In this document: piece after piece, positions 1-64,000 of the stretch
How the letters are laid out: every line of letters starts with the position of its first letter
Position numbering within the stretch: position 1 is the first letter of the stretch
Assembly (NCBI GenBank): GCA_025454975.1
Contig: JALONK010000001.1
Span: 1 to 64,000, forward strand
Source of the DNA: Bacteroidia bacterium
Lineage (GTDB): Bacteria > Bacteroidota > Bacteroidia > UKL13-3
Length of the DNA stretch: 64,000 bases
Reading direction: 5' to 3'
Translations under genes and position numbers: made by a program
Notes under the pieces: model-generated
Database searches by the model: none
The model's input: the letters and a program-made list of their open reading frames with translations, nothing else
Told to the model about the DNA's origin: nothing

Positions 1-165
1 CAAATAAAACAAAAAGGTAAGAAGTATTTTATCTTTTGTAATTCAGATGTGAGGGAGCAAATTTCAACACTTGCGTCATCCGAGGGCTGGATTTTATTAT
101 CAATGTCGGTTGAAGAAGAATCGCTCGAACAAGTTTTTCAAATGTTAACGGGAAAGATAAAATAG
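1..165 (+). CDS. gldA: Gliding ABC transporter ATP-binding subunit GldA (C-terminal fragment)
   Basis: Frame 1 is open from the window edge to a TAG at 163-165 and gives the last 54 residues of a protein. The tail holds the segment SLEQVFQMLTG, which matches the usual C-terminal signature of ABC ATPases (SLEDVFxxLT). It lies 8 bases before gldF, so it is read as the ATP-binding subunit of the GldA-GldF-GldG transporter of Bacteroidota. In Flavobacterium these genes are needed for gliding. The Walker motifs lie outside the window, so the call rests on the tail and on the neighbours. Confidence 0.8.
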   Translation, partial: QIKQKGKKYFIFCNSDVREQISTLASSEGWILLSMSVEEESLEQVFQMLTGKIK

Positions 166-173
166 GGGAGTTT

Positions 174-902
174 ATGTTGGTAATTTTTAAAAAAGAAATA
201 AGATCGTTTTTAAGTTCACTTATTGCCTATGTTGTTATTGCTGTGTTTTTAGCTGCTATAGGATTATTCATGTGGGTATTGCCTGAGTATAATTTATTTG
301 ACATGGGTTATGCAAATTTAGATACCTTATTCGGTATGGCCCCATGGGTTTTTATTTTTTTAATCTCAGCCATAACCATGCGAAGTTTCAGTGAAGAAAA
401 AAAGACCGGAACTATCGAAATTTTAACAACTAAGCCAATTAGTGATTGGTCTATTATCGGAGGTAAATTTTTGGCCGGCGTTACCTTAGTGTTGTTTTCA
501 CTAATTCCAACCCTTTTGTATTATTACACGGTATACCAATTAGGCGCGCCTGTTGGAAACATAGATAGTGGTGCAACTTGGGGGTCATATATAGGATTAT
601 TTTTTCTGGCAAGCAGTTTCGTTGCTATTGGAATTTTTTCTTCAGTGATAACAGATAATCAAATTGTTTCTTTTATCGTAAGCATGTTTTTATGCTATGT
701 ATTTTATGCTATTTTCGATATGCTTGCTAATTTCAACTTATTAGGCACTTATGATAGTATCATAGCTGCATTTGGCATTAAGGCGCATTACGACTCAATG
801 AGCAGAGGTGTTATAGACAGCCGTGATTTAGTTTATTTTTTTAGTGTAATTATTGCCTTCTTATGGGCAACAAAAACTGTTTTTGGAGCACGCAAATGGT
901 AA
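174..902 (+). CDS. gldF: Gliding motility ABC transporter permease GldF
   Basis: This is a 242-residue polytopic inner-membrane protein with about six hydrophobic segments. The cytoplasmic motif RSFSEEKKTGTIEILTTKPI (residues 66-85) is typical of ABC-2 type permeases. The length, and the position between a gldA tail and gldG, fit GldF, the permease of the gliding-associated ABC exporter. The start at 174 leaves a short gap after gldA. The stop TAA overlaps the start of gldG (ATGGTAA), which suggests translational coupling. The transported substrate of this complex is not known. Confidence 0.9.
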   Translation: MLVIFKKEIRSFLSSLIAYVVIAVFLAAIGLFMWVLPEYNLFDMGYANLDTLFGMAPWVFIFLISAITMRSFSEEKKTGTIEILTTKPISDWSIIGGKFLAGVTLVLFSLIPTLLYYYTVYQLGAPVGNIDSGATWGSYIGLFFLASSFVAIGIFSSVITDNQIVSFIVSMFLCYVFYAIFDMLANFNLLGTYDSIIAAFGIKAHYDSMSRGVIDSRDLVYFFSVIIAFLWATKTVFGARKW

Positions 903-2611
903 AGCAAGGGAAGATAAAAAACAAGAGCGCAAAGCTTCAGTCTATCGTAGAGTTAGGTGTTTTATTAGCCTTATTAATATTCCTGAATTTAATAGCAGGA
1001 GCCTACTTTTTTAGGATAGATTTAACAACCGAAAAAAGGTATTCTTTAGCATCAAGCAGTAAAAATCTTGCATCAAAAATTGATGAAGTGATGTATGTTA
1101 AAGTTTATTTAGAGGGCGATTTTCCCGCAGGATTTAAAAGGCTTAAACAATCTTCAAAAGAAATGTTGGATGAATTTGCCGCTTATGCAGGTGGTAATAT
1201 TCAATATGAATATATTGACCCTTTTGATGGTGCAGATTTAAAGAAGGCAAATGATATAATCCGGGAATTAGGCGAAAAGGGATTGCAACCAACAAATGTT
1301 CAGATTAAAAGAGATGACGAATCTTCTCAAAAGTTGATTGTTCCGGGAGCCTTGTTTTACTATAAAGGACGTGAATTTGCAGTAAATTTCTTAAGGCCTC
1401 AATTCGGCCAAGCACCGGAGGAAGTTATTAATGAATCTATTGAATTACTTGAGTATGAAATAGCCAATACCATTCGCAAAGCAGTTGAAAAGAAAGCTAA
1501 ACGAATAGCATTTATTGACGACCATGGTGAACTAGAACGCTGGGATGTTGCAGATATTTCTCAAGAACTTAAAACATATTACAATGTATCACGAATTGGA
1601 TTAGGTATTCAAACGCCTCAAAGTTTAATGGAAAATGATGCCTTAATTATTGCGCGTCCCACAAAACCATTTGTTGAGTATGAAAAGTTTTTATTAGACC
1701 AGTTTGTGATGCATGGAGGTAAGATTTTATGGTTGATTGATACCCAAATTGCAGATATGGATAGTATTGGTAAAACCGGCATGTTTATGTCGGCAGGCTA
1801 TGAATTAAACCTTGAAGATATGCTATTTAAGTGGGGGGTAAGAATTAATCAAAACCTGATTCAAGATTTACAATGTAATGCTATCCCTATTTTAAGTACA
1901 TTAAGAAATGGTACTCCTCAACAAAAGTTAGTTCCTTGGATGTTTTTTCCTGTTGCAGCCCCATCAAATATAAACCCGCACATTACTGTTAAAGGTGTTG
2001 AACCAATATTTTTTCAGTTTGCCAGTGCAATGGATACAACATCAAATAAAGATGTGAAGAAAACAATCCTGTTAAAGTCATCGCCTTATTCAAGAACCGT
2101 TTCGGCTCCTGTAAGGGTTGATTTAAACTTAGCTCGTATTGCACCCGAACCGGCTTTGTTCAATTCAGGAGATATTCCTTTAGCGGTGTTGCTTGAAGGT
2201 AAATTTGTATCCCTATTTCAATATCGTCCCGGTGCGCAAACTGATGCGCTACCCTTTAAGCCTGAAATAGTATCTAATAAAATGATAGTAATTGGTGATG
2301 GCGATGTAATTAAGAATCAAAGAAAGAAATCAACCGGAGAAATTTTTCCTTTAGGTTACGATAGGTACACTAATCAGCAATTCGGTAACAAACGGTTTAT
2401 CTTAAATTGTATGGATTATTTATGCGACGACAGCGGAATTATTGAGGTGAGAGCAAAAGAGATTAAACTTCGTTTGTTAGATAAAGGGAAGTTGAAATCG
2501 GATCGCTTGTTTTGGCAACTAATCAACTTGTTATTGCCTATTATAATGCTTGTCTTGTTTGGTGTAATCAACCACAGAATTAGAACTTATCGCTACACAA
2601 AAATATCATGA
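896..2611 (+). CDS. gldG: Gliding motility ABC transporter auxiliary protein GldG
   Basis: An open frame reaches back to 863, but the ATG at 896 is the better start: it sits on the gldF stop and gives 571 residues beginning MVKQGKIKNKSAK. There is an N-terminal membrane segment (about residues 20-40), then the long extracytoplasmic region of the GldG/ABC_transp_aux family, with the early motif FFRIDLTTEKRYSL. A C-terminal membrane helix (about 545-562) is followed by a short basic tail. GldG works with GldA and GldF. The downstream gene overlaps it by four bases (ATGA). Confidence 0.9.
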   Translation: MVKQGKIKNKSAKLQSIVELGVLLALLIFLNLIAGAYFFRIDLTTEKRYSLASSSKNLASKIDEVMYVKVYLEGDFPAGFKRLKQSSKEMLDEFAAYAGGNIQYEYIDPFDGADLKKANDIIRELGEKGLQPTNVQIKRDDESSQKLIVPGALFYYKGREFAVNFLRPQFGQAPEEVINESIELLEYEIANTIRKAVEKKAKRIAFIDDHGELERWDVADISQELKTYYNVSRIGLGIQTPQSLMENDALIIARPTKPFVEYEKFLLDQFVMHGGKILWLIDTQIADMDSIGKTGMFMSAGYELNLEDMLFKWGVRINQNLIQDLQCNAIPILSTLRNGTPQQKLVPWMFFPVAAPSNINPHITVKGVEPIFFQFASAMDTTSNKDVKKTILLKSSPYSRTVSAPVRVDLNLARIAPEPALFNSGDIPLAVLLEGKFVSLFQYRPGAQTDALPFKPEIVSNKMIVIGDGDVIKNQRKKSTGEIFPLGYDRYTNQQFGNKRFILNCMDYLCDDSGIIEVRAKEIKLRLLDKGKLKSDRLFWQLINLLLPIIMLVLFGVINHRIRTYRYTKIS

Positions 2612-3651
2612 ATAAAATAACGAAAATATTAATATCAATTCTACTTATTTCGGTTGCAACTTATTTTCTTGTGGTTAATAAACCTTGGAAATCATTTGCA
2701 GAAAATGATTACGATTTTGCCATTACAGATACTGCTTCCATTACCAAAATATTTATGGCAAGTGCCAGGGGGGGCACAGTTTTATTGGAAAAGAAGGATC
2801 AAAATCATTGGCTGGTAAATGGAAGTACACCTGCAGATTTACCTAAAATACAACTGTTGTTGGAAACACTTCACGATGTGCAAATGAGAAATCCGGTTGG
2901 TGATAACGAATATAATAATGTAATTAAAGAAATGACAGCGGCTGCTGTTAAAACTGAAGTTTATGCAGGTGAGAAACTCATTAAGGTAATTTATGTCGGA
3001 CAAATGACTTCTGACCAAACAGGTACTTATTTAATGCTGGAAGATGCTAAGCCATATGTTGCGCATATTCCGGGATTTGTTGGGTATTTAACTCCACGTT
3101 TTTTGGTTGAACCAATAAAGTGGAAAAGCAAACTTATATTTGATTATCAAGCATCAGATATTAATTATGTGCAGGTATCATTTCCCTCGCAACCGAAAGA
3201 AAACTTTACAGTGGATAATCAAAGTGAATTACCTAAATTGTTGAATGGAGCGGGTGAAGTTATTGCGATTGATTCTAATTATCTTAAGTATTATTTAGGT
3301 TCTTTTTTACAACTATACGCCGAAGGTTATGACGATAATTACACCGCAATTCAGCAAGATAGTATTTCATCAAGCATACCTTTTTGTACTGTAAAAGTAA
3401 AACTGAAATCAAGTGAGGAGGTGAGTTTACGATTGTTTAGTAAACAAATAGATAAACGCACCAAACAAAGATATGATGAGTCGGGTAATCCCTTACCTTT
3501 AGATACAGAAAAATACTTTGGTTTTAAAAACAACGATAAAAGTATGATGTATGTTCAAGACTATAATTTCGGAAAAATTATAAGAGGGTTGTCATACATT
3601 AAAGAAATTACCGCTCAAGCCTCTGCCATGCGTAAGGCACAAATACAATAA
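2608..3651 (+). CDS. DUF4340 domain-containing membrane-anchored protein
   Basis: This 347-residue protein overlaps the gldG stop by four bases. It has one N-terminal membrane anchor (about residues 5-24) and then an extracytoplasmic region. Features such as the repeated DFAITDTASITKIFMA and GGTVLLEKKDQNHWLVNG-like strands fit the DUF4340 family, which often follows GldG-like genes. The family has no proven function. The overlap suggests it is an accessory part of the GldAFG transporter. It ends one base from the convergent rsfS stop. Confidence 0.75.
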   Translation: MNKITKILISILLISVATYFLVVNKPWKSFAENDYDFAITDTASITKIFMASARGGTVLLEKKDQNHWLVNGSTPADLPKIQLLLETLHDVQMRNPVGDNEYNNVIKEMTAAAVKTEVYAGEKLIKVIYVGQMTSDQTGTYLMLEDAKPYVAHIPGFVGYLTPRFLVEPIKWKSKLIFDYQASDINYVQVSFPSQPKENFTVDNQSELPKLLNGAGEVIAIDSNYLKYYLGSFLQLYAEGYDDNYTAIQQDSISSSIPFCTVKVKLKSSEEVSLRLFSKQIDKRTKQRYDESGNPLPLDTEKYFGFKNNDKSMMYVQDYNFGKIIRGLSYIKEITAQASAMRKAQIQ

Positions 3652-3652
3652 A

Positions 3653-4255
3653 CTATTTTCCTATAAATTTAACCTCAACAGCGTCGCCCCACAACTCTTC
3701 CAAAGCATAAAACTCTCTTTTTTCAGTTTGGAAAACATGGGCTACAACATCAATATAATCTAATAAAACCCATTCTAAGTTCTCAAGCCCTTCGGTATGC
3801 CAAGGTTTTTCGTTTAGTATTTTTATAGTTTCTTCTTCTGCACCACCGGCTATGGCCTCAACCTGTTTGTCACTTTCAGCATTACTGATTACAAAAAAAT
3901 CAGCACTAGCACCTCTCACATTTCTCATATCCAATATTCTGATGTTCTCAGCTTTTTTCTCGTACATGCCTTGAGCAACACAATGTGCTAAAATTAAAGC
4001 TTGGTCAGCAGTAGTTAATTTCGAACTCCTTTCAGGCCTTGTACCTTTGGGTTTATTGACTGTTTTTTTCGTCGCTTTTTTTTCTTTGCTTAAAGCCTTT
4101 ATCTCTTTTGCTATGGCCTCCTCATCTGTTTTCTTCTTACTAGTGCTTACTTTAGTTACTTTTTTTACCGAAGTTTTTTTCGATGCACTTTTGACAACAG
4201 ATTTCTTTACTGCATTTTTTTTAGGAGCTGTTTTTTTTGATGGTGTTTTTGCCAT
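3653..4255 (-). CDS. rsfS: Ribosomal silencing factor RsfS with a lysine-rich N-terminal extension
   Basis: The last ~115 residues match the RsfS/Iojap/YbeB family: ADFFVISNAESDKQVEAIA, then PWHTEGLENLEWVLLDYIDVVAHVF, read here as two separate blocks. The family binds ribosomal protein L14 and blocks subunit joining in starvation. The ORF can be opened to 4303, but the ATG at 4255 is preferred because a strong minus-strand -7 element (TACCTTTG, 4283-4276) lies just upstream. That start gives 200 residues, of which about 80 form a Lys/Ser/Thr-rich basic tail that ordinary RsfS (about 110-130 residues) lacks. Confidence 0.85.
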   Translation of the reverse strand: MAKTPSKKTAPKKNAVKKSVVKSASKKTSVKKVTKVSTSKKKTDEEAIAKEIKALSKEKKATKKTVNKPKGTRPERSSKLTTADQALILAHCVAQGMYEKKAENIRILDMRNVRGASADFFVISNAESDKQVEAIAGGAEEETIKILNEKPWHTEGLENLEWVLLDYIDVVAHVFQTEKREFYALEELWGDAVEVKFIGK

Positions 4256-4264
4256 TTCAGTTAT

Positions 4265-4283
4265 TAACTTTGAAGCAAAGGTA
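4265..4283. promoter_or_regulatory. Shared face-to-face promoter for rsfS (-) and birA (+)
   Basis: The 19 bases form a near palindrome made of two opposed -7 boxes: TAACTTTG on the plus strand (4265-4272) and TACCTTTG on the minus strand (4283-4276), with AAG between them. Both match the Bacteroidota -7 consensus TAnnTTTG exactly. They would fire towards birA (start 4292) and rsfS (start 4255). I see no clear -33 TTTG for either. Confidence 0.6.
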
Positions 4284-4291
4284 ATCTTTTC

Positions 4292-5044
4292 ATGGATATT
4301 CAATCATTACATCAAACTTTGCGTTTTAAAATTATTGAGGTAGATGAGGTTTCTTCCAGCAATACCTTATTAAGGGAATGGTTAAGCAATCATAATGTTC
4401 CGGAAGGAACGGTTATTTTGGCCGGTTATCAACGACATGGTAAGGGACAAGCTGATACCCAATGGGAAAGCGAGCCATTTAATAATTTACTTTGTTCTAT
4501 TTTATTAACTCCTCGTTTTCTTGATATTCAGCAACAAGTTTATTTAAACATGGCTGTATGTGTAGCATTACACGAAACAGTAAGTAGTTTTGTTGGCAAT
4601 GCCGAAATTAAGTGGCCCAACGATATTTACATTGATAAACAAAAAGTTTCAGGTATTTTACTTGAGAATAGCATTCAGTCTAATCAAATTCAATCATGTA
4701 TTGTAGGTATAGGTTTAAATGTAAATCAATGTCAGTTTTTATCAGAGAAGGCTACCTCTTTAAAACTTCATACCAATACCTCTATGGAAGTTAAGCAAGT
4801 ATTAGAAGTATTACTCAATAATCTTCAAAAGTGGTATTCAGCCCTTAGTTTAAAACAGTTCGAATCTATTTCGTCTTATTATCACAAACAATTGTCAGGA
4901 TTAAACCAAAATTTAAAATTCTCCTCATCAGGAAAAATATTTATGGCAATAGTTAAAGGAGTAGATGAATTTGGAAGATTATTACTAGAACAGGATGGGG
5001 TAATACAAGCGTATCAAGTAAAACAGGTAGAATGGCTATGGTAA
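4292..5044 (+). CDS. birA: Biotin--[acetyl-CoA-carboxylase] ligase BirA
   Basis: This 250-residue enzyme attaches biotin to the carrier protein of biotin-dependent carboxylases through biotinyl-AMP. Seen here: the nucleotide-binding loop region YQRHGKGQADTQW (a divergent form of GRGRxxxxW, with the invariant glycines and final Trp kept) and the family signature KWPNDIYIDKQKVSGILLEN. There is no N-terminal DNA-binding domain, so it is a monofunctional ligase and not a repressor. The start lies downstream of a consensus -7 box. It overlaps coaX by seven bases. Confidence 0.9.
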   Translation: MDIQSLHQTLRFKIIEVDEVSSSNTLLREWLSNHNVPEGTVILAGYQRHGKGQADTQWESEPFNNLLCSILLTPRFLDIQQQVYLNMAVCVALHETVSSFVGNAEIKWPNDIYIDKQKVSGILLENSIQSNQIQSCIVGIGLNVNQCQFLSEKATSLKLHTNTSMEVKQVLEVLLNNLQKWYSALSLKQFESISSYYHKQLSGLNQNLKFSSSGKIFMAIVKGVDEFGRLLLEQDGVIQAYQVKQVEWLW

Positions 5045-5769
5045 ATCTTTGTATTGATTCAGGAAATACCAGGCTAAAAGCGGCAATCTTCCAAGAAAAT
5101 ATATTAGTAGAGCAGTTTATCATCAATAACTTAAATGATTTTGAAACACTATTGGTGCAATACCCTGCAATAGAATATATCGGTGTATGCGATGTTTCAA
5201 ATAAGTTGGAAATATTAACCGACTTTTTTCAAGCTAAAGAAAAAAAAATATTTAATATAAATGCTGGAGTAACCTTTCCGTTTTCCATTCGATACGAAAC
5301 ACCGCAAACTTTAGGTCCGGATCGTTTATGTGCTGTGGCAGGAGCATTTTCTTATTCAGGGAAAAAGCCTGTATTTGTTATAAATGCAGGAACATGTATA
5401 ACATATGATTTTTTACATCCATTAAACGGCTATCAAGGTGGTGCAATAAGTCCGGGCTTACACATGCGGCTTAAGTCAATGCATGAGTTTACTCAAAAGC
5501 TGCCGTTAGTTGAACTAAATTGGCCCCAACATATTGAAGGAGCATCAACCACAGCAGCCTTGTTAAGCGGAGCATGTTGGGGTTTAATTGATGAAATTGA
5601 AGGAAGAATTAGCCGTTATAAGGAAAAATATGGCGATGTTGAAGTTTTTATTTCGGGAGGTGATGCATTATTATTGGCAGAACACATAAAAAGTAACATA
5701 TTTGCATCTCCCTCGTTAGTGTTAGAGGGAATAAATAAAATCTTAATTTATAATGTTACAAATGCCTAA
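5038..5769 (+). CDS. coaX: Type III pantothenate kinase
   Basis: CoaX phosphorylates pantothenate, the first step of coenzyme A synthesis. Seen: the N-terminal phosphate loop NLCIDSGNTRLK, then TLGPDRLCAVAGA and NAGTCITYDFL, with GGAISPGL and SGACWGLIDEIEG, all family motifs in the right order. The ATG at 5038 (MVNLCIDSGN) is preferred to 5032 because it matches the usual CoaX start and overlaps the birA stop in the ATGGTAA arrangement. The length of 243 residues is normal. Confidence 0.92.
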   Translation: MVNLCIDSGNTRLKAAIFQENILVEQFIINNLNDFETLLVQYPAIEYIGVCDVSNKLEILTDFFQAKEKKIFNINAGVTFPFSIRYETPQTLGPDRLCAVAGAFSYSGKKPVFVINAGTCITYDFLHPLNGYQGGAISPGLHMRLKSMHEFTQKLPLVELNWPQHIEGASTTAALLSGACWGLIDEIEGRISRYKEKYGDVEVFISGGDALLLAEHIKSNIFASPSLVLEGINKILIYNVTNA

Positions 5770-7057
5770 GGGCTTTATTTTTTTTGTTTTATTAAGTGTA
5801 CTGTTTAATTACAGCCATGCACAAAATTTAACAACATCACCTTATTCTTCGTTCGGAATTGGTGATATTCAATTTAGTGGGAGTGCCTGGATGAGTGCTA
5901 TGGGACAAACCAATCAAGGGTTTAGAAGTGCATTTATACTAAACAATCAAAATCCTGCTTCATACAGCGCTATTCGTTTAACTACCTGGGATTTAGGAGC
6001 AACATTTTCTAATGGTACTGTTTCATCAAGTGAAGCTTCAATTTCTACTAACCGAGGTTCGTTGGCTTATTTTTCACTTGCATTACCCGTATCAGTTAAA
6101 AGAGGTTTAGGCATGAGTTTTGGTTTAATGCCTTATAGCAGTGTTGGATATAATGTTTCTAGAAATGTTCAAACAACTACATTCACAGGCACCGAAGAAA
6201 TATCAGGTAAAGGAGGCTTAAGCAAAGCTTATGTTGGGGCGGGGATTAAACTATCGAAAAGATGGCACGCCGGTGTTAATGCCTCATATATATTCGGACA
6301 AATTAACCAATCTTTATTATTGGTTATTCCTAGACAGTTTAATATGTTCAATCAATACACTACTATTGATCAATATGCCGGTGATTTTGATTTTGATTTA
6401 GGTGTTCAATACCACGATACCTTTTCTATTAATTTAGGTACCTCACAAGAAAAGCGTTATGCATATACTTTTGGATTAACTTATAATCCTTCCTCACAAA
6501 TTAATGTATACCAAAACAAGGTTGTTCGCTCATTAGGGGTAGGTGTAACCAATACTTTAAATTCCGGTCGAGACACCATTAAATTAGATAATGACATCCG
6601 TGGCTATTATTTAATGCCTCATCGTTTACAATTTGGAGCGTCATTTCAAGAGATTGATAAATGGATTGTAGCTGCCGATGTTGGTTATGCCAATTGGAGC
6701 GATTATAGAAGTTTTGGGACAACTGATTCATTGAAGAATATCTTGAGTTTGGGACTTGGATTTAGTGTAATTCCTAAATTTGACGCCGAAAAAAATATAT
6801 TAAACAGGATTGAATATCGAGCCGGATTTAAGTTTGATAATGGTTTGGCACGATTAAATAATAGGAATATCAGTTCTATGATTATTTCTGCGGGTTTAGG
6901 TATTCCATTGGCTAGAAGTCGCTCACGACTAAACATCACAGGTGAATACTTACTCAGAGGAACCACCAACGACAGACTGGTTCAAGAAGAGTTTTTTAGA
7001 GTTACAGTTGGGGTCTTAATTGTTGATAGATGGTTTTTACGTTACAGATACGATTAA
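5753..7057 (+). CDS. Outer-membrane beta-barrel protein between coaX and lptC
   Basis: A 434-residue protein with a signal peptide (VLFNYSHAQ, cleavage near residue 24) and a body rich in alternating hydrophobic strands and aromatic residues, ending in an aromatic strand (WFLRYRYD). It begins SPYSSFGIGD, as in a group of Bacteroidota outer-membrane proteins that resemble FadL/OmpP1 transporters. An alternative start is the ATG at 5762. It overlaps coaX by 17 bases and lptC by 28. No function is proven. The link to lptC suggests an envelope role. Confidence 0.7.
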   Translation: MLQMPKGFIFFVLLSVLFNYSHAQNLTTSPYSSFGIGDIQFSGSAWMSAMGQTNQGFRSAFILNNQNPASYSAIRLTTWDLGATFSNGTVSSSEASISTNRGSLAYFSLALPVSVKRGLGMSFGLMPYSSVGYNVSRNVQTTTFTGTEEISGKGGLSKAYVGAGIKLSKRWHAGVNASYIFGQINQSLLLVIPRQFNMFNQYTTIDQYAGDFDFDLGVQYHDTFSINLGTSQEKRYAYTFGLTYNPSSQINVYQNKVVRSLGVGVTNTLNSGRDTIKLDNDIRGYYLMPHRLQFGASFQEIDKWIVAADVGYANWSDYRSFGTTDSLKNILSLGLGFSVIPKFDAEKNILNRIEYRAGFKFDNGLARLNNRNISSMIISAGLGIPLARSRSRLNITGEYLLRGTTNDRLVQEEFFRVTVGVLIVDRWFLRYRYD

Positions 7058-7590
7058 ATATAACACTGTTTTTAATGGGGTTTTTGCTTGTATTAATCCC
7101 TTCTTGCTCTAATGATGTTGAGCAGGTTAAACTTGTATCTACTGATTCAAATTTACCTCTTGAAACCGGCAGTGATGTAATGATTAATTACACTGATAGC
7201 GGTAGAACCAAGGCAATTATTAAAGCTCCATTGTTAGAAAGATTTTCCGGTAATGAGAAATTCTATACAGAAATGAAGAAGGGAATTACTGTTAAATTTT
7301 TGAAAATAGATGGCTCTGTCGAAAGTTTTTTAACCTCGAAATACGCTATTAGATATGACCGTGACCGTAAAATGATGGCAAGAAACGATGTGGTTGTTTT
7401 AAATGTTAAAGGCGATACTTTGCGAACAGAAGAATTATATTGGGATGAACTGGCTCAAAGGGTGTATTCTGATAAATTTGTGGTAATTACAACGCAAACA
7501 GAAATTATAAAAGGCTATGGATTTGAGTCGGACGTTTCTTTTACATCACCTAAAATTTATAAAATTAGCGGCATAGTTAATTTGAAATAA
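7030..7590 (+). CDS. lptC: LPS export periplasmic component, LptC family lipoprotein
   Basis: This 186-residue protein has a hydrophobic leader ending in LIPSCS, a plausible lipobox, and then the LptC-type beta-jellyroll pattern: KAIIKAPLLERF, FYTEMKKGITVKFL, SKYAIRYDRDRKMMARNDVVV and GDTLRTEELYWDE. The last two are hallmarks of LptC/OstA-like domains. LptC hands lipopolysaccharide from LptB2FG to LptA. The start at 7030 overlaps the upstream gene; an ATG at 7075 would leave too short a leader. It is immediately followed by a tiny membrane gene. Confidence 0.85.
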   Translation: MVFTLQIRLNITLFLMGFLLVLIPSCSNDVEQVKLVSTDSNLPLETGSDVMINYTDSGRTKAIIKAPLLERFSGNEKFYTEMKKGITVKFLKIDGSVESFLTSKYAIRYDRDRKMMARNDVVVLNVKGDTLRTEELYWDELAQRVYSDKFVVITTQTEIIKGYGFESDVSFTSPKIYKISGIVNLK

Positions 7591-7593
7591 ACC

Positions 7594-7761
7594 ATGCAAC
7601 ACTTTATCATCAGAAACTGGCTGTTATTAGCTATTACATCAGGATTAGTTGCTTTATATTTAACAGTTTTTGAAGGTTTTTTTCAGGGTAAGGCATATTC
7701 TTTTCTGTTGTTGGGATTGGTTTTCGGAGCGATTTACTACCTTAAAATAAAAAAGAAGTAA
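7594..7761 (+). CDS. Small two-helix membrane protein (55 aa)
   Basis: A 55-codon frame starts three bases after the lptC stop. It encodes two hydrophobic helices (about residues 8-26 and 34-50) joined by a short loop with FFQGKAYS, and ends in a basic tail IKKK. The tight spacing and clean coding pattern make it a likely gene in the birA-lptC operon. I recognise no family. Confidence 0.65.
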   Translation: MQHFIIRNWLLLAITSGLVALYLTVFEGFFQGKAYSFLLLGLVFGAIYYLKIKKK

Positions 7762-7770
7762 GCAATTTAG

Positions 7771-7778
7771 TATGTTTG
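7771..7778 (+). promoter_or_regulatory. -7 element upstream of the CorC/HlyC gene
   Basis: TATGTTTG is an exact TAnnTTTG match eleven bases before the ATG at 7789. A transcript from here would have an almost absent leader. No convincing -33 TTG is present. Confidence 0.4.
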
Positions 7779-7788
7779 TGTACCTTTT

Positions 7789-9045
7789 ATGGATACAACC
7801 CTCATTATTATATTGAGCATTTTAATGTCCGCGTTTTTTTCCGGAATTGAGATTGCTTTTATTTCAGCTAACAAATTATTAATTGAACTAAAGAGTAAAC
7901 AAGGAAGTTATGCGGCAAAAATGCTGTCTCCATTTGTAAATAATCCTTCTCGTTTCATTAGTACTACCTTGGTTGGTAATAATATCGGATTGGTTATTTA
8001 TGGTGTTTATATGGGCGCATTTTTAAATCCATACATTAGCACCTATATACCGGCAACCCAACAAAGTACCGGACTTTTATTATTCACGCAAACACTACTT
8101 TCAACAATAGTTGTATTGGTTACAGGTGAGTTTTTACCTAAGGTTTTATTTCGAATTAATCCGGATGTTATTTTAAGAGTTTTGGCTTTCCCGTTTTTAG
8201 TTAGCTATTATTTATTTTGGCCATTAGTTCACTTTATTACATGGTTGTCAAAACAAATTCTAAATGGAATTTTCAAGGTTCAACTAAATGAAACAACCCC
8301 TGTATTTAGTAAGGTAGATTTAGATCAGTATATAACAGATAGTGTTGAAGACCTGGATGAAGATGCAGATGTAGATACAGAAATATTTAAGAATGCACTT
8401 GACTTCAGCAATGTGAAGTTAAGAGACTGTATGACTCCACGTACAGAATTAATAAGTTTAGATATAGAAGGAACAACAGATGAACTTTATCAAAAGTTTA
8501 TAGAAACGGGTTTGTCAAAAATTCTAATTCATCAAGGAGCTGTTGACCATATCATCGGGTATGTGCATCAAAAGGATATGTTCAAAAATCCTTATAGTAT
8601 ACGAGAAGTATTGTTACCGATAGAAATTGCCCCGGAAGCTATGTCGGCAAATGATTTGTTAGATACATTTACCCGAACCCGTAAAAGTATCGCCTTAGTG
8701 GTTGATGAGCTTGGAGTAACCGCAGGAATTGTTACCATTGAGGATATCATGGAAGAAATTTTTGGTGAAATTGAAGATGAACACGATGTTGAACAACTGG
8801 CTGAAGTGCAAATAAGTGATAAGGAGTATATTTTTAATGCTCGTCTTGAAATAGATTATTTAAATGACAAATACAATCTTTCTATTCCGGAAGGAGAATA
8901 TAATACGCTTGGTGGTTATATTTTTGCAGAACACGAAAATATTCCAATAAAAGGTGAAATAATCGTTATACAATCATTTGAGTTTACAATAATTTCGGTA
9001 GCTAATAACCGTATTAACGAATTAAAACTGAAAATTCTAGACTAA
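7789..9045 (+). CDS. CNNM/CorC-type transporter (DUF21, CBS pair, CorC_HlyC domain)
   Basis: A 418-residue protein with an N-terminal DUF21 (CNNM) membrane domain of three to four helices (residues 1-165), a CBS-domain pair (about 210-330, with the motif DCMTPRTELISLD at its start and VTIEDIMEEIFGEIEDE at its end), and a C-terminal CorC_HlyC FAD-like domain (340-418). The family is linked to Mg2+/Co2+ efflux. GldE, a gliding protein of Bacteroidota, is a paralogue of the same build, but the lptC/Crp context does not point to GldE. Confidence 0.85.
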   Translation: MDTTLIIILSILMSAFFSGIEIAFISANKLLIELKSKQGSYAAKMLSPFVNNPSRFISTTLVGNNIGLVIYGVYMGAFLNPYISTYIPATQQSTGLLLFTQTLLSTIVVLVTGEFLPKVLFRINPDVILRVLAFPFLVSYYLFWPLVHFITWLSKQILNGIFKVQLNETTPVFSKVDLDQYITDSVEDLDEDADVDTEIFKNALDFSNVKLRDCMTPRTELISLDIEGTTDELYQKFIETGLSKILIHQGAVDHIIGYVHQKDMFKNPYSIREVLLPIEIAPEAMSANDLLDTFTRTRKSIALVVDELGVTAGIVTIEDIMEEIFGEIEDEHDVEQLAEVQISDKEYIFNARLEIDYLNDKYNLSIPEGEYNTLGGYIFAEHENIPIKGEIIVIQSFEFTIISVANNRINELKLKILD

Positions 9046-9680
9046 TGTTAACCGAGGTTCCTTCTATATTTAATGTTTTATTCGAAAAGGAACTAATGAC
9101 AGAAATTCAAAAGGCCGGGGAGCTTATTTCTGTTACCTCAGGAACTACTCTATTTAAAAATGGTGACGAAATTCGACTCATTCCAATTGTGGTGAAAGGT
9201 AGTATTAAGGTTACGAGAATTGATGAAGACGGACACGAGTTATTATTGTATTACCTGACGTCAAGCGAAGGCTGCGCAATGACATTTACATCCAGTTTAC
9301 AACATGATAGCAGCAAGGTAAATGCAATGGCTGAAGATGATTGTTCATTGGTTGTAATTCCTGCTGCCTATATGAATATTTGGATGGGTAAATACCATAC
9401 TTGGAAAAGTTTTGTATTAAAAACCATAAATGACAAGTTTAACGAATTACTAAAAACAGTTGATCAAATTGCCTTTCAAAAATTAGATGAACGATTAATC
9501 AGCTATTTAAAGGAAAAGTCGAAAGTTACCGGAAGTCGTTTAATTAATCTCTCGCACGAACAAATAGCTAATGAATTAGCAACATCACGTGTTGTGATTT
9601 CTCGAATGCTTAAAAAGTTAGAAAACGACAAAAAAGTGTTATTGTACCGTAATCAAATTAAGTTGATGAATGAATTGTAA
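9045..9680 (+). CDS. Crp/Fnr family transcriptional regulator
   Basis: A 211-residue regulator: a cyclic-nucleotide-binding-type beta-roll (about residues 15-125) followed by a winged helix-turn-helix, with the recognition region LSHEQIANELATSRVVISRMLKKLE (at about 165-190; read as LSHEQIANEL and TSRVVISRMLKKLE). There is no Fnr-style N-terminal Cys cluster, and the phosphate-binding Arg/Ser pair of cAMP-binding Crp is not evident, so the signal is unknown. It starts on the stop of the upstream gene (TAATG). Two matching palindromes lie in front of the sulfur genes just downstream, so it is probably their activator. Confidence 0.9.
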   Translation: MLTEVPSIFNVLFEKELMTEIQKAGELISVTSGTTLFKNGDEIRLIPIVVKGSIKVTRIDEDGHELLLYYLTSSEGCAMTFTSSLQHDSSKVNAMAEDDCSLVVIPAAYMNIWMGKYHTWKSFVLKTINDKFNELLKTVDQIAFQKLDERLISYLKEKSKVTGSRLINLSHEQIANELATSRVVISRMLKKLENDKKVLLYRNQIKLMNEL

Positions 9681-9690
9681 CTTTAGTTAC
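9677..9690. promoter_or_regulatory. Candidate Crp/Fnr operator in front of the first DUF2892 gene
   Basis: GTAACTTTAGTTAC is a perfect palindrome of form GTAAC-N4-GTTAC. Its centre lies about 30 bases before a -7-like box (CATCTTTG, 9714-9721), which puts it near -42, the class II activator position. The same geometry recurs at 10281-10324. It overlaps the stop codon of the regulator gene. Confidence 0.55.
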
Positions 9691-9748
9691 TAAATGCTAT
9701 TCACTTGTTGGTTCATCTTTGTATTGAAATTTTTAAATAGATACAATT

Positions 9749-9952
9749 ATGAAAAAGAACATGGGTACAACCGATCGCCTCATTAGATTTATGTTGGCAC
9801 TTTTATTTATAAGCTTATTTTTTGCGGATATCATCACCGGTACATTAGGTATAATACTTATGGCAATAAGTTTAATATTCGTGGGTACATCGTTTATTGG
9901 ATTTTGCCCATTATATGCACCATTTAAGTTGAATACCATTAAGCGGAAATAA
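9749..9952 (+). CDS. DUF2892 (YgaP-type) small membrane protein, copy 1
   Basis: A 67-residue protein with two membrane helices and the family ends: MKKNMGTTDRLIRFMLA at the start and FIGFCPLYAPFKLNT at the end. DUF2892 domains are the membrane part of YgaP-like rhodaneses and occur next to sulfurtransferases. The conserved Cys in FCPLY is kept. It is similar to the next gene along its whole length, so the pair arose by duplication. The upstream operator suggests control by the Crp/Fnr protein. Confidence 0.85.
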   Translation: MKKNMGTTDRLIRFMLALLFISLFFADIITGTLGIILMAISLIFVGTSFIGFCPLYAPFKLNTIKRK

Positions 9953-10034
9953 GTTTTTGTCAGTTTAAATACTGCTATTCCTCAATACTATAGTTACCTG
10001 ATCTATGTAACTTCGATTAATAAATATTAATGAT

Positions 10035-10247
10035 ATGAAAAAAAATATTGGGTTAATGGATAGAGCCATCCGTATTGCGATTGCTGCTTTGATAGTTTAT
10101 TTATACACCTATAATTTTATTGAAGGAACTTTAGGTGCCATGTTAATAGTTGGCGCAGTTATTTTAGTGCTTACTAGTTTGATAAGTTTTTGCCCTCTGT
10201 ATCTTTCATTAGGAATCAATACTTTTAAGGGTAAGAAAGAAAATTAG
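10035..10247 (+). CDS. DUF2892 (YgaP-type) small membrane protein, copy 2
   Basis: A 70-residue paralogue of the preceding gene: MKKNIGLMDRAIRIAIAAL at the start, two helices, and SFCPLYLSLGINTFKGK at the end. It has its own leader of about 80 bases, which holds an AGTTAC/GTAACT inverted repeat (9992-10012). Its geometry differs from the two GTnAC-N4-GTnAC sites, so the meaning of that repeat is unclear. As with copy 1, a role at the membrane in persulfide or sulfide handling is inferred from context only. Confidence 0.85.
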   Translation: MKKNIGLMDRAIRIAIAALIVYLYTYNFIEGTLGAMLIVGAVILVLTSLISFCPLYLSLGINTFKGKKEN

Positions 10248-10280
10248 TTTCATTGATTATTTCACTTAAATATGGGTTGT

Positions 10281-10324
10281 GTAACATTTGTCACGTTGCG
10301 TATGTTATCGTAAAGCTACTTTTG
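10281..10324 (+). promoter_or_regulatory. Operator plus promoter of the persulfide dioxygenase-like gene
   Basis: GTAACATTTGTCAC (10281-10294) is followed by TTG (10296-10298), 18 bases, and the exact -7 box TACTTTTG (10317-10324). The operator centre is 29.5 bases before the -7 box, nearly the same distance as at the first DUF2892 gene. This is the layout expected for a class II Crp/Fnr-activated promoter. The gene starts at 10350. Confidence 0.6.
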
Positions 10325-10349
10325 TGCTCGAATCTTAAATAGAAATGAT

Positions 10350-11774
10350 ATGAAGATTGAACAAATTTATACCGGTTGTTTAGCACATGGAGCTTATTAC
10401 ATAGAAAGTAATGGTGAAGCAGCTATAATTGATCCATTAAGAGAGGTACAACCTTATATTAACAAAGCCGAAAGCAATCAAGCAAAAATTAAATATGTTT
10501 TTGAAACACATTTTCATGCCGACTTTGTTTCAGGTCATATAGATTTAGCCGGCAAAACCGGAGCTACAATTGTGTATGGACCAACACAAATGCAAACAGG
10601 TTTTGATGCTTATGTGGCTAAGGATAATGAAATATTCGATTTAGGGGCAGTTAAGATTAAACTTATTCATACACCCGGACACACTTTGGAAAGTTCATGT
10701 TTATTGTTAATTGATGAGCAAGGAAAAGAAACCGCATTATTTACAGGCGACACCGTATTTATTGGTGATGTGGGTCGCCCTGATTTGGCTCAGCATGTAG
10801 TTTCAGATTTAACACAAGATAAGCTTGCACGGTTGTTATATCACTCAATACATCACAAAATTTTACCGTTAGCCGATGACTTAATTGTTTACCCTGCGCA
10901 TGGTGCCGGAAGTGCTTGTGGTAAAAATTTAAGTAATGAAACATTCGACACCTTGGGTAATCAGAAAAAAATGAATTATGCATTAAATCCAAGGTTAACA
11001 GAACAAGAGTTTGTTGATCAATTATTAAACGGACTTACTCCACCTCCGTCATATTTTCCTAAAAATGTATTACTGAATATTAATGGGTATAATTCAATTG
11101 ATAATATACTAAAATCAGGTACAACACCTTTGTCGGTTGAGGCTTTTGAAGCAGCAGCATCTGAAACTGGGGCTATTATCATTGATACACGAAATGCTAC
11201 TAACTTTTCAAGGGGGTTTATTCCTAATTCAATTAATATTGGTATTGACGGTAGTTTTGCAGTGTGGGTTGGCACCTTAATAAGTGATATCAAACAGCCA
11301 CTTTTAATTGTTGCGGATGAAGGTAGAGAAACTGAAGTTGTAACACGACTTGCGCGCGTGGGCTATGATAATACTTTGGGATATTTAAATGGTGGCATAC
11401 AAGCATGGGTTGATGCACAGAAGCCATTAGATTATATTGAAAATATTACACCATATCAACTTAAAGTAGAAATACGTAATAAACAGGATGTACATATTTT
11501 AGATGTAAGAAAACAAAGTGAGTTTGATTCACAACATTTGGTGGAAGCCATTAATGCGCCGTTAGATTATATCAATGAAAGTATGCAAATGATTAAGAAA
11601 GATAAAACTTATTATGTGCATTGCGCCGGTGGTTACCGTTCGATGATTTTTATTTCTATATTAAAAGCTAGAGGATACCATCAACTTATCAATGTTAGTG
11701 GTGGATTTAATGAAATAAAGCAATTAGCCGATATTGATATTACTGCTTACGTTTGTCCAACAACTATGTTATAA
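10350..11774 (+). CDS. MBL-fold persulfide dioxygenase-like protein with two rhodanese domains
   Basis: This 474-residue protein joins an ETHE1/BlpB-like metallo-beta-lactamase domain (1-245) to two rhodanese domains (about 255-360 and 370-465). The metal motif is THFHADFVSGH (His54, His56, Asp58), with HTPGHT and FTGDTVFIGDVGRPD further on, as in glutathione-persulfide dioxygenases. The first rhodanese has Asp323 where the catalytic Cys should be and is probably inactive. The second keeps it (Cys425 in HCAGGYRS). It would oxidise persulfide sulfur to sulfite and/or transfer sulfane sulfur. It heads a tight run of sulfur genes. Confidence 0.88.
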   Translation: MKIEQIYTGCLAHGAYYIESNGEAAIIDPLREVQPYINKAESNQAKIKYVFETHFHADFVSGHIDLAGKTGATIVYGPTQMQTGFDAYVAKDNEIFDLGAVKIKLIHTPGHTLESSCLLLIDEQGKETALFTGDTVFIGDVGRPDLAQHVVSDLTQDKLARLLYHSIHHKILPLADDLIVYPAHGAGSACGKNLSNETFDTLGNQKKMNYALNPRLTEQEFVDQLLNGLTPPPSYFPKNVLLNINGYNSIDNILKSGTTPLSVEAFEAAASETGAIIIDTRNATNFSRGFIPNSINIGIDGSFAVWVGTLISDIKQPLLIVADEGRETEVVTRLARVGYDNTLGYLNGGIQAWVDAQKPLDYIENITPYQLKVEIRNKQDVHILDVRKQSEFDSQHLVEAINAPLDYINESMQMIKKDKTYYVHCAGGYRSMIFISILKARGYHQLINVSGGFNEIKQLADIDITAYVCPTTML

Positions 11775-11968
11775 TGATAATATATTTTAAAGGATTGATC
11801 TATGTTATTGTAGGTGCAATATTAGGTTATGCATATTATTTTTTTATCGGATGTAAAGGAGGGAATTGTGCCATTACCTCCAACCCATGGTTTAGTACCT
11901 TATATGGCGCAGGTTTAGGCCTACTGCTTTCCGATATCATTCCTAAAGTATTTAATAAGATGAAATAA
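11774..11968 (+). CDS. DUF6132-type small membrane protein
   Basis: The ATG at 11774 overlaps the stop of the MBL gene (TAATG), so the longer frame from 11753 is not used. The 64-residue product has two membrane helices and the conserved centre GCKGGNCAITSNPW, then STLYGAGLGLLLSD. The pattern fits the DUF6132 family of Bacteroidota, which sits among rhodanese genes. The two Cys residues at the membrane edge could carry sulfur; that is an inference. Confidence 0.75.
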   Translation: MIIYFKGLIYVIVGAILGYAYYFFIGCKGGNCAITSNPWFSTLYGAGLGLLLSDIIPKVFNKMK

Positions 11969-11975
11969 AGTTAAA

Positions 11976-12236
11976 ATGAAAAATTATACCATAATTGATG
12001 TTAGAACACCTCAAGAGTTTGCAGGTGGACATGTTACTAATAGTTTAAATATCCCTTTACAAGAGATGATAGAACGATTGGATGAAATTAAATTGTTGCC
12101 ACAGCCAATTATGCTTTGTTGCGCCAGCGGTAATAGAAGCGGACAAGCAGCGATGTTTTTACAAAGCAAAGGAGTAAACTGTGTAAACGGAGGGAGTTGG
12201 TTGGAAGTTAATTATCAAATAAGTATCACACATTAA
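11976..12236 (+). CDS. Single-domain rhodanese (sulfurtransferase) 1
   Basis: An 86-residue rhodanese-like protein. It has IIDVRTPQEFAGGHVTNSLN at the start and the active-site loop CASGNRS with catalytic Cys49 and the CxxxxR form, followed by NGGSW. The small size is that of GlpE-type cytosolic rhodaneses. It lies 7 bases after the DUF6132 gene and 4 before the next rhodanese, in one operon. It would carry sulfane sulfur as a Cys-persulfide. Confidence 0.9.
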   Translation: MKNYTIIDVRTPQEFAGGHVTNSLNIPLQEMIERLDEIKLLPQPIMLCCASGNRSGQAAMFLQSKGVNCVNGGSWLEVNYQISITH

Positions 12237-12240
12237 AATT

Positions 12241-12549
12241 ATGATAGAGACGATAAAAAAATTATTAGGATTAGGCAATCCCACTAATTACAAAGAATTA
12301 ATGGGGAGAGGTGCACAAATTATTGATGTACGATCACCGGGTGAGTTTTCAGGCGGGCATATAAAAAATTCAATCAATATACCGTTGCAACAAATAAGCA
12401 CCCAATTATCAAAGATAAAAAAGGATAAACCCGTGATTACTTGTTGTGCAAGCGGAATGCGAAGTGCTTCGGCAAAAAGTATTCTTAAGCAACATGGTTA
12501 TGAAGTTTACAATGGCGGAAGTTGGGTAGGTTTAAATAATAAAATATAG
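12241..12549 (+). CDS. Single-domain rhodanese (sulfurtransferase) 2
   Basis: A 102-residue paralogue of the previous gene: IIDVRSPGEFSGGHIKNSIN and the loop CASGMRS with catalytic Cys69, then NGGSWVGL. It carries an extra 20-residue N-terminal stretch with a short amphipathic segment. Both rhodaneses keep the active-site Cys and are preceded by a second Cys (CCAS), unlike the first rhodanese domain of the MBL protein. A tandem duplication with separate roles in sulfur relay is likely. Confidence 0.9.
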   Translation: MIETIKKLLGLGNPTNYKELMGRGAQIIDVRSPGEFSGGHIKNSINIPLQQISTQLSKIKKDKPVITCCASGMRSASAKSILKQHGYEVYNGGSWVGLNNKI

Positions 12550-12551
12550 CT

Positions 12552-12794
12552 ATGTTAGATAGAATTAAATCCGGCTGGTCAATTATGCGGGTATTATATT
12601 TATTAATGGGAATTACCATTATAGTTCAATCTGTTTTGGCGCATCAGTTTGCTGTTTCTTTGTTTGGAATTTATTTTGCTGCCATGTCTGTATTAGGAAT
12701 TGGATGTGCAAGTGGTGCTTGTTATTCAAATATCAACAATAAAGATGGCAGAGTAGATAAAGATACCGAAGTTTCATTTGAAGAGGTTAAGTAG
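12552..12794 (+). CDS. Small membrane protein of the sulfur cluster (YgaP-like)
   Basis: An 80-residue protein with two membrane helices (about 12-29 and 33-52) and a soluble acidic tail (KDTEVSFEEVK). The second helix leads into GIGCASGACYS, whose CxxxxC pair lies near the membrane face. It begins two bases after the second rhodanese. It resembles DUF2892 proteins in layout but lacks their FCPLY end, so I leave the family open. The Cys pair and context suggest redox or sulfur work with the thioredoxin next door. Confidence 0.7.
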   Translation: MLDRIKSGWSIMRVLYLLMGITIIVQSVLAHQFAVSLFGIYFAAMSVLGIGCASGACYSNINNKDGRVDKDTEVSFEEVK

Positions 12795-12803
12795 TATTTA
12801 AAA

Positions 12804-13112
12804 ATGGAGTTACAACACATGAAATTCAACGAACTTATTGCAACAGATACACCATTATTGGTAGATTTTTTTGCGGAGTGGTGTGGTCCGTGTAAAATGA
12901 TGAAGCCGATTTTAAATGATGTGAAATTATTATTAGGTGAGCAGGTTAGAATAATCAAGATAGATGTTGACAAAAATCCTGCTATTGCTCAACAGTTCTC
13001 CATTCAAGGAGTACCTACATTAATGTTATTTAAAAATAGCGAAATATTATGGCGACAATCAGGTGTTGTGCAAGCTTCACGATTGGCTGAAATAATTAAA
13101 AAATATGTTTAG
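12804..13112 (+). CDS. trxA: Thioredoxin
   Basis: A 102-residue classic thioredoxin with the active site WCGPCK (Cys27 and Cys30), the cis-proline loop GVPTLMLF, and no signal peptide, so it is cytosolic. It ends the sulfur operon, 9 bases after the small membrane gene. In this setting it may reduce rhodanese-bound persulfide and release sulfide or sulfite. It converges on the HmuY lipoprotein gene with a gap of four bases. Whether it is the main cellular thioredoxin cannot be told from the window. Confidence 0.92.
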   Translation: MELQHMKFNELIATDTPLLVDFFAEWCGPCKMMKPILNDVKLLLGEQVRIIKIDVDKNPAIAQQFSIQGVPTLMLFKNSEILWRQSGVVQASRLAEIIKKYV

Positions 13113-13116
13113 TGTT

Positions 13117-14130
13117 TTATTGTAAACGTTTTATTTCAAATGTCGGTGAACCTTTAACGCCCTTTTCATTGTAAAAGTCAATGAAACGAAGTTTATATAA
13201 CTCCGGTTCATTAAAATTTTTTCTTCTAATAAAATAGTTTACATAATCTCGAGTTCTGTACAATACCGTGGCTCCTCCGAAAACAGGCACCTTCCAATCA
13301 AACCCAATAGCATCTCTTCTGTTGTTAAAACTTAATTCGTTAAAGTGTGCAGGTGTTATGGCACTAAATGGAAATGTTCCGTTACTATCAACAGCTACTT
13401 CTAATAAATCACTGTTTATATATGTGCCTACAACATTATACAATAGGGGTGGACTAAACTCGTGGTAAATCCAGCGGTAATTTAAAAAGCATAAATCCCA
13501 ATCAGCTTTATTGGGTTCGAAATTGAGGTAATTACCTTTATCTTGAAAAGAAAAATAAACAAATTTTTTACTATGGTCTTTTTCAATAATAAATTCATAT
13601 AAAGGCTCACCTGAAAGATCACCAACGGCAATAATGTAATGATAAATATCAACGTATGTCAACTTAAATTGATAATAACGTTCTTCGGTTGTGTACTGAA
13701 CTCCTCTGTCAATCAAATAAACGCTATCGTAAGTATAGCCAAATCGGTTATGCCAATTATTTAAAACAATTGAATCATGCTGTCCTCCCGGCGAATCCCA
13801 ACGCCATGTTAGTGATGACGGTTCATGAATTGGTTTAAATTGAGACAAGCCAACCGTTGCTATTAATGCATTATTCCCACCATTCATAAGCACCGCCGAT
13901 CCATGTGGTGAGGCATCAAATGCTATATCCCATGCATCATTTCTTATTGTGCTTAATATATCACCGTTTAAGTTCACATATATCTGCATGGCATAGTCAT
14001 GTCCCATATCAACCGAAACTTTTTTACCAACTGCAGGTGGAAGTGTAATAGGTTTTTCTTCCTTCTCACATGAGGTAAATAATGCAGCTAACAGGCCTAA
14101 GAAAATGATATGTTTAATAAAGGTGTTCAA
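13117..14130 (-). CDS. HmuY family haem-binding lipoprotein
   Basis: A 337-residue lipoprotein (signal ending LFTSCEKEE, lipid Cys near 21). The body has the HmuY-family pattern: NDAWDIAFDASPHGSAVLMN near the start, then YYQFKLTYVDIYHYIIAVGD and the strand KADWDLCFLNYR. HmuY proteins bind haem at the cell surface and pass it to a TonB receptor, and the gene just upstream in the operon is such a receptor (3-base gap). Haem ligands cannot be assigned with confidence from sequence alone. Confidence 0.75.
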   Translation of the reverse strand: MNTFIKHIIFLGLLAALFTSCEKEEKPITLPPAVGKKVSVDMGHDYAMQIYVNLNGDILSTIRNDAWDIAFDASPHGSAVLMNGGNNALIATVGLSQFKPIHEPSSLTWRWDSPGGQHDSIVLNNWHNRFGYTYDSVYLIDRGVQYTTEERYYQFKLTYVDIYHYIIAVGDLSGEPLYEFIIEKDHSKKFVYFSFQDKGNYLNFEPNKADWDLCFLNYRWIYHEFSPPLLYNVVGTYINSDLLEVAVDSNGTFPFSAITPAHFNELSFNNRRDAIGFDWKVPVFGGATVLYRTRDYVNYFIRRKNFNEPELYKLRFIDFYNEKGVKGSPTFEIKRLQ

Positions 14131-14133
14131 GTA

Positions 14134-16176
14134 TTAATTAAAAAATTTTTGAGTTAATTGAAAACGTAATGCAACAAAATAAATTCTACCCATAGCTATT
14201 AACGCATTTCCTGAGTTGGTTTGATGTACACCGCCACTCATACTTGCCCTAATATCTTTAATATCTAATAAATTTTTTGCCCCAATAGTAATATGAATTC
14301 TTTTGTTTAATAAGGGTTGACTAATTGTTGCATCCATTAATGCAAATGAATTAATATATCCTAATTCAACATTATTGTTCATATAATTAAATTGGTAGGT
14401 TTGAAATTTACCATTAAACTTATAAAAAAATGAGAAGGTTGTTTGTTTTTTAGGCCATGTAAAACCTGTGTTAAACCTATATTCATTGTTGTAAAAATAG
14501 GATTCGTCGGGAGAGTATGCATTATGGCGACCATTTATCACGTATCCAAATTGCATATAATATATAGGTGTTCTATATTCTGTATTTATAATAAATCCTT
14601 TACCGGTAAATTCACCTACGTTTATATAGGTAGCATGCATATTGGATGTATTACTTAATGATAAGTCAATTAAATTCTGGATGTGGTTATAATAAACTCC
14701 AGGTTCAACCCTAAATACATGTTTGTCTTTACTGGCTTCATAGGAGAAAAATATTTGCACATTTTCACTTTTTTCAGCATTTAAATTGGGATTACCGTGA
14801 ACATTATGACTTGGATCAACAAAGGCCAAGTACATTTCCTTTAAGGATGGAGCCCTAAAACCTCTACTATATGAAGCCCTTAATTTTAAATAAGAAGTGA
14901 TATCAAGTTTAATATTTAACGATGGAATTACCGGTGCGTCAAATCGGGTATTATAGCTGTATCGCAACCCCGGTCTTAAAGTTATGCGGTTGTGAGGTTT
15001 ATATTCAAAGCTCCCGAATACGGCATAATCCGCAACAGATTGTGTTTCATTTAATATTTTACTGCCATGAGTTGATTCGTAATTTAATTCATATCCAACC
15101 TGATAATTAAATTTAGCTCCTTTTAAATTTTTTGAATAGGTACCTCTACTCATCCAAGCATGAAATACGTTGGTGTCATGATGCTCTTGTCCTTCTGCTA
15201 TCTCTTCTTCAAGGGTTACTAAATCCTTGCGATAAGTATTCTTTGTTCTTTGATAATGACTATAAGAGGCAACAATATTTATGTTTCTATTCTTGTTTAG
15301 CTTTTTGTCGAAGTATAACACATTTGTCAATCGCTGTGTTCTATAATATTTATCTAAACCATACGCACCGAATGGAGTAATATTTCCATTATCCCTGTCT
15401 GTAACCTTTTCTCTAAAGTACATTTGTTGAAACCTAAATCGTCCAACAGATGTAGTTCTTGCATACTGCCAGTCAACCATATATTGCTCATTAGGTTTCC
15501 AGGTTCTGAATCTCCTCACTGATTCATGTTCATCAAATCCATCAAAATAGTTTCTGCCTGCTCTAATAGAAAATGTTTGTTTTTTACCCCCAATATTAAC
15601 ACCGGCATCAGCATTATATTGTCCATTCGATTGATAAAATAACGAGCCTTGATAACTCACTTGATTGTGTAACGGCTTTTTTGTGATGATGTTGATTATG
15701 CCTCCTAACGCATCAGTACCATAATTAACACTCATAGGTCCTTCAATAATTTCAATTCTCTCAACATTATTGAGGTTCAATTGATTCAAATCTATATTGC
15801 CACCTTCCCTACCAATTACCGGAACACCATCTATTAATATTTTTATTGATTGCCCTCCAATTCCTTGAATTTGTAGTGCGCTACCAAGAGAAGGATCTTG
15901 AGTAATTCTGATATTTAGTTCATTTTGTAAAACGTCTTTAACATTTATTGCACCAAGCTCCATCATACGTTTGCTGTCAATCATCCGAATTTTATTTACA
16001 CTATTGTGTAGGCTATTTTCGCCATATTCTCCGGTAATTACTGCATCAGCAAGCGTATCGGTTTTTAATGAGTCAAGCGGAAGTTGTTGGGCATTAACAC
16101 TCCATATAGACAAGCAAAGTATCCCAAATAATAGGATACTTTGCTTAATAAAATCTATACGAAATGTGTGTCTCAT
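14134..16176 (-). CDS. TonB-dependent outer-membrane receptor (haem-type, HmuR-like)
   Basis: A 680-residue receptor with a signal peptide (SVNAQ), a TonB-box-like start (LADAVITGEY), a plug domain (about 45-150, with IKILIDGVPVIGREGG, VERIEIIEGPMSVNYGTDAL and IINIITKK) and a 22-strand-type barrel ending in Phe-rich ALRFQLTQKFFN. The plug lacks an N-terminal carboxypeptidase-like domain. It lies between two HmuY-type genes with 2-3 base gaps, so uptake of haem or a related iron compound is the best reading. The substrate is inferred only. Confidence 0.88.
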   Translation of the reverse strand: MRHTFRIDFIKQSILLFGILCLSIWSVNAQQLPLDSLKTDTLADAVITGEYGENSLHNSVNKIRMIDSKRMMELGAINVKDVLQNELNIRITQDPSLGSALQIQGIGGQSIKILIDGVPVIGREGGNIDLNQLNLNNVERIEIIEGPMSVNYGTDALGGIINIITKKPLHNQVSYQGSLFYQSNGQYNADAGVNIGGKKQTFSIRAGRNYFDGFDEHESVRRFRTWKPNEQYMVDWQYARTTSVGRFRFQQMYFREKVTDRDNGNITPFGAYGLDKYYRTQRLTNVLYFDKKLNKNRNINIVASYSHYQRTKNTYRKDLVTLEEEIAEGQEHHDTNVFHAWMSRGTYSKNLKGAKFNYQVGYELNYESTHGSKILNETQSVADYAVFGSFEYKPHNRITLRPGLRYSYNTRFDAPVIPSLNIKLDITSYLKLRASYSRGFRAPSLKEMYLAFVDPSHNVHGNPNLNAEKSENVQIFFSYEASKDKHVFRVEPGVYYNHIQNLIDLSLSNTSNMHATYINVGEFTGKGFIINTEYRTPIYYMQFGYVINGRHNAYSPDESYFYNNEYRFNTGFTWPKKQTTFSFFYKFNGKFQTYQFNYMNNNVELGYINSFALMDATISQPLLNKRIHITIGAKNLLDIKDIRASMSGGVHQTNSGNALIAMGRIYFVALRFQLTQKFFN

Positions 16177-16178
16177 AC

Positions 16179-17447
16179 TTATTCTACAATAAATCTTGCT
16201 GATTTATTACCATCAACTTGTATAAAATAAATTCCATTTTGTAGCGAACTGATATCAATTGTGACGTTCTCGCTTCCACTAACAGTTAAACGAAGCCTGC
16301 CTGTTAAATCATATATATTCACAACATGGTTACCAATACCTGTTTGTACATTTATAAAATCTTTTGCAGGATTAGGATAAACATTCACAACAGCGGGCTT
16401 TGCGCTCCACTCTTTTAGCGATGTAAAAGGCGACTCCGCAGCTTTATAAAATGTAATTTTACCGGTTGAATTGCCTTCAAATGAACGGAATGCCATTCTA
16501 TATTGTTTATTATTAGCTAATCTTACAAAATAAACTGTTGAATCATGCATAATAAAATTCGGTTGTCCGGGTCCCGGATTTATTTTCCAATCAGTTCCAA
16601 TAGTATTAATAAATGGATTAAACACTGCATCATTTATAGAGATACTGTCTTCAGGTTTTCCAAATACTTTTGCACTTCTTATGGCTGGATTATTTAAAAC
16701 ACCGGTTGTTGCTCCAAACAGCGTAATTGCAAATTGAGTGGTAAATGTTCCATATCTTGTAAATAATACATCCCATGGCGCTGAAGGTTCGCGGTCAATA
16801 ACAGTTTTAGTTTTTAAATTGTAGTAGGCAAATAACTTTCCGGTATAATTTCCTTTACCAATAGTAACCCTATTGCTGTCGGTTCCATCAAGTTTACTAA
16901 ATGTAAATACCCATTGAGTGTCGTAAGCCAACTTCTCTATCCTGATTTTGTAAAATGAAGTATCAGTTACAGGACCGCTTCTAGCAATAACACGTGTAAG
17001 GAAAATAGCATTCCCTTGAACATCGTGTGTTTGCATACTGTAAGTTCCCCATCCGAAATCGAAAGGATTGCTTGCAACTCTAATTGCATTAAACGCACCT
17101 ACATCCCATGAGGTATCACTATTATGCGGATTCGGCCAACTTAAATAATTGGTTGTATCAAAATTTGCCCATTGGGTTTGGTTCGAACGATATAAAGCCA
17201 CGCCTCTGCCTTCATTTACCAGAATTGCAGCAGACCTCATTACATCCATTGGAGGGGCCGCAGGTCTGGCACTAAATGCGATGTGCCAATTGTTGCCCGG
17301 TACATTAGCTACAGTTCCGTTTTCGTAACTGTAAAATACATCATTAGTATAACCTGCCCCTAATGAAATGCTGTCATTAGCTTGAGGCTGCGCGTATACC
17401 AATGAAATGCTTAACAAAGTAAATAATTGTAGTAATAAGTGTTTCAT
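16179..17447 (-). CDS. HmuY-like secreted protein with T9SS type A sorting domain
   Basis: A 422-residue protein with a signal peptide (LVYAQ). Two HmuY-style strands occur (NNWHIAFSARPA and SAPWDVLFTRYG, the latter after FAYYNLKTKTVIDRE). A type A T9SS C-terminal domain follows (about 350-422: NVYPNPAKDFINV, VNIYDLTGRL and NGIYFIQVD). It should be exported by the type IX system and attached at the surface or released. It heads the operon with the TonB receptor and HmuY lipoprotein, so a surface haemophore is likely. Confidence 0.8.
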   Translation of the reverse strand: MKHLLLQLFTLLSISLVYAQPQANDSISLGAGYTNDVFYSYENGTVANVPGNNWHIAFSARPAAPPMDVMRSAAILVNEGRGVALYRSNQTQWANFDTTNYLSWPNPHNSDTSWDVGAFNAIRVASNPFDFGWGTYSMQTHDVQGNAIFLTRVIARSGPVTDTSFYKIRIEKLAYDTQWVFTFSKLDGTDSNRVTIGKGNYTGKLFAYYNLKTKTVIDREPSAPWDVLFTRYGTFTTQFAITLFGATTGVLNNPAIRSAKVFGKPEDSISINDAVFNPFINTIGTDWKINPGPGQPNFIMHDSTVYFVRLANNKQYRMAFRSFEGNSTGKITFYKAAESPFTSLKEWSAKPAVVNVYPNPAKDFINVQTGIGNHVVNIYDLTGRLRLTVSGSENVTIDISSLQNGIYFIQVDGNKSARFIVE

Positions 17448-17731
17448 GTATGTTGTAAATTATGATGCAAATAAACAGCACATCTCATAACCATACACCA
17501 TAAGCTTTGCCGTTTTACTTATTTATGACATAACCAGTATTCACGGGTGTTTCATCAATTTTTTATCTGATTAAAGTCAGGTTAAATATTCTCTAAAATT
17601 TTCATAATTAAAGCGCTCAAACATCATTTTTTTGTTGTGAAAGCGTTGATTATTAGAAAACTCAATGGCGCATCCTGTTCTTTGTATTAAAAAATTAGTA
17701 ATTCCCTTTATATTCGGACAAATTTTAAATC

Positions 17732-20170
17732 ATGAAATCAGTTTTCATCAAAAAGTACTTACCGCACCTGGTTGCTGTTGCTATAATTCTTCTGGTTATG
17801 TCGGTTTATTTTGCTCCACTATTAGGTGGTAAAGCTTTAAAACAACATGATGTTACCCAATGGAAAGCTGCATATAATGAAATTGATAAATATCAAAAGG
17901 AATCGGGCGACAGAACTTTCTGGACAAACAGCATGTTCTCGGGCATGCCGGGTTATTTAATTGGCGCAACTTATTATTATAATTTCTCCGATAAAATATA
18001 TCAATCCATCAACAAACTTTTAGGTAATCCATTAGAAACTATTTTTCTGTTGTACATATGCTTTTACATAGCCATGATTGTATTTGGGGTAAGTCCATGG
18101 TTGGCTATAGCCGGGGCGTTGGCCTTTACATTTAGTACGTTCAACTTTATTAATATTGACGCAGGTCATGCAGGAAAAGGGAATGCAATTGCTTTAATGC
18201 CCTTAGTGCTTGCCGGAATTAAACTCACTCTAGGTGAAAAGAAATGGATTGGTGCAGTTTTAACAGGCATTGCATTAAGTTTACAGTTAGCTGCCGGGCA
18301 TTTACAAATAACTTATTATTTAGCATTTATCATTTTAGTCTGGATGATTTCCGAAACTGCGATAGCCATCAAACAAAAGCAATTTCCGGATTTAATTAAG
18401 TCAGGCGCTTTTTTACTGGTGGCCGCTATGTTAGCTGTATTTACTAACATAACAAATTTATTAGTAACCGAAGAATACGGCAAATACAGTATCAGAGGTG
18501 CAAGTGAATTAACCAAAACCAGCAGTGGTACCAAAAAGGAAGATCAGGGAGCGTCAGGTTTAGATAAAGATTACGCACTGCAGTGGAGTAATGGTGTTTC
18601 TGAACCATTTACACTTCTAATTCCCAACTTTTTAGGTGGTGGTAATGCCGGAGACCCACATACACAAGAAATTTTAGCTAAATACTACAAACAGGAAGGT
18701 CTTCAACAATCAAAAGAATTAGCACAAGGATTACCATCATATTTTGGCGAACAACCTTTTACAGCCGGCCCAATTTATTATGGTGCCATAGTCTGTTTTC
18801 TGTTTATTCTTGGATTATTTGTTGTGAAAGGAAATGAAAAATGGTGGATACTTGGTATTTCAACGCTTGCGATATTTTTATCAATGGGTAAAAATTTCAT
18901 GTGGCTAACCGACCTATTTTTCTATAATTTTCCTCTATACAATAAATTTAGATCGGTAACCTTTATTTTAGCAATAACCCAAACCACTTTTCCTTTGTTA
19001 GCCATTCTTGCACTTCGCGATATATCAAGTGGGAAGCTAAAGAAAGCAGAAGTTTTGAAGGGATTATATTATGCATTAGCTATTACCGGGGGACTTTGTT
19101 TAATTTTTGTATTAATGCCGGGTATTGCAGATGTGAGTGCCGCTGTAGATGAAGAATTAAAGAAATATAATTACCCACTTGATATCATTCAAGGTGCAAG
19201 AGCAAAAGTGCGTCAGATGGATGCCTTACGCAGTTTATTCTTTATACTTCTTGCGGCATCAGTGTTATGGTTTTATATTAAGGATAAACTGAAGATTGAA
19301 TATGTGGCCATGTTATTATCATTATTTATTCTGATTGATTTATGGGGAGTAAATAAGCGTTATGTGAATGATAAAGATTATGAGAAAAAGAGAAAAGCAG
19401 AAACTTTAGTAGATAAAACTCCTGCCGATGAAATTATCCTTCAAGACAAAGACCTTCATTACAGAGTTTATAATACCACTCAGCGACTAGATCAAGATGC
19501 CATGACCTCGTATTATCATAAATCAATTGGAGGTTATCATGGCGCCAAAATGAGGAGATATCAAGAATTAATAGAATTCCAGATTGCTAAAAATAACATG
19601 GAAATATTTAACATGTTAAATGTAAAGTATTTTATTGTTGGTGACAGTATGAATAATCTTTACCCACAGCAAAATCCGTCGTTTAACGGAAATGCATGGT
19701 TTGTAAATAATTATGTACTTGTTGATAATGCAGATGCAGAAATGGATAGCCTTACCAATATTGATTCTAAAACAACTTGCTTTATTGATAAAAAATTTGG
19801 TGCACAGGTAAATGGTTTAATAATTAAAAACGACAGCAGCAATACTATAAAGCTCAATACTTATCAGCCCAATAAATTGGTTTATGAATCAAATGCTAAC
19901 TCAGAACAGCTTGCCGTATTTAGCGAAATTTTCTATGATAAAGGTTGGAATGCATATATTGACGGAAAGTTGGTAGAACATCTTCGTTGTAATTATGTGC
20001 TTAGAGGTTTAAAAGTGCCGGCAGGTAAACACACTATTGAATTTAAATTTGAGCCGCAAACAGTTGCCTTGGGAGAGCGCGTAACACTTGTATCGAGTAT
20101 TCTTCTTTATGGTGGTGCTTTCGCACTTTTATTAGGAGCATTTTTAAAGAACCGTAACAAGAAAGCATAA
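17732..20170 (+). CDS. YfhO family membrane protein (GT-C-like)
   Basis: An 812-residue protein with about twelve membrane helices and a C-terminal soluble part (about 560-780). Features: LPHLVAVAIILLVMSVYF at the start, KALKQHDVTQWKAAYNEI in the first loop, FWTNSMFSGMPGYLI, and VFSEIFYDKGWNAYIDGK late, all usual for YfhO proteins of Bacteroidota. The YfhO family has the GT-C fold of polyprenyl-phosphate-sugar-dependent glycosyltransferases. The substrate is unknown. The next gene, five bases on, encodes another GT-C-like protein. Confidence 0.85.
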   Translation: MKSVFIKKYLPHLVAVAIILLVMSVYFAPLLGGKALKQHDVTQWKAAYNEIDKYQKESGDRTFWTNSMFSGMPGYLIGATYYYNFSDKIYQSINKLLGNPLETIFLLYICFYIAMIVFGVSPWLAIAGALAFTFSTFNFINIDAGHAGKGNAIALMPLVLAGIKLTLGEKKWIGAVLTGIALSLQLAAGHLQITYYLAFIILVWMISETAIAIKQKQFPDLIKSGAFLLVAAMLAVFTNITNLLVTEEYGKYSIRGASELTKTSSGTKKEDQGASGLDKDYALQWSNGVSEPFTLLIPNFLGGGNAGDPHTQEILAKYYKQEGLQQSKELAQGLPSYFGEQPFTAGPIYYGAIVCFLFILGLFVVKGNEKWWILGISTLAIFLSMGKNFMWLTDLFFYNFPLYNKFRSVTFILAITQTTFPLLAILALRDISSGKLKKAEVLKGLYYALAITGGLCLIFVLMPGIADVSAAVDEELKKYNYPLDIIQGARAKVRQMDALRSLFFILLAASVLWFYIKDKLKIEYVAMLLSLFILIDLWGVNKRYVNDKDYEKKRKAETLVDKTPADEIILQDKDLHYRVYNTTQRLDQDAMTSYYHKSIGGYHGAKMRRYQELIEFQIAKNNMEIFNMLNVKYFIVGDSMNNLYPQQNPSFNGNAWFVNNYVLVDNADAEMDSLTNIDSKTTCFIDKKFGAQVNGLIIKNDSSNTIKLNTYQPNKLVYESNANSEQLAVFSEIFYDKGWNAYIDGKLVEHLRCNYVLRGLKVPAGKHTIEFKFEPQTVALGERVTLVSSILLYGGAFALLLGAFLKNRNKKA

Positions 20171-20175
20171 TTTTC

Positions 20176-21852
20176 ATGCTTTTTATCCTTCTTTTACTAG
20201 TATATAACTTAGTTCTGTTTTATCTGGCAGGCTTAGTATTATCCAACTTATTTGCAAGGATATTTAATTGTAACGAGCAGGCGCTTCACCCTACCTTTTA
20301 TATTTTATTAGGCATGTCGTTGGTAGCAGTTATCCTGCAAGTATTGCATTTGTTTATGCCAATAAATGCCTATGCACACGTTATAATTTGGCTGATATGT
20401 TTAAGTATTCCATTGTTGGATAAAAAGAAACGAAGTTTAACAGCCATTCATGGATTACATCAAATATTCACAAAGGTACACATCGGTTATACTATTATTG
20501 TTATTATAGCAGTGATCATTGCTACTTCAGCAAAAACTGCCACAGGAGATATAGGTGATTACCATTTGCAGGCCATTCGTTGGTATGAAGAATTTTCAAC
20601 AGTACCCGGCTTAGCTAATATCAGAAGGCAATTAGCTAATAATAGCAGTTGGTTTTTATTACAAGCATTTTCAGGATTACACTTCTTCGATTTACGTTCA
20701 ATATATGTACTTAACGGACTATTGATGTTGGTTGCCGGGTGGTATTTTTTACCCAACCTTTCACAAAAGTTTTGGCTTAGAAATCTTATTATTATTATTT
20801 ATTTATCGTTTGCATTAACTCGTAAATATGCAGGTGGTGTAACCAATGATATAATTATTACTTGGGGAATACTTCTGCTATTTTCTTGGTATGCAGATGA
20901 GCAACAAACATCCAGCACTTCACAATTTAAAAACTTAATCATTATTTGGCTCTCATTATTTTTAGTTACATGCAAATTATCTGCCCTGCCAATGGTGCTG
21001 CTTAGTTTGATAGTAATTTTTGCTTGGTATCAAGTACTTAAAACACAACGTTTAATATTAGTTGTGAAGTTGATCTTTTTGTTAGTCATACTTTTTATTC
21101 CTTGGTTGATAAAAAATATTCTTTTGTCGGGTTATCTTGTTTTCCCTATAAAATTTACACGTCTCCATCAAGTTGATTGGGCAATGAGGCCCGAGATTGT
21201 TGACTTTGAAGTATATGCAAATTTGGCCTATGCACGAGTACCTTTTTTACCAATTGAAGAGGTTCGTTATTATTCATTTAAACAATGGTTTCCGCTTTGG
21301 ATACAATCATTAGATTATTTTAGTTTAGGATTGATTGCTGCTACAATATTCTTTATATCGGCAATCGTATTGTTGATGGTTGTAAATAGATCCTTTAAGG
21401 CACAGGTAAAACAATCGGGACTGCTTTTTATAATCCCGGTATGTATACTGGCTTATTATCTTTGGTATACTCATGGTCCAACACCACGTTTCATTTTTGG
21501 ATACATGGTATTTACAATAGCAACAGGATTTTCATTAGTTATGCCGGAAAAAATTGAGAAACTTGTCCATAAACTAATCAAGCCATTAGCCTTAACAGCA
21601 ATTATAATTGCCACTCTTAGCCTGATAGGAATACATTATCGAGATATTAGTAATAAACAATATTTGGTTTACCCTAAACCATTCATACAACCCGAATTGA
21701 AAGATTATGCTGTCTCCAACGGTATCTTAAAAGTTCCTATTGGGGATATGCAATGTTGGGATGCACCATTACCATGTACTAATTTACCTGACAGCATGCT
21801 TCAATTTAGGGGGAATAGTTTGGGCGATGGTTTTAGAATTAGACTAAAGTAA
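20176..21852 (+). CDS. LIC_10190-like polytopic membrane protein (GT-C-like)
   Basis: A 558-residue protein with twelve or more membrane helices. The first long loop has GDIGDYHLQAIRWYEEF and then NSSWFLLQAFSGLHFFDLRS, a pattern of the LIC_10190-type membrane proteins related to GT-C glycosyltransferases. It sits directly after the YfhO gene, so the two may act in the same surface glycan pathway, for example glycosylation or polymer export. No catalytic proof is seen beyond acidic residues in the first extracytoplasmic loop. Confidence 0.7.
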   Translation: MLFILLLLVYNLVLFYLAGLVLSNLFARIFNCNEQALHPTFYILLGMSLVAVILQVLHLFMPINAYAHVIIWLICLSIPLLDKKKRSLTAIHGLHQIFTKVHIGYTIIVIIAVIIATSAKTATGDIGDYHLQAIRWYEEFSTVPGLANIRRQLANNSSWFLLQAFSGLHFFDLRSIYVLNGLLMLVAGWYFLPNLSQKFWLRNLIIIIYLSFALTRKYAGGVTNDIIITWGILLLFSWYADEQQTSSTSQFKNLIIIWLSLFLVTCKLSALPMVLLSLIVIFAWYQVLKTQRLILVVKLIFLLVILFIPWLIKNILLSGYLVFPIKFTRLHQVDWAMRPEIVDFEVYANLAYARVPFLPIEEVRYYSFKQWFPLWIQSLDYFSLGLIAATIFFISAIVLLMVVNRSFKAQVKQSGLLFIIPVCILAYYLWYTHGPTPRFIFGYMVFTIATGFSLVMPEKIEKLVHKLIKPLALTAIIIATLSLIGIHYRDISNKQYLVYPKPFIQPELKDYAVSNGILKVPIGDMQCWDAPLPCTNLPDSMLQFRGNSLGDGFRIRLK

Positions 21853-21921
21853 TGAGGTATGATTATCTAAAATTTGCAAATAGAAATTTACCACTTATTT
21901 TGCGCTCTTTAAAAATACACC

Positions 21922-22854
21922 ATGTCAAAAGACACAATTCTTATCATTGGATCTCAAGGGCAAATCGGTCTTGAGTTAACCGCAGAGTTACGAACTATTT
22001 ATGGCAATAATCATGTAATTGCTTCAGATGTAAAACGGCCTGAACAAGAAGATGGTCCGTTTGAGGTTTTAGATGTAATGGATAAGGAAAATCTAAACAA
22101 TATTTTTAAAAAGCATGGGGTTACACAAGTTTATTTACTAGCTGCTTTATTATCAGCCACAGCCGAAAAAAATCCGAGGTTTGCTTGGGATTTAAATATG
22201 GAAGGGTTGTTTAATGTGCTTGATGCAGCTAAAGAAGGAGTGTTAAAAAAAGTGTATTGGCCAAGTTCAATAGCAGTGTTTGGTCCTAGCACCCCTAAAC
22301 AAAATACTCCGCAATATACAGTAATGGAGCCCAACACAATTTATGGAATTAGCAAACAAGCAGGTGAGAGGTATTGTGAATATTACCATCAGAAGTATGG
22401 TGTTGATGTAAGAAGCATAAGGTATCCGGGTTTAATAGGTTATAAGTCGGCACCAGGCGGTGGAACCACCGATTATGCGGTTCATATTTACCATGAGGCA
22501 TTAAAGCATAAGCAATACGAATGCTTCCTTTCATCCGAAACAGAATTGCCGATGATGTATATGCCGGATGCTTTAAGGGCCACAATAAGTTTAATGGAAG
22601 CACCGGCAGAACAAGTAAAAATAAGAAGTAGTTATAATGTTGCCGGTATGAGTTTTACGCCTGCACAAATTGCGGATGAAATTAAAAAGCATATCCCTGA
22701 ATTTACAATTTCTTACGCCCCGGATTTTCGTCAAGCTATTGCTAACAGTTGGCCTCAAAGTATTAACGACTCGCATGCACGCGCTGATTGGGGTTGGCAA
22801 CCGGAGTATGATCTTTCAAGCATGAGTAAGGATATGATTGAACATTTAAAATAA
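21922..22854 (+). CDS. SDR-type L-threonine 3-dehydrogenase
   Basis: A 310-residue extended short-chain dehydrogenase. Seen: the NAD-binding loop IIGSQGQIG, the catalytic YGISK (YxxxK), SSIAVFGP, then PGLIGYKSAPGGGTTDYAV and LPMMYMPDALRAT. The last two blocks are signatures of the SDR-type L-threonine dehydrogenases (UDP-galactose epimerase-like) and separate them from sugar epimerases. It oxidises L-threonine to 2-amino-3-ketobutyrate. It has a leader of about 70 bases and a separate unit from the membrane genes is likely. Confidence 0.85.
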   Translation: MSKDTILIIGSQGQIGLELTAELRTIYGNNHVIASDVKRPEQEDGPFEVLDVMDKENLNNIFKKHGVTQVYLLAALLSATAEKNPRFAWDLNMEGLFNVLDAAKEGVLKKVYWPSSIAVFGPSTPKQNTPQYTVMEPNTIYGISKQAGERYCEYYHQKYGVDVRSIRYPGLIGYKSAPGGGTTDYAVHIYHEALKHKQYECFLSSETELPMMYMPDALRATISLMEAPAEQVKIRSSYNVAGMSFTPAQIADEIKKHIPEFTISYAPDFRQAIANSWPQSINDSHARADWGWQPEYDLSSMSKDMIEHLK

Positions 22855-23251
22855 TACTTCGCATTACAGCAACAACAGCAGTTCAATATAGTTGATTGAA
22901 ATGCCGTGTTTCAACTTAACCAATTAATTATATTAAATATTATTCTTCAGTTAACATTAAATGTTTTGGTTTCACCTATTGAAAAAATCAATAGATTAAT
23001 TCTTCAGTTAATTTACTTTTATCTTTCCATTTGTGTATTATTGAAGCCAACAAATAGTTACATAGTTTGTAAGTATTTTTTATAACCAATGCAGATATGC
23101 AAGTAAACATGCTTATTGTTTATTAAACAATTTAATGGTCGGGATTATCTATCCATTATTAAGTATAGGGTATATTCTAAAGATAAAAAAACTAAAACTA
23201 TTATTTTGTAAAATGAATCAGATATTAAATTCAAAATTAAGGATAGTAAAA
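22855..23251. other. Intergenic region with a hairpin and a 13-base direct repeat
   Basis: About 400 AT-rich bases lack a gene. TTGAAA/TTTCAA (22896-22914) can form a short hairpin after the dehydrogenase gene. ATTCTTCAGTTAA occurs twice, at 22942-22954 and 22999-23011, 57 bases apart. A frame open from 23135 runs into the next gene but has no coding look before 23252. Confidence 0.5.
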
Positions 23252-24745
23252 ATGAAACAAGTAATATTATTCATATCATTTATTACATTTTTTGGAGTTG
23301 CACTTCATGCTCAAAATTTAGAAGCAGACTTTGGAGAGAAAATCACTCCTGAAAAACTTTATGAGTTAAAGTCTTTTGTAGGTGAAGATGAAAGTGGATA
23401 TTATTATATAAAGGAAGAAACCTACCCACAATTTTTGAAAGCAGCTAAACAATTCTTAGTTAAACATAACAAAAGCCATGTGCAGGAATTTGTAGTTGAA
23501 ATTCCAAATAAATTTAAGAATAAATCCTTAGTTACTGAGTCTGTTAGGATGATAAATGGTAAGATGCATGTGTTTTGTACGCTTGCAGATTACAAGTCAG
23601 ACTTAAACCAACTTTATGTATCCATACTTGGAAGTGATAATGAATTTAGCACTCCGAAGTTGATTGATGAAATTGATTATAGAGGGAAGATAAATAGAGG
23701 TGGATTCGGAATTATAGAAAGTAAGATAAACAATAACCTTTTAATAACAAGAATAGAGGCTGATAGTAGAAGGCAAAAAGAAGCTTTTCATTACACCTTA
23801 TACGATAAGGACTTTAACTTGATTTGGAAAAAATTTATCGAGTTAGATTATAAAGATAAGGACTTTTTAATAGAAGGGTTTATAGCTGATGACGAGAATA
23901 ATGTATTCATGTTAGGTGAAATACCTAATAAGGATGGTACTGTAAAAAAAATCATTGTTGGATATTATCATAAAACAGATAAGGTTGAAGAAACATTTGT
24001 TGATGTAGGTGATGTAAAAAAATTTCAAAGTATTACACTTACAACATTGGATGGTAACTTATTGTTAACCGGTATTAGCTATGATGAAAATGAACATTTA
24101 TTAGGCGTTTTTATGGTGAAAATTAACAGTCGAAATTTAAATACCATCTTTAGTAAGCACATAAAATTTCCTGATAAGGATAGAAGAAAGCTAGTTAATA
24201 TAGACAATACATCTATGATTAAAGTTATTGGTGAAGATTATGTAATAAATGAAATTAAATTATTAAACGATGGCGGAATGTTGTTAATGGTAGAGCATCT
24301 AATCAAACCGAGGATGGATATAATGGAATTTATTCTTGTTCGTTTAAATAGTGAGTTAAATTATGAATGGCTACAATTTATCCCGTTTTATCAAAGTACC
24401 CAGGAAGGTAAAAATACATGGTTGGAATCCTACGCATATTTAATAGACAATAAGAATCTGTATATGGTTTATAATACCAATGTGAAGAATTTGGCCTTAA
24501 CCCCTAAGAATGGAATAAAAGCATATCTTGGAACCAATTTAGATAATTATAAAAATCTTATTTCAGCATACACAACTATTGATTTAAAGTCAGGCGAAAC
24601 CAATACAGAAGGCTTGTTCAAAGGTGAAACGAAAGAGAAATCATTTATCGCTCCAACATTCGGATATAGTCAATCGGAAAAAAAACTTTTGATGTTGGCC
24701 AAACAAGGTAAAGGTTTAAAATTTGGAGTTATAAATTTAAAATAA
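23252..24745 (+). CDS. Secreted protein of unknown family, paralogue 1 of 3
   Basis: The ATG at 23252 begins a signal peptide (MKQVILFISFITFFGVALHAQ); upstream sequence in the same frame is non-coding in character. The 497-residue product is beta-rich, Lys-rich and lacks membrane helices and a T9SS domain. It shares blocks with the genes at 25218 and 29257: YDKDFNLIWKKFIELDYKD, DDENNVFMLGE, and an ending FGVINLK. The repeated pattern of strands is like a beta-propeller, but I assign no family. It is the most distant of the three copies. Its own leader suggests a separate promoter. Confidence 0.7.
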   Translation: MKQVILFISFITFFGVALHAQNLEADFGEKITPEKLYELKSFVGEDESGYYYIKEETYPQFLKAAKQFLVKHNKSHVQEFVVEIPNKFKNKSLVTESVRMINGKMHVFCTLADYKSDLNQLYVSILGSDNEFSTPKLIDEIDYRGKINRGGFGIIESKINNNLLITRIEADSRRQKEAFHYTLYDKDFNLIWKKFIELDYKDKDFLIEGFIADDENNVFMLGEIPNKDGTVKKIIVGYYHKTDKVEETFVDVGDVKKFQSITLTTLDGNLLLTGISYDENEHLLGVFMVKINSRNLNTIFSKHIKFPDKDRRKLVNIDNTSMIKVIGEDYVINEIKLLNDGGMLLMVEHLIKPRMDIMEFILVRLNSELNYEWLQFIPFYQSTQEGKNTWLESYAYLIDNKNLYMVYNTNVKNLALTPKNGIKAYLGTNLDNYKNLISAYTTIDLKSGETNTEGLFKGETKEKSFIAPTFGYSQSEKKLLMLAKQGKGLKFGVINLK

Positions 24746-25217
24746 GCCTGTAACATTTAAACCAAGCTAGTTTTAGTGGTATTAATTTTTTTACTAATAC
24801 CAATCAGTTTTTTCATGTCAGGGCTTCTAATTTGTTTATTTTGGTATTCATCGAATTGTAAAGTTAAATTTTCGATTTAACACGTATATTAAATTTTACT
24901 TTTAAAATAAGCCATCGCTGATAATTTAATCCTTACTCGATTTTTTAAGGTTTAAAAAAGGCCTTCTTGATTTGAGTGCTAACCAATGATTACAACAGAT
25001 TTTAAAATGGTTAACGGGTTACGTATGTGCAAATTTTAGCTTAAAATAAGGTGAATTTTACTGCTAAGTTCCTACGATATAAAATCATTTTAGTTGTTTG
25101 GTACCGGTTTATTATGGTAAGTTAAATTACTATTAAGTATTTTACGATGGTTAAACGAAACATTGAAATATTTTGCCTTCCACTAAATTTATCTTTTATT
25201 GCAATAAAAAAAGTAAA
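24746..25217. other. Intergenic region, 472 bases, no gene
   Basis: Stops occur in all frames. TGGTATTA/TAATACCA (24777-24802) with a ten-base T-rich loop may be a terminator or operator after paralogue 1. The rest is AT-rich, and I see no RNA gene or repeat in it. Confidence 0.5.
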
Positions 25218-26759
25218 ATGTATAAATTAAAATTTCTACTTGCATTAGCATTTATTATGGTTAGCTCGGTTGTTTTTTCACAAAAGTTTGAATTGAACTG
25301 GCAACCTGAACAAAAGATTAAAAAGAATGACCGCATTGGTTCTGTGATAGGTAGTGACAAAAATGGGTATTATATGACTAAATATTCCCAAAGTGGCTTT
25401 TTGTTCGCTACGTATACCACTCATATAGTTCGACTTAATAAACAACACGAGGAGGAGTTCAGATTCGACGTACCATCTAAATTACATAATAAAGATTTAT
25501 CATTAGAGGGAATATATTATATTAATGAACAGTTATTTATCTTTAGTTCATACGATGATAAGAAGGCAGATTTAAAAAAGCTATTTGTTTTTCCTGTTAG
25601 TAAAAGTGGAGTGATTGGCGAAGAAAAGCAAATAGATGAAATAAGTTATAAAGACAGGAAAACAAAAGGAACTTTTATTATTAAAGTTTTAAATGAATCG
25701 AAAAAGATATTAGTCATCCACGAGGAGGGTTATACCAAAAAAGGGAATGAAGATGCAAAATTTTTATTATATGATTTTGACTTTAATTTGATTTGGGAGG
25801 AAAAAATAGAATTACCATATAAAGACAAGGAGTTTGTAATTGATGGGTATTTAGTTGATGAAGAAAATAATGTTTACATTATTGGTTCTCGTGAAGTAAA
25901 GAAATTATCTCAGAAGAAATTAATTGCATATTATGTAAAGTCCAAAAAGTTGGAAGAGGCCAACATTAACTTAAAACGAGTACACAAGGTTTCGGATTTA
26001 AACTATAATTTAGTTAATGGATTAATACAATTTACCGGATTTTATTTCAATGAAAAAGGTGGTATACAAGGAATTGTTAGAGAATCAATTGACCCGAAAA
26101 CACTTAAAAGTGTATCGGCAAAAGCAACTCCATTCGATAAAAAGGACATCTTAAAATTTGCTACTAAAAGGGCAGCGAAAAAAGATAAAGGTATTGCGTT
26201 TAATTATGATATAAGGCAAATAATATACGAAGAAAATGGGGATATTCTATTGGTGGCAGAAGGTTATCAACTTGTAGTTACTACTTCCCGCGATGCAAGG
26301 ACAGGAGCGACCCGCACAACCTATACATATTATTATTGGGATATAATGGTAGTAAGAATGGATAAAGAGGGAGAAATATTATGGTTACAAAAAGTACCCA
26401 AAAAGCAAATCAGTATGAATGATAATGGTTATTACTCCTCTTACTTATTTGTTCAAGACCAAAATAATTTTTACTTCATTTATAATACGCATTTTAAAAA
26501 TTTTTCACCTAAGCTTAAAGAGGATGAAAAAGGTGAGCAAGTTTATGCACCATCGCTTAAAAAGGGTGTAATAGCATTAACTACATTGAGCAAAAAAGAT
26601 GGCAAGTTTGAGTCAGAAATATTTAAAAGTGCAAGTAAGGATGCTAAAGCCAAGACTATTTTTGCGCCAAAACAAAGCGCATGGTTAAATGAAAATGAAA
26701 TTTTAGTTTATGGAGCATTTACTAGAAATTTCAGGTTAGGAATAATCACAGTAAAATGA
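25218..26759 (+). CDS. Secreted protein of unknown family, paralogue 2 of 3
   Basis: The ATG at 25218 gives a 513-residue protein with a signal peptide (MYKLKFLLALAF, cleaved near VVFSQ). Shared blocks with paralogue 3: EEGYTKKGNED, FNLIWEEKIELPYKDKEF, DEENNVYIIGS, FYFNEKGGIQGIVR, YDIRQIIYEENGDI, GEILWLQKVPKKQ and an ending LGIITVK. It looks like an all-beta secreted or periplasmic protein. Its stop overlaps the start of the PEGA-trypsin gene (ATGA), so the two are translated together. An insert with TTSRDARTGATRTTYTYYYW (about 368-387) is unlike the paralogues. Confidence 0.72.
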   Translation: MYKLKFLLALAFIMVSSVVFSQKFELNWQPEQKIKKNDRIGSVIGSDKNGYYMTKYSQSGFLFATYTTHIVRLNKQHEEEFRFDVPSKLHNKDLSLEGIYYINEQLFIFSSYDDKKADLKKLFVFPVSKSGVIGEEKQIDEISYKDRKTKGTFIIKVLNESKKILVIHEEGYTKKGNEDAKFLLYDFDFNLIWEEKIELPYKDKEFVIDGYLVDEENNVYIIGSREVKKLSQKKLIAYYVKSKKLEEANINLKRVHKVSDLNYNLVNGLIQFTGFYFNEKGGIQGIVRESIDPKTLKSVSAKATPFDKKDILKFATKRAAKKDKGIAFNYDIRQIIYEENGDILLVAEGYQLVVTTSRDARTGATRTTYTYYYWDIMVVRMDKEGEILWLQKVPKKQISMNDNGYYSSYLFVQDQNNFYFIYNTHFKNFSPKLKEDEKGEQVYAPSLKKGVIALTTLSKKDGKFESEIFKSASKDAKAKTIFAPKQSAWLNENEILVYGAFTRNFRLGIITVK

Positions 26760-28309
26760 GAATAAGCTTATCGTTTTATAATAAGAATTTTAAAGGTATA
26801 CCGCGTATTTTCTTCGGTATAAACATTCTTTTTTTTATATTATCAACGAGCTGTGCAACTATTTTAGCGGGTAAAAAAGATGATATAAAAGTTTATATAA
26901 CTTCTAATGTTCCTGAGGCAAAAGTATATGATAGTGAAAATAGATTATTGGGTACAACTCCGTTTTATTATCTCCCGGTTAAAACAAATGAAGAACAGAA
27001 GTTGAAAGTTGTGAAAGAAAATTATGAAACGCAAGAAATAAAAATTACGTTAAAAGAAAAATTGGGCTTTGTATTTTTAGATGCATTATTTTTAGGAATA
27101 CCTTATATTTATGATAAAGTTAATGGGGCTATTTATGAGGCTGATATTAATTCCATAGCTGTTTTTTTACCACGTATTTATTCGAAAACCGACGAGAAGC
27201 TTAATGTCATATTTGAAGATGTTGAATGGAAAATAGACGAAGGTAAATCAATTGGTTTTGATGGTGACAAGCCGATTTTCTTTAAAAAGAGTAATATTAG
27301 TTCATTTATTTATAAAAATACATTATGTGAAACCTCTAATAAAAGCAGGATAGTTGGAGTTAATTGTGATGATGATGAAGTTGAAAGCAATTTACTAGTG
27401 CATGCAAATACAATTACGATAAAACCTGTCATCAACTCTATGAAAATTAAATCGGAGTATGTTAAACGCAAATATGTTTCAAGTATAGATTTGAATGTGA
27501 CATGGTTATTTAATAAACGCGGAGATAGGACAGTACTGGAAGTTAAAGATTTAATAGCGTTTAAAGGTGCTGATTTAAGTTTAAAAAGTTTGATAGCCCA
27601 AGCGTTAAAAGCAAGTTTAACAAATGTTGCAAGTAACGATTCATTATTTAAATCATTAATGGATGAATCAAAGAACAATACAGATCCAATTAGTTTATTT
27701 AAAAAGATTGAGCTTGTTACAACACAAATACCCGCTTTTACGAAGAATAAAGACCTTATTCAATATCTTATGAAAGGGGTGGTAACAATCAAACACAATG
27801 ATGGACATGGGAGTGGATTTTTCATTGATGAAAACGGTTATTTAATTACCAATTATCACGTAATAAAAGGGAAAACAACTGTTGATGTACAGTTAAATGA
27901 GTCAATAACTTTGACGGCAGAAATAATTAGAGGCGATGAAGTTTATGATGTTGCATTGTTGAAAGTAAACGGAAAAGATTTTCGAGCGCTAACTTTATTA
28001 AATTCAGATTCTGCTTTAGCAGGTGAAGATGTATTTGCTATTGGTACTCCTGCTGATATTTCTTTAGGACAATCAGTGACAAAGGGAATTATTAGTGGTC
28101 GAAGAAAAATTGGCGAGAAAGTATTTATTCAAACTGATGTTGCAATTAATTCGGGGAATAGCGGAGGGCCATTGTTAAATGAAGATGGTAAAGTTATAGG
28201 AATGGTTACCATGAAGCTGGTTGGAGGTGGAGTACAAGGAATAGGTTTTTGTGTGCCTACGAATACTATCTTAGAAGTGTTAAACATTACATTAAAAGAT
28301 AAACCATGA
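26756..28309 (+). CDS. PEGA-domain lipoprotein with a C-terminal HtrA-like trypsin domain
   Basis: A 517-residue protein. It has an N-terminal hydrophobic leader with a possible lipid Cys (FILSTSCAT), a PEGA-type domain (about 42-85: ITSNVPEAKVYDSENRLLG, TPFYYLPV), a middle part of unknown fold (about 120-335), and a trypsin-like S1C domain (about 340-517). The catalytic triad is complete: His368 (TNYHVIKG), Asp398 (YDVALLKV), Ser469 (NSGNSGGP). There is no PDZ domain. It overlaps both neighbours by four bases. It probably sits in the periplasm or at a membrane and may cleave or check partner proteins. Confidence 0.82.
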   Translation: MRISLSFYNKNFKGIPRIFFGINILFFILSTSCATILAGKKDDIKVYITSNVPEAKVYDSENRLLGTTPFYYLPVKTNEEQKLKVVKENYETQEIKITLKEKLGFVFLDALFLGIPYIYDKVNGAIYEADINSIAVFLPRIYSKTDEKLNVIFEDVEWKIDEGKSIGFDGDKPIFFKKSNISSFIYKNTLCETSNKSRIVGVNCDDDEVESNLLVHANTITIKPVINSMKIKSEYVKRKYVSSIDLNVTWLFNKRGDRTVLEVKDLIAFKGADLSLKSLIAQALKASLTNVASNDSLFKSLMDESKNNTDPISLFKKIELVTTQIPAFTKNKDLIQYLMKGVVTIKHNDGHGSGFFIDENGYLITNYHVIKGKTTVDVQLNESITLTAEIIRGDEVYDVALLKVNGKDFRALTLLNSDSALAGEDVFAIGTPADISLGQSVTKGIISGRRKIGEKVFIQTDVAINSGNSGGPLLNEDGKVIGMVTMKLVGGGVQGIGFCVPTNTILEVLNITLKDKP

Positions 28310-28986
28310 GGAAGTTTTCTTTAATAATAATATCTACTTTTATCATAAACTCTTTGTCGGCTCAACAAAATAATTATTTAAAATTTTTTGGATTCGGCTA
28401 TGATAATTTGATTAGAGGTGTTGGGTTTGGTGATGAACTGGAAAAATATAATTGGTTTTTGACTTTGGGGTACGAAAGGACTATAGGTAGTCGAGTAGCT
28501 TTGGGTATAAACTTAGGTTATTTATACGGAGTAGAATTTCAAGAATTTCGCTCTGAATATACGCCAAAGGTTATACCGGGATACACACATGTAAGTTCTA
28601 GTTATTCAAGTCATGGATTCGCTTTCGGATACGAATCAAAATTCTTTCTTCATGATTTCGAAATGGAAGATGATGATGCAGGTGCCTATTTAGGATTTAA
28701 TTACCAGTTTATAAATATTAACGAGCGGCTGGAGGATACTAGATACAGTTTGAATAGCAATACCAATCAATCATTATTTGAGGCTTTTCCTGAAAACCAA
28801 TTTAAAATACATCGTTATGGAGTAAAACTTGGTGTTATTTTTCAAGGGCTTATCTTTAAAAATGAATTATCCCTTGGTGGTTATTTAAATTTTAATACAA
28901 GAAATAATAATCAACCTTGGGCTAATGCGATAAATATTGCTCCAATCTCTTTTAATGTTTCTTATTGCTGGGGTCTTCCTTTTTGA
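28306..28986 (+). CDS. Outer-membrane beta-barrel protein of the paralogue cluster
   Basis: A 226-residue protein with a signal peptide (INSLSAQ) and alternating strands that suggest an eight- or ten-strand barrel: TLGYERTIGSRVALGINLGY, SHGFAFGYESKFFLH, AGAYLGFNYQFINI and a closing strand FNVSYCWGLPF. It overlaps the protease gene by four bases (ATGA). I recognise no named family. It may be a surface partner of the protease and of paralogue 2, made from the same transcript. Confidence 0.68.
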   Translation: MRKFSLIIISTFIINSLSAQQNNYLKFFGFGYDNLIRGVGFGDELEKYNWFLTLGYERTIGSRVALGINLGYLYGVEFQEFRSEYTPKVIPGYTHVSSSYSSHGFAFGYESKFFLHDFEMEDDDAGAYLGFNYQFININERLEDTRYSLNSNTNQSLFEAFPENQFKIHRYGVKLGVIFQGLIFKNELSLGGYLNFNTRNNNQPWANAINIAPISFNVSYCWGLPF

Positions 28987-29256
28987 AAATATATTGTTTA
29001 ATCGTAGTTGAAGTCATACTGTTGATTAATGTTGATTTTAAGTAAATCTATTTTTTCCTAATACATATACAATTTTCTTAAATCCGGTTTAAAGTAGTTA
29101 CCAAGTGACGGGATTATGCTATTCATAGTTCGGGTTTTTATTATCACTTGAGTATGTAACATTGAAATGGGAAATCGCAGTTGTTAAATATTAATTATAT
29201 TTTTTGGTGGTTATGATAAAATGTTTTTTTTGATTTAATTGCTAAAAAATAAAATT

Positions 29257-30786
29257 ATGTATAAACTAAAAATGCTAATCTGTATCCTCTTCTTAGGTTC
29301 ATTTAATGTTAATGCTCAAAAAGCAAAAATCAATTGGGGGAAAGTTTATAAGCACAAGAAAAATCAAACATTATATGAAATAGTTGGCGCTGATAAGTCA
29401 GGCTATTTTATTGTAAAAGACCAGGTTAAAATGGTGGTTCAACGAACCTATGTTTACAGCATTCACAAATATAGTTTCAATCACGAAGAAATTTTTAATG
29501 TAGCAATTCCTAAAAAAATAGATGACAAAGCGGTTGATATCCATAGTTTTCATATCATAGATGATAAGTTTCATTTTTTTTATACCCACAACGATAAAAA
29601 ACTTGACACAAAGACTTTATTTGTTGTTACTGTAGATGCTAATGGAGTGTTTGGTAAATCCATTCAGTTGGATCAGATTAAATATAGCAGTAGAACAGAC
29701 AATGGGGATTTTAGATTGAGAGTGTTGGAGTCGTCAAAACGAATATTAATTATACGTGAAGAAGGAACTACAAAAAAGGGAGGCGAGGAGTTACGATTTA
29801 GTTTAAGGGATTATAATTTTAAAGCGATTTGGGAAGCAAATTTGGAACTTCCATATCAATCAAAAGATTTTAATGTAAAAAAATATATAGTTGACGGAGA
29901 AAACAATGTGTGTTTAGTTGGTTCATTGAATGTTGGTAAAGACAAGAGAAGCTACAGAGTAATAGTTTACAACCATAAAACTAAAAAAGTAAACGATATT
30001 CCAATAGAGTTTGACAATGTTGCAAAAATCTCAGATTTAAATTGCAGATTATTTGAGAACAAAATTCAAATTACCGGATTTTATTACAACAATAAAGGTG
30101 GAATTCAAGGAATAGTAAGAACGGACTTTGATGTTAAGTCATTAAGTGTAGTACTTGAGAAGTCAATACCTTTTGATAACGCTAATTTAATAAAGTTCAG
30201 TAGTGAGAAGGATATAGAAAAAGAAAAGGGCATATTATCTAATTATGATATTAAGCAAATAATCCATGCAGAAAACGGTGATTTAATAATTATGGCAGAA
30301 GAGTATAATTCGATTTCAACATCTGAAGCCAACTCATATTCTTCTACAGGGTATTATTTTTTCAATATTATGGCCATTCGAATATCGAAAAATGGTGAAA
30401 TTGTATGGGTCCAAAAGATTCCAAAACGACAATATAGTAGAGACGATGGTGGAATTTTTTCATCGTACATGAGTTTTTTCGATAGTAAGCAGGTTTATTT
30501 AATCTACATTAATAATCCTAAAAACATGGTTGACAAAGTAAAGTCGGGAGAAAAAGAGCAAGTAGTTACTTATACAATGGCAACGAATACGAATGTGCTT
30601 GCATTAACATCGCTTAACCAAACAAATGGTGAGTTCACCACTGAAACTTTAATTTCAGCAAAAGAAATGGGTAAATTTAGAATCAGCATGAGGGATATTG
30701 TGAAGTTAAAAGAAAACGAATACATCATTTACTCTAATTTTATTAATAGTTATAAGTTTGGTAGCTTAATTTTTAACTTCAAATAG
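29257..30786 (+). CDS. Secreted protein of unknown family, paralogue 3 of 3
   Basis: The ATG at 29257 gives a 509-residue protein with a signal peptide (MYKLKMLICILFLGSF, cleaved near NVNAQ). It matches paralogue 2 along its length: EEGTTKKGGEEL, ANLELPYQSKDF, DGENNVCLVGS, FYYNNKGGIQGIVR, YDIKQIIHAENGDL, GEIVWVQKIPKRQ and the final FGSLIFNFK. It is closer to copy 2 than to copy 1, down to the shared MYKLK start, so it is a recent duplicate. It stands alone, with 270 bases of leader and a strong hairpin terminator after it. Confidence 0.7.
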   Translation: MYKLKMLICILFLGSFNVNAQKAKINWGKVYKHKKNQTLYEIVGADKSGYFIVKDQVKMVVQRTYVYSIHKYSFNHEEIFNVAIPKKIDDKAVDIHSFHIIDDKFHFFYTHNDKKLDTKTLFVVTVDANGVFGKSIQLDQIKYSSRTDNGDFRLRVLESSKRILIIREEGTTKKGGEELRFSLRDYNFKAIWEANLELPYQSKDFNVKKYIVDGENNVCLVGSLNVGKDKRSYRVIVYNHKTKKVNDIPIEFDNVAKISDLNCRLFENKIQITGFYYNNKGGIQGIVRTDFDVKSLSVVLEKSIPFDNANLIKFSSEKDIEKEKGILSNYDIKQIIHAENGDLIIMAEEYNSISTSEANSYSSTGYYFFNIMAIRISKNGEIVWVQKIPKRQYSRDDGGIFSSYMSFFDSKQVYLIYINNPKNMVDKVKSGEKEQVVTYTMATNTNVLALTSLNQTNGEFTTETLISAKEMGKFRISMRDIVKLKENEYIIYSNFINSYKFGSLIFNFK

Positions 30787-30813
30787 TGGTTAATTATTGA
30801 GATGTTACAAAAT

Positions 30814-30843
30814 AAAAAAACCTTGCTATTGCAAGGTTTTTTT
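30814..30843. terminator. Bidirectional intrinsic terminator
   Basis: A perfect 13-bp stem, AAAAAAACCTTGC / GCAAGGTTTTTTT, with the loop TATT. Runs of A and T on both sides let it stop the paralogue 3 transcript (+) and the tRNA-Ser/tRNA-Pro transcript (-). Confidence 0.85.
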
Positions 30844-30844
30844 A

Positions 30845-30919
30845 GTCGGGGTGGCAGGATTCGAACCTACGACCTCCACATCCCAAATGTGGCGCGATAC
30901 CGGGCTACGCTACACCCCG
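30845..30919 (-). tRNA. tRNA-Pro (anticodon TGG)
   Basis: On the minus strand the acceptor stem CGGGGTG/CACCCCG closes a full cloverleaf of 75 bases. The anticodon stem CCACA/TGTGG frames TTTGGGA, giving anticodon TGG. The T-loop GTTCGAATC is present. CCA is not encoded. Confidence 0.95.
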
Positions 30920-30939
30920 AGTTCCTAAATAAAGCTTTG

Positions 30940-31029
30940 CGGAGAGAGAGGGATTCGAACCCTCGATACATCTAAACAACGTATGACGGTTTAGCAAACC
31001 GTTGGTTTCAGCCACTCACCCATCTCTCC
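30940..31029 (-). tRNA. tRNA-Ser (anticodon GCT)
   Basis: On the minus strand the acceptor stem GGAGAGA/TCTCTCC closes a 90-base molecule with the long variable arm of class II tRNAs. The anticodon loop TTGCTAA between ACGGT and ACCGT gives GCT. The discriminator is G and CCA is not encoded. It lies 20 bases before tRNA-Pro on the same transcript. Confidence 0.95.
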
Positions 31030-31058
31030 TAAACGTTGGCTTTAATTTTTAGGAACGG

Positions 31059-31090
31059 CAAAAGTATATATACACACCCAATCTACCAAA
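31059..31090 (-). promoter_or_regulatory. Promoter of the tRNA-Ser/tRNA-Pro unit
   Basis: On the minus strand TTTG (31090-31087), 20 bases, then TACTTTTG (31066-31059): an exact Bacteroidota -33/-7 pair. Start of transcription would be about 20-25 bases before tRNA-Ser. Confidence 0.7.
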
Positions 31091-31322
31091 TATTTGAGGA
31101 AAAAAAAGAAAAAAAATAGACCACAACAATTTGTGGGCAAAACGGTTAAATATATGGGCTTGATATTGTGATAAATATAAAACACTTGCAAACGATTGCT
31201 TGTATATTTTAATCTAATATATAAAGTTGGTATACTAAATGCTATTATCCTGAAACTAATTATTCAGCTCATTAGCATTATTAGTTACAAATATTAATGT
31301 TTAACATTTTAATTAAACAATT
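31091..31322. other. Structured leader region before the twin-AAA gene
   Basis: There is no gene here. Two inverted repeats stand out: CCACAA/TTGTGG (31121-31136, loop CAAT) and a nested pair, AATGCTA (31238-31244) with TAGCATT (31273-31279) around CTGAA (31250-31254) with TTCAG (31263-31267). The nested pair lies 44 bases before the ATG and could fold in the mRNA. Confidence 0.4.
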
Positions 31323-33941
31323 ATGGCAAAGGAAAAACCGGTAAACTATAAGTTTCGCGACCTCAAAGTTTTTGGGTCAACCGAATGGCTTGCCAATAAT
31401 GAAAAAAAATATCGACTGGTTTACGACGAATCTGAATGTACATTTATGTATTGTGAGTTGTCGTTCTTCAATAAGTTATTTGATGAAGAGGACTGGGAGA
31501 TTCGTATTAGCCTGAAGTGTGTTAATCTTCAAGATAAAAGTGAAATCTGCAATTTGGTTGCAGATCGAACCATTAAAAAAGATGAAAACATTGTTTACAT
31601 AAGAGAAGGTTGGGGAGTGAAAACACCCGGCATGTATTGGAAAAAAGGACACTACCGCTGGGAGGCATGGATTGACAGTGTATTTGTTGCAGAAAAAGTA
31701 TTTTATGTAGAAGACGAAGGTGTAGTTTCTGATACCGTTAATCCTTACTTTAATTTAAATCAAATCAGACTTTACGAAGCACCTGATAGTAATATTCCAA
31801 AGAAGGAACGTAAATATTTAAGTGCATTTAGTACAACTGAAACGCGTTATGTTTGGGTTGAATTAACCTGTGAAAATTTAGTAAGAAGTCAGCAAAACTG
31901 GCAATGTGAACTCTTCTTTAACTTTAAAACACATAGTGGTCAACTTAAAGGAAGCATTGAAAAGCTGATTACCGTTTATGCGAATGAACAACAATTTGAA
32001 TGTGCCATTGGTTGGGGTAGTGATTTAAAAGGAACCTGGGGTGACGATGTATACACTGTTGATATTGTTTTTATGGATCAACTAATTGCATCCACCTCAT
32101 TTGAAGTTGGTACTCAGTTTGTAGAATCACAGGAACCAAGTTTGCTGTTTACTCAGAAACAAAAGCCTAAACTTCTTACTGAAAAAAATCAAGTAGAAGA
32201 AAACGAGAAAATTGAAAATGTGCTGCATGAGTTAGATGGATTAATAGGATTAGGTAGCATAAAAAAGAAAGTAAAAGAATATACTACCTATCTTAATTTT
32301 ATTCGTATCAGAAAGGAGAAGGGATTCGAAGATAATGATAAGATAAACCTTCATGCTGTGTTCACCGGTAATCCTGGTACAGGTAAAACAACTGTTGCTA
32401 AAATGCTTGGTAAAATTTATCATGAACTAGGATTGTTGAGCAAAGGACATGTAATAGAAGCTGATAGGAGCGACTTGGTAGCAGAGTATATTGGTCAAAC
32501 CGCACCTAAAACAAAAGAGGCAATTAAAAAGGCAAGAGGTGGAATCTTGTTTATAGATGAGGCTTATGCATTAGCTAGAAAAAATGATGATTCCAAAGAT
32601 TTTGGTAAAGAAGCAATTGAAATTTTACTTAAAGAAATGAGTGATGGCGATGGTGATTTAGCAATTATTGTAGCCGGTTATCCTGATGAGATGGCGGGAT
32701 TTCTTGAATCAAATCCAGGTTTAAAATCTCGATTTAGTATGTATTACGATTTCCCGGATTATACCCCTCAAGAACTGATGCGTATTGCTGATTACACGGC
32801 AGATAAAAAATCTGTAGTTTTTAGTTCATCAGCAGTTGATGTAATTTATAAGCGACTTGTAGATTCGTATAGAGACCGAGATAAAACTTTTGGTAATGCA
32901 AGATTTGTAAATAAACTACTTGACGATGCGAAGATGAACATGGGACTTCGTATTATGAAACATGAACATCCGGCGACTTTAACAAAGGAGGAACTTTCTA
33001 CGATTGAAGCAGAAGATGTTGAACGTATCTTTGAAACCAAAGATAAAAGTATTGCAGATATACCAATTGATGAAGAACTTTTACGTTCGGCCTTGAACAC
33101 CTTGCATAGTATGATAGGACTTGGTGCAATTAAACAAGAGATCGACGAATTGGTTAAACTGGTGCGTTTTTATAAAGAAATTGGTAAAGATATTCGACAA
33201 AGCTTCTCATTGCATGCCGTATTTACCGGAAATCCGGGCACAGGTAAAACAACTGTAGCTCGTTTGTTGGCTCAAATATATAAAGCTCTCGGAATTCTAG
33301 AAAGGGGTAATCTTGTAGAGTGTGACAGGCAGGCCTTGGTTGGAGGCTATGTTGGTCAAACAGCCATTAAAACAAATGAAGTAATTAATAAGGCAAAAGG
33401 AGGAGTTCTTTTTGTTGATGAAGCTTACGCATTAAGTGAAGGTGGCGAAAATGATTTTGGTAAAGAAGCAGTAGAAGCTATTTTAAAAAGAATGGAGGAT
33501 GAAAGGGGAGAGTTTGTGGTGATTGTGGCCGGATATACCGACAATATGAAAAATTTCTTAGCGTCGAATCCCGGATTAAGTTCTCGGTTTGATAGAACAT
33601 TATTTTTTGAAGATTATAACGACGAGCAGCTTTTTGAAATAGCCTTACGTATGCTGGCTAATAATAGTATAGTGCCCGACGAAAATGCTAAGGCACACTT
33701 AAAGGCTTATATGGAGTTTATGTATAAAACCAGAAATCAATATTTTGGTAATGCGAGAAGTGTAAGAAAATTGGTGGAAGAAACAATCAAAAATCAGCAT
33801 CTACGATTGGCTAAAACAGATCAGGATAAGCGTACACGTGAAATGATAAGTGAACTTACATTGGCTGATGTGCAAGAATTTCAAATAGATTATAATGCAG
33901 TTGCCGAAAAACGAACCATTGGTTTTCAGCCGCGTGGTTAG
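31323..33941 (+). CDS. Twin-AAA CbxX/CfqX-type ATPase with duplicated N-terminal domain
   Basis: An 872-residue protein. Two CbxX-type AAA+ modules follow an N-terminal region of about 265 residues. Module 1: Walker A GNPGTGKT 349-356, Walker B GGILFIDEA with Asp412. Module 2: Walker A 636-643, Walker B GGVLFVDEA with Asp699. Both have the pore-region YxGQTAxKT segment and both look active. The N-terminal region is two repeats of about 125 residues, each ending in GWG (96-98, 230-232) and a strand FxV (about 127 and 260), probably beta-sandwiches. There is no signal or membrane segment, so it is cytosolic. Relatives include SpoVK, EccA and CbbX. The client is unknown. Confidence 0.88.
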   Translation: MAKEKPVNYKFRDLKVFGSTEWLANNEKKYRLVYDESECTFMYCELSFFNKLFDEEDWEIRISLKCVNLQDKSEICNLVADRTIKKDENIVYIREGWGVKTPGMYWKKGHYRWEAWIDSVFVAEKVFYVEDEGVVSDTVNPYFNLNQIRLYEAPDSNIPKKERKYLSAFSTTETRYVWVELTCENLVRSQQNWQCELFFNFKTHSGQLKGSIEKLITVYANEQQFECAIGWGSDLKGTWGDDVYTVDIVFMDQLIASTSFEVGTQFVESQEPSLLFTQKQKPKLLTEKNQVEENEKIENVLHELDGLIGLGSIKKKVKEYTTYLNFIRIRKEKGFEDNDKINLHAVFTGNPGTGKTTVAKMLGKIYHELGLLSKGHVIEADRSDLVAEYIGQTAPKTKEAIKKARGGILFIDEAYALARKNDDSKDFGKEAIEILLKEMSDGDGDLAIIVAGYPDEMAGFLESNPGLKSRFSMYYDFPDYTPQELMRIADYTADKKSVVFSSSAVDVIYKRLVDSYRDRDKTFGNARFVNKLLDDAKMNMGLRIMKHEHPATLTKEELSTIEAEDVERIFETKDKSIADIPIDEELLRSALNTLHSMIGLGAIKQEIDELVKLVRFYKEIGKDIRQSFSLHAVFTGNPGTGKTTVARLLAQIYKALGILERGNLVECDRQALVGGYVGQTAIKTNEVINKAKGGVLFVDEAYALSEGGENDFGKEAVEAILKRMEDERGEFVVIVAGYTDNMKNFLASNPGLSSRFDRTLFFEDYNDEQLFEIALRMLANNSIVPDENAKAHLKAYMEFMYKTRNQYFGNARSVRKLVEETIKNQHLRLAKTDQDKRTREMISELTLADVQEFQIDYNAVAEKRTIGFQPRG

Positions 33942-33955
33942 ATAAATGTATGATT

Positions 33956-33994
33956 GGAGAGGTTTGTTAAAAGAAAAGAATAATAAACTTCTCT
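33956..33994. terminator. Possible terminator between convergent genes
   Basis: AGAG-GTTTGTTA pairs with TAATAAAC-TTCTCT around an A-rich loop, with a two-base bulge. It lies between the AAA gene and the response regulator gene, which converge. Confidence 0.35.
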
Positions 33995-34001
33995 AACATA
34001 T

Positions 34002-34376
34002 TTATTTTGTTAAAGCTTCTATCAACTCATTTACGCGTTCTACAAATTGTTGTTTCATGATTGGTTTTTCTATAATAGTATTGAAGGCTTCGTGAAAACT
34101 TTCAAGATTAAAATAGTTCATTGCATGCGCAGTAAAAGCAACAACCGGAATATGCTGGGTTAATGGGTTTGATTTAATTTGTTTACCAAGCCAAATCCCA
34201 TCTTCTTTTCCTTCTAAATTAACATCACTAATTACCAAATCAAATGATTCTTCATGTAAGCGGTCAAGTGCCGCTCGTGCATTACTTACAATAGTATAAT
34301 CAAAGTCTCCAATCAGATATATTTCTAAAAGTTGACGGTTGATAGGGTCATCATCAATGGCGAGAATTTTTTTCAA
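34002..34376 (-). CDS. Single-domain response regulator
   Basis: A 124-residue receiver domain and nothing else. It has the acidic pair in AIDDDPINRQ, the phosphorylated Asp51 (VISDVNLEG), the switch Thr in VAFTAHA and the Lys in EKPIM. There is no output domain, so it acts like CheY or Spo0F, by protein contact or phosphotransfer. No histidine kinase gene is close by. It is followed downstream by the convergent AAA gene. Confidence 0.92.
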   Translation of the reverse strand: MKKILAIDDDPINRQLLEIYLIGDFDYTIVSNARAALDRLHEESFDLVISDVNLEGKEDGIWLGKQIKSNPLTQHIPVVAFTAHAMNYFNLESFHEAFNTIIEKPIMKQQFVERVNELIEALTK

Positions 34377-34441
34377 TTAACTAGGTATTTGTTGATACGA
34401 ATATCAGTAATAAAAATTAAACGAACAAAATACAAAATGGA

Positions 34442-35806
34442 TTAGTGCCAAACTGATTTAAGATTGCAAAATTCATATAACCCAAATTCGCCAAGTTCTC
34501 TTCCGAAACCAGATTTTTTAATACCTCCAAAAGGATATGAAGGCTGAGATTTTACCATTTCGTTAATAAATACTTGTCCAGCTTCTATGTCAACTGCAAT
34601 GCTCCGAGCTAATTCGATATTAGCTGTCCAAATGCTTGCGCCTAAGCCAAATCCGGTTGCATTGGCTAGTGCAATAGCCTCATCCATAGTTGTAAAGGTA
34701 TAAAATGAAACAACCGGTCCGAATAACTCTTCTTGAAAAACAGGGTTTACAGGGCTAATCTCTCCAAGAATGGTAGGAGGAAAGAAATACCCATGCTGTT
34801 GTTCAACGGGCGCTTGATATAAAATTTTAGCACCATGTTTAATGGCTATTTTGACCTGGTTATTTAATTGATCGCATAAATCTTTTCTAGCTAAAGGACC
34901 AATATTAGTTTCGGGTGAAAGTGGGTTACCAAGAGTCAGATGATTTAACCTATCAGTCAATCCATTTAAAAACTTATCGGCAATTTTTTCGTCTACAATA
35001 AATCGTTTGGCAGCAATACAGCTTTGACCATTGTTCTGAAATCGTGCTGTAATGGCTGTATTTAATGTTGTTGTTAAATCGGCATCGTTAAAAACTATAA
35101 ATGGGTCGCTTCCGCCTAACTCTAAAACACTTTTTTTAATATGTTTAGCTGCTACAGATGCAACGGCACTTCCAGCTTTTTCGCTTCCGGTTAAGGTTGC
35201 AGCTTGCACGCGCGAGTCGGCCAATATTGCTTCCACTTGTTCAGTATTAGCAAATATCATCTGCATGAGTTTAGCCGGAAGCTCGCTTGCTTCAATTATT
35301 TTCATTAACTCAATTGCACATCTGGGAGTGCCTGGGGCAGGTTTTATTAATATGGCATTTCCTGCCAATACTATCGGAACTGCACTTCTTATAATTTGCC
35401 AATAAGGAAAATTCCAAGGAAAAATACCTAATACTACCCCTAGAGGTTCATATTGTAAGGTAACTGTTTTACCTGTTTCAGCGATTGAGGTTTTGGGTTG
35501 TAATAAATCTGTGGCATGTTTAGCATAATACTCGCAACCTCTTGCACACTTTAATACCTCCAGTTTTGCTTCCTTTAAGGTTTTACCCATTTCTTCACAA
35601 GCAATTAAAGCAAGTCTTTCATGATGTTCTGTTAACAGTTCGGCTAGATACTTAATGTAAATAACCCTGTCTTTTACTAATGTTTTTTTCCAAACAGATT
35701 GCGCTTTACTTGCATCATCCATGGCTTGATTTAAAGCTGAGTTATCAATGAAATCAAAAGTGGCGATTACCTCCTCTGTATATGGATTTTGAGAAATGAA
35801 ATTCAT
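34442..35806 (-). CDS. NAD(P)-dependent aldehyde dehydrogenase (succinate-semialdehyde type)
   Basis: A 454-residue ALDH with catalytic Cys263 (NNGQSCIAAKR) and Glu229 (LELGGSDPF). The Rossmann motif TGSEKAG and the PWNFPYWQ segment are also present. The length and the GQSCIAAKR form fit the succinate-semialdehyde dehydrogenase group (GabD/SSADH-like), which oxidises succinate semialdehyde to succinate. The exact substrate cannot be fixed. It begins 21 bases after hisS and may share its transcript. Confidence 0.85.
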   Translation of the reverse strand: MNFISQNPYTEEVIATFDFIDNSALNQAMDDASKAQSVWKKTLVKDRVIYIKYLAELLTEHHERLALIACEEMGKTLKEAKLEVLKCARGCEYYAKHATDLLQPKTSIAETGKTVTLQYEPLGVVLGIFPWNFPYWQIIRSAVPIVLAGNAILIKPAPGTPRCAIELMKIIEASELPAKLMQMIFANTEQVEAILADSRVQAATLTGSEKAGSAVASVAAKHIKKSVLELGGSDPFIVFNDADLTTTLNTAITARFQNNGQSCIAAKRFIVDEKIADKFLNGLTDRLNHLTLGNPLSPETNIGPLARKDLCDQLNNQVKIAIKHGAKILYQAPVEQQHGYFFPPTILGEISPVNPVFQEELFGPVVSFYTFTTMDEAIALANATGFGLGASIWTANIELARSIAVDIEAGQVFINEMVKSQPSYPFGGIKKSGFGRELGEFGLYEFCNLKSVWH

Positions 35807-35827
35807 GTTATTACTTCTTCACTTATG

Positions 35828-37300
35828 CTAAATAAAAGGATTGATTAACCTAATCAATTCTTCTGTACCAATTAATGTTTGTTCACCTGTTTGTAGGTTC
35901 TTAACATTAAACACGTGTTGTTGCATTTCTGTTTCACCTGCAATAGCGGCATATGGGATATTTAATGCATTTGCATAATCTAGTTGTTTGGCAATAGGTT
36001 TTTTCCTTATCACATCCGGGTATACTTCAGCAGCAATACCGGCATCACGCAGTACCTTTAGCGCAGGTAAACAATACTCTTGAGTGGCTTCGTCAAAATG
36101 GCAAAATAACACCTGTGTTGATGAGGCACGATTAACAGTATTTGGAAAAAGATTTAGTTCTTCCATTACATCGTAAATTCTATCTAAGCCGAAACTAATA
36201 CCAACACCGGAAACATTCGGTAATCCAAAAATTCCGGTTAGGTTATCATAACGACCGCCTCCACCAATACTGCTTTTTAAAGTGCCTTTAGTGGCCACTA
36301 TCTCAAGTATGCTACCGGTGTAATAGCTCAGTCCTCGTGCTAAAAAAATATCTAATTCAACAAATTGTTTACAACTCTTATCGAGTAGTTTTAGAACTTT
36401 TTCAAGTTCGGAAACTCCATGCGAACCAATTTCAGAATTTCTATCCTCAAATAGACTATTCAGTCTTTTTAACTGTGATTCAAAGGTTGGATAAATCTGC
36501 TGAATACCTTCTTTAAATAACCCTAATTCTGGTGAATCTAGAATCGCCCTATTGGAGTCATTTATAAATCCAGCATCATTTAATTCTTTAAATACTCCTT
36601 CATAACCTATCTTATCAAGTTTGTCAATTATGATAATGAATTCAGAAAACCGATGATTGCAATTGAAATACTCTGCTATTCCTTCAAGTATCTTCCTATT
36701 ATTAACCCGAATTTTAAAATCAATACCAAGTGTTGTAAAAACTTCATAATAAATTTGAATCAACTCTACTTCATTAATCAAACTATCACTTCCAACCACA
36801 TCGGCGTCACATTGCCAAAATTCTCTATATCGGCCTTTTTGGGGTCTGTCGGCACGCCAAACAGGTTGCATTTGGTAACGTTTGAATGGAAATGTGATAT
36901 CGTTTCTGTTCATAACAACATACCTGGCAAATGGAACAGTAAGGTCGTAACGTAAACCTTTTTCCGATATGAATTTTGAAGCTGCTTTGCTATCAAGATC
37001 ACTTACATTTCCTGTAGAAGAAGGTAAATTCGTTGTGTCAATTGAAGTGTTATTTTGAAATTCTTTTAGGTCTTTTAAATAGTCACCACTATTTAAAATT
37101 CTAAACAACAACTTATCCCCTTCATCACCATATTTTCCTTCCAGGGTAGCTAAATTTTCCATAGCAGGAGTTTCAAGCGGCATAAAGCCAAACTTTTTAA
37201 ATACGGATTCAATACTATTTAAGATGTATTTTCTTTTTTGAACTTCTTTTGGTCCAAAGTCTCTGGTTCCTTTAGCTAATGCAGGTTTTTGTGTTGCCAT
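35828..37300 (-). CDS. hisS: Histidyl-tRNA synthetase
   Basis: A class II synthetase of 490 residues from the ATG at 37300 (MATQKPALAKGTRDFGP). Motif 2 is in YREFWQCDADVVG. The histidine-binding motifs LRYDLTVPFARYV, RGLSYYTGSILEI and GGGGRYDNL are all present, and a C-terminal anticodon-binding domain (about 395-490) follows. It charges tRNA-His. An ATG two codons earlier (37306) is possible. It carries an insertion in the catalytic domain (about residues 70-110, DTTNLPSSTGNVSD), seen also in other Bacteroidota and eukaryote-like HisRS. Confidence 0.95.
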   Translation of the reverse strand: MATQKPALAKGTRDFGPKEVQKRKYILNSIESVFKKFGFMPLETPAMENLATLEGKYGDEGDKLLFRILNSGDYLKDLKEFQNNTSIDTTNLPSSTGNVSDLDSKAASKFISEKGLRYDLTVPFARYVVMNRNDITFPFKRYQMQPVWRADRPQKGRYREFWQCDADVVGSDSLINEVELIQIYYEVFTTLGIDFKIRVNNRKILEGIAEYFNCNHRFSEFIIIIDKLDKIGYEGVFKELNDAGFINDSNRAILDSPELGLFKEGIQQIYPTFESQLKRLNSLFEDRNSEIGSHGVSELEKVLKLLDKSCKQFVELDIFLARGLSYYTGSILEIVATKGTLKSSIGGGGRYDNLTGIFGLPNVSGVGISFGLDRIYDVMEELNLFPNTVNRASSTQVLFCHFDEATQEYCLPALKVLRDAGIAAEVYPDVIRKKPIAKQLDYANALNIPYAAIAGETEMQQHVFNVKNLQTGEQTLIGTEELIRLINPFI

Positions 37301-37352
37301 AATCACTTGCGAAAATAGGGCTATGCCTGCATATCAAAAAGAAAATGACTAA

Positions 37353-38504
37353 TTATTGCAATTGTAGGGCAGCATCTAAATATAAAAATACATCCGCTGG
37401 GATTTCATCACCTGATTTTGATGCCCGTTTATGTCCAAGTCTTACCACTATAGTTTTTAAATCAGGAATGATAAAAATGTATTGTCCTCTGATGCCCCTG
37501 GCGTAACTTATTTTATGTCCTTTATAGTTTAACAACCACCATTGGTATCCATAAAAATCTACCGGTTTTCCTTTGTCATCATTTATTAAGCATGGTGTAA
37601 CAGCTTCCCTCGCGAATGTTGAATCTAATAGTTGTACGCCATTCCCAAAGCCTTGTTGCAGCATTAATTTTCCAAGTTTTGCAAAATCCTTAGCATTGCT
37701 ATACCAGCAGCAACTAACTTTTTCCATGCCTTTTTCATCTAAACTCCAGAATGCTGTTTGTTCAGCGCCCAATGGTTTCCAAAGCTTAATCGAAGCATAT
37801 TCAGCTATACTTTTGCCTGTTACTTCCTTTAAAATCATTCCCAGCAATTGAGTATCTCCGCCTTTATAAAGCCACCTAGTACCCGCAGGAAAAATTATTT
37901 TTGCTTGCGATAAAGTCAACGCGTTAACATCAGGTCCGTAATAAGCTTCAGCCGGCCACGAAAACATGCTGGCATAATCTTCTTTAAATGCCAATCCGCT
38001 GCTCATGGTTAATAAATGTTTAATGGTGATATTAGATAATTCAGGGGTATTAAATTCATTAAGATAATTAGCCACAGGGTCATTAACACTCTTAATCAGA
38101 CCATCTTTTATAGCACAACCTATTAATAATGCAGTTATAGATTTAGCCATGCTAAAACTATTAACTAAAGAACTATCATGGTAGCCCTCCCAGTGTTTTT
38201 CGTAACGAACAGTATCATTTTTTATCACTAAAAATGATACTGTTTTGTATGATTCAATTTGCTTAATAATGCTATCCGACAAGGAATAATTCTTTTCACT
38301 AACTGCCCACGATATGGGGGTTTGAGTAGGTATAGGGTTTTTATTAAATGCATCTATTTCATCAATATCAGGGCCAAGCTTTCCACTAAATATAGTAAGT
38401 GGTAACAACTTATTCAAATAGGTATTACCTGAAATGAGGATATAAGTTTCTGTAACAATAAACAGAGCAACAACAATAATGAGTAACCACTTTAAAAATT
38501 TCAT
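37353..38504 (-). CDS. Serine hydrolase of the beta-lactamase class C family
   Basis: From the ATG at 38504 the protein has 383 residues: an N-terminal membrane anchor or uncleaved signal (MKFLKWLLIIVVALFIVTET) and a penicillin-binding-protein-like domain. The SxxK motif is SMAK (Ser118, Lys121). A YSN motif (CCWYSNAKDF) supplies the second catalytic Tyr. The third motif is degenerate (ARGIRGQ in place of HxG). It is probably a periplasmic esterase or peptidase, and not a resistance beta-lactamase. Its coding sequence holds a strong inverted repeat (38210-38242). Confidence 0.82.
   Translation of the reverse strand: MKFLKWLLIIVVALFIVTETYILISGNTYLNKLLPLTIFSGKLGPDIDEIDAFNKNPIPTQTPISWAVSEKNYSLSDSIIKQIESYKTVSFLVIKNDTVRYEKHWEGYHDSSLVNSFSMAKSITALLIGCAIKDGLIKSVNDPVANYLNEFNTPELSNITIKHLLTMSSGLAFKEDYASMFSWPAEAYYGPDVNALTLSQAKIIFPAGTRWLYKGGDTQLLGMILKEVTGKSIAEYASIKLWKPLGAEQTAFWSLDEKGMEKVSCCWYSNAKDFAKLGKLMLQQGFGNGVQLLDSTFAREAVTPCLINDDKGKPVDFYGYQWWLLNYKGHKISYARGIRGQYIFIIPDLKTIVVRLGHKRASKSGDEIPADVFLYLDAALQLQ
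38210..38242. repeat. Perfect 13-bp inverted repeat inside the serine hydrolase gene
   Basis: CAGTATCATTTTT (38210-38222) and AAAAATGATACTG (38230-38242) flank the loop TATCACT. It encodes the segment around FLVIKNDTVRY. The half-sites AGTATCA/TGATACT are the same as in the XRE operator at 50003-50019, at another spacing. Confidence 0.7.
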
Positions 38505-38584
38505 ATAACTGCTTTGAATTATTCGAATATACAATAACCATTACATAGGATGTAGAAATTTCGTTTAGTAAATTACATTATGTC

Positions 38585-38613
38585 AATACTAATTGTAACT
38601 GACAATTAGTATT
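38585..38613. repeat. Perfect 12-bp inverted repeat between groEL and the serine hydrolase gene
   Basis: AATACTAATTGT (38585-38596) and ACAATTAGTATT (38602-38613) with the loop AACTG. It lies in front of the serine hydrolase start and just past the groEL terminator, so it may be an operator or a second terminator hairpin. Confidence 0.6.
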
Positions 38614-38619
38614 AACAAA

Positions 38620-38649
38620 AAAGGCTATTTCCGATTGGAAATAGCCTTT
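38620..38649 (-). terminator. Intrinsic terminator of groES-groEL
   Basis: A perfect 13-bp stem AAAGGCTATTTCC / GGAAATAGCCTTT, loop GATT, followed on the minus strand by a T tract. It lies 22 bases after the groEL stop. Confidence 0.85.
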
Positions 38650-38671
38650 AAAATTTATAAAGAGATAGTTC

Positions 38672-40327
<1,656 letters not shown>

Positions 40328-40330
40328 CTA

Positions 40331-40606
40331 TTAAAGAATTGCGAAGATGTCTGATTCGCGCATGATAAGATAATCTTTACCATCCACTGAAATTTCAGTT
40401 CCTGAATATTTGCCGTAAAGTACGGTATCACCCGCTTTCACTGTTAATGGCTCATCTTTTTTGCCATTTCCAACAGCAATAACTTTACCTCTTTGAGGCT
40501 TCTCTTTTGCGGTATCAGGGATGATAATTCCACCTACTGTTTTTTCTTCAGCTGCAGCCGGTTCAACCAGAACCCTATCTGCTAATGGTTTAAGACTTAC
40601 TGACAT
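40331..40606 (-). CDS. groS: Co-chaperonin GroES (Hsp10)
   Basis: A 91-residue Gro[21 protein letters not shown], the mobile loop [16 protein letters not shown] (read as two blocks), and [17 protein letters not shown]. It caps GroEL. It is the first gene of the groES-groEL operon. Upstream on the minus strand a near-consensus -7 (TATGTTTTG) lies in the space shared with the divergent sigma factor gene. Confidence 0.98.
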
Positions 40607-40727
40607 ATTTTTAATTGTGTTTTTTATATTTTAGTTGATGCCAAAACATATCTATTTTTATGCCATGCCTTTTTTACTGCCAATTTTGTAAGGTATAAAC
40701 TAAAAAAATGTCATAAAAAAGAATAAA

Positions 40728-40758
40728 TTGTCATGCAACCCACTATTGCCTAAATTTG
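40728..40758 (+). promoter_or_regulatory. Promoter of the ECF sigma factor gene
   Basis: TTG (40728-40730), 20 bases, then TAAATTTG (40751-40758), an exact TAnnTTTG. Transcription would start a few bases before the ATG at 40776, so the TTG/ATG codons further upstream are not used. Confidence 0.65.
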
Positions 40759-40775
40759 ACTATCATTCAGAACCC

Positions 40776-41339
40776 ATGACAAGCGAAGAGCAAAATATCA
40801 TTGAAGGATGTTTAAACGGCAAAAGAAGCAGTCAAAAAGCTTTATATGATCGTTTTGCAGGAAAGATGTTAGGGGTGTGTATGCGTTATGCCAAAGACAG
40901 AGCAGAGGCAGAAGATATGCTACAGGAAGGGTTTATTAAAGTATTTCATAACATTGGTAAGTTTAAAAATGATGGGAGTTTTGAAGGTTGGGTAAGAAGA
41001 ATTATGGTTTTTACTGCAATAAACTATTTTAAACACCGTATTAGGAAGTTTCAAGAAGATTTAGACCAAGAAGGTGCAGATGCATCTTATGATGATGAAA
41101 TAATTGATAAAATATCTGCAAAAGAAATAATTGCATTGGTGCAGCATTTGCCGGAAGGATATAGAATGATATTTAACTTGTATGCAATTGAGGGTTATAC
41201 GCATAAAGAAATCAGTGATATGTTAGGGATATCCGTAGGCACTTCAAAATCTCAATATTCAAGAGCAAGGATGAGTATGCAACAGCTTTTAGCTAAACAT
41301 TTTCAAATATTAAATGAGCCTTTTCAGGAACCAAAATAA
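40776..41339 (+). CDS. ECF-type RNA polymerase sigma factor
   Basis: From the ATG at 40776 the protein has 187 residues (MTSEEQNIIEGCLNG). Region 2: YAKDRAEAEDMLQEGFIKVF and VRRIMVFTAINYF. Region 4: LPEGYRMIFNLYAIEGYTH and KEISDMLGISVGTSKSQYSR. It directs RNA polymerase to its own promoter set. The start is chosen because the consensus promoter lies between the two possible starts. Its last 26 bases overlap the next gene, which is likely to encode its membrane partner. Confidence 0.9.
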   Translation: MTSEEQNIIEGCLNGKRSSQKALYDRFAGKMLGVCMRYAKDRAEAEDMLQEGFIKVFHNIGKFKNDGSFEGWVRRIMVFTAINYFKHRIRKFQEDLDQEGADASYDDEIIDKISAKEIIALVQHLPEGYRMIFNLYAIEGYTHKEISDMLGISVGTSKSQYSRARMSMQQLLAKHFQILNEPFQEPK

Positions 41340-42903
41340 CGAATTTGAAAAACGACTTCAACGTCAGTTGAACGATACGGAGTTTAATCCTGCCGAATCG
41401 TTATGGAGTCGTATTGATGCTGAGGTTAATCGTCCGGAGTTTGAACAAAAAGTTGAAGGGAAAATCGGGAATTACTCAATCAATCCAAATCCTTCTACCT
41501 GGGAAATTATTGAATCACAACTTCCACCTGAGCCTACTAGTTCTCGTAAATTAACTTGGTGGTATGCCGGCGCTGTGTTCTTATTTATCAGTTCAATTGT
41601 ACTTGGTTTATATTTAGGTATTGAAACCAATGATAAATCTACAGCTTCAACTGAAATAATGGTGGACGAGCGCACTAATGACTTGCAGAAACAGGCAGTA
41701 GAAAACATGGTTAAAAGCAAACCATCTGTTCAATCAGAACCTTTGCCGGAAAATATATCTGTAGAAGGGATAAATACAGAAACTTTTCGTTCGAATAATC
41801 AAACAGAAAAAAAGAAACTAAGTGAGGTAAATACGTTGGCAAGTAAAGTTTATAATGTCAAAAAAACTAAAGTTTCGGGACGTAAATCTAAAGCAGACAG
41901 ATTGTATAAACCTTTATCAAATCGGTCAGATTTTAATAGCGATAATCAAAATAAAAGTAACAATAAATCCATTGGAAATAAAGAGACTAAAGAAGCAGGA
42001 ATTCCGAAATTAGCCGCAATAACCAACAACACAAACGACCCTGCTTCTTTTATTGTTGAACAAGAAAAGACCAATTCGGATCAAAAGCATGAAGAGCATG
42101 ATTCTTCTTATCGTGAAACTTCAAGTCGTTTAGTGGCAAGCACATCAGATAGTGCACAAACGGCATTTAATCAGCAAGACAGTAATCAACGTGAAAATAA
42201 TAATGAAACGGTTTTAGATTCTAAACTAAGTATATCAATTACTACCGGTGCACATGAAAGTTTTATGATATTGAGTAGTGATAACCAGAAACATCAATCA
42301 TCAATTGATTTAAGAAACCAGATTGAATCACCTAAAGTTGGGCTTCATCTTGCCTTCTTATTAAATTACGAATTACATCCTTCATTTTTAATCAGCTCAG
42401 GTTTAGCGTTAACTACCTTCGAAATGAATATGAATTTTGGTGTTACCCCTGCGATAAATCCGGTAAAGCCTGAAACGGGAGCATCATACACTAACTTAAA
42501 TGATAGTATTCTAATTGGTGCAGGTAATGTTGGTAATATTCGATACAGTTGGAATGAAATTCCTATTCATTTAATTTGGCGTCCACATGCCTATAAAAAA
42601 GTAGGTTTCGAACTCCAAGCAGGAATAAGCTATGCCTTCATTAGGGGTATTGATGTTGATATGGTTAGCACAAACAATGTTGGGGTGCTACAAGTTTCTG
42701 ATAAAGAAGGATTCCCATTTTTTAGAAATAGCTTATTTGGGAACGCATCATGTGGTATGAGTATAAGGTTTAACCCACAGTTATCATTAATTGGATCAGG
42801 ATATGTGAAATATTCAATATCCAATATGGTTAAACAAGACAATTGGATTGCACAGCGGCCTTATATGATAGGCTTTGCTCTGACCCTAAGAAAAGAATTT
42901 TAA
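41314..42903 (+). CDS. Membrane-anchored partner of the ECF sigma factor with C-terminal barrel-like domain
   Basis: A 529-residue protein. A short cytosolic part holds two W-I repeats (FNPAESLWSRIDAEV and NPNPSTWEIIESQL), followed by one membrane helix (81-102). A long low-complexity Ser/Asn/Lys-rich linker (about 110-300) leads to a beta-rich C-terminal region (305-529) similar to outer-membrane barrel domains (FELQAGISYAFIRG, SGYVKYSISNMV). The ATG lies inside the sigma gene, so they are co-translated. It may act as anti-sigma factor or envelope sensor; that is inferred from arrangement. It lacks a zinc-finger anti-sigma motif. Confidence 0.72.
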   Translation: MSLFRNQNNEFEKRLQRQLNDTEFNPAESLWSRIDAEVNRPEFEQKVEGKIGNYSINPNPSTWEIIESQLPPEPTSSRKLTWWYAGAVFLFISSIVLGLYLGIETNDKSTASTEIMVDERTNDLQKQAVENMVKSKPSVQSEPLPENISVEGINTETFRSNNQTEKKKLSEVNTLASKVYNVKKTKVSGRKSKADRLYKPLSNRSDFNSDNQNKSNNKSIGNKETKEAGIPKLAAITNNTNDPASFIVEQEKTNSDQKHEEHDSSYRETSSRLVASTSDSAQTAFNQQDSNQRENNNETVLDSKLSISITTGAHESFMILSSDNQKHQSSIDLRNQIESPKVGLHLAFLLNYELHPSFLISSGLALTTFEMNMNFGVTPAINPVKPETGASYTNLNDSILIGAGNVGNIRYSWNEIPIHLIWRPHAYKKVGFELQAGISYAFIRGIDVDMVSTNNVGVLQVSDKEGFPFFRNSLFGNASCGMSIRFNPQLSLIGSGYVKYSISNMVKQDNWIAQRPYMIGFALTLRKEF

Positions 42904-42974
42904 ACGAAAACAAGCGAATAATATAATAATCAATAGTTTAGTTAGCTGTAAATTGCGGTAGACAAGTACAGCAA

Positions 42975-43682
42975 ATGACAGAAATAATGATTGATTTTAC
43001 CCCCATTAGTCAATGGGCAGAAGATGATAGACCTAGAGAAAAAATGATGCTTAAAGGTATCCACTCTTTAAGTGATGCAGAATTGTTAGCCATATTAATT
43101 TCTACCGGAACCAAGAGAGAAAGTGCTTTGGATTTGAGTAGAAAGGTATTATCCATTACTAAAAATAACATTAACCAATTAGGGAAATTAGATGTTTTAG
43201 ACTTTACTAAAATAAAGGGCATTGGTAAAGCCAAAGCCATCACCATTGCCGCTGCATTGGAATTAGGTAGAAGAAGAAAAAATATCCAACAAGAAAATAA
43301 CTCAGAGGTTATAAATTCAAGTAGGAGTGCTTTTGATTTATTTGAGCCGATATTTTCTGATTTAGTGCGTGAAGAGTTTTGGGTATTATATCTCAACAGA
43401 AATAATAAAGTTATAGAATTAAAACGGGCCAGCGAAGGAGGTGTATCCGGAACAGTCGCAGACCCTCGTATTATTTTTAAACATGCAGTTTTACTCTTAG
43501 CTTCAAGTATAATTTTAGCACATAATCATCCATCAGGTAATTTAAAACCAAGCGAACACGATAAAAAACTTACAAAAAAATTTATGGAAGCCGGGTGGGC
43601 TTTAGATGTTCATGTTGTTGATCACTTAATTATATCCGAACATCAATATTTTTCATTCGCCGATCAAGGTTTGTTGTTATAA
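42975..43682 (+). CDS. radC: RadC family JAMM-domain protein
   Basis: A 235-residue RadC/YsnA-type protein. The N-terminal helix-hairpin-helix is KGIGKAKAITIAAALELGRR, and the C-terminal JAB/MPN domain has the metal motif HNHPSGNLKPSEHD, with the upstream Glu in EEFWVLYLN. Despite the name, a role in DNA repair is not proven. An ATG four codons on is possible. It is followed at once by a bidirectional terminator. Confidence 0.93.
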   Translation: MTEIMIDFTPISQWAEDDRPREKMMLKGIHSLSDAELLAILISTGTKRESALDLSRKVLSITKNNINQLGKLDVLDFTKIKGIGKAKAITIAAALELGRRRKNIQQENNSEVINSSRSAFDLFEPIFSDLVREEFWVLYLNRNNKVIELKRASEGGVSGTVADPRIIFKHAVLLLASSIILAHNHPSGNLKPSEHDKKLTKKFMEAGWALDVHVVDHLIISEHQYFSFADQGLLL

Positions 43683-43720
43683 AAAAAAGACTGCTTCATT
43701 TTTGAAACAGTCTTTTTTTT
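43681..43720. terminator. Bidirectional terminator after radC
   Basis: AAAAAAAAGACTG and CAGTCTTTTTTTT form the stem, extended by TTC/GAA after one mismatch, with a T-rich loop. It lies between radC (+) and the small secreted protein gene (-). Confidence 0.8.
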
Positions 43721-43773
43721 AATTAGCATTTATACAATAAAAATTAATTCATTCTAAGGAAAACATCTTTGAT

Positions 43774-44064
43774 TTAAGAAGATTTTTTACTTGAGCAGCA
43801 TGATTTTTTACCTTTTTGAGGCTGACAACTTTTTTCCTCCTTTTTACTATCACAGCCTTCTTCTTTTTTTGTTTCAGGCTTTGCTGCCGGTGCCGGAGCC
43901 TCTTGTAGGGTCGCAGTTTCTTGCTGAGGAGAAGTAGATGCGTTGCCTGCTGCAGGTTTAGCTGCAGGTGTTTTAGGAGCTGCCGGTTTATTTTGTACCG
44001 GTGTTTGCGCAGATACTGCTATAGCAAACACAAATAACGATGCGAATACTAATATTTTTTTCAT
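43774..44064 (-). CDS. Small secreted Ala/Pro/Lys-rich protein with a Cys-rich tail
   Basis: A 96-residue protein with a signal peptide (FAIAVSAQ, cleaved near residue 20). A low-complexity Pro/Ala/Lys stretch follows, then a C-terminal tail with five Cys: GCDSKKEEKSCQPQKGKKSC and CSSKKSS. No family is recognised. The tail could bind metal (copper or zinc) or form disulfides at the cell surface; this is an inference from composition. It has its own leader and no close operon partner. Confidence 0.65.
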   Translation of the reverse strand: MKKILVFASLFVFAIAVSAQTPVQNKPAAPKTPAAKPAAGNASTSPQQETATLQEAPAPAAKPETKKEEGCDSKKEEKSCQPQKGKKSCCSSKKSS

Positions 44065-44130
44065 GATGTTTCTGTTTAATTCACTGCAATTTAATGATTA
44101 AGTATTAAAATTTGTTACATTAATAAAAAA

Positions 44131-44787
44131 TTATATAATCTCGGCAAGAATTGTTTCACCGCCCTTTACTTTTTGTTGAAGTGTTACGTTTATTTTAGTA
44201 CCTAATGGTAAGAAAACATCAACACGAGAGCCAAATTTAATAAAACCCATTTCATCAGTTTGAGAAACATAAGTGCCTTCTTTAACATACCATACAATAC
44301 GTTTAGCCAAAGCACCTGCAATTTGTCTGAATAAAATTTCGGTTCCGCTGTTATGCTTAATTACTGTTGTGGTTCTTTCGTTTTCAGTTGATGATTTGGG
44401 GTGCCAAGCAACTAAATACTTTCCTGGGTGATATTTAAAATAACTTACTTTACCTGATATCGGATTACGATTAACATGAACATTAAATGGCGACATAAAA
44501 ACAGACACCTGAATTCTTTTTCCTTTGAAGTATTCCGGTTCTTCAACTTCTTCTATCACAACAACCTTACCATCTGCCGGTGAAACAACCAAAGATTCAC
44601 CTATACTGGGATTGATTGATGGATTGCGAAAAAATTGTAGAATAATAATCAAAAAAACAATCGAAATACCAATAACAATATTGTGTAAAAGGATTATTCC
44701 GGGGATAAAAAATTGTACCAGTGTGTTCAAGGCGAACAGTACTAATAACGTAATTAAAATTGTTGCTTTTCCTTCTTTGTGTATCAT
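44131..44787 (-). CDS. psd: Phosphatidylserine decarboxylase family protein
   Basis: A 218-residue short-form (PSD-A type) decarboxylase with two N-terminal membrane segments (about 8-50). The core has VVSPADGKVVVIEE, FMSPFNVHVNRNPISG, and the self-cleavage region GFIKFGSRVDVFLP, where cutting at Gly-Ser makes the pyruvoyl group. It forms phosphatidylethanolamine in the inner membrane. It stands next to the glutamate dehydrogenase terminator. No pssA is in view. Confidence 0.92.
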   Translation of the reverse strand: MIHKEGKATILITLLVLFALNTLVQFFIPGIILLHNIVIGISIVFLIIILQFFRNPSINPSIGESLVVSPADGKVVVIEEVEEPEYFKGKRIQVSVFMSPFNVHVNRNPISGKVSYFKYHPGKYLVAWHPKSSTENERTTTVIKHNSGTEILFRQIAGALAKRIVWYVKEGTYVSQTDEMGFIKFGSRVDVFLPLGTKINVTLQQKVKGGETILAEII

Positions 44788-44803
44788 AATTGTTTATCAA
44801 AAA

Positions 44804-44838
44804 AACAAACACAGGTTAACAATTAACCTGTGTTTGTT
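44804..44838 (-). terminator. Intrinsic terminator of the glutamate dehydrogenase gene
   Basis: A perfect 16-bp stem AACAAACACAGGTTAA / TTAACCTGTGTTTGTT with a three-base loop, followed on the minus strand by a T run. It ends 20 bases past the stop codon. Confidence 0.9.
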
Positions 44839-44858
44839 ATATGTTTTTTATAGTTTGG

Positions 44859-46130
44859 TTATAAACCAAATTTACCACGCAGGGTTTCTACTTCAGCAAC
44901 CTTACGTATGGCTACTACATAAGCAGCAATTCTCATGCTGATATCATGTTTTTTAGAAGCTGCGTATACATTTTCAAAAGCGGTTTTCATCACCCTGTCA
45001 GCTCTGCGGTAAACGCGCTCTTCTGTCCAGAAATAACCAAGACGGTTTTGAACCCATTCAAAATAACTTACTGTAACACCACCTGCATTTGCTAAAATAT
45101 CAGGCACTACCATAATACCTTTTTTATTTAATATTTCATCTGCACTGGCAACGGTCGGACCATTTGCTCCTTCTACAATTAATTTAGCCTTGATCTTATC
45201 AGCATTTTCGACTGTAATTTGGTTTTCCATGGCAGCCGGCACTAATACTGTAACATCTAATTCTAATAGTTGTTCATTAGTAATTCTTTCAGCTTTAAAG
45301 CCTTCTAAAGTTCCACCATTTTGGTCGCGGTAAGCAATGGCTGCATCCACATCAATACCGGCCGGATTATAATAACCTCCAGTAACATCACTTATGGCTA
45401 ATACTTTTAGTCCTTGCATAGCTAATAACTTAGCTGAAATTGAACCAACGTTTCCAAAGCCTTGAACAGCACATGTGGTACCTACAGGACTAATGCCAAG
45501 TTTGGCTAAAGCACTTCTGGTAGAAACCATTACACCTCTTCCGGTTGCTTCAACACGACCTAGAGAACCACCTAATACAAGCGGTTTACCGGTAACTACT
45601 GCAGGTGATGAGTAGCCAACAAGTTTTGAATACTCATCCATTATCCATGCCATTTCTTGTTGTCCTGTACCCATATCAGGGGCAGGAATATCTTTGTCGG
45701 GACCAAAAACATCCACCATTAAATCGGTATATGCACGAGTTAAACGCTCAAGTTCCCCTTTACTTAATTTTCGAGGATCACATTTTATGCCCCCTTTACC
45801 ACCTCCATAAGGAATACCTACTACAGCACATTTCCAGGTCATCCAAGCAGCTAGTGCTTTTACTTCGTCTAAGTTAACATCCATACTATAGCGGATGCCA
45901 CCTTTAGAAGGACCTAAATTAGCATTGTGTACAACTCGATACCCTTCAAATACCTGTACGCTTCCATTATCCATACTTACCGGAATAGAAACAATAACTG
46001 ATTTTTGTGGCGATTTTAATACATGATAAGAGCCTTCATCTAAGCCGATTATTCGGGCAGCTTCATCAAAGCGCGACATCATTGACTCAAATGGATTGTC
46101 GTTGCTGTGGCTGGCAGTTTGTTTTGACAT
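44859..46130 (-). CDS. Glu/Leu/Phe/Val dehydrogenase (glutamate dehydrogenase type)
   Basis: A 423-residue hexameric-type dehydrogenase. The substrate site is GGIRYSMDVNLDEVKALA and GGGKGGIKCDPRKLS (catalytic Lys in GGGKGG). Asp is in PAPDMGTGQQEMAWI, and the nucleotide fold has VQGFGNVGS. It interconverts glutamate and 2-oxoglutarate with ammonia. The length and motifs fit GdhA/GudB-like NAD(P) enzymes. It stands alone between a consensus promoter and a strong terminator. Confidence 0.9.
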   Translation of the reverse strand: MSKQTASHSNDNPFESMMSRFDEAARIIGLDEGSYHVLKSPQKSVIVSIPVSMDNGSVQVFEGYRVVHNANLGPSKGGIRYSMDVNLDEVKALAAWMTWKCAVVGIPYGGGKGGIKCDPRKLSKGELERLTRAYTDLMVDVFGPDKDIPAPDMGTGQQEMAWIMDEYSKLVGYSSPAVVTGKPLVLGGSLGRVEATGRGVMVSTRSALAKLGISPVGTTCAVQGFGNVGSISAKLLAMQGLKVLAISDVTGGYYNPAGIDVDAAIAYRDQNGGTLEGFKAERITNEQLLELDVTVLVPAAMENQITVENADKIKAKLIVEGANGPTVASADEILNKKGIMVVPDILANAGGVTVSYFEWVQNRLGYFWTEERVYRRADRVMKTAFENVYAASKKHDISMRIAAYVVAIRKVAEVETLRGKFGL

Positions 46131-46157
46131 GATAAATGTGTTTTTATGTTATCGAAG

Positions 46158-46188
46158 CAAATGTACTAATAGTAGTTATTTAAACAAA
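46158..46188 (-). promoter_or_regulatory. Promoter of the glutamate dehydrogenase gene
   Basis: On the minus strand TTTG (46188-46185), 19 bases, TACATTTG (46165-46158): a full match to the Bacteroidota promoter consensus, 28 bases before the ATG. Confidence 0.75.
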
Positions 46189-46191
46189 TTG

Positions 46192-47115
46192 TTACACCGA
46201 AGCCAAATTAAACTTAACCAAATTACGGAAGGCAGCAATACGATGCTGTAGCTCTTCTTCCTGCAATTCTACAATTCGTTCAGTTCCAAATTTTTCAACG
46301 CAAAAGCTAGCCATTGCCGAACCGAAGATGATAGCATTCTTCATATTCTCAAAGCTGATATCGCCGGTTTTAGCTAAATATCCAATAAAACCTCCGGCGA
46401 AAGTATCGCCTGCACCTGTCGGGTCGAATACCTCTTCCAATGGTAAAGCCGGTGCAAAAAACACTTCTTTTCCGTGGAATAACAACGCTCCATTTTCCCC
46501 CTTTTTAATAATTAAATATTTAGGTCCCATTTCACGAATTTTAGCCGCAGCTTTTACTAATGAGTATTCACCTGATAATTGACGGGCTTCTTCATCATTA
46601 ATGGTTAAAACATCTACCATTTTTAATGTGTTCTTTAAATCGTCGAGTGCAATTTCCATCCAAAAGTTCATGGTATCCATAACAATGAGTTTAGGTCGTT
46701 TTGTTAAACGATTGATAACCAATTGTTGAATGGCCGGGGTTAAGTTACCCAACATTAAATACTCACAATCTTGATAAGAATCCGGAATGATTGGATCAAA
46801 ATCGGCAAGAACATTTAGCTCGGTTATCAGTGTATCGCGACTGTTCATATCGGTGTGATATTTCCCACTCCAGAAAAAAGATTTCTCTCCTTTTTTAATT
46901 TGTAATCCTTCTGTGTCAACACCTTTTGCTTGTAAATGGTTTATAAATGCAGCAGGGAAATCTTCACCTACAACTGCAACTAATTTTGATTTTTGTGTAA
47001 AGTAACTAGCGGCAAGACTAATGTAAGAGGCTGCCCCTCCAATAATTTTATCTGTTTTGCCAAATGGTGTTTCGATAGCGTCAAATGCCACACTACCAAC
47101 GATTAATAAACTCAT
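46192..47115 (-). CDS. PfkB family carbohydrate/nucleoside kinase
   Basis: A 307-residue ribokinase-fold enzyme. The N-terminal glycine motif is KIIGGAASYISLAASYF, and the C-terminal anion hole and catalytic base are in DPTGAGDTFAGGFIGYLA. The substrate cannot be read from the sequence; sugar, nucleoside and adenosine kinases all share these motifs. It stands alone between tRNA-Asn and the glutamate dehydrogenase promoter, and its stop lies just past that promoter. Confidence 0.88.
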   Translation of the reverse strand: MSLLIVGSVAFDAIETPFGKTDKIIGGAASYISLAASYFTQKSKLVAVVGEDFPAAFINHLQAKGVDTEGLQIKKGEKSFFWSGKYHTDMNSRDTLITELNVLADFDPIIPDSYQDCEYLMLGNLTPAIQQLVINRLTKRPKLIVMDTMNFWMEIALDDLKNTLKMVDVLTINDEEARQLSGEYSLVKAAAKIREMGPKYLIIKKGENGALLFHGKEVFFAPALPLEEVFDPTGAGDTFAGGFIGYLAKTGDISFENMKNAIIFGSAMASFCVEKFGTERIVELQEEELQHRIAAFRNLVKFNLASV

Positions 47116-47149
47116 ACTAAAATATTTTTAAAAATTTTTGTGGCAAATA

Positions 47150-47180
47150 TTGTGTTTTTAATTTTCATAAACTAATATTG
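47150..47180 (+). promoter_or_regulatory. Promoter of tRNA-Asn
   Basis: TTG (47150-47152), 20 bases, TAATATTG (47173-47180), one mismatch from TAnnTTTG. It is 33 bases before the tRNA. Confidence 0.5.
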
Positions 47181-47213
47181 CATCCCCTTTCAGCAGAAAT
47201 GTATGAAAGAAAT

Positions 47214-47290
47214 TCCTCGATAGCTCAGCTGGTTAGAGCGAGTGACTGTTAATCACTAGGTCCCTGGTTCGAGCCCAGGTCGGGGAGCCA
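47214..47290 (+). tRNA. tRNA-Asn (anticodon GTT)
   Basis: Acceptor TCCTCGA/TCGGGGA (one G-T pair), D-loop TAGCTCAGCTGGTTAGAG, anticodon loop CTGTTAA between AGTGA and TCACT (anticodon GTT), and T-arm CCTGGTTCGAGCCCAGG. The 77 bases include an encoded CCA end. Confidence 0.96.
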
Positions 47291-47318
47291 AAGCCACCAA
47301 AGTCCGGTGGCTTTTTTT
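47291..47318 (+). terminator. Intrinsic terminator after tRNA-Asn
   Basis: AAGCCACC/GGTGGCTT stem, loop AAAGTCC, followed by a T run. It begins directly after the CCA end. Confidence 0.85.
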
Positions 47319-47466
47319 ATGCCTACCTTTTTGAAAATGTTTAAGTTAATGAGTACTACAGAGGCAAAATACTAATTTGGGTATTCGATCCCTTCTTTTT
47401 AAAATCAATTGAAAATTAGGTCATGATAATTTTTAGAGGGGAGAAAAAAATCAGATTGTCTTATTT

Positions 47467-47513
47467 TATAATCCGCCAAAACATGTTTAATTGGCGATTT
47501 TTGGCGGATTATA
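47467..47513. repeat. 15-bp inverted repeat at the 3' end of the ATPase gene
   Basis: Arms TATAATCCGCCAAAA (47467-47481) and TTTTGGCGGATTATA (47499-47513) are perfect. A further TTGGCG (47491-47496) lies between them. On the minus strand it directly follows the stop codon, so it could act as terminator, as recognition site for a mobile element, or both. Confidence 0.75.
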
Positions 47514-47520
47514 TATTTTA
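47501..47520. repeat. 20-bp direct repeat, left copy
   Basis: TTGGCGGATTATATATTTTA; its last three bases are the stop codon (minus strand) of the ATPase gene. The copy at 48978-48997 differs at one position. The two bracket the gene exactly. Confidence 0.7.
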
Positions 47521-48933
47521 ATCAATAAATAAAGCATCCATTTCGAGTTGACTATGTACTAATTCTTGGCTATACTCATTTTGCTTGATTCCGTAAGTGG
47601 TTATTAGCGTAACAAAAATATTTTTCCTAGTATTCGTATATTCTTGTAGTGCTGTAATTTTCTTTTTTAGATTCAGATAATATGATTTATCTATTGTGAA
47701 TTCAGTATTATAAAACTTCATTTCACACAATTGCATCACATTGTCGCTACGATCAATCAACATATCAACTTGTGCGTTTTCATTAAACCAACTGCTACTT
47801 GTAGTATGAATAGCATCTATCCTCAATGCCTTCTTAATTTGTTCAATATGTTTAAGACAAAGCGTTTCAAATCCAAATCCGGACCACGAATGATAAGATT
47901 GTGAATTATACAGTTTTTGCCATGTACCATCGCCTCCATGTTTGTTTATTTCAATAAACTTTAAATAAAATCTTGAATATTCGTCAGTAAGGCGATAGAG
48001 TGTAAGTTTTTTCTTATTTTGATAGTATAAATATTCCGTAACAAAGCCTGATTCAATTAACTCATCAAGTTTTACAGAGAAATCACCACCAGACGGTATT
48101 CCACTTTGATTTATCAATTCATTCCTTGTTATTCCTTTATTTGTTTTTGCTAACGTTTTAACAAGTTTCATGTGTCGCTCAGAGTCATCAAACAAAGAGG
48201 TGAATAATTGATTAAACTCGTCGTTCAATAATCCATCTTTTCTAAAACACAGCTTATCAATATTTTGAGATGTACTCAATCCTTTGCTCAATTTTTCTAA
48301 ATAGTGCGGTACGCCTCCCAAAGCCATGTAAATCTGTATCACATCATATCGAGTATATTTTATGCTATTCTTTAATAAAAACTGTTCTGTTTCAAATAAA
48401 TTAAAAGGAAGCAATTGTATTTTTCTCGTGATTCTATTATGCAGCCCACCTTTATTTTTAATTATTTTTTGAACCATGTATGAAGCAGCAGAACCACAAA
48501 TAACCACAATTAAATCATTCCTTTTTGTACAATAGGTATTCCAAAAGTTTTCAAAAGCCATTAAAAACTTCGATTTAGGAGTAGCTATCCAAGGAAATTC
48601 ATCAATAAATATTACTTTCTTATCCTTTGATTTCAATCTTTCCAAGTACGATTCAAGCATCGTGAATGCCTGTAACCATGCTTTTACAGAGTCCATTTCC
48701 GTCTTCTTTGTTCTTTTACTGAGTTCCTTACTGAAAGTTTCGAGTTGATCTTTATGTGAGCCTCCAAATAACCCTGACATTTCAAAAACAACATTAGTCT
48801 TAAAATATTCACGTATCAGATAGGTTTTACCAATCCTTCTTCGCCCATACAAGGCAATTAATTCAGACTTACTACTATCTAGTGCTTCTTTCAGTATTGC
48901 CTGTTCCTGCTTTCTTCCAATAATTTTATTCAT
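47518..48933 (-). CDS. Archaeal-type ATPase with C-terminal DUF234/PD-(D/E)XK nuclease-like domain
   Basis: A 471-residue protein. Residues 1-220 form a STAND-like P-loop ATPase: Walker A GRRRIGKT (30-37), Walker B VIFIDEFPW (Asp111, Glu112), and the family start IGRKQEQAILK. A winged helix lies at about 255-315. The C-terminal part has conserved Glu356 (GFGFETLCLKH) and the nuclease-like set Asp390/Asp394-Glu404-x-Lys406 (QVDMLID, LCEMKFYN). The genes are scattered widely and often look mobile; their role is not settled. It is flanked by matching repeats and is alone between tRNA-Asn and a long non-coding stretch. Confidence 0.88.
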   Translation of the reverse strand: MNKIIGRKQEQAILKEALDSSKSELIALYGRRRIGKTYLIREYFKTNVVFEMSGLFGGSHKDQLETFSKELSKRTKKTEMDSVKAWLQAFTMLESYLERLKSKDKKVIFIDEFPWIATPKSKFLMAFENFWNTYCTKRNDLIVVICGSAASYMVQKIIKNKGGLHNRITRKIQLLPFNLFETEQFLLKNSIKYTRYDVIQIYMALGGVPHYLEKLSKGLSTSQNIDKLCFRKDGLLNDEFNQLFTSLFDDSERHMKLVKTLAKTNKGITRNELINQSGIPSGGDFSVKLDELIESGFVTEYLYYQNKKKLTLYRLTDEYSRFYLKFIEINKHGGDGTWQKLYNSQSYHSWSGFGFETLCLKHIEQIKKALRIDAIHTTSSSWFNENAQVDMLIDRSDNVMQLCEMKFYNTEFTIDKSYYLNLKKKITALQEYTNTRKNIFVTLITTYGIKQNEYSQELVHSQLEMDALFID

Positions 48934-48953
48934 AAAATTAAATTATATCTCGC

Positions 48954-48961
48954 CAAAAGTA
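48954..48961 (-). promoter_or_regulatory. -7 element of the ATPase gene inside an inverted repeat
   Basis: On the minus strand TACTTTTG (48961-48954) is an exact -7 match, 20 bases before the ATG. Its end overlaps CGCCAAA (48951-48957), which pairs with TTTGGCG (48977-48983). A factor binding this inverted repeat would cover the promoter. Confidence 0.5.
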
Positions 48962-48977
48962 GTGAAAAAAACTAGAT

Positions 48978-48997
48978 TTGGCGAATTATATATTTTA
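48978..48997. repeat. 20-bp direct repeat, right copy
   Basis: TTGGCGAATTATATATTTTA; 19 of 20 bases equal the copy at 47501-47520. It lies 45 bases before the ATPase start codon (minus strand), outside the promoter. Confidence 0.7.
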
Positions 48998-49570
48998 TTT
49001 CTTTAATTAAACACCGGTAAAAATTGCTCCTACTTTTTCTTCATCATATATTTATAAGGTATCTACATCATTTGTAAAGCAATAGTTTTCAGGAAACAAC
49101 AACCTAAGGCTAACAGACGATTTTTACCTACTTAAATTTTTACTTATCAGATTTAAATCACGTAAGGCTAATCACTTATTAATGGCTTATGCTAATGATT
49201 TCAAAATCCATTCATGTATTAACTAATGGAGTTAATTTGAATTCGAAAACTTATGATAAACAATTGATGAAGTTTGTTAGTCGCGGTTAAATATTTTATT
49301 GATTATGATATAGTTTTAGCATGTAATTTGCCACAATTAAAACAAGCATTCTCTTAAAAGTTTATTTAAATCTACTTATGCTCACGGCTACTTCGCTTAA
49401 TTTTATTTAAACTAAAAAATCAAGAAACTTATAGATAATATATTTAGGTGATTTTTCAGAAAAGTGATATCAGCCTGCAACAATTAATTGATGTATTGAA
49501 ATTTGGGAGGTTTGTAAAATTTACAATTTTTAGGGTAAACATTACCTTATTTTTGAGCCATAAATACTTA
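48998..49570. other. Long non-coding stretch, about 570 bases
   Basis: AT-rich, with stops in all frames until the next gene. TTGTAAAATTTACAA (49512-49526) is a perfect palindrome and TATTTTTG (49548-49555) an exact -7 box for the gene that follows. TAAGGCTAA occurs twice (near 49110 and 49166). I see no RNA gene or remnant of a known gene. Confidence 0.5.
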
Positions 49571-49576
49571 ATGTTT

Positions 49577-49819
49577 ATGAATACTTTGTTTAATAAATAT
49601 TTGTACTTGGGTTTTATAGTTATAGGAATGGTTCAGCTTTTTTATGTTAAAGATTATTTACAAGCTGCCATGTATTGGGGAATTGCTTTGGCTTTCGACC
49701 CATTTAATGTTGAACAGCATTGGAGTGCCCGGCCGCTTTGGCAGAAAGTAGTACTGATTGTTCACTTGGCTATTGTAGCAGCTTGTTTTGGATACGGTAT
49801 TGGTATTAAAGATAAGTAA
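49577..49819 (+). CDS. Small membrane protein (about 80 aa)
   Basis: The frame is open from 49448, but the coding part starts at the ATG at 49577 (MNTLFNKYLYLGF) or 49571. The 80-residue product has two membrane helices (about 8-25 and 55-73) and a loop with ALAFDPFNVEQHWSARPLWQ, where the FDPF and RPxWQ patterns resemble small conserved membrane proteins of Bacteroidota. The function is unknown. It has its own -7 box and a palindrome upstream. Confidence 0.65.
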   Translation: MNTLFNKYLYLGFIVIGMVQLFYVKDYLQAAMYWGIALAFDPFNVEQHWSARPLWQKVVLIVHLAIVAACFGYGIGIKDK

Positions 49820-50002
49820 AGGATTTTATCACAGTTTATTATGCTTATATTAAGTATGAAATATTCAGCAAATGATTGTTTTGAATGCTTCATATAGTTA
49901 AACAATATTTCGGTAAAGGTTGAGTTCAATATTGCTTAATTCGTATGAAATGAGGGTAATGACTAAGTTAAAATGCACTTGTTTGTCAAAGTAATACGTA
50001 AA

Positions 50003-50019
50003 AGTATCAAAATGATACT
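50003..50019. promoter_or_regulatory. Palindromic operator in front of the XRE regulator
   Basis: AGTATCA-AAA-TGATACT, perfect 7-bp arms, 47 bases before the start codon of the XRE gene. The size and place fit an autoregulatory site for a small HTH_3 repressor. Confidence 0.6.
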
Positions 50020-50065
50020 AAAAGTGACTCGTGTAAAGTATTTAATTCTACTACTTGCATATTAG

Positions 50066-50443
50066 ATGCATTTAGGATTACACATAAAAATGGCGCGTAT
50101 AAGCAAGGGGTTAACTCAAGAGGAACTTGCTGATAAAATTAACAAAACAAGACCATTGATCAGTAGTATTGAACAAACCGGTAAGGTTAATTATTTTACC
50201 CTACAAAAAATTTGTGAAGTATTGAATGTTGACCTCAACGAATTGCAAAATGCCGTCAAGGAAAATAAAGGGTTTTATAAGACCAGGGGTACAGCAGAGC
50301 AATCTGAACGCATTAAATTTCTTGAGCAGCAAATTGAACATTTAAATCAAATTATTTCCTCCCAAAAGGAATTGATTGAAATGTATAAATCTCAATATTC
50401 TGTATCTCACAAAACACCAATTGACAAAGATAAAAATCATTAA
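50066..50443 (+). CDS. XRE family helix-turn-helix regulator with coiled-coil tail
   Basis: A 125-residue protein with an N-terminal HTH_3 domain (residues 1-62: KMARISKGLTQEELADKINK, then TRPLISSIEQTGKVNYFTLQ, KICEVLNVDLNEL). A predicted coiled coil follows (about 78-112: EQSERIKFLEQQIEHLNQII), which should make it a dimer. The palindrome upstream is probably its own site. It stands just before the O-acylation operon (start 50550) and may control it. Confidence 0.88.
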   Translation: MHLGLHIKMARISKGLTQEELADKINKTRPLISSIEQTGKVNYFTLQKICEVLNVDLNELQNAVKENKGFYKTRGTAEQSERIKFLEQQIEHLNQIISSQKELIEMYKSQYSVSHKTPIDKDKNH

Positions 50444-50467
50444 TAATGATTTTGTTTTTAAGGTATA

Positions 50468-50502
50468 TTATATCGTATTTTATTTATTTACCTTCGATAT
50501 AA
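50468..50502. promoter_or_regulatory. Inverted repeat and -7 box before the O-acylation operon
   Basis: TTATATCG (50468-50475) and CGATATAA (50495-50502) are perfect arms. Between them lies TACCTTCG (50489-50496), one mismatch from TAnnTTTG. A second short pair, CGAAT/ATTCG, follows at 50516-50538. A promoter enclosed by a repeat suggests repression. Confidence 0.4.
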
Positions 50503-50549
50503 TTCTATTATCAATCGAATACTTAATCGGATAATTCGTTTAATGACTG

Positions 50550-51029
50550 ATGGTACATCTTAAGGTTTTAATTTTTGGTTTAATGTTGTTAGGCATCAGA
50601 GCTGAGCAACTGGATGCAGGACCGGTTAGTGATTATATTAATAAACTATTACCTTATGCACGTTTCACTGCTGATTCATTTGGTGTTCCTGTTTCGGTTA
50701 TATTAGCCATTGCAATTGTGGAGTCGGGCGCAGGTAATTCTACTATGGCCAAAGTTATGCATAATCATTTCGGGCTTAAAGCCGGAAAAAAGTGGCGTAA
50801 TTGTAACGGTATGATGTCAAGGTACCGATGCTATTCAACCGATTCAGCGGGTGTTGTAGATTTCGGGATGTATTTATCCAGACGTAAATTTTATGTGCAT
50901 TTAAAAGGGAATTTTGATTATAATGCGTGGGTGAAAGCAATTTCACAATCCGGTTACAGCACCAAACCTGTAATATGGCGTAATAAAATTTTAACCACTA
51001 TCAGTAAATACGAATTATTTAAGTTGTGA
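50550..51029 (+). CDS. GH73-type glucosaminidase domain protein
   Basis: A 159-residue protein. After a hydrophobic N-terminal segment (LKVLIFGLMLLGI) the glucosaminidase fold follows, with catalytic Glu58 in IAIVESGAGNST, the segment MHNHFGLKAGKKW, and the late YSTKPVIWRNKILTTI. Such enzymes cut peptidoglycan between GlcNAc and MurNAc. It has no LysM domain. Its stop overlaps the GTG start of the next gene. In an operon with acyltransferase genes it may trim or remodel the wall at the site of modification. Confidence 0.85.
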   Translation: MVHLKVLIFGLMLLGIRAEQLDAGPVSDYINKLLPYARFTADSFGVPVSVILAIAIVESGAGNSTMAKVMHNHFGLKAGKKWRNCNGMMSRYRCYSTDSAGVVDFGMYLSRRKFYVHLKGNFDYNAWVKAISQSGYSTKPVIWRNKILTTISKYELFKL

Positions 51030-52396
51030 ATAAGGATATAAACAAAGCACCTTTTAAAATCATCGCTTTTACTTTTTTTTGGTTGCTGGTGATAAGTGTT
51101 TTTGTTCCTAATAAAGTTTGGCAAAAATTATCATTAACAAAGCTTGATATTACTGCGGATTTATATGATGAAGGCGCAACTAAAAGGATTTCTACTTATA
51201 AACCCAAATCAGAAACAAAGCCCCTAAAGGATATAATAAAGGATACTATTGCATCAAACCAAGCCATAACTAAGATAATTAGAAATGATGTTGCCATAGA
51301 ACACACAGGTAGTAGTAAAGCCGACGGTATTCTTAATTTTAATCAGGCGTTATACGAACTTAAAGGCAAGAAAAGAAAAAAGGTACGAATTGCTTATTTC
51401 GGGGATAGTATGATAGAGGGCGATTTAGTTACTCAAACCATACGGGATTTATTACAACAACGATTTGGCGGAGTAGGAGTAGGTTTTTTTCCTGTAAGCA
51501 GTATTGTTGCTCACTACCGGCAAACCATAAAGGTAAAGGCAAATGAAAATTGGAGAGATGTGCACTTCAACAACAATAAGCAAAAAGAAATTATCGGGTT
51601 TAGTGGCCATACTTTTTTTGCAAATGAAGGGGCTGCATGTGAAATTAAATCAGGAAGTTTAAAACAACCAATTCCTATAAATCAGTTAAGTTTATGGTGT
51701 GGCAGTGCTCAAAATCCATTACTTTTTTCGGTAGGTGATAATCTTTTTCAAACTGAAACAAAAGGATATTTTAATAAATTAGTTATAGGTAATGATATTA
51801 AAAGAATATCCATTGTTTTTCAAAAATCAGAGGTGCCTATTTATGGTTTTAGTGCAGAATCAGCTACCGGATTAATCCTTGATAATTTTTCTTTTAGAGG
51901 CACAAGTGGAACGGAATTATTGAGGTTGAACAGTAAAATGTTAAAACAAATAGATAGTTTACATCATTATGATTTGGTTGTTTTACACTACGGACCAAAT
52001 TTATTATGGAATGATTCAATAGTGGATTTTTCGTGGTATAAACAACAAATGGTAAAAACCATTAAACACCTTAAAAAGGCATTCCCGTTTACCTCATTTT
52101 TAATTATTAGCACTGCCGACAAAGCTTTTAAAATGAATGGTGTTTATGAAACAGCAAGAGGTGTGGAACCACTGCTTTTAGCACAACAGAAAATTGCAAT
52201 AGAAACCGGTTGTGCTTTTTATAATTTATATGAAGCAATGGGTGGATATAACAGTATGAAAACTTGGGTAGAAAAAAAACCATTTTTAGCCGGGAATGAT
52301 TATACCCATTTTAACATGAGCGGATCAGCGAAAATTGGACGTTTAATTACTAACGCATTATTAAATGAATATGTTAAAAAATATCCTGCTGATTAG
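51026..52396 (+). CDS. Membrane-anchored SGNH-hydrolase-like protein 1
   Basis: A GTG start at 51026 (GTGA overlap) gives 456 residues. There is an N-terminal membrane anchor (about 10-27), a linker, and then an SGNH domain: block I YFGDSMIEGD (Ser128) and block V NDYTHFNMSG with Asp and His. Between them lies an inserted beta-domain (about 150-270). The layout resembles AlgX/AlgJ and PatB-type proteins that move acetyl groups onto polysaccharides. It works at the outer face of the inner membrane. It overlaps the next SGNH gene. Confidence 0.8.
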   Translation: MNKDINKAPFKIIAFTFFWLLVISVFVPNKVWQKLSLTKLDITADLYDEGATKRISTYKPKSETKPLKDIIKDTIASNQAITKIIRNDVAIEHTGSSKADGILNFNQALYELKGKKRKKVRIAYFGDSMIEGDLVTQTIRDLLQQRFGGVGVGFFPVSSIVAHYRQTIKVKANENWRDVHFNNNKQKEIIGFSGHTFFANEGAACEIKSGSLKQPIPINQLSLWCGSAQNPLLFSVGDNLFQTETKGYFNKLVIGNDIKRISIVFQKSEVPIYGFSAESATGLILDNFSFRGTSGTELLRLNSKMLKQIDSLHHYDLVVLHYGPNLLWNDSIVDFSWYKQQMVKTIKHLKKAFPFTSFLIISTADKAFKMNGVYETARGVEPLLLAQQKIAIETGCAFYNLYEAMGGYNSMKTWVEKKPFLAGNDYTHFNMSGSAKIGRLITNALLNEYVKKYPAD

Positions 52397-53531
52397 TTTT
52401 TGTTTGGTTACTTATGCATGTTTTTCCCAACCTATTGTTAATGATACGGTAAGGGTAAATCATGCTAAAGTTATTGCTAAACAAGATTCAGCAGTGTTGC
52501 GAGTTGTACATATAGGCGATTCGCATATTCAGGCTGATTGGTTTAGTGGCGAAATGCGCCGACTGTTGCAAAACCGATTAGGGAATGCAGGTATGGGACT
52601 TATCTTCCCTTATCGCTGCATAAAAACCAATGGATCGCCATCTTATAAAATTACAAGTCCGTTTACTTTTCCGGCTCAAAAAATAGTAAAGTGTAAAACC
52701 TCTTGTAACGTTGGAGTTTCAGCATATCAATTTGAGATGAAATCCAATCAATGGTTCGAGGTAAAGCCAAAATTTGACTCTACCCCACAACAATTAACTT
52801 TGTTATATTCACCTTTAGTTCCTAAAGCTCGCCCGGTAATAAATAACATTGATGATGTAAGTAATTACCACGACACTATTGTAGGTGATTTTGTATTAAC
52901 TAAAACGCTATTTACCACAACAAATAGCTTTAAGCTTTCAGCCAGTAATGATTTTACACTGTTTGGTATTGTGGCAGAAAACCAACAACCCGGTATTATA
53001 TATTATACTATTGGTGCAAATGGTGCTACTTTTGCCAACTACAATCAAAGTGAACTTTTTTTCAATCAATTAGCCATCTTAAAACCGGATTTGATAATTG
53101 TTTCTTTAGGTACGAATGAAAGTGTTAGTAAAATAACCAATGACTCGTTTTTATTTCAGTTGCAAACATTTCAAAACAAGTTAAATCAAATTCATTCCGC
53201 TTCTGTATTATACACTACCCCTCCTGACAATGCCAAACGACATGTTATCATACAACGCAGAAAGAGCAAAGGGAAATGGAAAAAAGTTAAGAAAGTATAT
53301 TACCACACAAATGAAAAGGTAGGTGAGCTAAGAAATATTATGATTCAGTTTTGTGATGAAAAGAATTTAATGTATTGGGACTTGTATCATGCGATGGGAG
53401 GCGCAGGTTCAATGAAGAATTGGGTTGAGGCAGGATACGCTGCAAAAGACCACATACATTTTAGTAAGAAGGGTTATGAATATCAAGCTTCTTTATTTTA
53501 TTCAGCCTTGTTAAATTGTTTAATCAAGTGA
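52371..53531 (+). CDS. Secreted SGNH-hydrolase-like protein 2
   Basis: From the ATG at 52371 (or 52365) the protein has 386 residues: a signal peptide (VTYACFSQ), block I VVHIGDSHIQAD with Ser51, block III SLGTNES with Asn, and block V KDHIHFSKKGY with Asp and His. All catalytic blocks are present. It is paralogous to the gene before it and also has an inserted beta-domain. It may be a second acetyltransferase or an esterase that removes acetyl groups. Its stop overlaps the start of the MBOAT gene. Confidence 0.82.
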   Translation: MLKNILLISFCLVTYACFSQPIVNDTVRVNHAKVIAKQDSAVLRVVHIGDSHIQADWFSGEMRRLLQNRLGNAGMGLIFPYRCIKTNGSPSYKITSPFTFPAQKIVKCKTSCNVGVSAYQFEMKSNQWFEVKPKFDSTPQQLTLLYSPLVPKARPVINNIDDVSNYHDTIVGDFVLTKTLFTTTNSFKLSASNDFTLFGIVAENQQPGIIYYTIGANGATFANYNQSELFFNQLAILKPDLIIVSLGTNESVSKITNDSFLFQLQTFQNKLNQIHSASVLYTTPPDNAKRHVIIQRRKSKGKWKKVKKVYYHTNEKVGELRNIMIQFCDEKNLMYWDLYHAMGGAGSMKNWVEAGYAAKDHIHFSKKGYEYQASLFYSALLNCLIK

Positions 53532-54997
53532 GTTTCTTTTCTACTTTAATCGAACAATTAAAATACAATCCTGATGAGCCAATATTGTTCAACAGTGGTT
53601 TTTTCTTGTATTTCCTTACCGCATTTGCAGGTGCCTTTTTATTATTACATCATAAGAAAAGGCTTAGAACAATAGTTTTTACCTTATTTTCATTGTATTT
53701 TTTTTATAAGGCTTGTGGTGTTTATGTTGTATTGGTAATTATTGCAGCAATAGTAGATTTTTTCTTATCAAATCAAATTTATCAATCAAAAAGTACGCAA
53801 GTAAAAAAAACACTGCTAACAGGCAGTATTGTTATTAATTTAAGTTTATTGGTTTATTTTAAATACACCGATTTTTTTATTTCTATTTTAAACGATTGGC
53901 AATTCACAAATATTTCTCCCCTTGCATTAACCCTACCAATTGGAATTTCGTTTTATACTTTTGAAAATATCAGTTATACCATTGATGTATACAGGGGCGA
54001 ATTTAAGCCGGTGAGAAGTTTTTGGGATTATCTGTTTTTTCTTTCCTTTTTTCCTAAGCTGGTTATGGGTCCAATTGTTAGGGCTGCCGACTTTGTTCCT
54101 CAAATTTATAAGCAATATGAACTAACTGCATTACAACTTGCAAATGGAGCGTTATTAATTGGTAGGGGATTAATAAAAAAGGTTATTGTAAGCGATTATT
54201 TATATACCAATATTGTTCAACAAGTTTACGATGCTCCAATGCGTTATACCGGACTCGAATGTTTATTGGCTACTTATGCTTATGCTCTAGTCATCTATTG
54301 CGATTTTAGCGGATATAGTGATATGGCCATAGGTTTTGGAAGGTGGTTTGGGTTTGATATTAACATCAACTTTTTATCTCCTTATCAAAGTAAAAGTATA
54401 ACTGAATTCTGGCGAAGGTGGCACATTTCATTAAGTAATTGGCTACGCGATTATCTATATATTCCTTTGGGTGGAAACCGTTTAGGAAAAAAAAGACAAT
54501 ATATAAATTTACTGATTACAATGTTGCTTGGGGGATTATGGCATGGTGCGAATTTTACTTTTGTTATTTGGGGAGCCTTACACGGTGCAGCATTAGCCAT
54601 TCATAAGTTGTTTTCCGAACGGCTTTCGTTAGCAACTTACGATGGCTTTATTGTTCGATCGTTATCTGTTTTGTTAACATTTAACTTCGTATGTTTCACT
54701 TGGATTTTTTTTAAAGCATCTGATGTGTCAACTGCTTTTGAAATAATACATCAAATTACATCTAACTTTGGTTTAACCTATATTGATAAGATTATTAATA
54801 CATATCAATTGGTATTGCTTATGATGTTATTCGGCTTTATTATACATGCTTTACCAGATAATCTATTGTCTAAACTCTCCGGTAAAATTCAGTATTATCC
54901 AACTTGGACGTATATAACAGGTTTTATAGTGTTAATATTATTGCTTATTCAGTTTAAGTCGGCTATACCTATATTGCCTGTTTACTTGCAGTTCTAG
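53528..54997 (+). CDS. MBOAT family O-acyltransferase (AlgI/PatA/DltB type)
   Basis: The GTG at 53528 overlaps the previous stop (GTGA), as at the junction of the first two genes of the operon, so it is preferred to the TTG at 53516. The 489-residue protein has about ten membrane helices. Family motifs are LPIGISFYTFENISY, VMGPIVRAADFVPQ, YSDMAIGFGRWFGF, FWRRWHISLSNWLRDYLYIP and GLWHGANFTFVIWGALHG with the catalytic His. It moves acyl groups across the inner membrane for transfer to an envelope polymer by the SGNH partners. Confidence 0.93.
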   Translation: MSFFSTLIEQLKYNPDEPILFNSGFFLYFLTAFAGAFLLLHHKKRLRTIVFTLFSLYFFYKACGVYVVLVIIAAIVDFFLSNQIYQSKSTQVKKTLLTGSIVINLSLLVYFKYTDFFISILNDWQFTNISPLALTLPIGISFYTFENISYTIDVYRGEFKPVRSFWDYLFFLSFFPKLVMGPIVRAADFVPQIYKQYELTALQLANGALLIGRGLIKKVIVSDYLYTNIVQQVYDAPMRYTGLECLLATYAYALVIYCDFSGYSDMAIGFGRWFGFDININFLSPYQSKSITEFWRRWHISLSNWLRDYLYIPLGGNRLGKKRQYINLLITMLLGGLWHGANFTFVIWGALHGAALAIHKLFSERLSLATYDGFIVRSLSVLLTFNFVCFTWIFFKASDVSTAFEIIHQITSNFGLTYIDKIINTYQLVLLMMLFGFIIHALPDNLLSKLSGKIQYYPTWTYITGFIVLILLLIQFKSAIPILPVYLQF

Positions 54998-55667
54998 TAC
55001 AAATAAATTCCATAACAGTAATTGGTAATAGCAAGCATGTTAATGCATAGATTGTATCTTCAATAGGAATAGTATACAACCTTATTCCAATAATTTCTTG
55101 TTCATTATACCACACGACAGGCTCGGGAGTTGCCGCTCCGGTTAATATTCCGTTGATAATAAAAAATGGTATAAGATGAATAAAATAAGCTAACCAAAAA
55201 TACCCCATCCATTTACTTTTAATAAATAATACATGAATACATAATAATAATGATGCGATTAGGCAATTATAAAAAGTATATGTTTTATCACTATTAAAAA
55301 GTGCCATCATAAAAGTGAATACAAGAAAAAACCAAGTGATGGCATTTTTGATATGCTTAAATGGTTCATTTGTTATATAAGCTTTTAAGCATTCATAAAT
55401 AAAAACTGAAGCGAAAGGTATAATGATAAAGAAACTCCACTCTTCAATTGGTAAATAGTAAAATCGGTGCGACCAAACATATTGATTGTTAAATCCCCAA
55501 ACCCCATCTCTTGCAAACATGCCATCTTGCACGATAAATAATATGCCGTTCAATATAATTCCAATAAACAATGGTATCCATCGTTTGTAATAGGCTACTT
55601 TTTTATCGAAACTTAAAGCTAATGGTCCAAGCAACGAACCCAACATTAGCCATGCATATAAACTCAT
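54969..55667 (-). CDS. Lycopene cyclase (fused CrtYc-CrtYd type)
   Basis: A 232-residue membrane protein with about seven helices. It is built of two halves that each carry the PxE motif: YLPIEEWSFFIIIPFASV in the first half and IPIEDTIYALTCLLLPI in the second. In actinobacteria and archaea the halves are separate genes or fused in the same order. It closes the beta-ring of carotenoids from lycopene. It is the last gene of the carotenoid operon, 3 bases after crtZ, and its 3' end overlaps the convergent MBOAT gene by 29 bases. Confidence 0.88.
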   Translation of the reverse strand: MSLYAWLMLGSLLGPLALSFDKKVAYYKRWIPLFIGIILNGILFIVQDGMFARDGVWGFNNQYVWSHRFYYLPIEEWSFFIIIPFASVFIYECLKAYITNEPFKHIKNAITWFFLVFTFMMALFNSDKTYTFYNCLIASLLLCIHVLFIKSKWMGYFWLAYFIHLIPFFIINGILTGAATPEPVVWYNEQEIIGIRLYTIPIEDTIYALTCLLLPITVMEFICTRTASKQAI

Positions 55668-55670
55668 GTT

Positions 55671-56126
55671 TTATTTTGAAGTGTTAGGGTCTTTCCAGTA
55701 TTTTAAAGGCACAACCAGCATTCCGAAGTTTTCTCCTTTTTCTTTGCCTAGGTGTTTATGGTGCATTTTGTGTGCCCTTCTAATTGCTCTAACATATCTG
55801 TTATTCCAATGGGTCCAAATTTTAAAACGTTGGTGAATGATAATGTCATGAACAAGGAAATAGCAAAGGCCGTAAAGTGAAATTCCAATTCCGATATATA
55901 ACCTGAAATCGCCTCCGGCCATTAACCCCGACATATAACAATAAGCGCTGGGTACAGCGAAAATTAGAAAGAAGGAATCATTTTTCTCAAAAAAACCGGG
56001 CTCTACTTGGTGATGATCTTTATGTAGATACCATAATAAACCATGCATAATAAATTTATGGGTAAACCAAGCCATAAATTCCATAAACCAAAACGTTATA
56101 AATACAATTCCAATATTTAACCACAT
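55671..56126 (-). CDS. crtZ: Beta-carotene hydroxylase CrtZ
   Basis: From the ATG at 56126 the protein has 151 residues, normal for CrtZ. The frame opens at 56174, which would overlap the previous gene by 17 bases and add a poor segment. The four histidine motifs of the di-iron hydroxylases are present: HKFIMHG, HKDHHQ, HDIIIHQ and HKMHHKH. It adds a hydroxyl group at carbon 3 of the beta-ring. It lies in the membrane, downstream of the CruF-like gene. Confidence 0.88.
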   Translation of the reverse strand: MWLNIGIVFITFWFMEFMAWFTHKFIMHGLLWYLHKDHHQVEPGFFEKNDSFFLIFAVPSAYCYMSGLMAGGDFRLYIGIGISLYGLCYFLVHDIIIHQRFKIWTHWNNRYVRAIRRAHKMHHKHLGKEKGENFGMLVVPLKYWKDPNTSK

Positions 56127-56157
56127 GATATATAAACTCAATAATACGCTTAAATGT

Positions 56158-56805
56158 TTACAACAACCATACATTTAAACCTATAAAAAATAACAATTGA
56201 ATAATATATAGAGCTATTGCCACTCTATTACCCGTGCTTATACCTAGTTTTTGGAAAAGGAAATTAAACGCAAAGGCGAAAAAAAACCAAGCGGTGTAAT
56301 TTTCTAAAGGGATTACCTGGCCTTTCCAATACCAAAAATCAAGACGGCTGCATACCTGTTCAATCCAATAATCAACAAAAACCATAAATATCGCTCCAAT
56401 AGCCGGAATAACCCATGTTTGAACGAGATGGTGTTTAGGTTGAAATAACAAGTGAACCAAGTTCATGCTGCAATAACTCAGAATTAACCAATTAACACCG
56501 ATAACTAAAGGGACATCATCAAGCTTTAATCCTAAGTTGTTTCCATAAAAATAGCTTCCGAAAATTGCGCCTGTTGTAACTCCTGCCCATTCAATAATAT
56601 AACCGTTTATGATTACCAAACCAATGTACATCCAAAATCTAAAGTCAATTTCCCTGTGAAAACTAAGTGTAAGGAGTAAACTGATTAATAGATTTAAGGG
56701 AGTTAAGGAAAGTAAAAACTCATAACCCATTCCTGTTGCACTTAATCCAACCACATGTAAAATGATTAGAATGATAATGGCGTGGTTTGGTTTAAGCTTT
56801 ATCAT
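56158..56805 (-). CDS. CruF-like carotenoid 1',2'-hydratase
   Basis: A 215-residue protein with about seven membrane helices. It matches the CruF/DUF422 family: EWAGVTTGAIFGSYFYGNN and VPLVIGVNWLILSYCSMN, and FVDYWIEQVCSRLDFWYW. CruF hydrates the free (psi) end of gamma-carotene-type molecules and gives a 1'-hydroxyl. The gene overlaps the desaturase gene by four bases and precedes crtZ. The family assignment is from motifs and context. Its substrate here is inferred. Confidence 0.82.
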   Translation of the reverse strand: MIKLKPNHAIIILIILHVVGLSATGMGYEFLLSLTPLNLLISLLLTLSFHREIDFRFWMYIGLVIINGYIIEWAGVTTGAIFGSYFYGNNLGLKLDDVPLVIGVNWLILSYCSMNLVHLLFQPKHHLVQTWVIPAIGAIFMVFVDYWIEQVCSRLDFWYWKGQVIPLENYTAWFFFAFAFNFLFQKLGISTGNRVAIALYIIQLLFFIGLNVWLL

Positions 56806-58277
56806 AATTTATATTCCTCTCTTATAATTTTTGTAGTTATTTTAGCACTGTTGAGGCATAACGGAATACCACCACCGGGATGCACACTTCCTCCGCAAAA
56901 GTATAAACCTTTTAAGGAAGAACTAAAGTTTTTATGACGCAAGAAAGCAGAATATTTATTGTTACTCGCGTTTCCATACAGGGCACCACCAAAGGAAGAT
57001 GTTTTTGATTCGATTGTTCTTGGTTCAAGCATATGTTCAGCGCAAATCAGTTCTTGTAAATTGATGTTTAGCATTCTGTTTAGCTTATTTATAATATGAT
57101 TCCGAGCATCATTAATTAAACTATCCCAATGTTGACCTGAGTGATGTGGCACATTAATCATCACAAACCAATTTTCACAACCTTCGGGTGCGTCGGTTGC
57201 TTTATATTTTGAAGTGATGTTGATGTAAACAGTAGGGTCATGATAAATAGTTTTTAATTTGAATATGGAATTAAATTCTTCTTCATAATTATTGCTAAAG
57301 AAAATATTATGAAGGTCGAGTTCTTCAAAACTTCTATTAATACCCCAATAAAAAATTAATGCTGAGGATGATTTTTCTTGTTGAAGCAATTTCTCGGGAG
57401 CGGGGGTGTCTTTTAGTAGTTGACGGTATGTGGTATGAATATCTGCATTACTAATAACAATATCAGCATACTTTATTCCATCGTTGGTTTGTATTCCCAC
57501 TACTTTATTATTACTGGTTTTAATGCTTTTTACCTTGTTGTTAAAATGAAAAGTTACACCTTGTTCCTTTGCCAATTCAAATATACCGGTTGTAATTTGA
57601 TGCATTCCTCCTTTTGGAAAGTAAGTGCCAATATTATGCTCCAAATGAGGAATCATATTTAACAAGGCAGGCGCTTGATATGGATTACTTCCATTGTAGG
57701 TAGCAAATCGATTAAAATATTGTACTAAATAGGGGTTGTCTAGCAATTGCTTGTTTTCCCTATTCATATTACCGAATGGATTTAACTTGTAACTGTTTAT
57801 AATTCCTTTAACCGTATTAAAGTTCAAATAATTTTTAAATTTATGTAAGCTATTTTCTATGAATATTGGATAAGTAAGGTTATATCGGTATTCAGCTTTA
57901 TTTAAATAGTGAAATAGAGCAGAAGAGTCCTTGAGTTGTATTTTTTGACTAAGTTCTTGAGCAAATTTATTCTTATCATGAAATGCCGAAAAGGAAGTGC
58001 CATCTTCATAAAAATAATTGCATGATTTCTCCAGTTGAAAGTATGGGAACGCTGATTCAGGATTCTTACCACAAAGTGTAAACAATTCTGTTACAAGATT
58101 TGGAAGGGTGAATAATGATGGCCCGGCGTCAAACCTAAATCCATTTATCACAAACTCACTCAATTTGCCCCCGGGATACCCATTAGCTTCATAAACTTCT
58201 ACTTCTAAACCCATGCGTGCAAGACGCACAGCACTAGCCAAACCGGCAATTCCACTTCCTATTATAATGGCTTTCAT
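56802..58277 (-). CDS. CrtI/CrtD-type carotenoid desaturase
   Basis: A 491-residue FAD enzyme: dinucleotide motif IIGSGIAGLASAVRLARMG, then YPGGKLSEF and FRFDAGPSLFTLPNLV. The C-terminal CrtI signature LKGLYFCGGSVHPGGGIP is followed by a basic end. It belongs to the phytoene desaturase family. Next to a CruF-like gene a role as 1-hydroxycarotenoid 3,4-desaturase (CrtD) is more likely than as phytoene desaturase, but motifs alone do not decide. It is the first gene of the operon. Confidence 0.85.
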   Translation of the reverse strand: MKAIIIGSGIAGLASAVRLARMGLEVEVYEANGYPGGKLSEFVINGFRFDAGPSLFTLPNLVTELFTLCGKNPESAFPYFQLEKSCNYFYEDGTSFSAFHDKNKFAQELSQKIQLKDSSALFHYLNKAEYRYNLTYPIFIENSLHKFKNYLNFNTVKGIINSYKLNPFGNMNRENKQLLDNPYLVQYFNRFATYNGSNPYQAPALLNMIPHLEHNIGTYFPKGGMHQITTGIFELAKEQGVTFHFNNKVKSIKTSNNKVVGIQTNDGIKYADIVISNADIHTTYRQLLKDTPAPEKLLQQEKSSSALIFYWGINRSFEELDLHNIFFSNNYEEEFNSIFKLKTIYHDPTVYINITSKYKATDAPEGCENWFVMINVPHHSGQHWDSLINDARNHIINKLNRMLNINLQELICAEHMLEPRTIESKTSSFGGALYGNASNNKYSAFLRHKNFSSSLKGLYFCGGSVHPGGGIPLCLNSAKITTKIIREEYKL

Positions 58278-58354
58278 TAATTTGTCTAAATATTAATGAA
58301 TAAACATAAAAGAAGCGAAACAGATTTTTTCAACTTTAAATTTTCATTTAATAA

Positions 58355-61300
58355 TTATTCAATCATGAGTTTCTTGAAGCCAACTCCTTGCTTTCCTGTA
58401 ACCTTAACCAGATAGATACCATTATCAATGATGCTAATATCAATGTTATTCTGCGTTGAGTTATGTACGGAGTAATCAATGATTAGTTTTCCACTTAAAT
58501 CAAAAATTTGAATGGTTTGAATGGCTTCTTTGGTTTGAATAAACAAGTTATTACCGGCTGGGTTAGGATACATGTTAAATGTTAAGTTTTCTATATCCTT
58601 TAAGCCTGTATTGATGCTGTTTTTTAATTGTACATTATTTATAGTTGAAGATGATTTAGCAAACTCATTTACTGTTGCCACCACTTTCCATTTAGCATTT
58701 AACAATTGATTGGTTGTAATTCCATTTTCGCGTAACAACACGCCAAATTGAGCATAAGAAACTGTAATGAAAGTATCGGTTGCATTGTTTCCACTATTTA
58801 TAATTAATAATGGATTGCTGAAATCCCCTCCTAATGAATCAAATTGAAATTGATATGCCACACTGTTTAGTCCTGATGCAACTTTTGCGCTATTCCAGCT
58901 AAAGATGTAACTACCGTTAACCGTATCATTTACAATTATGGTTTCATTATTAATTGGTGAAGTTAAATTGAAGTTTTGGATAGGTTCAACAAGTTCAATA
59001 TCATTTACACTTCTAGGTAGAATGGCATATCCATCAAAATTAAACGGACTAATTAACGAGGTGCTGCTTTGATATCCAATACCTGTAATATTAAATAAAG
59101 GTGTTGACGGCAATGGAGTACCTGCCAACGCTGAGGTACTAATTAACCTTATACTTACAGTATCAGTTGTACCATACTTAATTACTCTAATGTTTTGTGT
59201 ATTGACCGGCCAGTTGCTTCCTGTTGGTGGCGTAACAAATTTTAAATAGCCAATTTTAACAATGTTATTATCAGAAGATTCATTTAGCTGATTAACAATT
59301 ATCGGAGTTTGAAGTGGCTTACCTTTACCTAGTAACAATATGGTGTCTAAGTTGCTTATGGTAACAAGTCCGCGGTTGCTTGTGATAATACCTTGCACCA
59401 TAATACTGTCGCCTTCTGCAAAGGTATACCCAAAATTTCTTGTTATGCTTTGCACGGTTATTCCACCTGTTCCATCATGAAGCAAGAATAAAAGTCCACT
59501 ATTTCTTTGATTAAAACCATGTGTTATTCCATATAAGGTAACATATTTACCTGCTGAATCGGCGGCACCTGTAATGCTGTTTGACCTATTTATTTCACCA
59601 ATAACCGAAACCTGAGGGTTGATCTGAGTAGTTCCGCTGGTGGTGTCTGCTGTAATACAATATACCGAATCAGCATCCTCAACCACCCAAACAGATACAT
59701 GATATGTAAATGCACTATTTAAATTAGTTACGGTTACAAAGTTTGTATCACCTTTAAATACGCAATATGCATCACTGTCGTGTTGGTATCCTGATCCTAC
59801 ACCAAAAGTTGCATTGGCTGTGATTTGCTGAGGATTTCTTGTAGGTGTGCTATTATTTATTTTAGTATTTGCCTTAATGAAAACTAAAGTTGAATACCTG
59901 TTATTCTGATAAGAAGAATCTTTGGTCCAGTTGATACGGGCACTTGAACTTGTTATGGCGTTAAAGTTTGTATTTTTTACTGACAACGGTTTAGGGATAT
60001 TCTGTAAAAACGAGTCAATAACCGCAATTGAATAAACAGAATCTGCCGTATTTGCAACATAAGCAGTGATGTAATAATTTAATCCACTAACTAAGCCTCT
60101 GAGTATTGTTGAGTTTAAGTCGCCATTATAAATGCATGTGGCTAAGGAATCCGACTCATGTTTGGTGCCAAACCCAATAATGTTTGACGCAGTGTATGAG
60201 CCGGGCGACTTTAAAATAGTATAATTTTGGATTGGTGATTGTGGTTTAGCAAAAATTAAAACACTTTGTGAATTGTTTAAATATCCTGCAGGTAGTTGCC
60301 AAGATATGGCTGCTGTGGTATGTAATACACCATTGCTGTTTATATTGAATATTGGTGCAGGCGGGTTAGTTTTGGTGGTAACAGAAAATGAAGCCGGGGT
60401 TGACCAAGAAGTATCACTATCTCTAATCACATAACCACTTATAAAGTAGGTAGTGTTGGCCAAAAGAGATTGTAGTAATACTGAATCGCCATCTCCATTG
60501 TATATACAAAATGCATTTGTATCAATTCCTAGTTTTGTACCCATACCGAATGTTACATCTGCTTGAAATGTTGAGCTTACGGTTTTTATATTTCCATTAT
60601 TAATTGCACTACCTTGTTTAGCAAATAATAGAATGGTGTGTGTTGAGTTAATATAGTTATTCTTTAACCATTTAAAACCAAGTTGTGTTTGCGTCGGAAA
60701 AGCTGATGACAAACTTAAATTAGTTAATGCATCAGGAGGCGTAATAAGTGCTTGTGTAGCACCTGAAATAAACGTTCCTTGAGAATAAGAAGAGTCGGAA
60801 TCTTTAACCACATAAACCACCGCAAAGTAGTTTGTGCTTGGATTTAATCCTCCAATACTTACGTTAGTCAAATCACCTTTATAAACACATTTAGCATTGT
60901 TGTCAAACGGAAGTACAGATGATAATGTAGATGTAAAATTGGTATCAGCATTATAGTTAAGCGGCGAAATATTTGGAGTGCCGGTATTAATATTATTCTG
61001 AGCTTTAATGAAAGCAATGGTTGTAAAAGTAGAATCAATATAGCCATTAGGCTTGGTCCAGTTTAATGTGATTGAGTTAGTTGTAGGGTTGATAAATGAT
61101 GGATTTCTAACCGGTTTAATTAAGCCTATTAATCCTTCCCAACTTTCATCTACAACCAATCCATCAAATATTAAATAAGGAGCATTTGCGGCTGTTCCCT
61201 GACGTAGGCAAACCCTGCCTAATGCAGCAGCATCATTGTTTCCGTTATTAATGGCACCTAAATTTTGAACAGTTGCTTGAATAGGCTCTGATGTGGGGAC

Positions 61301-61879
61301 ACCATTACTAAATACAAAAACTTTAACCGAGTCGTTATTCATTGCCCCTGTATTAAATTGATATTTAACCACAGTAAGATAAGTAGTACCTAAAGCAAAT
61401 GAATCGTTACTATAGGTAGCTGATTCATTTCCTCCAACAGCAAACTTTGAAACGCCAATTCGATAGAATCCCGGTGATGATGAACGAATAAACACCCGAC
61501 CGGTAAATCCGGTTGTACTAGTTTGTGAAAGAAATGCGAAAAAATAATCGCCTGCTGCTTTCGCGGTATCAACCTTCATCATAAACGCGCTGTAAATACT
61601 TCCGGTGTTAATAACAGTATTCGTGTTTTTAAAAATATCCTGACCATTGGTATTTATTGCGGTTGCATTACCAATACCAGATCGAGGAAAACCATTGTAA
61701 TTTAATCCCGGGCTAATTGCTCTAAAAAGATTTGTGTTGCCACCACTGGCTATTAACCAACCTTTGGAGGCAGTGGCAATAGTATCGTTGGTTGGGTAAT
61801 CGAAATCCTCTATTAATATTTGAGCATTGCTAATAGTATAGATTAATAATGCTGATATAACGAAAAATAGTTTTCTCAT
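58355..61879 (-). CDS. Large surface protein with Fn3-like repeats and T9SS sorting domain
   Basis: A 1174-residue protein with a signal peptide (YTISNAQ). An N-terminal jelly-roll-like region (about 20-245) is followed by four fibronectin-type repeats (about 250-760), each with a C(I/V)(Y/F)xGD signature (CVYKGD, CIYNGD, CIYNGD, CVFKGD), and an OB-fold-like segment (about 765-880: YVTLYGITHGFNQRNSGLLF). Another Fn3-like region (about 975-1085) precedes the type A T9SS tail (NMYPNPAGNNLFIQT, QIFDLSGKLI, NGIYLVKV). It is exported by T9SS and held at the cell surface. The function is unknown; adhesion or nuclease-like OB activity is possible. Confidence 0.82.
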   Translation of the reverse strand: MRKLFFVISALLIYTISNAQILIEDFDYPTNDTIATASKGWLIASGGNTNLFRAISPGLNYNGFPRSGIGNATAINTNGQDIFKNTNTVINTGSIYSAFMMKVDTAKAAGDYFFAFLSQTSTTGFTGRVFIRSSSPGFYRIGVSKFAVGGNESATYSNDSFALGTTYLTVVKYQFNTGAMNNDSVKVFVFSNGVPTSEPIQATVQNLGAINNGNNDAAALGRVCLRQGTAANAPYLIFDGLVVDESWEGLIGLIKPVRNPSFINPTTNSITLNWTKPNGYIDSTFTTIAFIKAQNNINTGTPNISPLNYNADTNFTSTLSSVLPFDNNAKCVYKGDLTNVSIGGLNPSTNYFAVVYVVKDSDSSYSQGTFISGATQALITPPDALTNLSLSSAFPTQTQLGFKWLKNNYINSTHTILLFAKQGSAINNGNIKTVSSTFQADVTFGMGTKLGIDTNAFCIYNGDGDSVLLQSLLANTTYFISGYVIRDSDTSWSTPASFSVTTKTNPPAPIFNINSNGVLHTTAAISWQLPAGYLNNSQSVLIFAKPQSPIQNYTILKSPGSYTASNIIGFGTKHESDSLATCIYNGDLNSTILRGLVSGLNYYITAYVANTADSVYSIAVIDSFLQNIPKPLSVKNTNFNAITSSSARINWTKDSSYQNNRYSTLVFIKANTKINNSTPTRNPQQITANATFGVGSGYQHDSDAYCVFKGDTNFVTVTNLNSAFTYHVSVWVVEDADSVYCITADTTSGTTQINPQVSVIGEINRSNSITGAADSAGKYVTLYGITHGFNQRNSGLLFLLHDGTGGITVQSITRNFGYTFAEGDSIMVQGIITSNRGLVTISNLDTILLLGKGKPLQTPIIVNQLNESSDNNIVKIGYLKFVTPPTGSNWPVNTQNIRVIKYGTTDTVSIRLISTSALAGTPLPSTPLFNITGIGYQSSTSLISPFNFDGYAILPRSVNDIELVEPIQNFNLTSPINNETIIVNDTVNGSYIFSWNSAKVASGLNSVAYQFQFDSLGGDFSNPLLIINSGNNATDTFITVSYAQFGVLLRENGITTNQLLNAKWKVVATVNEFAKSSSTINNVQLKNSINTGLKDIENLTFNMYPNPAGNNLFIQTKEAIQTIQIFDLSGKLIIDYSVHNSTQNNIDISIIDNGIYLVKVTGKQGVGFKKLMIE

Positions 61880-61957
61880 TGTTCAAATTTTAAGCAAGTT
61901 AACGATGCTAATTCAATTATTTTAAGGTGATATATTAATTAAAATTAACTTGTTTGT

Positions 61958-62605
61958 TTAGTGATTTATAGCGGTCTTAAGATTTTCAGTGATATCGGGC
62001 TCATTTAACCTGTGGTATTCACCTAATTTACCTAAAAGTTTTATCAGTATTTGTTTCTCGTTTATGGTTAAGTTACCTGTTACACTTTTAGATGCCATAC
62101 TCATTTTTTCATAGGATTTAAGGATTACCTTTTTGCCTTTATCTGTTATTTTAATCAGTTTGCTTCTTTTATCGTCAGGATTATTCATTTCTTTCACTAA
62201 GCCACCTGCGATTAAGCGTCTGATGATATCGGTGCCTGTTGTTTTACCATCCATTGTTTTGCTTATTAACTCCGATTTTGTCATTTGGGTAAAGGTTGAT
62301 AACTGCGCTAAATAGCCAAACTCGTCAACAGTATTTACAGGTAAGTCTTCTAATACAATCTTGGAATAATGCCTTGCATACTTATTTAAAAGACCTAAAA
62401 GTATTCCAATTCCATTATCTAATTCTTCAACTTTTTTCGTGGCCGATTTATCGTCGTTACCCATATTAATTTGTTTGGCTACATTAATTTCCTGTTCACT
62501 TTTTAAGAGCCATACAGCAAAATCAGACGTGCTTACTTTTCTATGGGTTTGCTCATAAACTTGAAATTGGCTTATTAAATCTGCAATCACCTGTGTATTA
62601 GACAT
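61958..62605 (-). CDS. MarR family transcriptional regulator
   Basis: A 215-residue regulator with a winged helix-turn-helix in the centre: LAQLSTFTQMTKSELISKTM, TDIIRRLIAGGLVKEMNNPD and DKRSKLIKITDKGKKV, typical of MarR proteins. The N-terminal helical part (about 60 residues longer than usual) and the C-terminal helix form the dimer. It diverges from a TonB receptor gene, and TTGTAC/GTACAA lies between them, so it probably represses itself, the receptor or both. The ligand is unknown. Confidence 0.88.
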   Translation of the reverse strand: MSNTQVIADLISQFQVYEQTHRKVSTSDFAVWLLKSEQEINVAKQINMGNDDKSATKKVEELDNGIGILLGLLNKYARHYSKIVLEDLPVNTVDEFGYLAQLSTFTQMTKSELISKTMDGKTTGTDIIRRLIAGGLVKEMNNPDDKRSKLIKITDKGKKVILKSYEKMSMASKSVTGNLTINEKQILIKLLGKLGEYHRLNEPDITENLKTAINH

Positions 62606-62658
62606 AAAGTACTTTTTTTAATTTTTTATAAAACAAAATTGTATTAAAAATCATTATA

Positions 62659-62676
62659 TTGTACAAAAACGTACAA
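62659..62676. promoter_or_regulatory. Candidate MarR operator
   Basis: TTGTAC-AAAAAC-GTACAA, perfect 6-bp arms, in the 190-base space between the MarR gene and the divergent TonB receptor. Confidence 0.45.
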
Positions 62677-62795
62677 AATGAATTTTATCATACAAGGGGT
62701 ATTACAACCAATTAAGGTTTTAACCTATTTAATAAAAGGTATAATAAAAACTATTTTGTATCATTTTATGTAATTATATACAATCTTGAACATTT

Positions 62796-64000
62796 ATGAA
62801 ACAACTTTACAGATTATTTAGTTTGCTAATTTTATTCAACACCGCCGCTAATGCCCAAAATAGTGGTGTAATTACGGGTGTAATTCGCGACAAGAATACA
62901 CAGGAAGAGTTAGTAGGAGCGTCTGTTTCACTGGAAGGAACAGGTTTAGGTTCACAAACAGATGCAGAGGGAAAGTTTAAAATAACCAATGTTCCACCTA
63001 AGTCATATAACATTAAGATACAATATGTCGGGTATGTATCAAAAACATTGTACAATGTTGTAGTTACTTCAGGTAACATACAAAATTTCTCAATTGAGCT
63101 TGATCCTGAAACTAAATCACTGAATGAAGTTGTGATTCAAACTCGCACATTTGGAAAAAAGGCTGAAACACCTTTATCGGTGCAGAGTTTAACTGCCGAA
63201 GAAATTAAGAGCAATCCTGGCGGGAATTTCGATATCAGCAGGGTTATTCAAGCCTTACCAGGAGTTGGGGGAGCAACCGGTGGTGGGGCATTTAGAAACG
63301 ATATTGTTATTCGCGGAGGAGGGCCGAGTGAAAATGTATTTTATTTAGATGGTATTGAAATTCCTGTGATTAATCACTTTAGTACACAAGGTGCAAGCGG
63401 TGGCCCTCAGGGCATTTTAAATGTAAGTTTTATTGAAGATGTAACCTTAAGCAGCAGCAGCTTTAAGTCAAATATTGATAATGCGTTATCATCTGTGTTA
63501 AGTTTTAAACAACGTGATGGAAATAATGTACGTTTACAAGGAAATCTTCGATTAAGTGCCTCTGAGTTCGGACTGACGTTAGATGGGCCGTTAACTAAAA
63601 ATACCACCTTTTTAGCATCTGCCAGACGCAGTTATTTACAGTTTTTATTTCAAGCATTGGATTTGCCGATACGACCGGATTATTGGGATTTTCAATACAA
63701 AACAACTACTAAAATTAATGATAAAACCAGTTTAGTAACCATAGGTGTTGGAGCAATAGATAGGTTTAGGTTTGAAGTGCCTACCAATGCAACCCCTGAT
63801 GATGAATATGTTATTAGGGCCAATCCGATTATTAACCAGTGGACGTACACAATAGGCGCTGTGTTAAAGCGTAAAATTGATAAAGGATTTATGAATATTT
63901 CGGCAAGTAGAAATATGTTCGAGAATAGATTAGACCGATTTAGGGATGGAAGAACCAACGATGAAACTGCGCGTATTTTGCGTTTAAAATCACAAGAAAT
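62796..64000 (+). CDS. TonB-dependent receptor with carboxypeptidase-like domain (5' part, cut by the window edge)
   Basis: An open frame runs from the ATG at 62796 to the window edge (401 codons). It starts with a signal peptide (LFNTAANAQ), a carboxypeptidase-regulatory-like domain (about 22-108: GVIRDKNTQEELVGASVSLE, FKITNVPPKSYNIKIQYVGY), then the plug: RVIQALPGVGG, DIVIRGGGPSENVFYLDGIE and FSTQGASGGPQGIL. The first barrel strands follow. The architecture is SusC-like in part, but no SusC signature is seen, and the substrate is unknown. It diverges from the MarR gene. Confidence 0.88.
   Translation, partial: MKQLYRLFSLLILFNTAANAQNSGVITGVIRDKNTQEELVGASVSLEGTGLGSQTDAEGKFKITNVPPKSYNIKIQYVGYVSKTLYNVVVTSGNIQNFSIELDPETKSLNEVVIQTRTFGKKAETPLSVQSLTAEEIKSNPGGNFDISRVIQALPGVGGATGGGAFRNDIVIRGGGPSENVFYLDGIEIPVINHFSTQGASGGPQGILNVSFIEDVTLSSSSFKSNIDNALSSVLSFKQRDGNNVRLQGNLRLSASEFGLTLDGPLTKNTTFLASARRSYLQFLFQALDLPIRPDYWDFQYKTTTKINDKTSLVTIGVGAIDRFRFEVPTNATPDDEYVIRANPIINQWTYTIGAVLKRKIDKGFMNISASRNMFENRLDRFRDGRTNDETARILRLKSQE

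Follow-up and report, generated by a model that had tools for sequence, protein, structure and literature searches.

Three consecutive genes in a Bacteroidia genome (25218-28986) appear to form one operon, apparently undescribed, that encodes a secreted beta-propeller protein, a lipoprotein protease with a catalytic domain of the HtrA type and a putative small outer-membrane barrel. The locus comes from Bacteroidia bacterium GCA_025454975.1 (contig JALONK010000001.1), where a stretch of 64,000 nt, termed here the window, was analyzed and provides all coordinates. The anatomy of the operon is well supported and it looks like an undescribed envelope protease module, the function and mechanism of which we infer. 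A literature search found no described counterpart of this propeller-protease-barrel arrangement, in agreement with the preliminary description of the locus, which had recognized none.

Organization of the locus

All of the genes were found at the positions previously given for them (Table 1), and the two couplings that had been reported, of the middle propeller gene to the protease gene and of the protease gene to the barrel gene, are real in the sequence. In an ATGA at 26756-26759 the propeller stop overlaps the protease start, and a second ATGA, at 28306-28309, links the protease stop to the barrel start in the same way. The leaders of the three propeller genes are AT-rich and align with one another at background level only, giving no shared element, a scan of them for the Bacteroidota -33/-7 motif found nothing, and two tRNAs were the only matches in an Rfam scan of the region. 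Further along the window (31323-33941) is a gene for an AAA protein that has two ATPase modules of the CbbX/SpoVK type and no assignment for its N-terminal part. This ATPase was considered as a fourth part of the system and rejected, because it comes after the trio of operon genes in genomes of the same genus only, where the whole locus is syntenic.

Table 1. Features of the propeller-protease-barrel locus, in window coordinates.
Feature	Position	Strand	Properties
Propeller paralogue 1	23252..24745	+	497 aa, signal peptide; stand-alone, predicted fast-evolving duplicate
Operon propeller (paralogue 2)	25218..26759	+	513 aa, signal peptide, no lipobox; predicted secreted beta-propeller
Lipoprotein protease	26756..28309	+	517 aa; lipobox, PEGA-type, middle and PDZ-less HtrA-type trypsin domains (predicted)
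Lipobox cysteine C33 codon	26852..26854	+	Conserved without exception in 13 homologues; not followed by a D/E-rich export signal
PEGA-type domain, residues 45-101	26888..27058	+	PF08308 20.6 bits; 42.6 bits in L080 homologue
Protease middle domain, about residues 135-340	27158..27775	+	No Pfam match; conserved C191, C204
HtrA-type catalytic domain, residues 341-513	27776..28294	+	No PDZ after it
Triad codons	H368 27857-27859; D398 27947-27949; S469 28160-28162	+	
Small outer-membrane barrel-like protein	28306..28986	+	226 aa, signal peptide, C-terminal Phe
Propeller paralogue 3	29257..30786	+	509 aa, signal peptide; stand-alone, predicted duplicate

The propeller family and its extra copies

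The three signal-peptide proteins of 497-513 residues had been described as alignable over their full length, and they are true paralogues. Copies 3 and 1 both align with copy 2 from end to end, at about 40% identity (E 4.7e-115) and about 28-31% identity (E 3.7e-52), respectively, and with such E-values their paralogy is therefore not a matter of chance. The signal peptides of all three end in A/S-Q. The blocks said to be shared fared less well, since KGGIQGIVR is present in copies 2 and 3 and absent from copy 1, and the supposed common ending LGxI does not hold, the final strand keeping just one conserved glycine. In line with the novelty that had been suggested for them, no named family was found for the paralogues, which have no credible match in Pfam, NCBIfam, PADLOC or PDB sequence searches, and the same is true of 75 homologues in Pfam, NCBIfam and PDB sequence searches. 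The AlphaFold2 model of the operon propeller (from the 75-sequence alignment) is confident and all-beta, with a pLDDT of 92.4, a pTM of 0.89 and about 30 strands, and its best 50 Foldseek matches in the PDB are mostly propeller-containing proteins from unrelated families (TM ≤0.45). Given this model and the dominance of propellers among its matches, the paralogues are called beta-propellers, with a predicted seven or eight blades (counted by eye from the strand list of the model) and no close solved relative.

Of the 64 genomes in the window's family, 62 contain propeller homologues. Across the phylum, the collection scan found homologues in 160 genome stretches, and at least 27 of the 296 genomes drawn evenly from Bacteroidota contain one, a lower bound because only five candidates were scored per genome. 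Most members of the family stand alone, without a protease. This phylum-wide and unnamed Bacteroidota family makes a clear candidate for definition as a new domain family.

In the propeller tree, one clade (SH-aLRT 99) unites copies 1, 2 and 3 with operon propellers from their genus; copy 3 is the sister of copy 2 (SH-aLRT 98), and the end branches of copies 1 and 3 are longer (1.65 and 1.17, against 0.47). Copies 1 and 3 are by this phylogeny diverged duplicates of the operon propeller rather than parts of the operon. Because of this, the system, which had been portrayed as three paralogues around a protease and a barrel, is better seen as the operon itself, accompanied by two fast-evolving duplicates. 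Another genome (G054) has its own extra propeller copy elsewhere in its locus. The window's genome also contains a fourth, distant paralogue on another contig (G000:C47:105989-107440; L089:7986-9449), which adjoins a probable cell-wall peptidase gene and genes for other exported proteins, and nearly all genomes of the family contain distant homologues of this sort.

The protease and its location

The second gene product is, as predicted from its sequence, a PEGA-type lipoprotein with an uncharacterized middle domain and a PDZ-less catalytic domain of the HtrA type. The trypsin domain (PF13365, 1.5e-31) has the complete HtrA-like triad that had been reported, with H368, D398 and S469 invariant in 13 homologues, and the top Foldseek matches of the catalytic domain are HhoA, DegP and DegS without its PDZ. 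The protease scores 173 bits against TIGR02037 (Do family, NCBIfam), which is below the curated cut-off of 416, and Pfam and NCBIfam searches found no PDZ domain in the protein, which ends just past the trypsin domain. Since the PDZ is missing, the label HtrA-like holds for the catalytic domain only. Matches of the protease to the RT-Protease and Avs1b defence models were rejected as trypsin-domain similarity only.

The PEGA domain previously assigned to the lipoprotein falls just short in the window, where PF08308 gives 20.6 bits (cut-off 20.8), and is borne out by homologues from other trios, which score 23.3 and 42.6 bits (the latter in L080). The middle domain is far less conserved than the catalytic domain but keeps two cysteines (C191 and C204), and the model of the whole protease is poor (pLDDT 65.6). 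Along its full length, the N-terminal half is homologous to the corresponding part of other PEGA-trypsin proteins in Bacteroidota (hhalign E 1.1e-22, 312 aligned columns), and this type of protease is therefore wider than the trio. A PEGA-middle-trypsin protease is also encoded in another conserved operon, where its companions are a lipoprotein of ∼393 aa and an exported protein of ∼260 aa (L222:601-4042, L223:3056-6498, L225:1511-4930).

In Bacteroidota, surface lipoproteins are exported by a signal just past the +1 cysteine, K-(D/E)2 or Q-A-(D/E)2 (PMC5080379). This signal is absent from all 13 protease homologues, which have 0-1 acidic residues at positions +2 to +6, and no NCBIfam model of the type IX secretion system (T9SS) C-terminal domain (CTD) matches any of the 75 propellers at E 0.1. 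Nothing here thus supports the surface location proposed earlier for the system. With these signals missing, the default placement is the periplasm, the protease being presumed from its sequence to be bound to the outer membrane and to face the periplasm.

The barrel and other propeller pairings

The third gene product is a putative small outer-membrane barrel. From sequence only, the barrel proteins of the trios (204-242 aa) have a signal peptide, 8-13 amphipathic segments and, in 12 of the 13 aligned, a C-terminal F/Y/W. Two tandem barrel genes follow the protease gene in one genome (G029, L075:6520-7930).

Propellers are also paired with barrels outside the trio. A small exported barrel-like gene directly adjoins the propeller gene in 23 of 71 non-trio loci in the collection scan, some of which are near duplicates. 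Such neighbors occur in many Bacteroidota lineages, and their genes either immediately precede the propeller gene in the same orientation (∼190-210 aa; L110, L111, L113, L116, L120, L128, L133, L162) or are divergent from it (∼234-275 aa; L095, L100, L136, L144, L149, L159, L163). Single-sequence hhalign was uninformative, and the two barrel families were compared profile to profile with decoys. This gave an hhalign E of 5.8e-11, compared with 8.5e-4 (best of the unrelated exported families), 0.037 (reversed sequences) and 1e-4 to 1.1e-5 (PF13568-type barrels from the same genome, a general barrel control), which suggests that the two families are related, distantly. Unlike the window's barrel family, which has no match in Pfam, DUF3575 (PF12099) included, 7 of 19 propeller-adjacent barrels match DUF3575 weakly (best 3e-5), and the first such homologue scored 18.6, under the cut-off of 21.1. 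A universal link between propeller and barrel was rejected: no barrel neighbor is recognizable at 18 propeller loci inspected in the phylum sample, and the weak matches of the barrel profile in that sample are not next to propellers. In three genomes (G005, G008 and G063), a propeller-like gene and a gene for a related PDZ-less secreted trypsin protease, which lacks a lipobox, diverge from adjacent starts (L082:8593-11752, L083:7187-10375, L085:6697-9858).

Conservation of the trio

The trio co-occurs in other genomes of uncultured Bacteroidota, as would be expected of the system that had been suggested, and it does so in differing chromosomal contexts. It is present in 13 of the 64 genomes of the window's family and in five of its 14 genera, with gene order and strand identical in all 13 and with flanking genes that are common within the window's genus and different between genera. 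In one of these trios the barrel gene is cut by a contig end (G061) and in another the propeller gene is broken (G047); the junction gaps, measured in 11 trios, range from -26 to +41 nt. The distance matrices of the three proteins agree with r values of 0.92-0.96 (11 trios, pairs below 70% identity, near-identical pairs being excluded). The barrel diverges fastest, as expected of exposed loops, with a mean identity of 24% versus 36% and 41% for the other two proteins. The full-length N-half of the protease is found 13 times in the family, always inside the trio, and in a phylum sample of 395 genomes its sole full-length match is the window's own genome, the matches in the 394 other Bacteroidota genomes being PEGA lipoproteins or partial stretches.

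The broken propeller gene of G047 (C38:124-33900; L261, L081) is split by ∼33 kb with Mu-type phage genes, including those for a DNA transposition protein, a Mu Gam-like protein and a reverse transcriptase, and the protease and barrel genes downstream of it are open and intact. In this genome (L081:11135-15758) and in G048 (L080:10646-15254), an apparent ECF sigma gene and two more genes directly follow the trio.

Possible function of the operon

Our preferred but tentative reading is that the operon encodes a protease module that is bound to the outer membrane and faces the periplasm. In such a module the barrel would be the base in the outer membrane, and the propeller, docked on it from the periplasm, would bind a ligand or client. 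Lipid-tethered beside them, the protease would receive its targeting or activation from these partners in place of a PDZ. Propeller and barrel would be the older pair, to which the protease was added later in the window's family, and copies 1 and 3 could be alternative, diverged propellers with other binding specificities. From the sequences we infer a possible complex of the three products, in which the protease is directed by propeller and barrel and its specificity is varied by the extra propellers. It is rather unlikely, if conceivable, that this extends to a previously undescribed outer-membrane proteolysis machine in which propeller and barrel, in place of the PDZ, select the clients of a lipoprotein protease of the HtrA type and the duplicated, diverging propellers are interchangeable recognition subunits.

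An unlikely alternative is that the small barrel anchors the propeller on, or exports it to, the cell surface, a role proposed in B. thetaiotaomicron for the barrel Bt1926 toward its S-layer partner Bt1927, with the trio protease trimming or maturing the propeller. The repeated pairing of propeller and barrel, the rapid evolution of the barrel and the diversification of the propellers are all consistent with surface display, and an 8-stranded barrel reported in Bacteroidota is described as the putative anchor of a surface protein, or its partner in secretion (PMC12578637). However, the propellers have neither a type IX CTD match nor a lipobox, and the protease, having no export signal, would be across the membrane from its proposed substrate.

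It is improbable that the three are unrelated envelope genes that share an operon through common regulation, with no physical partnership. Propellers and related proteases are each found alone, as this would predict, but the unit is kept in five genera in differing contexts with congruent divergence, and the propeller has repeatedly been re-paired with a barrel or a protease in other arrangements.

Also distinctly improbable is an envelope-stress sensor of the DegS kind, in which the propeller inhibits the protease and releases it once the barrel has misfolded or has bound a signal. The match of the catalytic domain to DegS minus its PDZ, the terminal F/Y/W of the barrels and the apparent sigma gene after two of the trios fit such a sensor, but the protease has no PDZ with which to read the C-termini of outer-membrane proteins and is a lipoprotein without an inner-membrane anchor, the adjacency of the sigma gene is limited to one genus and the propeller is mostly found without the protease. 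Least probable is the role of dedicated protease substrate or inhibitor first suggested for the propeller, since, for all the strict adjacency in 13 genomes and the divergent propeller-protease pairs in three, a propeller homologue occurs in nearly every genome of the family and the protease in 13, the distant propellers stand alone, and a basic role of this kind is unlikely because the propeller family is mostly without the protease.

Comparison with known systems

The preferred reading, a periplasm-facing protease module, can be set beside several known systems. The PorU-PorV-PorZ attachment complex of the T9SS likewise brings together a peptidase, a barrel and a beta-propeller protein, which cooperate at the outer membrane. 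The PorV barrel is larger than that of the trio. PorU is a cysteine peptidase and PorZ consists of two seven-fold propellers and a CTD (PMC5121618). Two such tandem propellers are not seen in the operon propeller, the 513-aa model of which is a single run of strands, and its family has no match to a T9SS CTD model. BamB and BamI place a beta-propeller on an outer-membrane barrel machine, similar to the arrangement proposed for the trio, and BamI of Bacteroidota is an extracellular member of the BAM complex with an Ig-like domain and a six-bladed propeller (PMC12578637). However, neither has a sequence match to the trio propeller, and the trio barrel, of ∼200 aa, is not BamA. Compared by description, Bt1926 of B. 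thetaiotaomicron, a small 8-stranded barrel, and its S-layer partner Bt1927, a 100-kDa surface lipoprotein (PMC12578637), resemble the trio in combining a barrel with a large exported partner, but no protease is reported there.

The same architecture as that of the trio protease is found in unnamed PEGA-middle-trypsin proteins of Bacteroidota (for example L084, L086, L225, L229, L230), most of which, unlike the trio protease, have no propeller encoded next to them; three of the kind, in L082, L083 and L085, form divergent pairs with a propeller-like gene. Proteases of the HtrA type protect the envelope, and the known ones use their PDZ domains for self-regulation and client choice. The trio protease has the catalytic domain and triad of HtrA, DegP and DegS (TIGR02037, PF13365) but differs from them in the missing PDZ, in an N-half made of a PEGA lipoprotein part and the middle domain, and in its operon partners, the propeller and the barrel. 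If an HtrA enzyme without a PDZ is indeed tethered to the outer membrane alongside such partners, it would represent another targeting route for this enzyme, and the pairing of the propeller family with barrels makes the role of that family testable.
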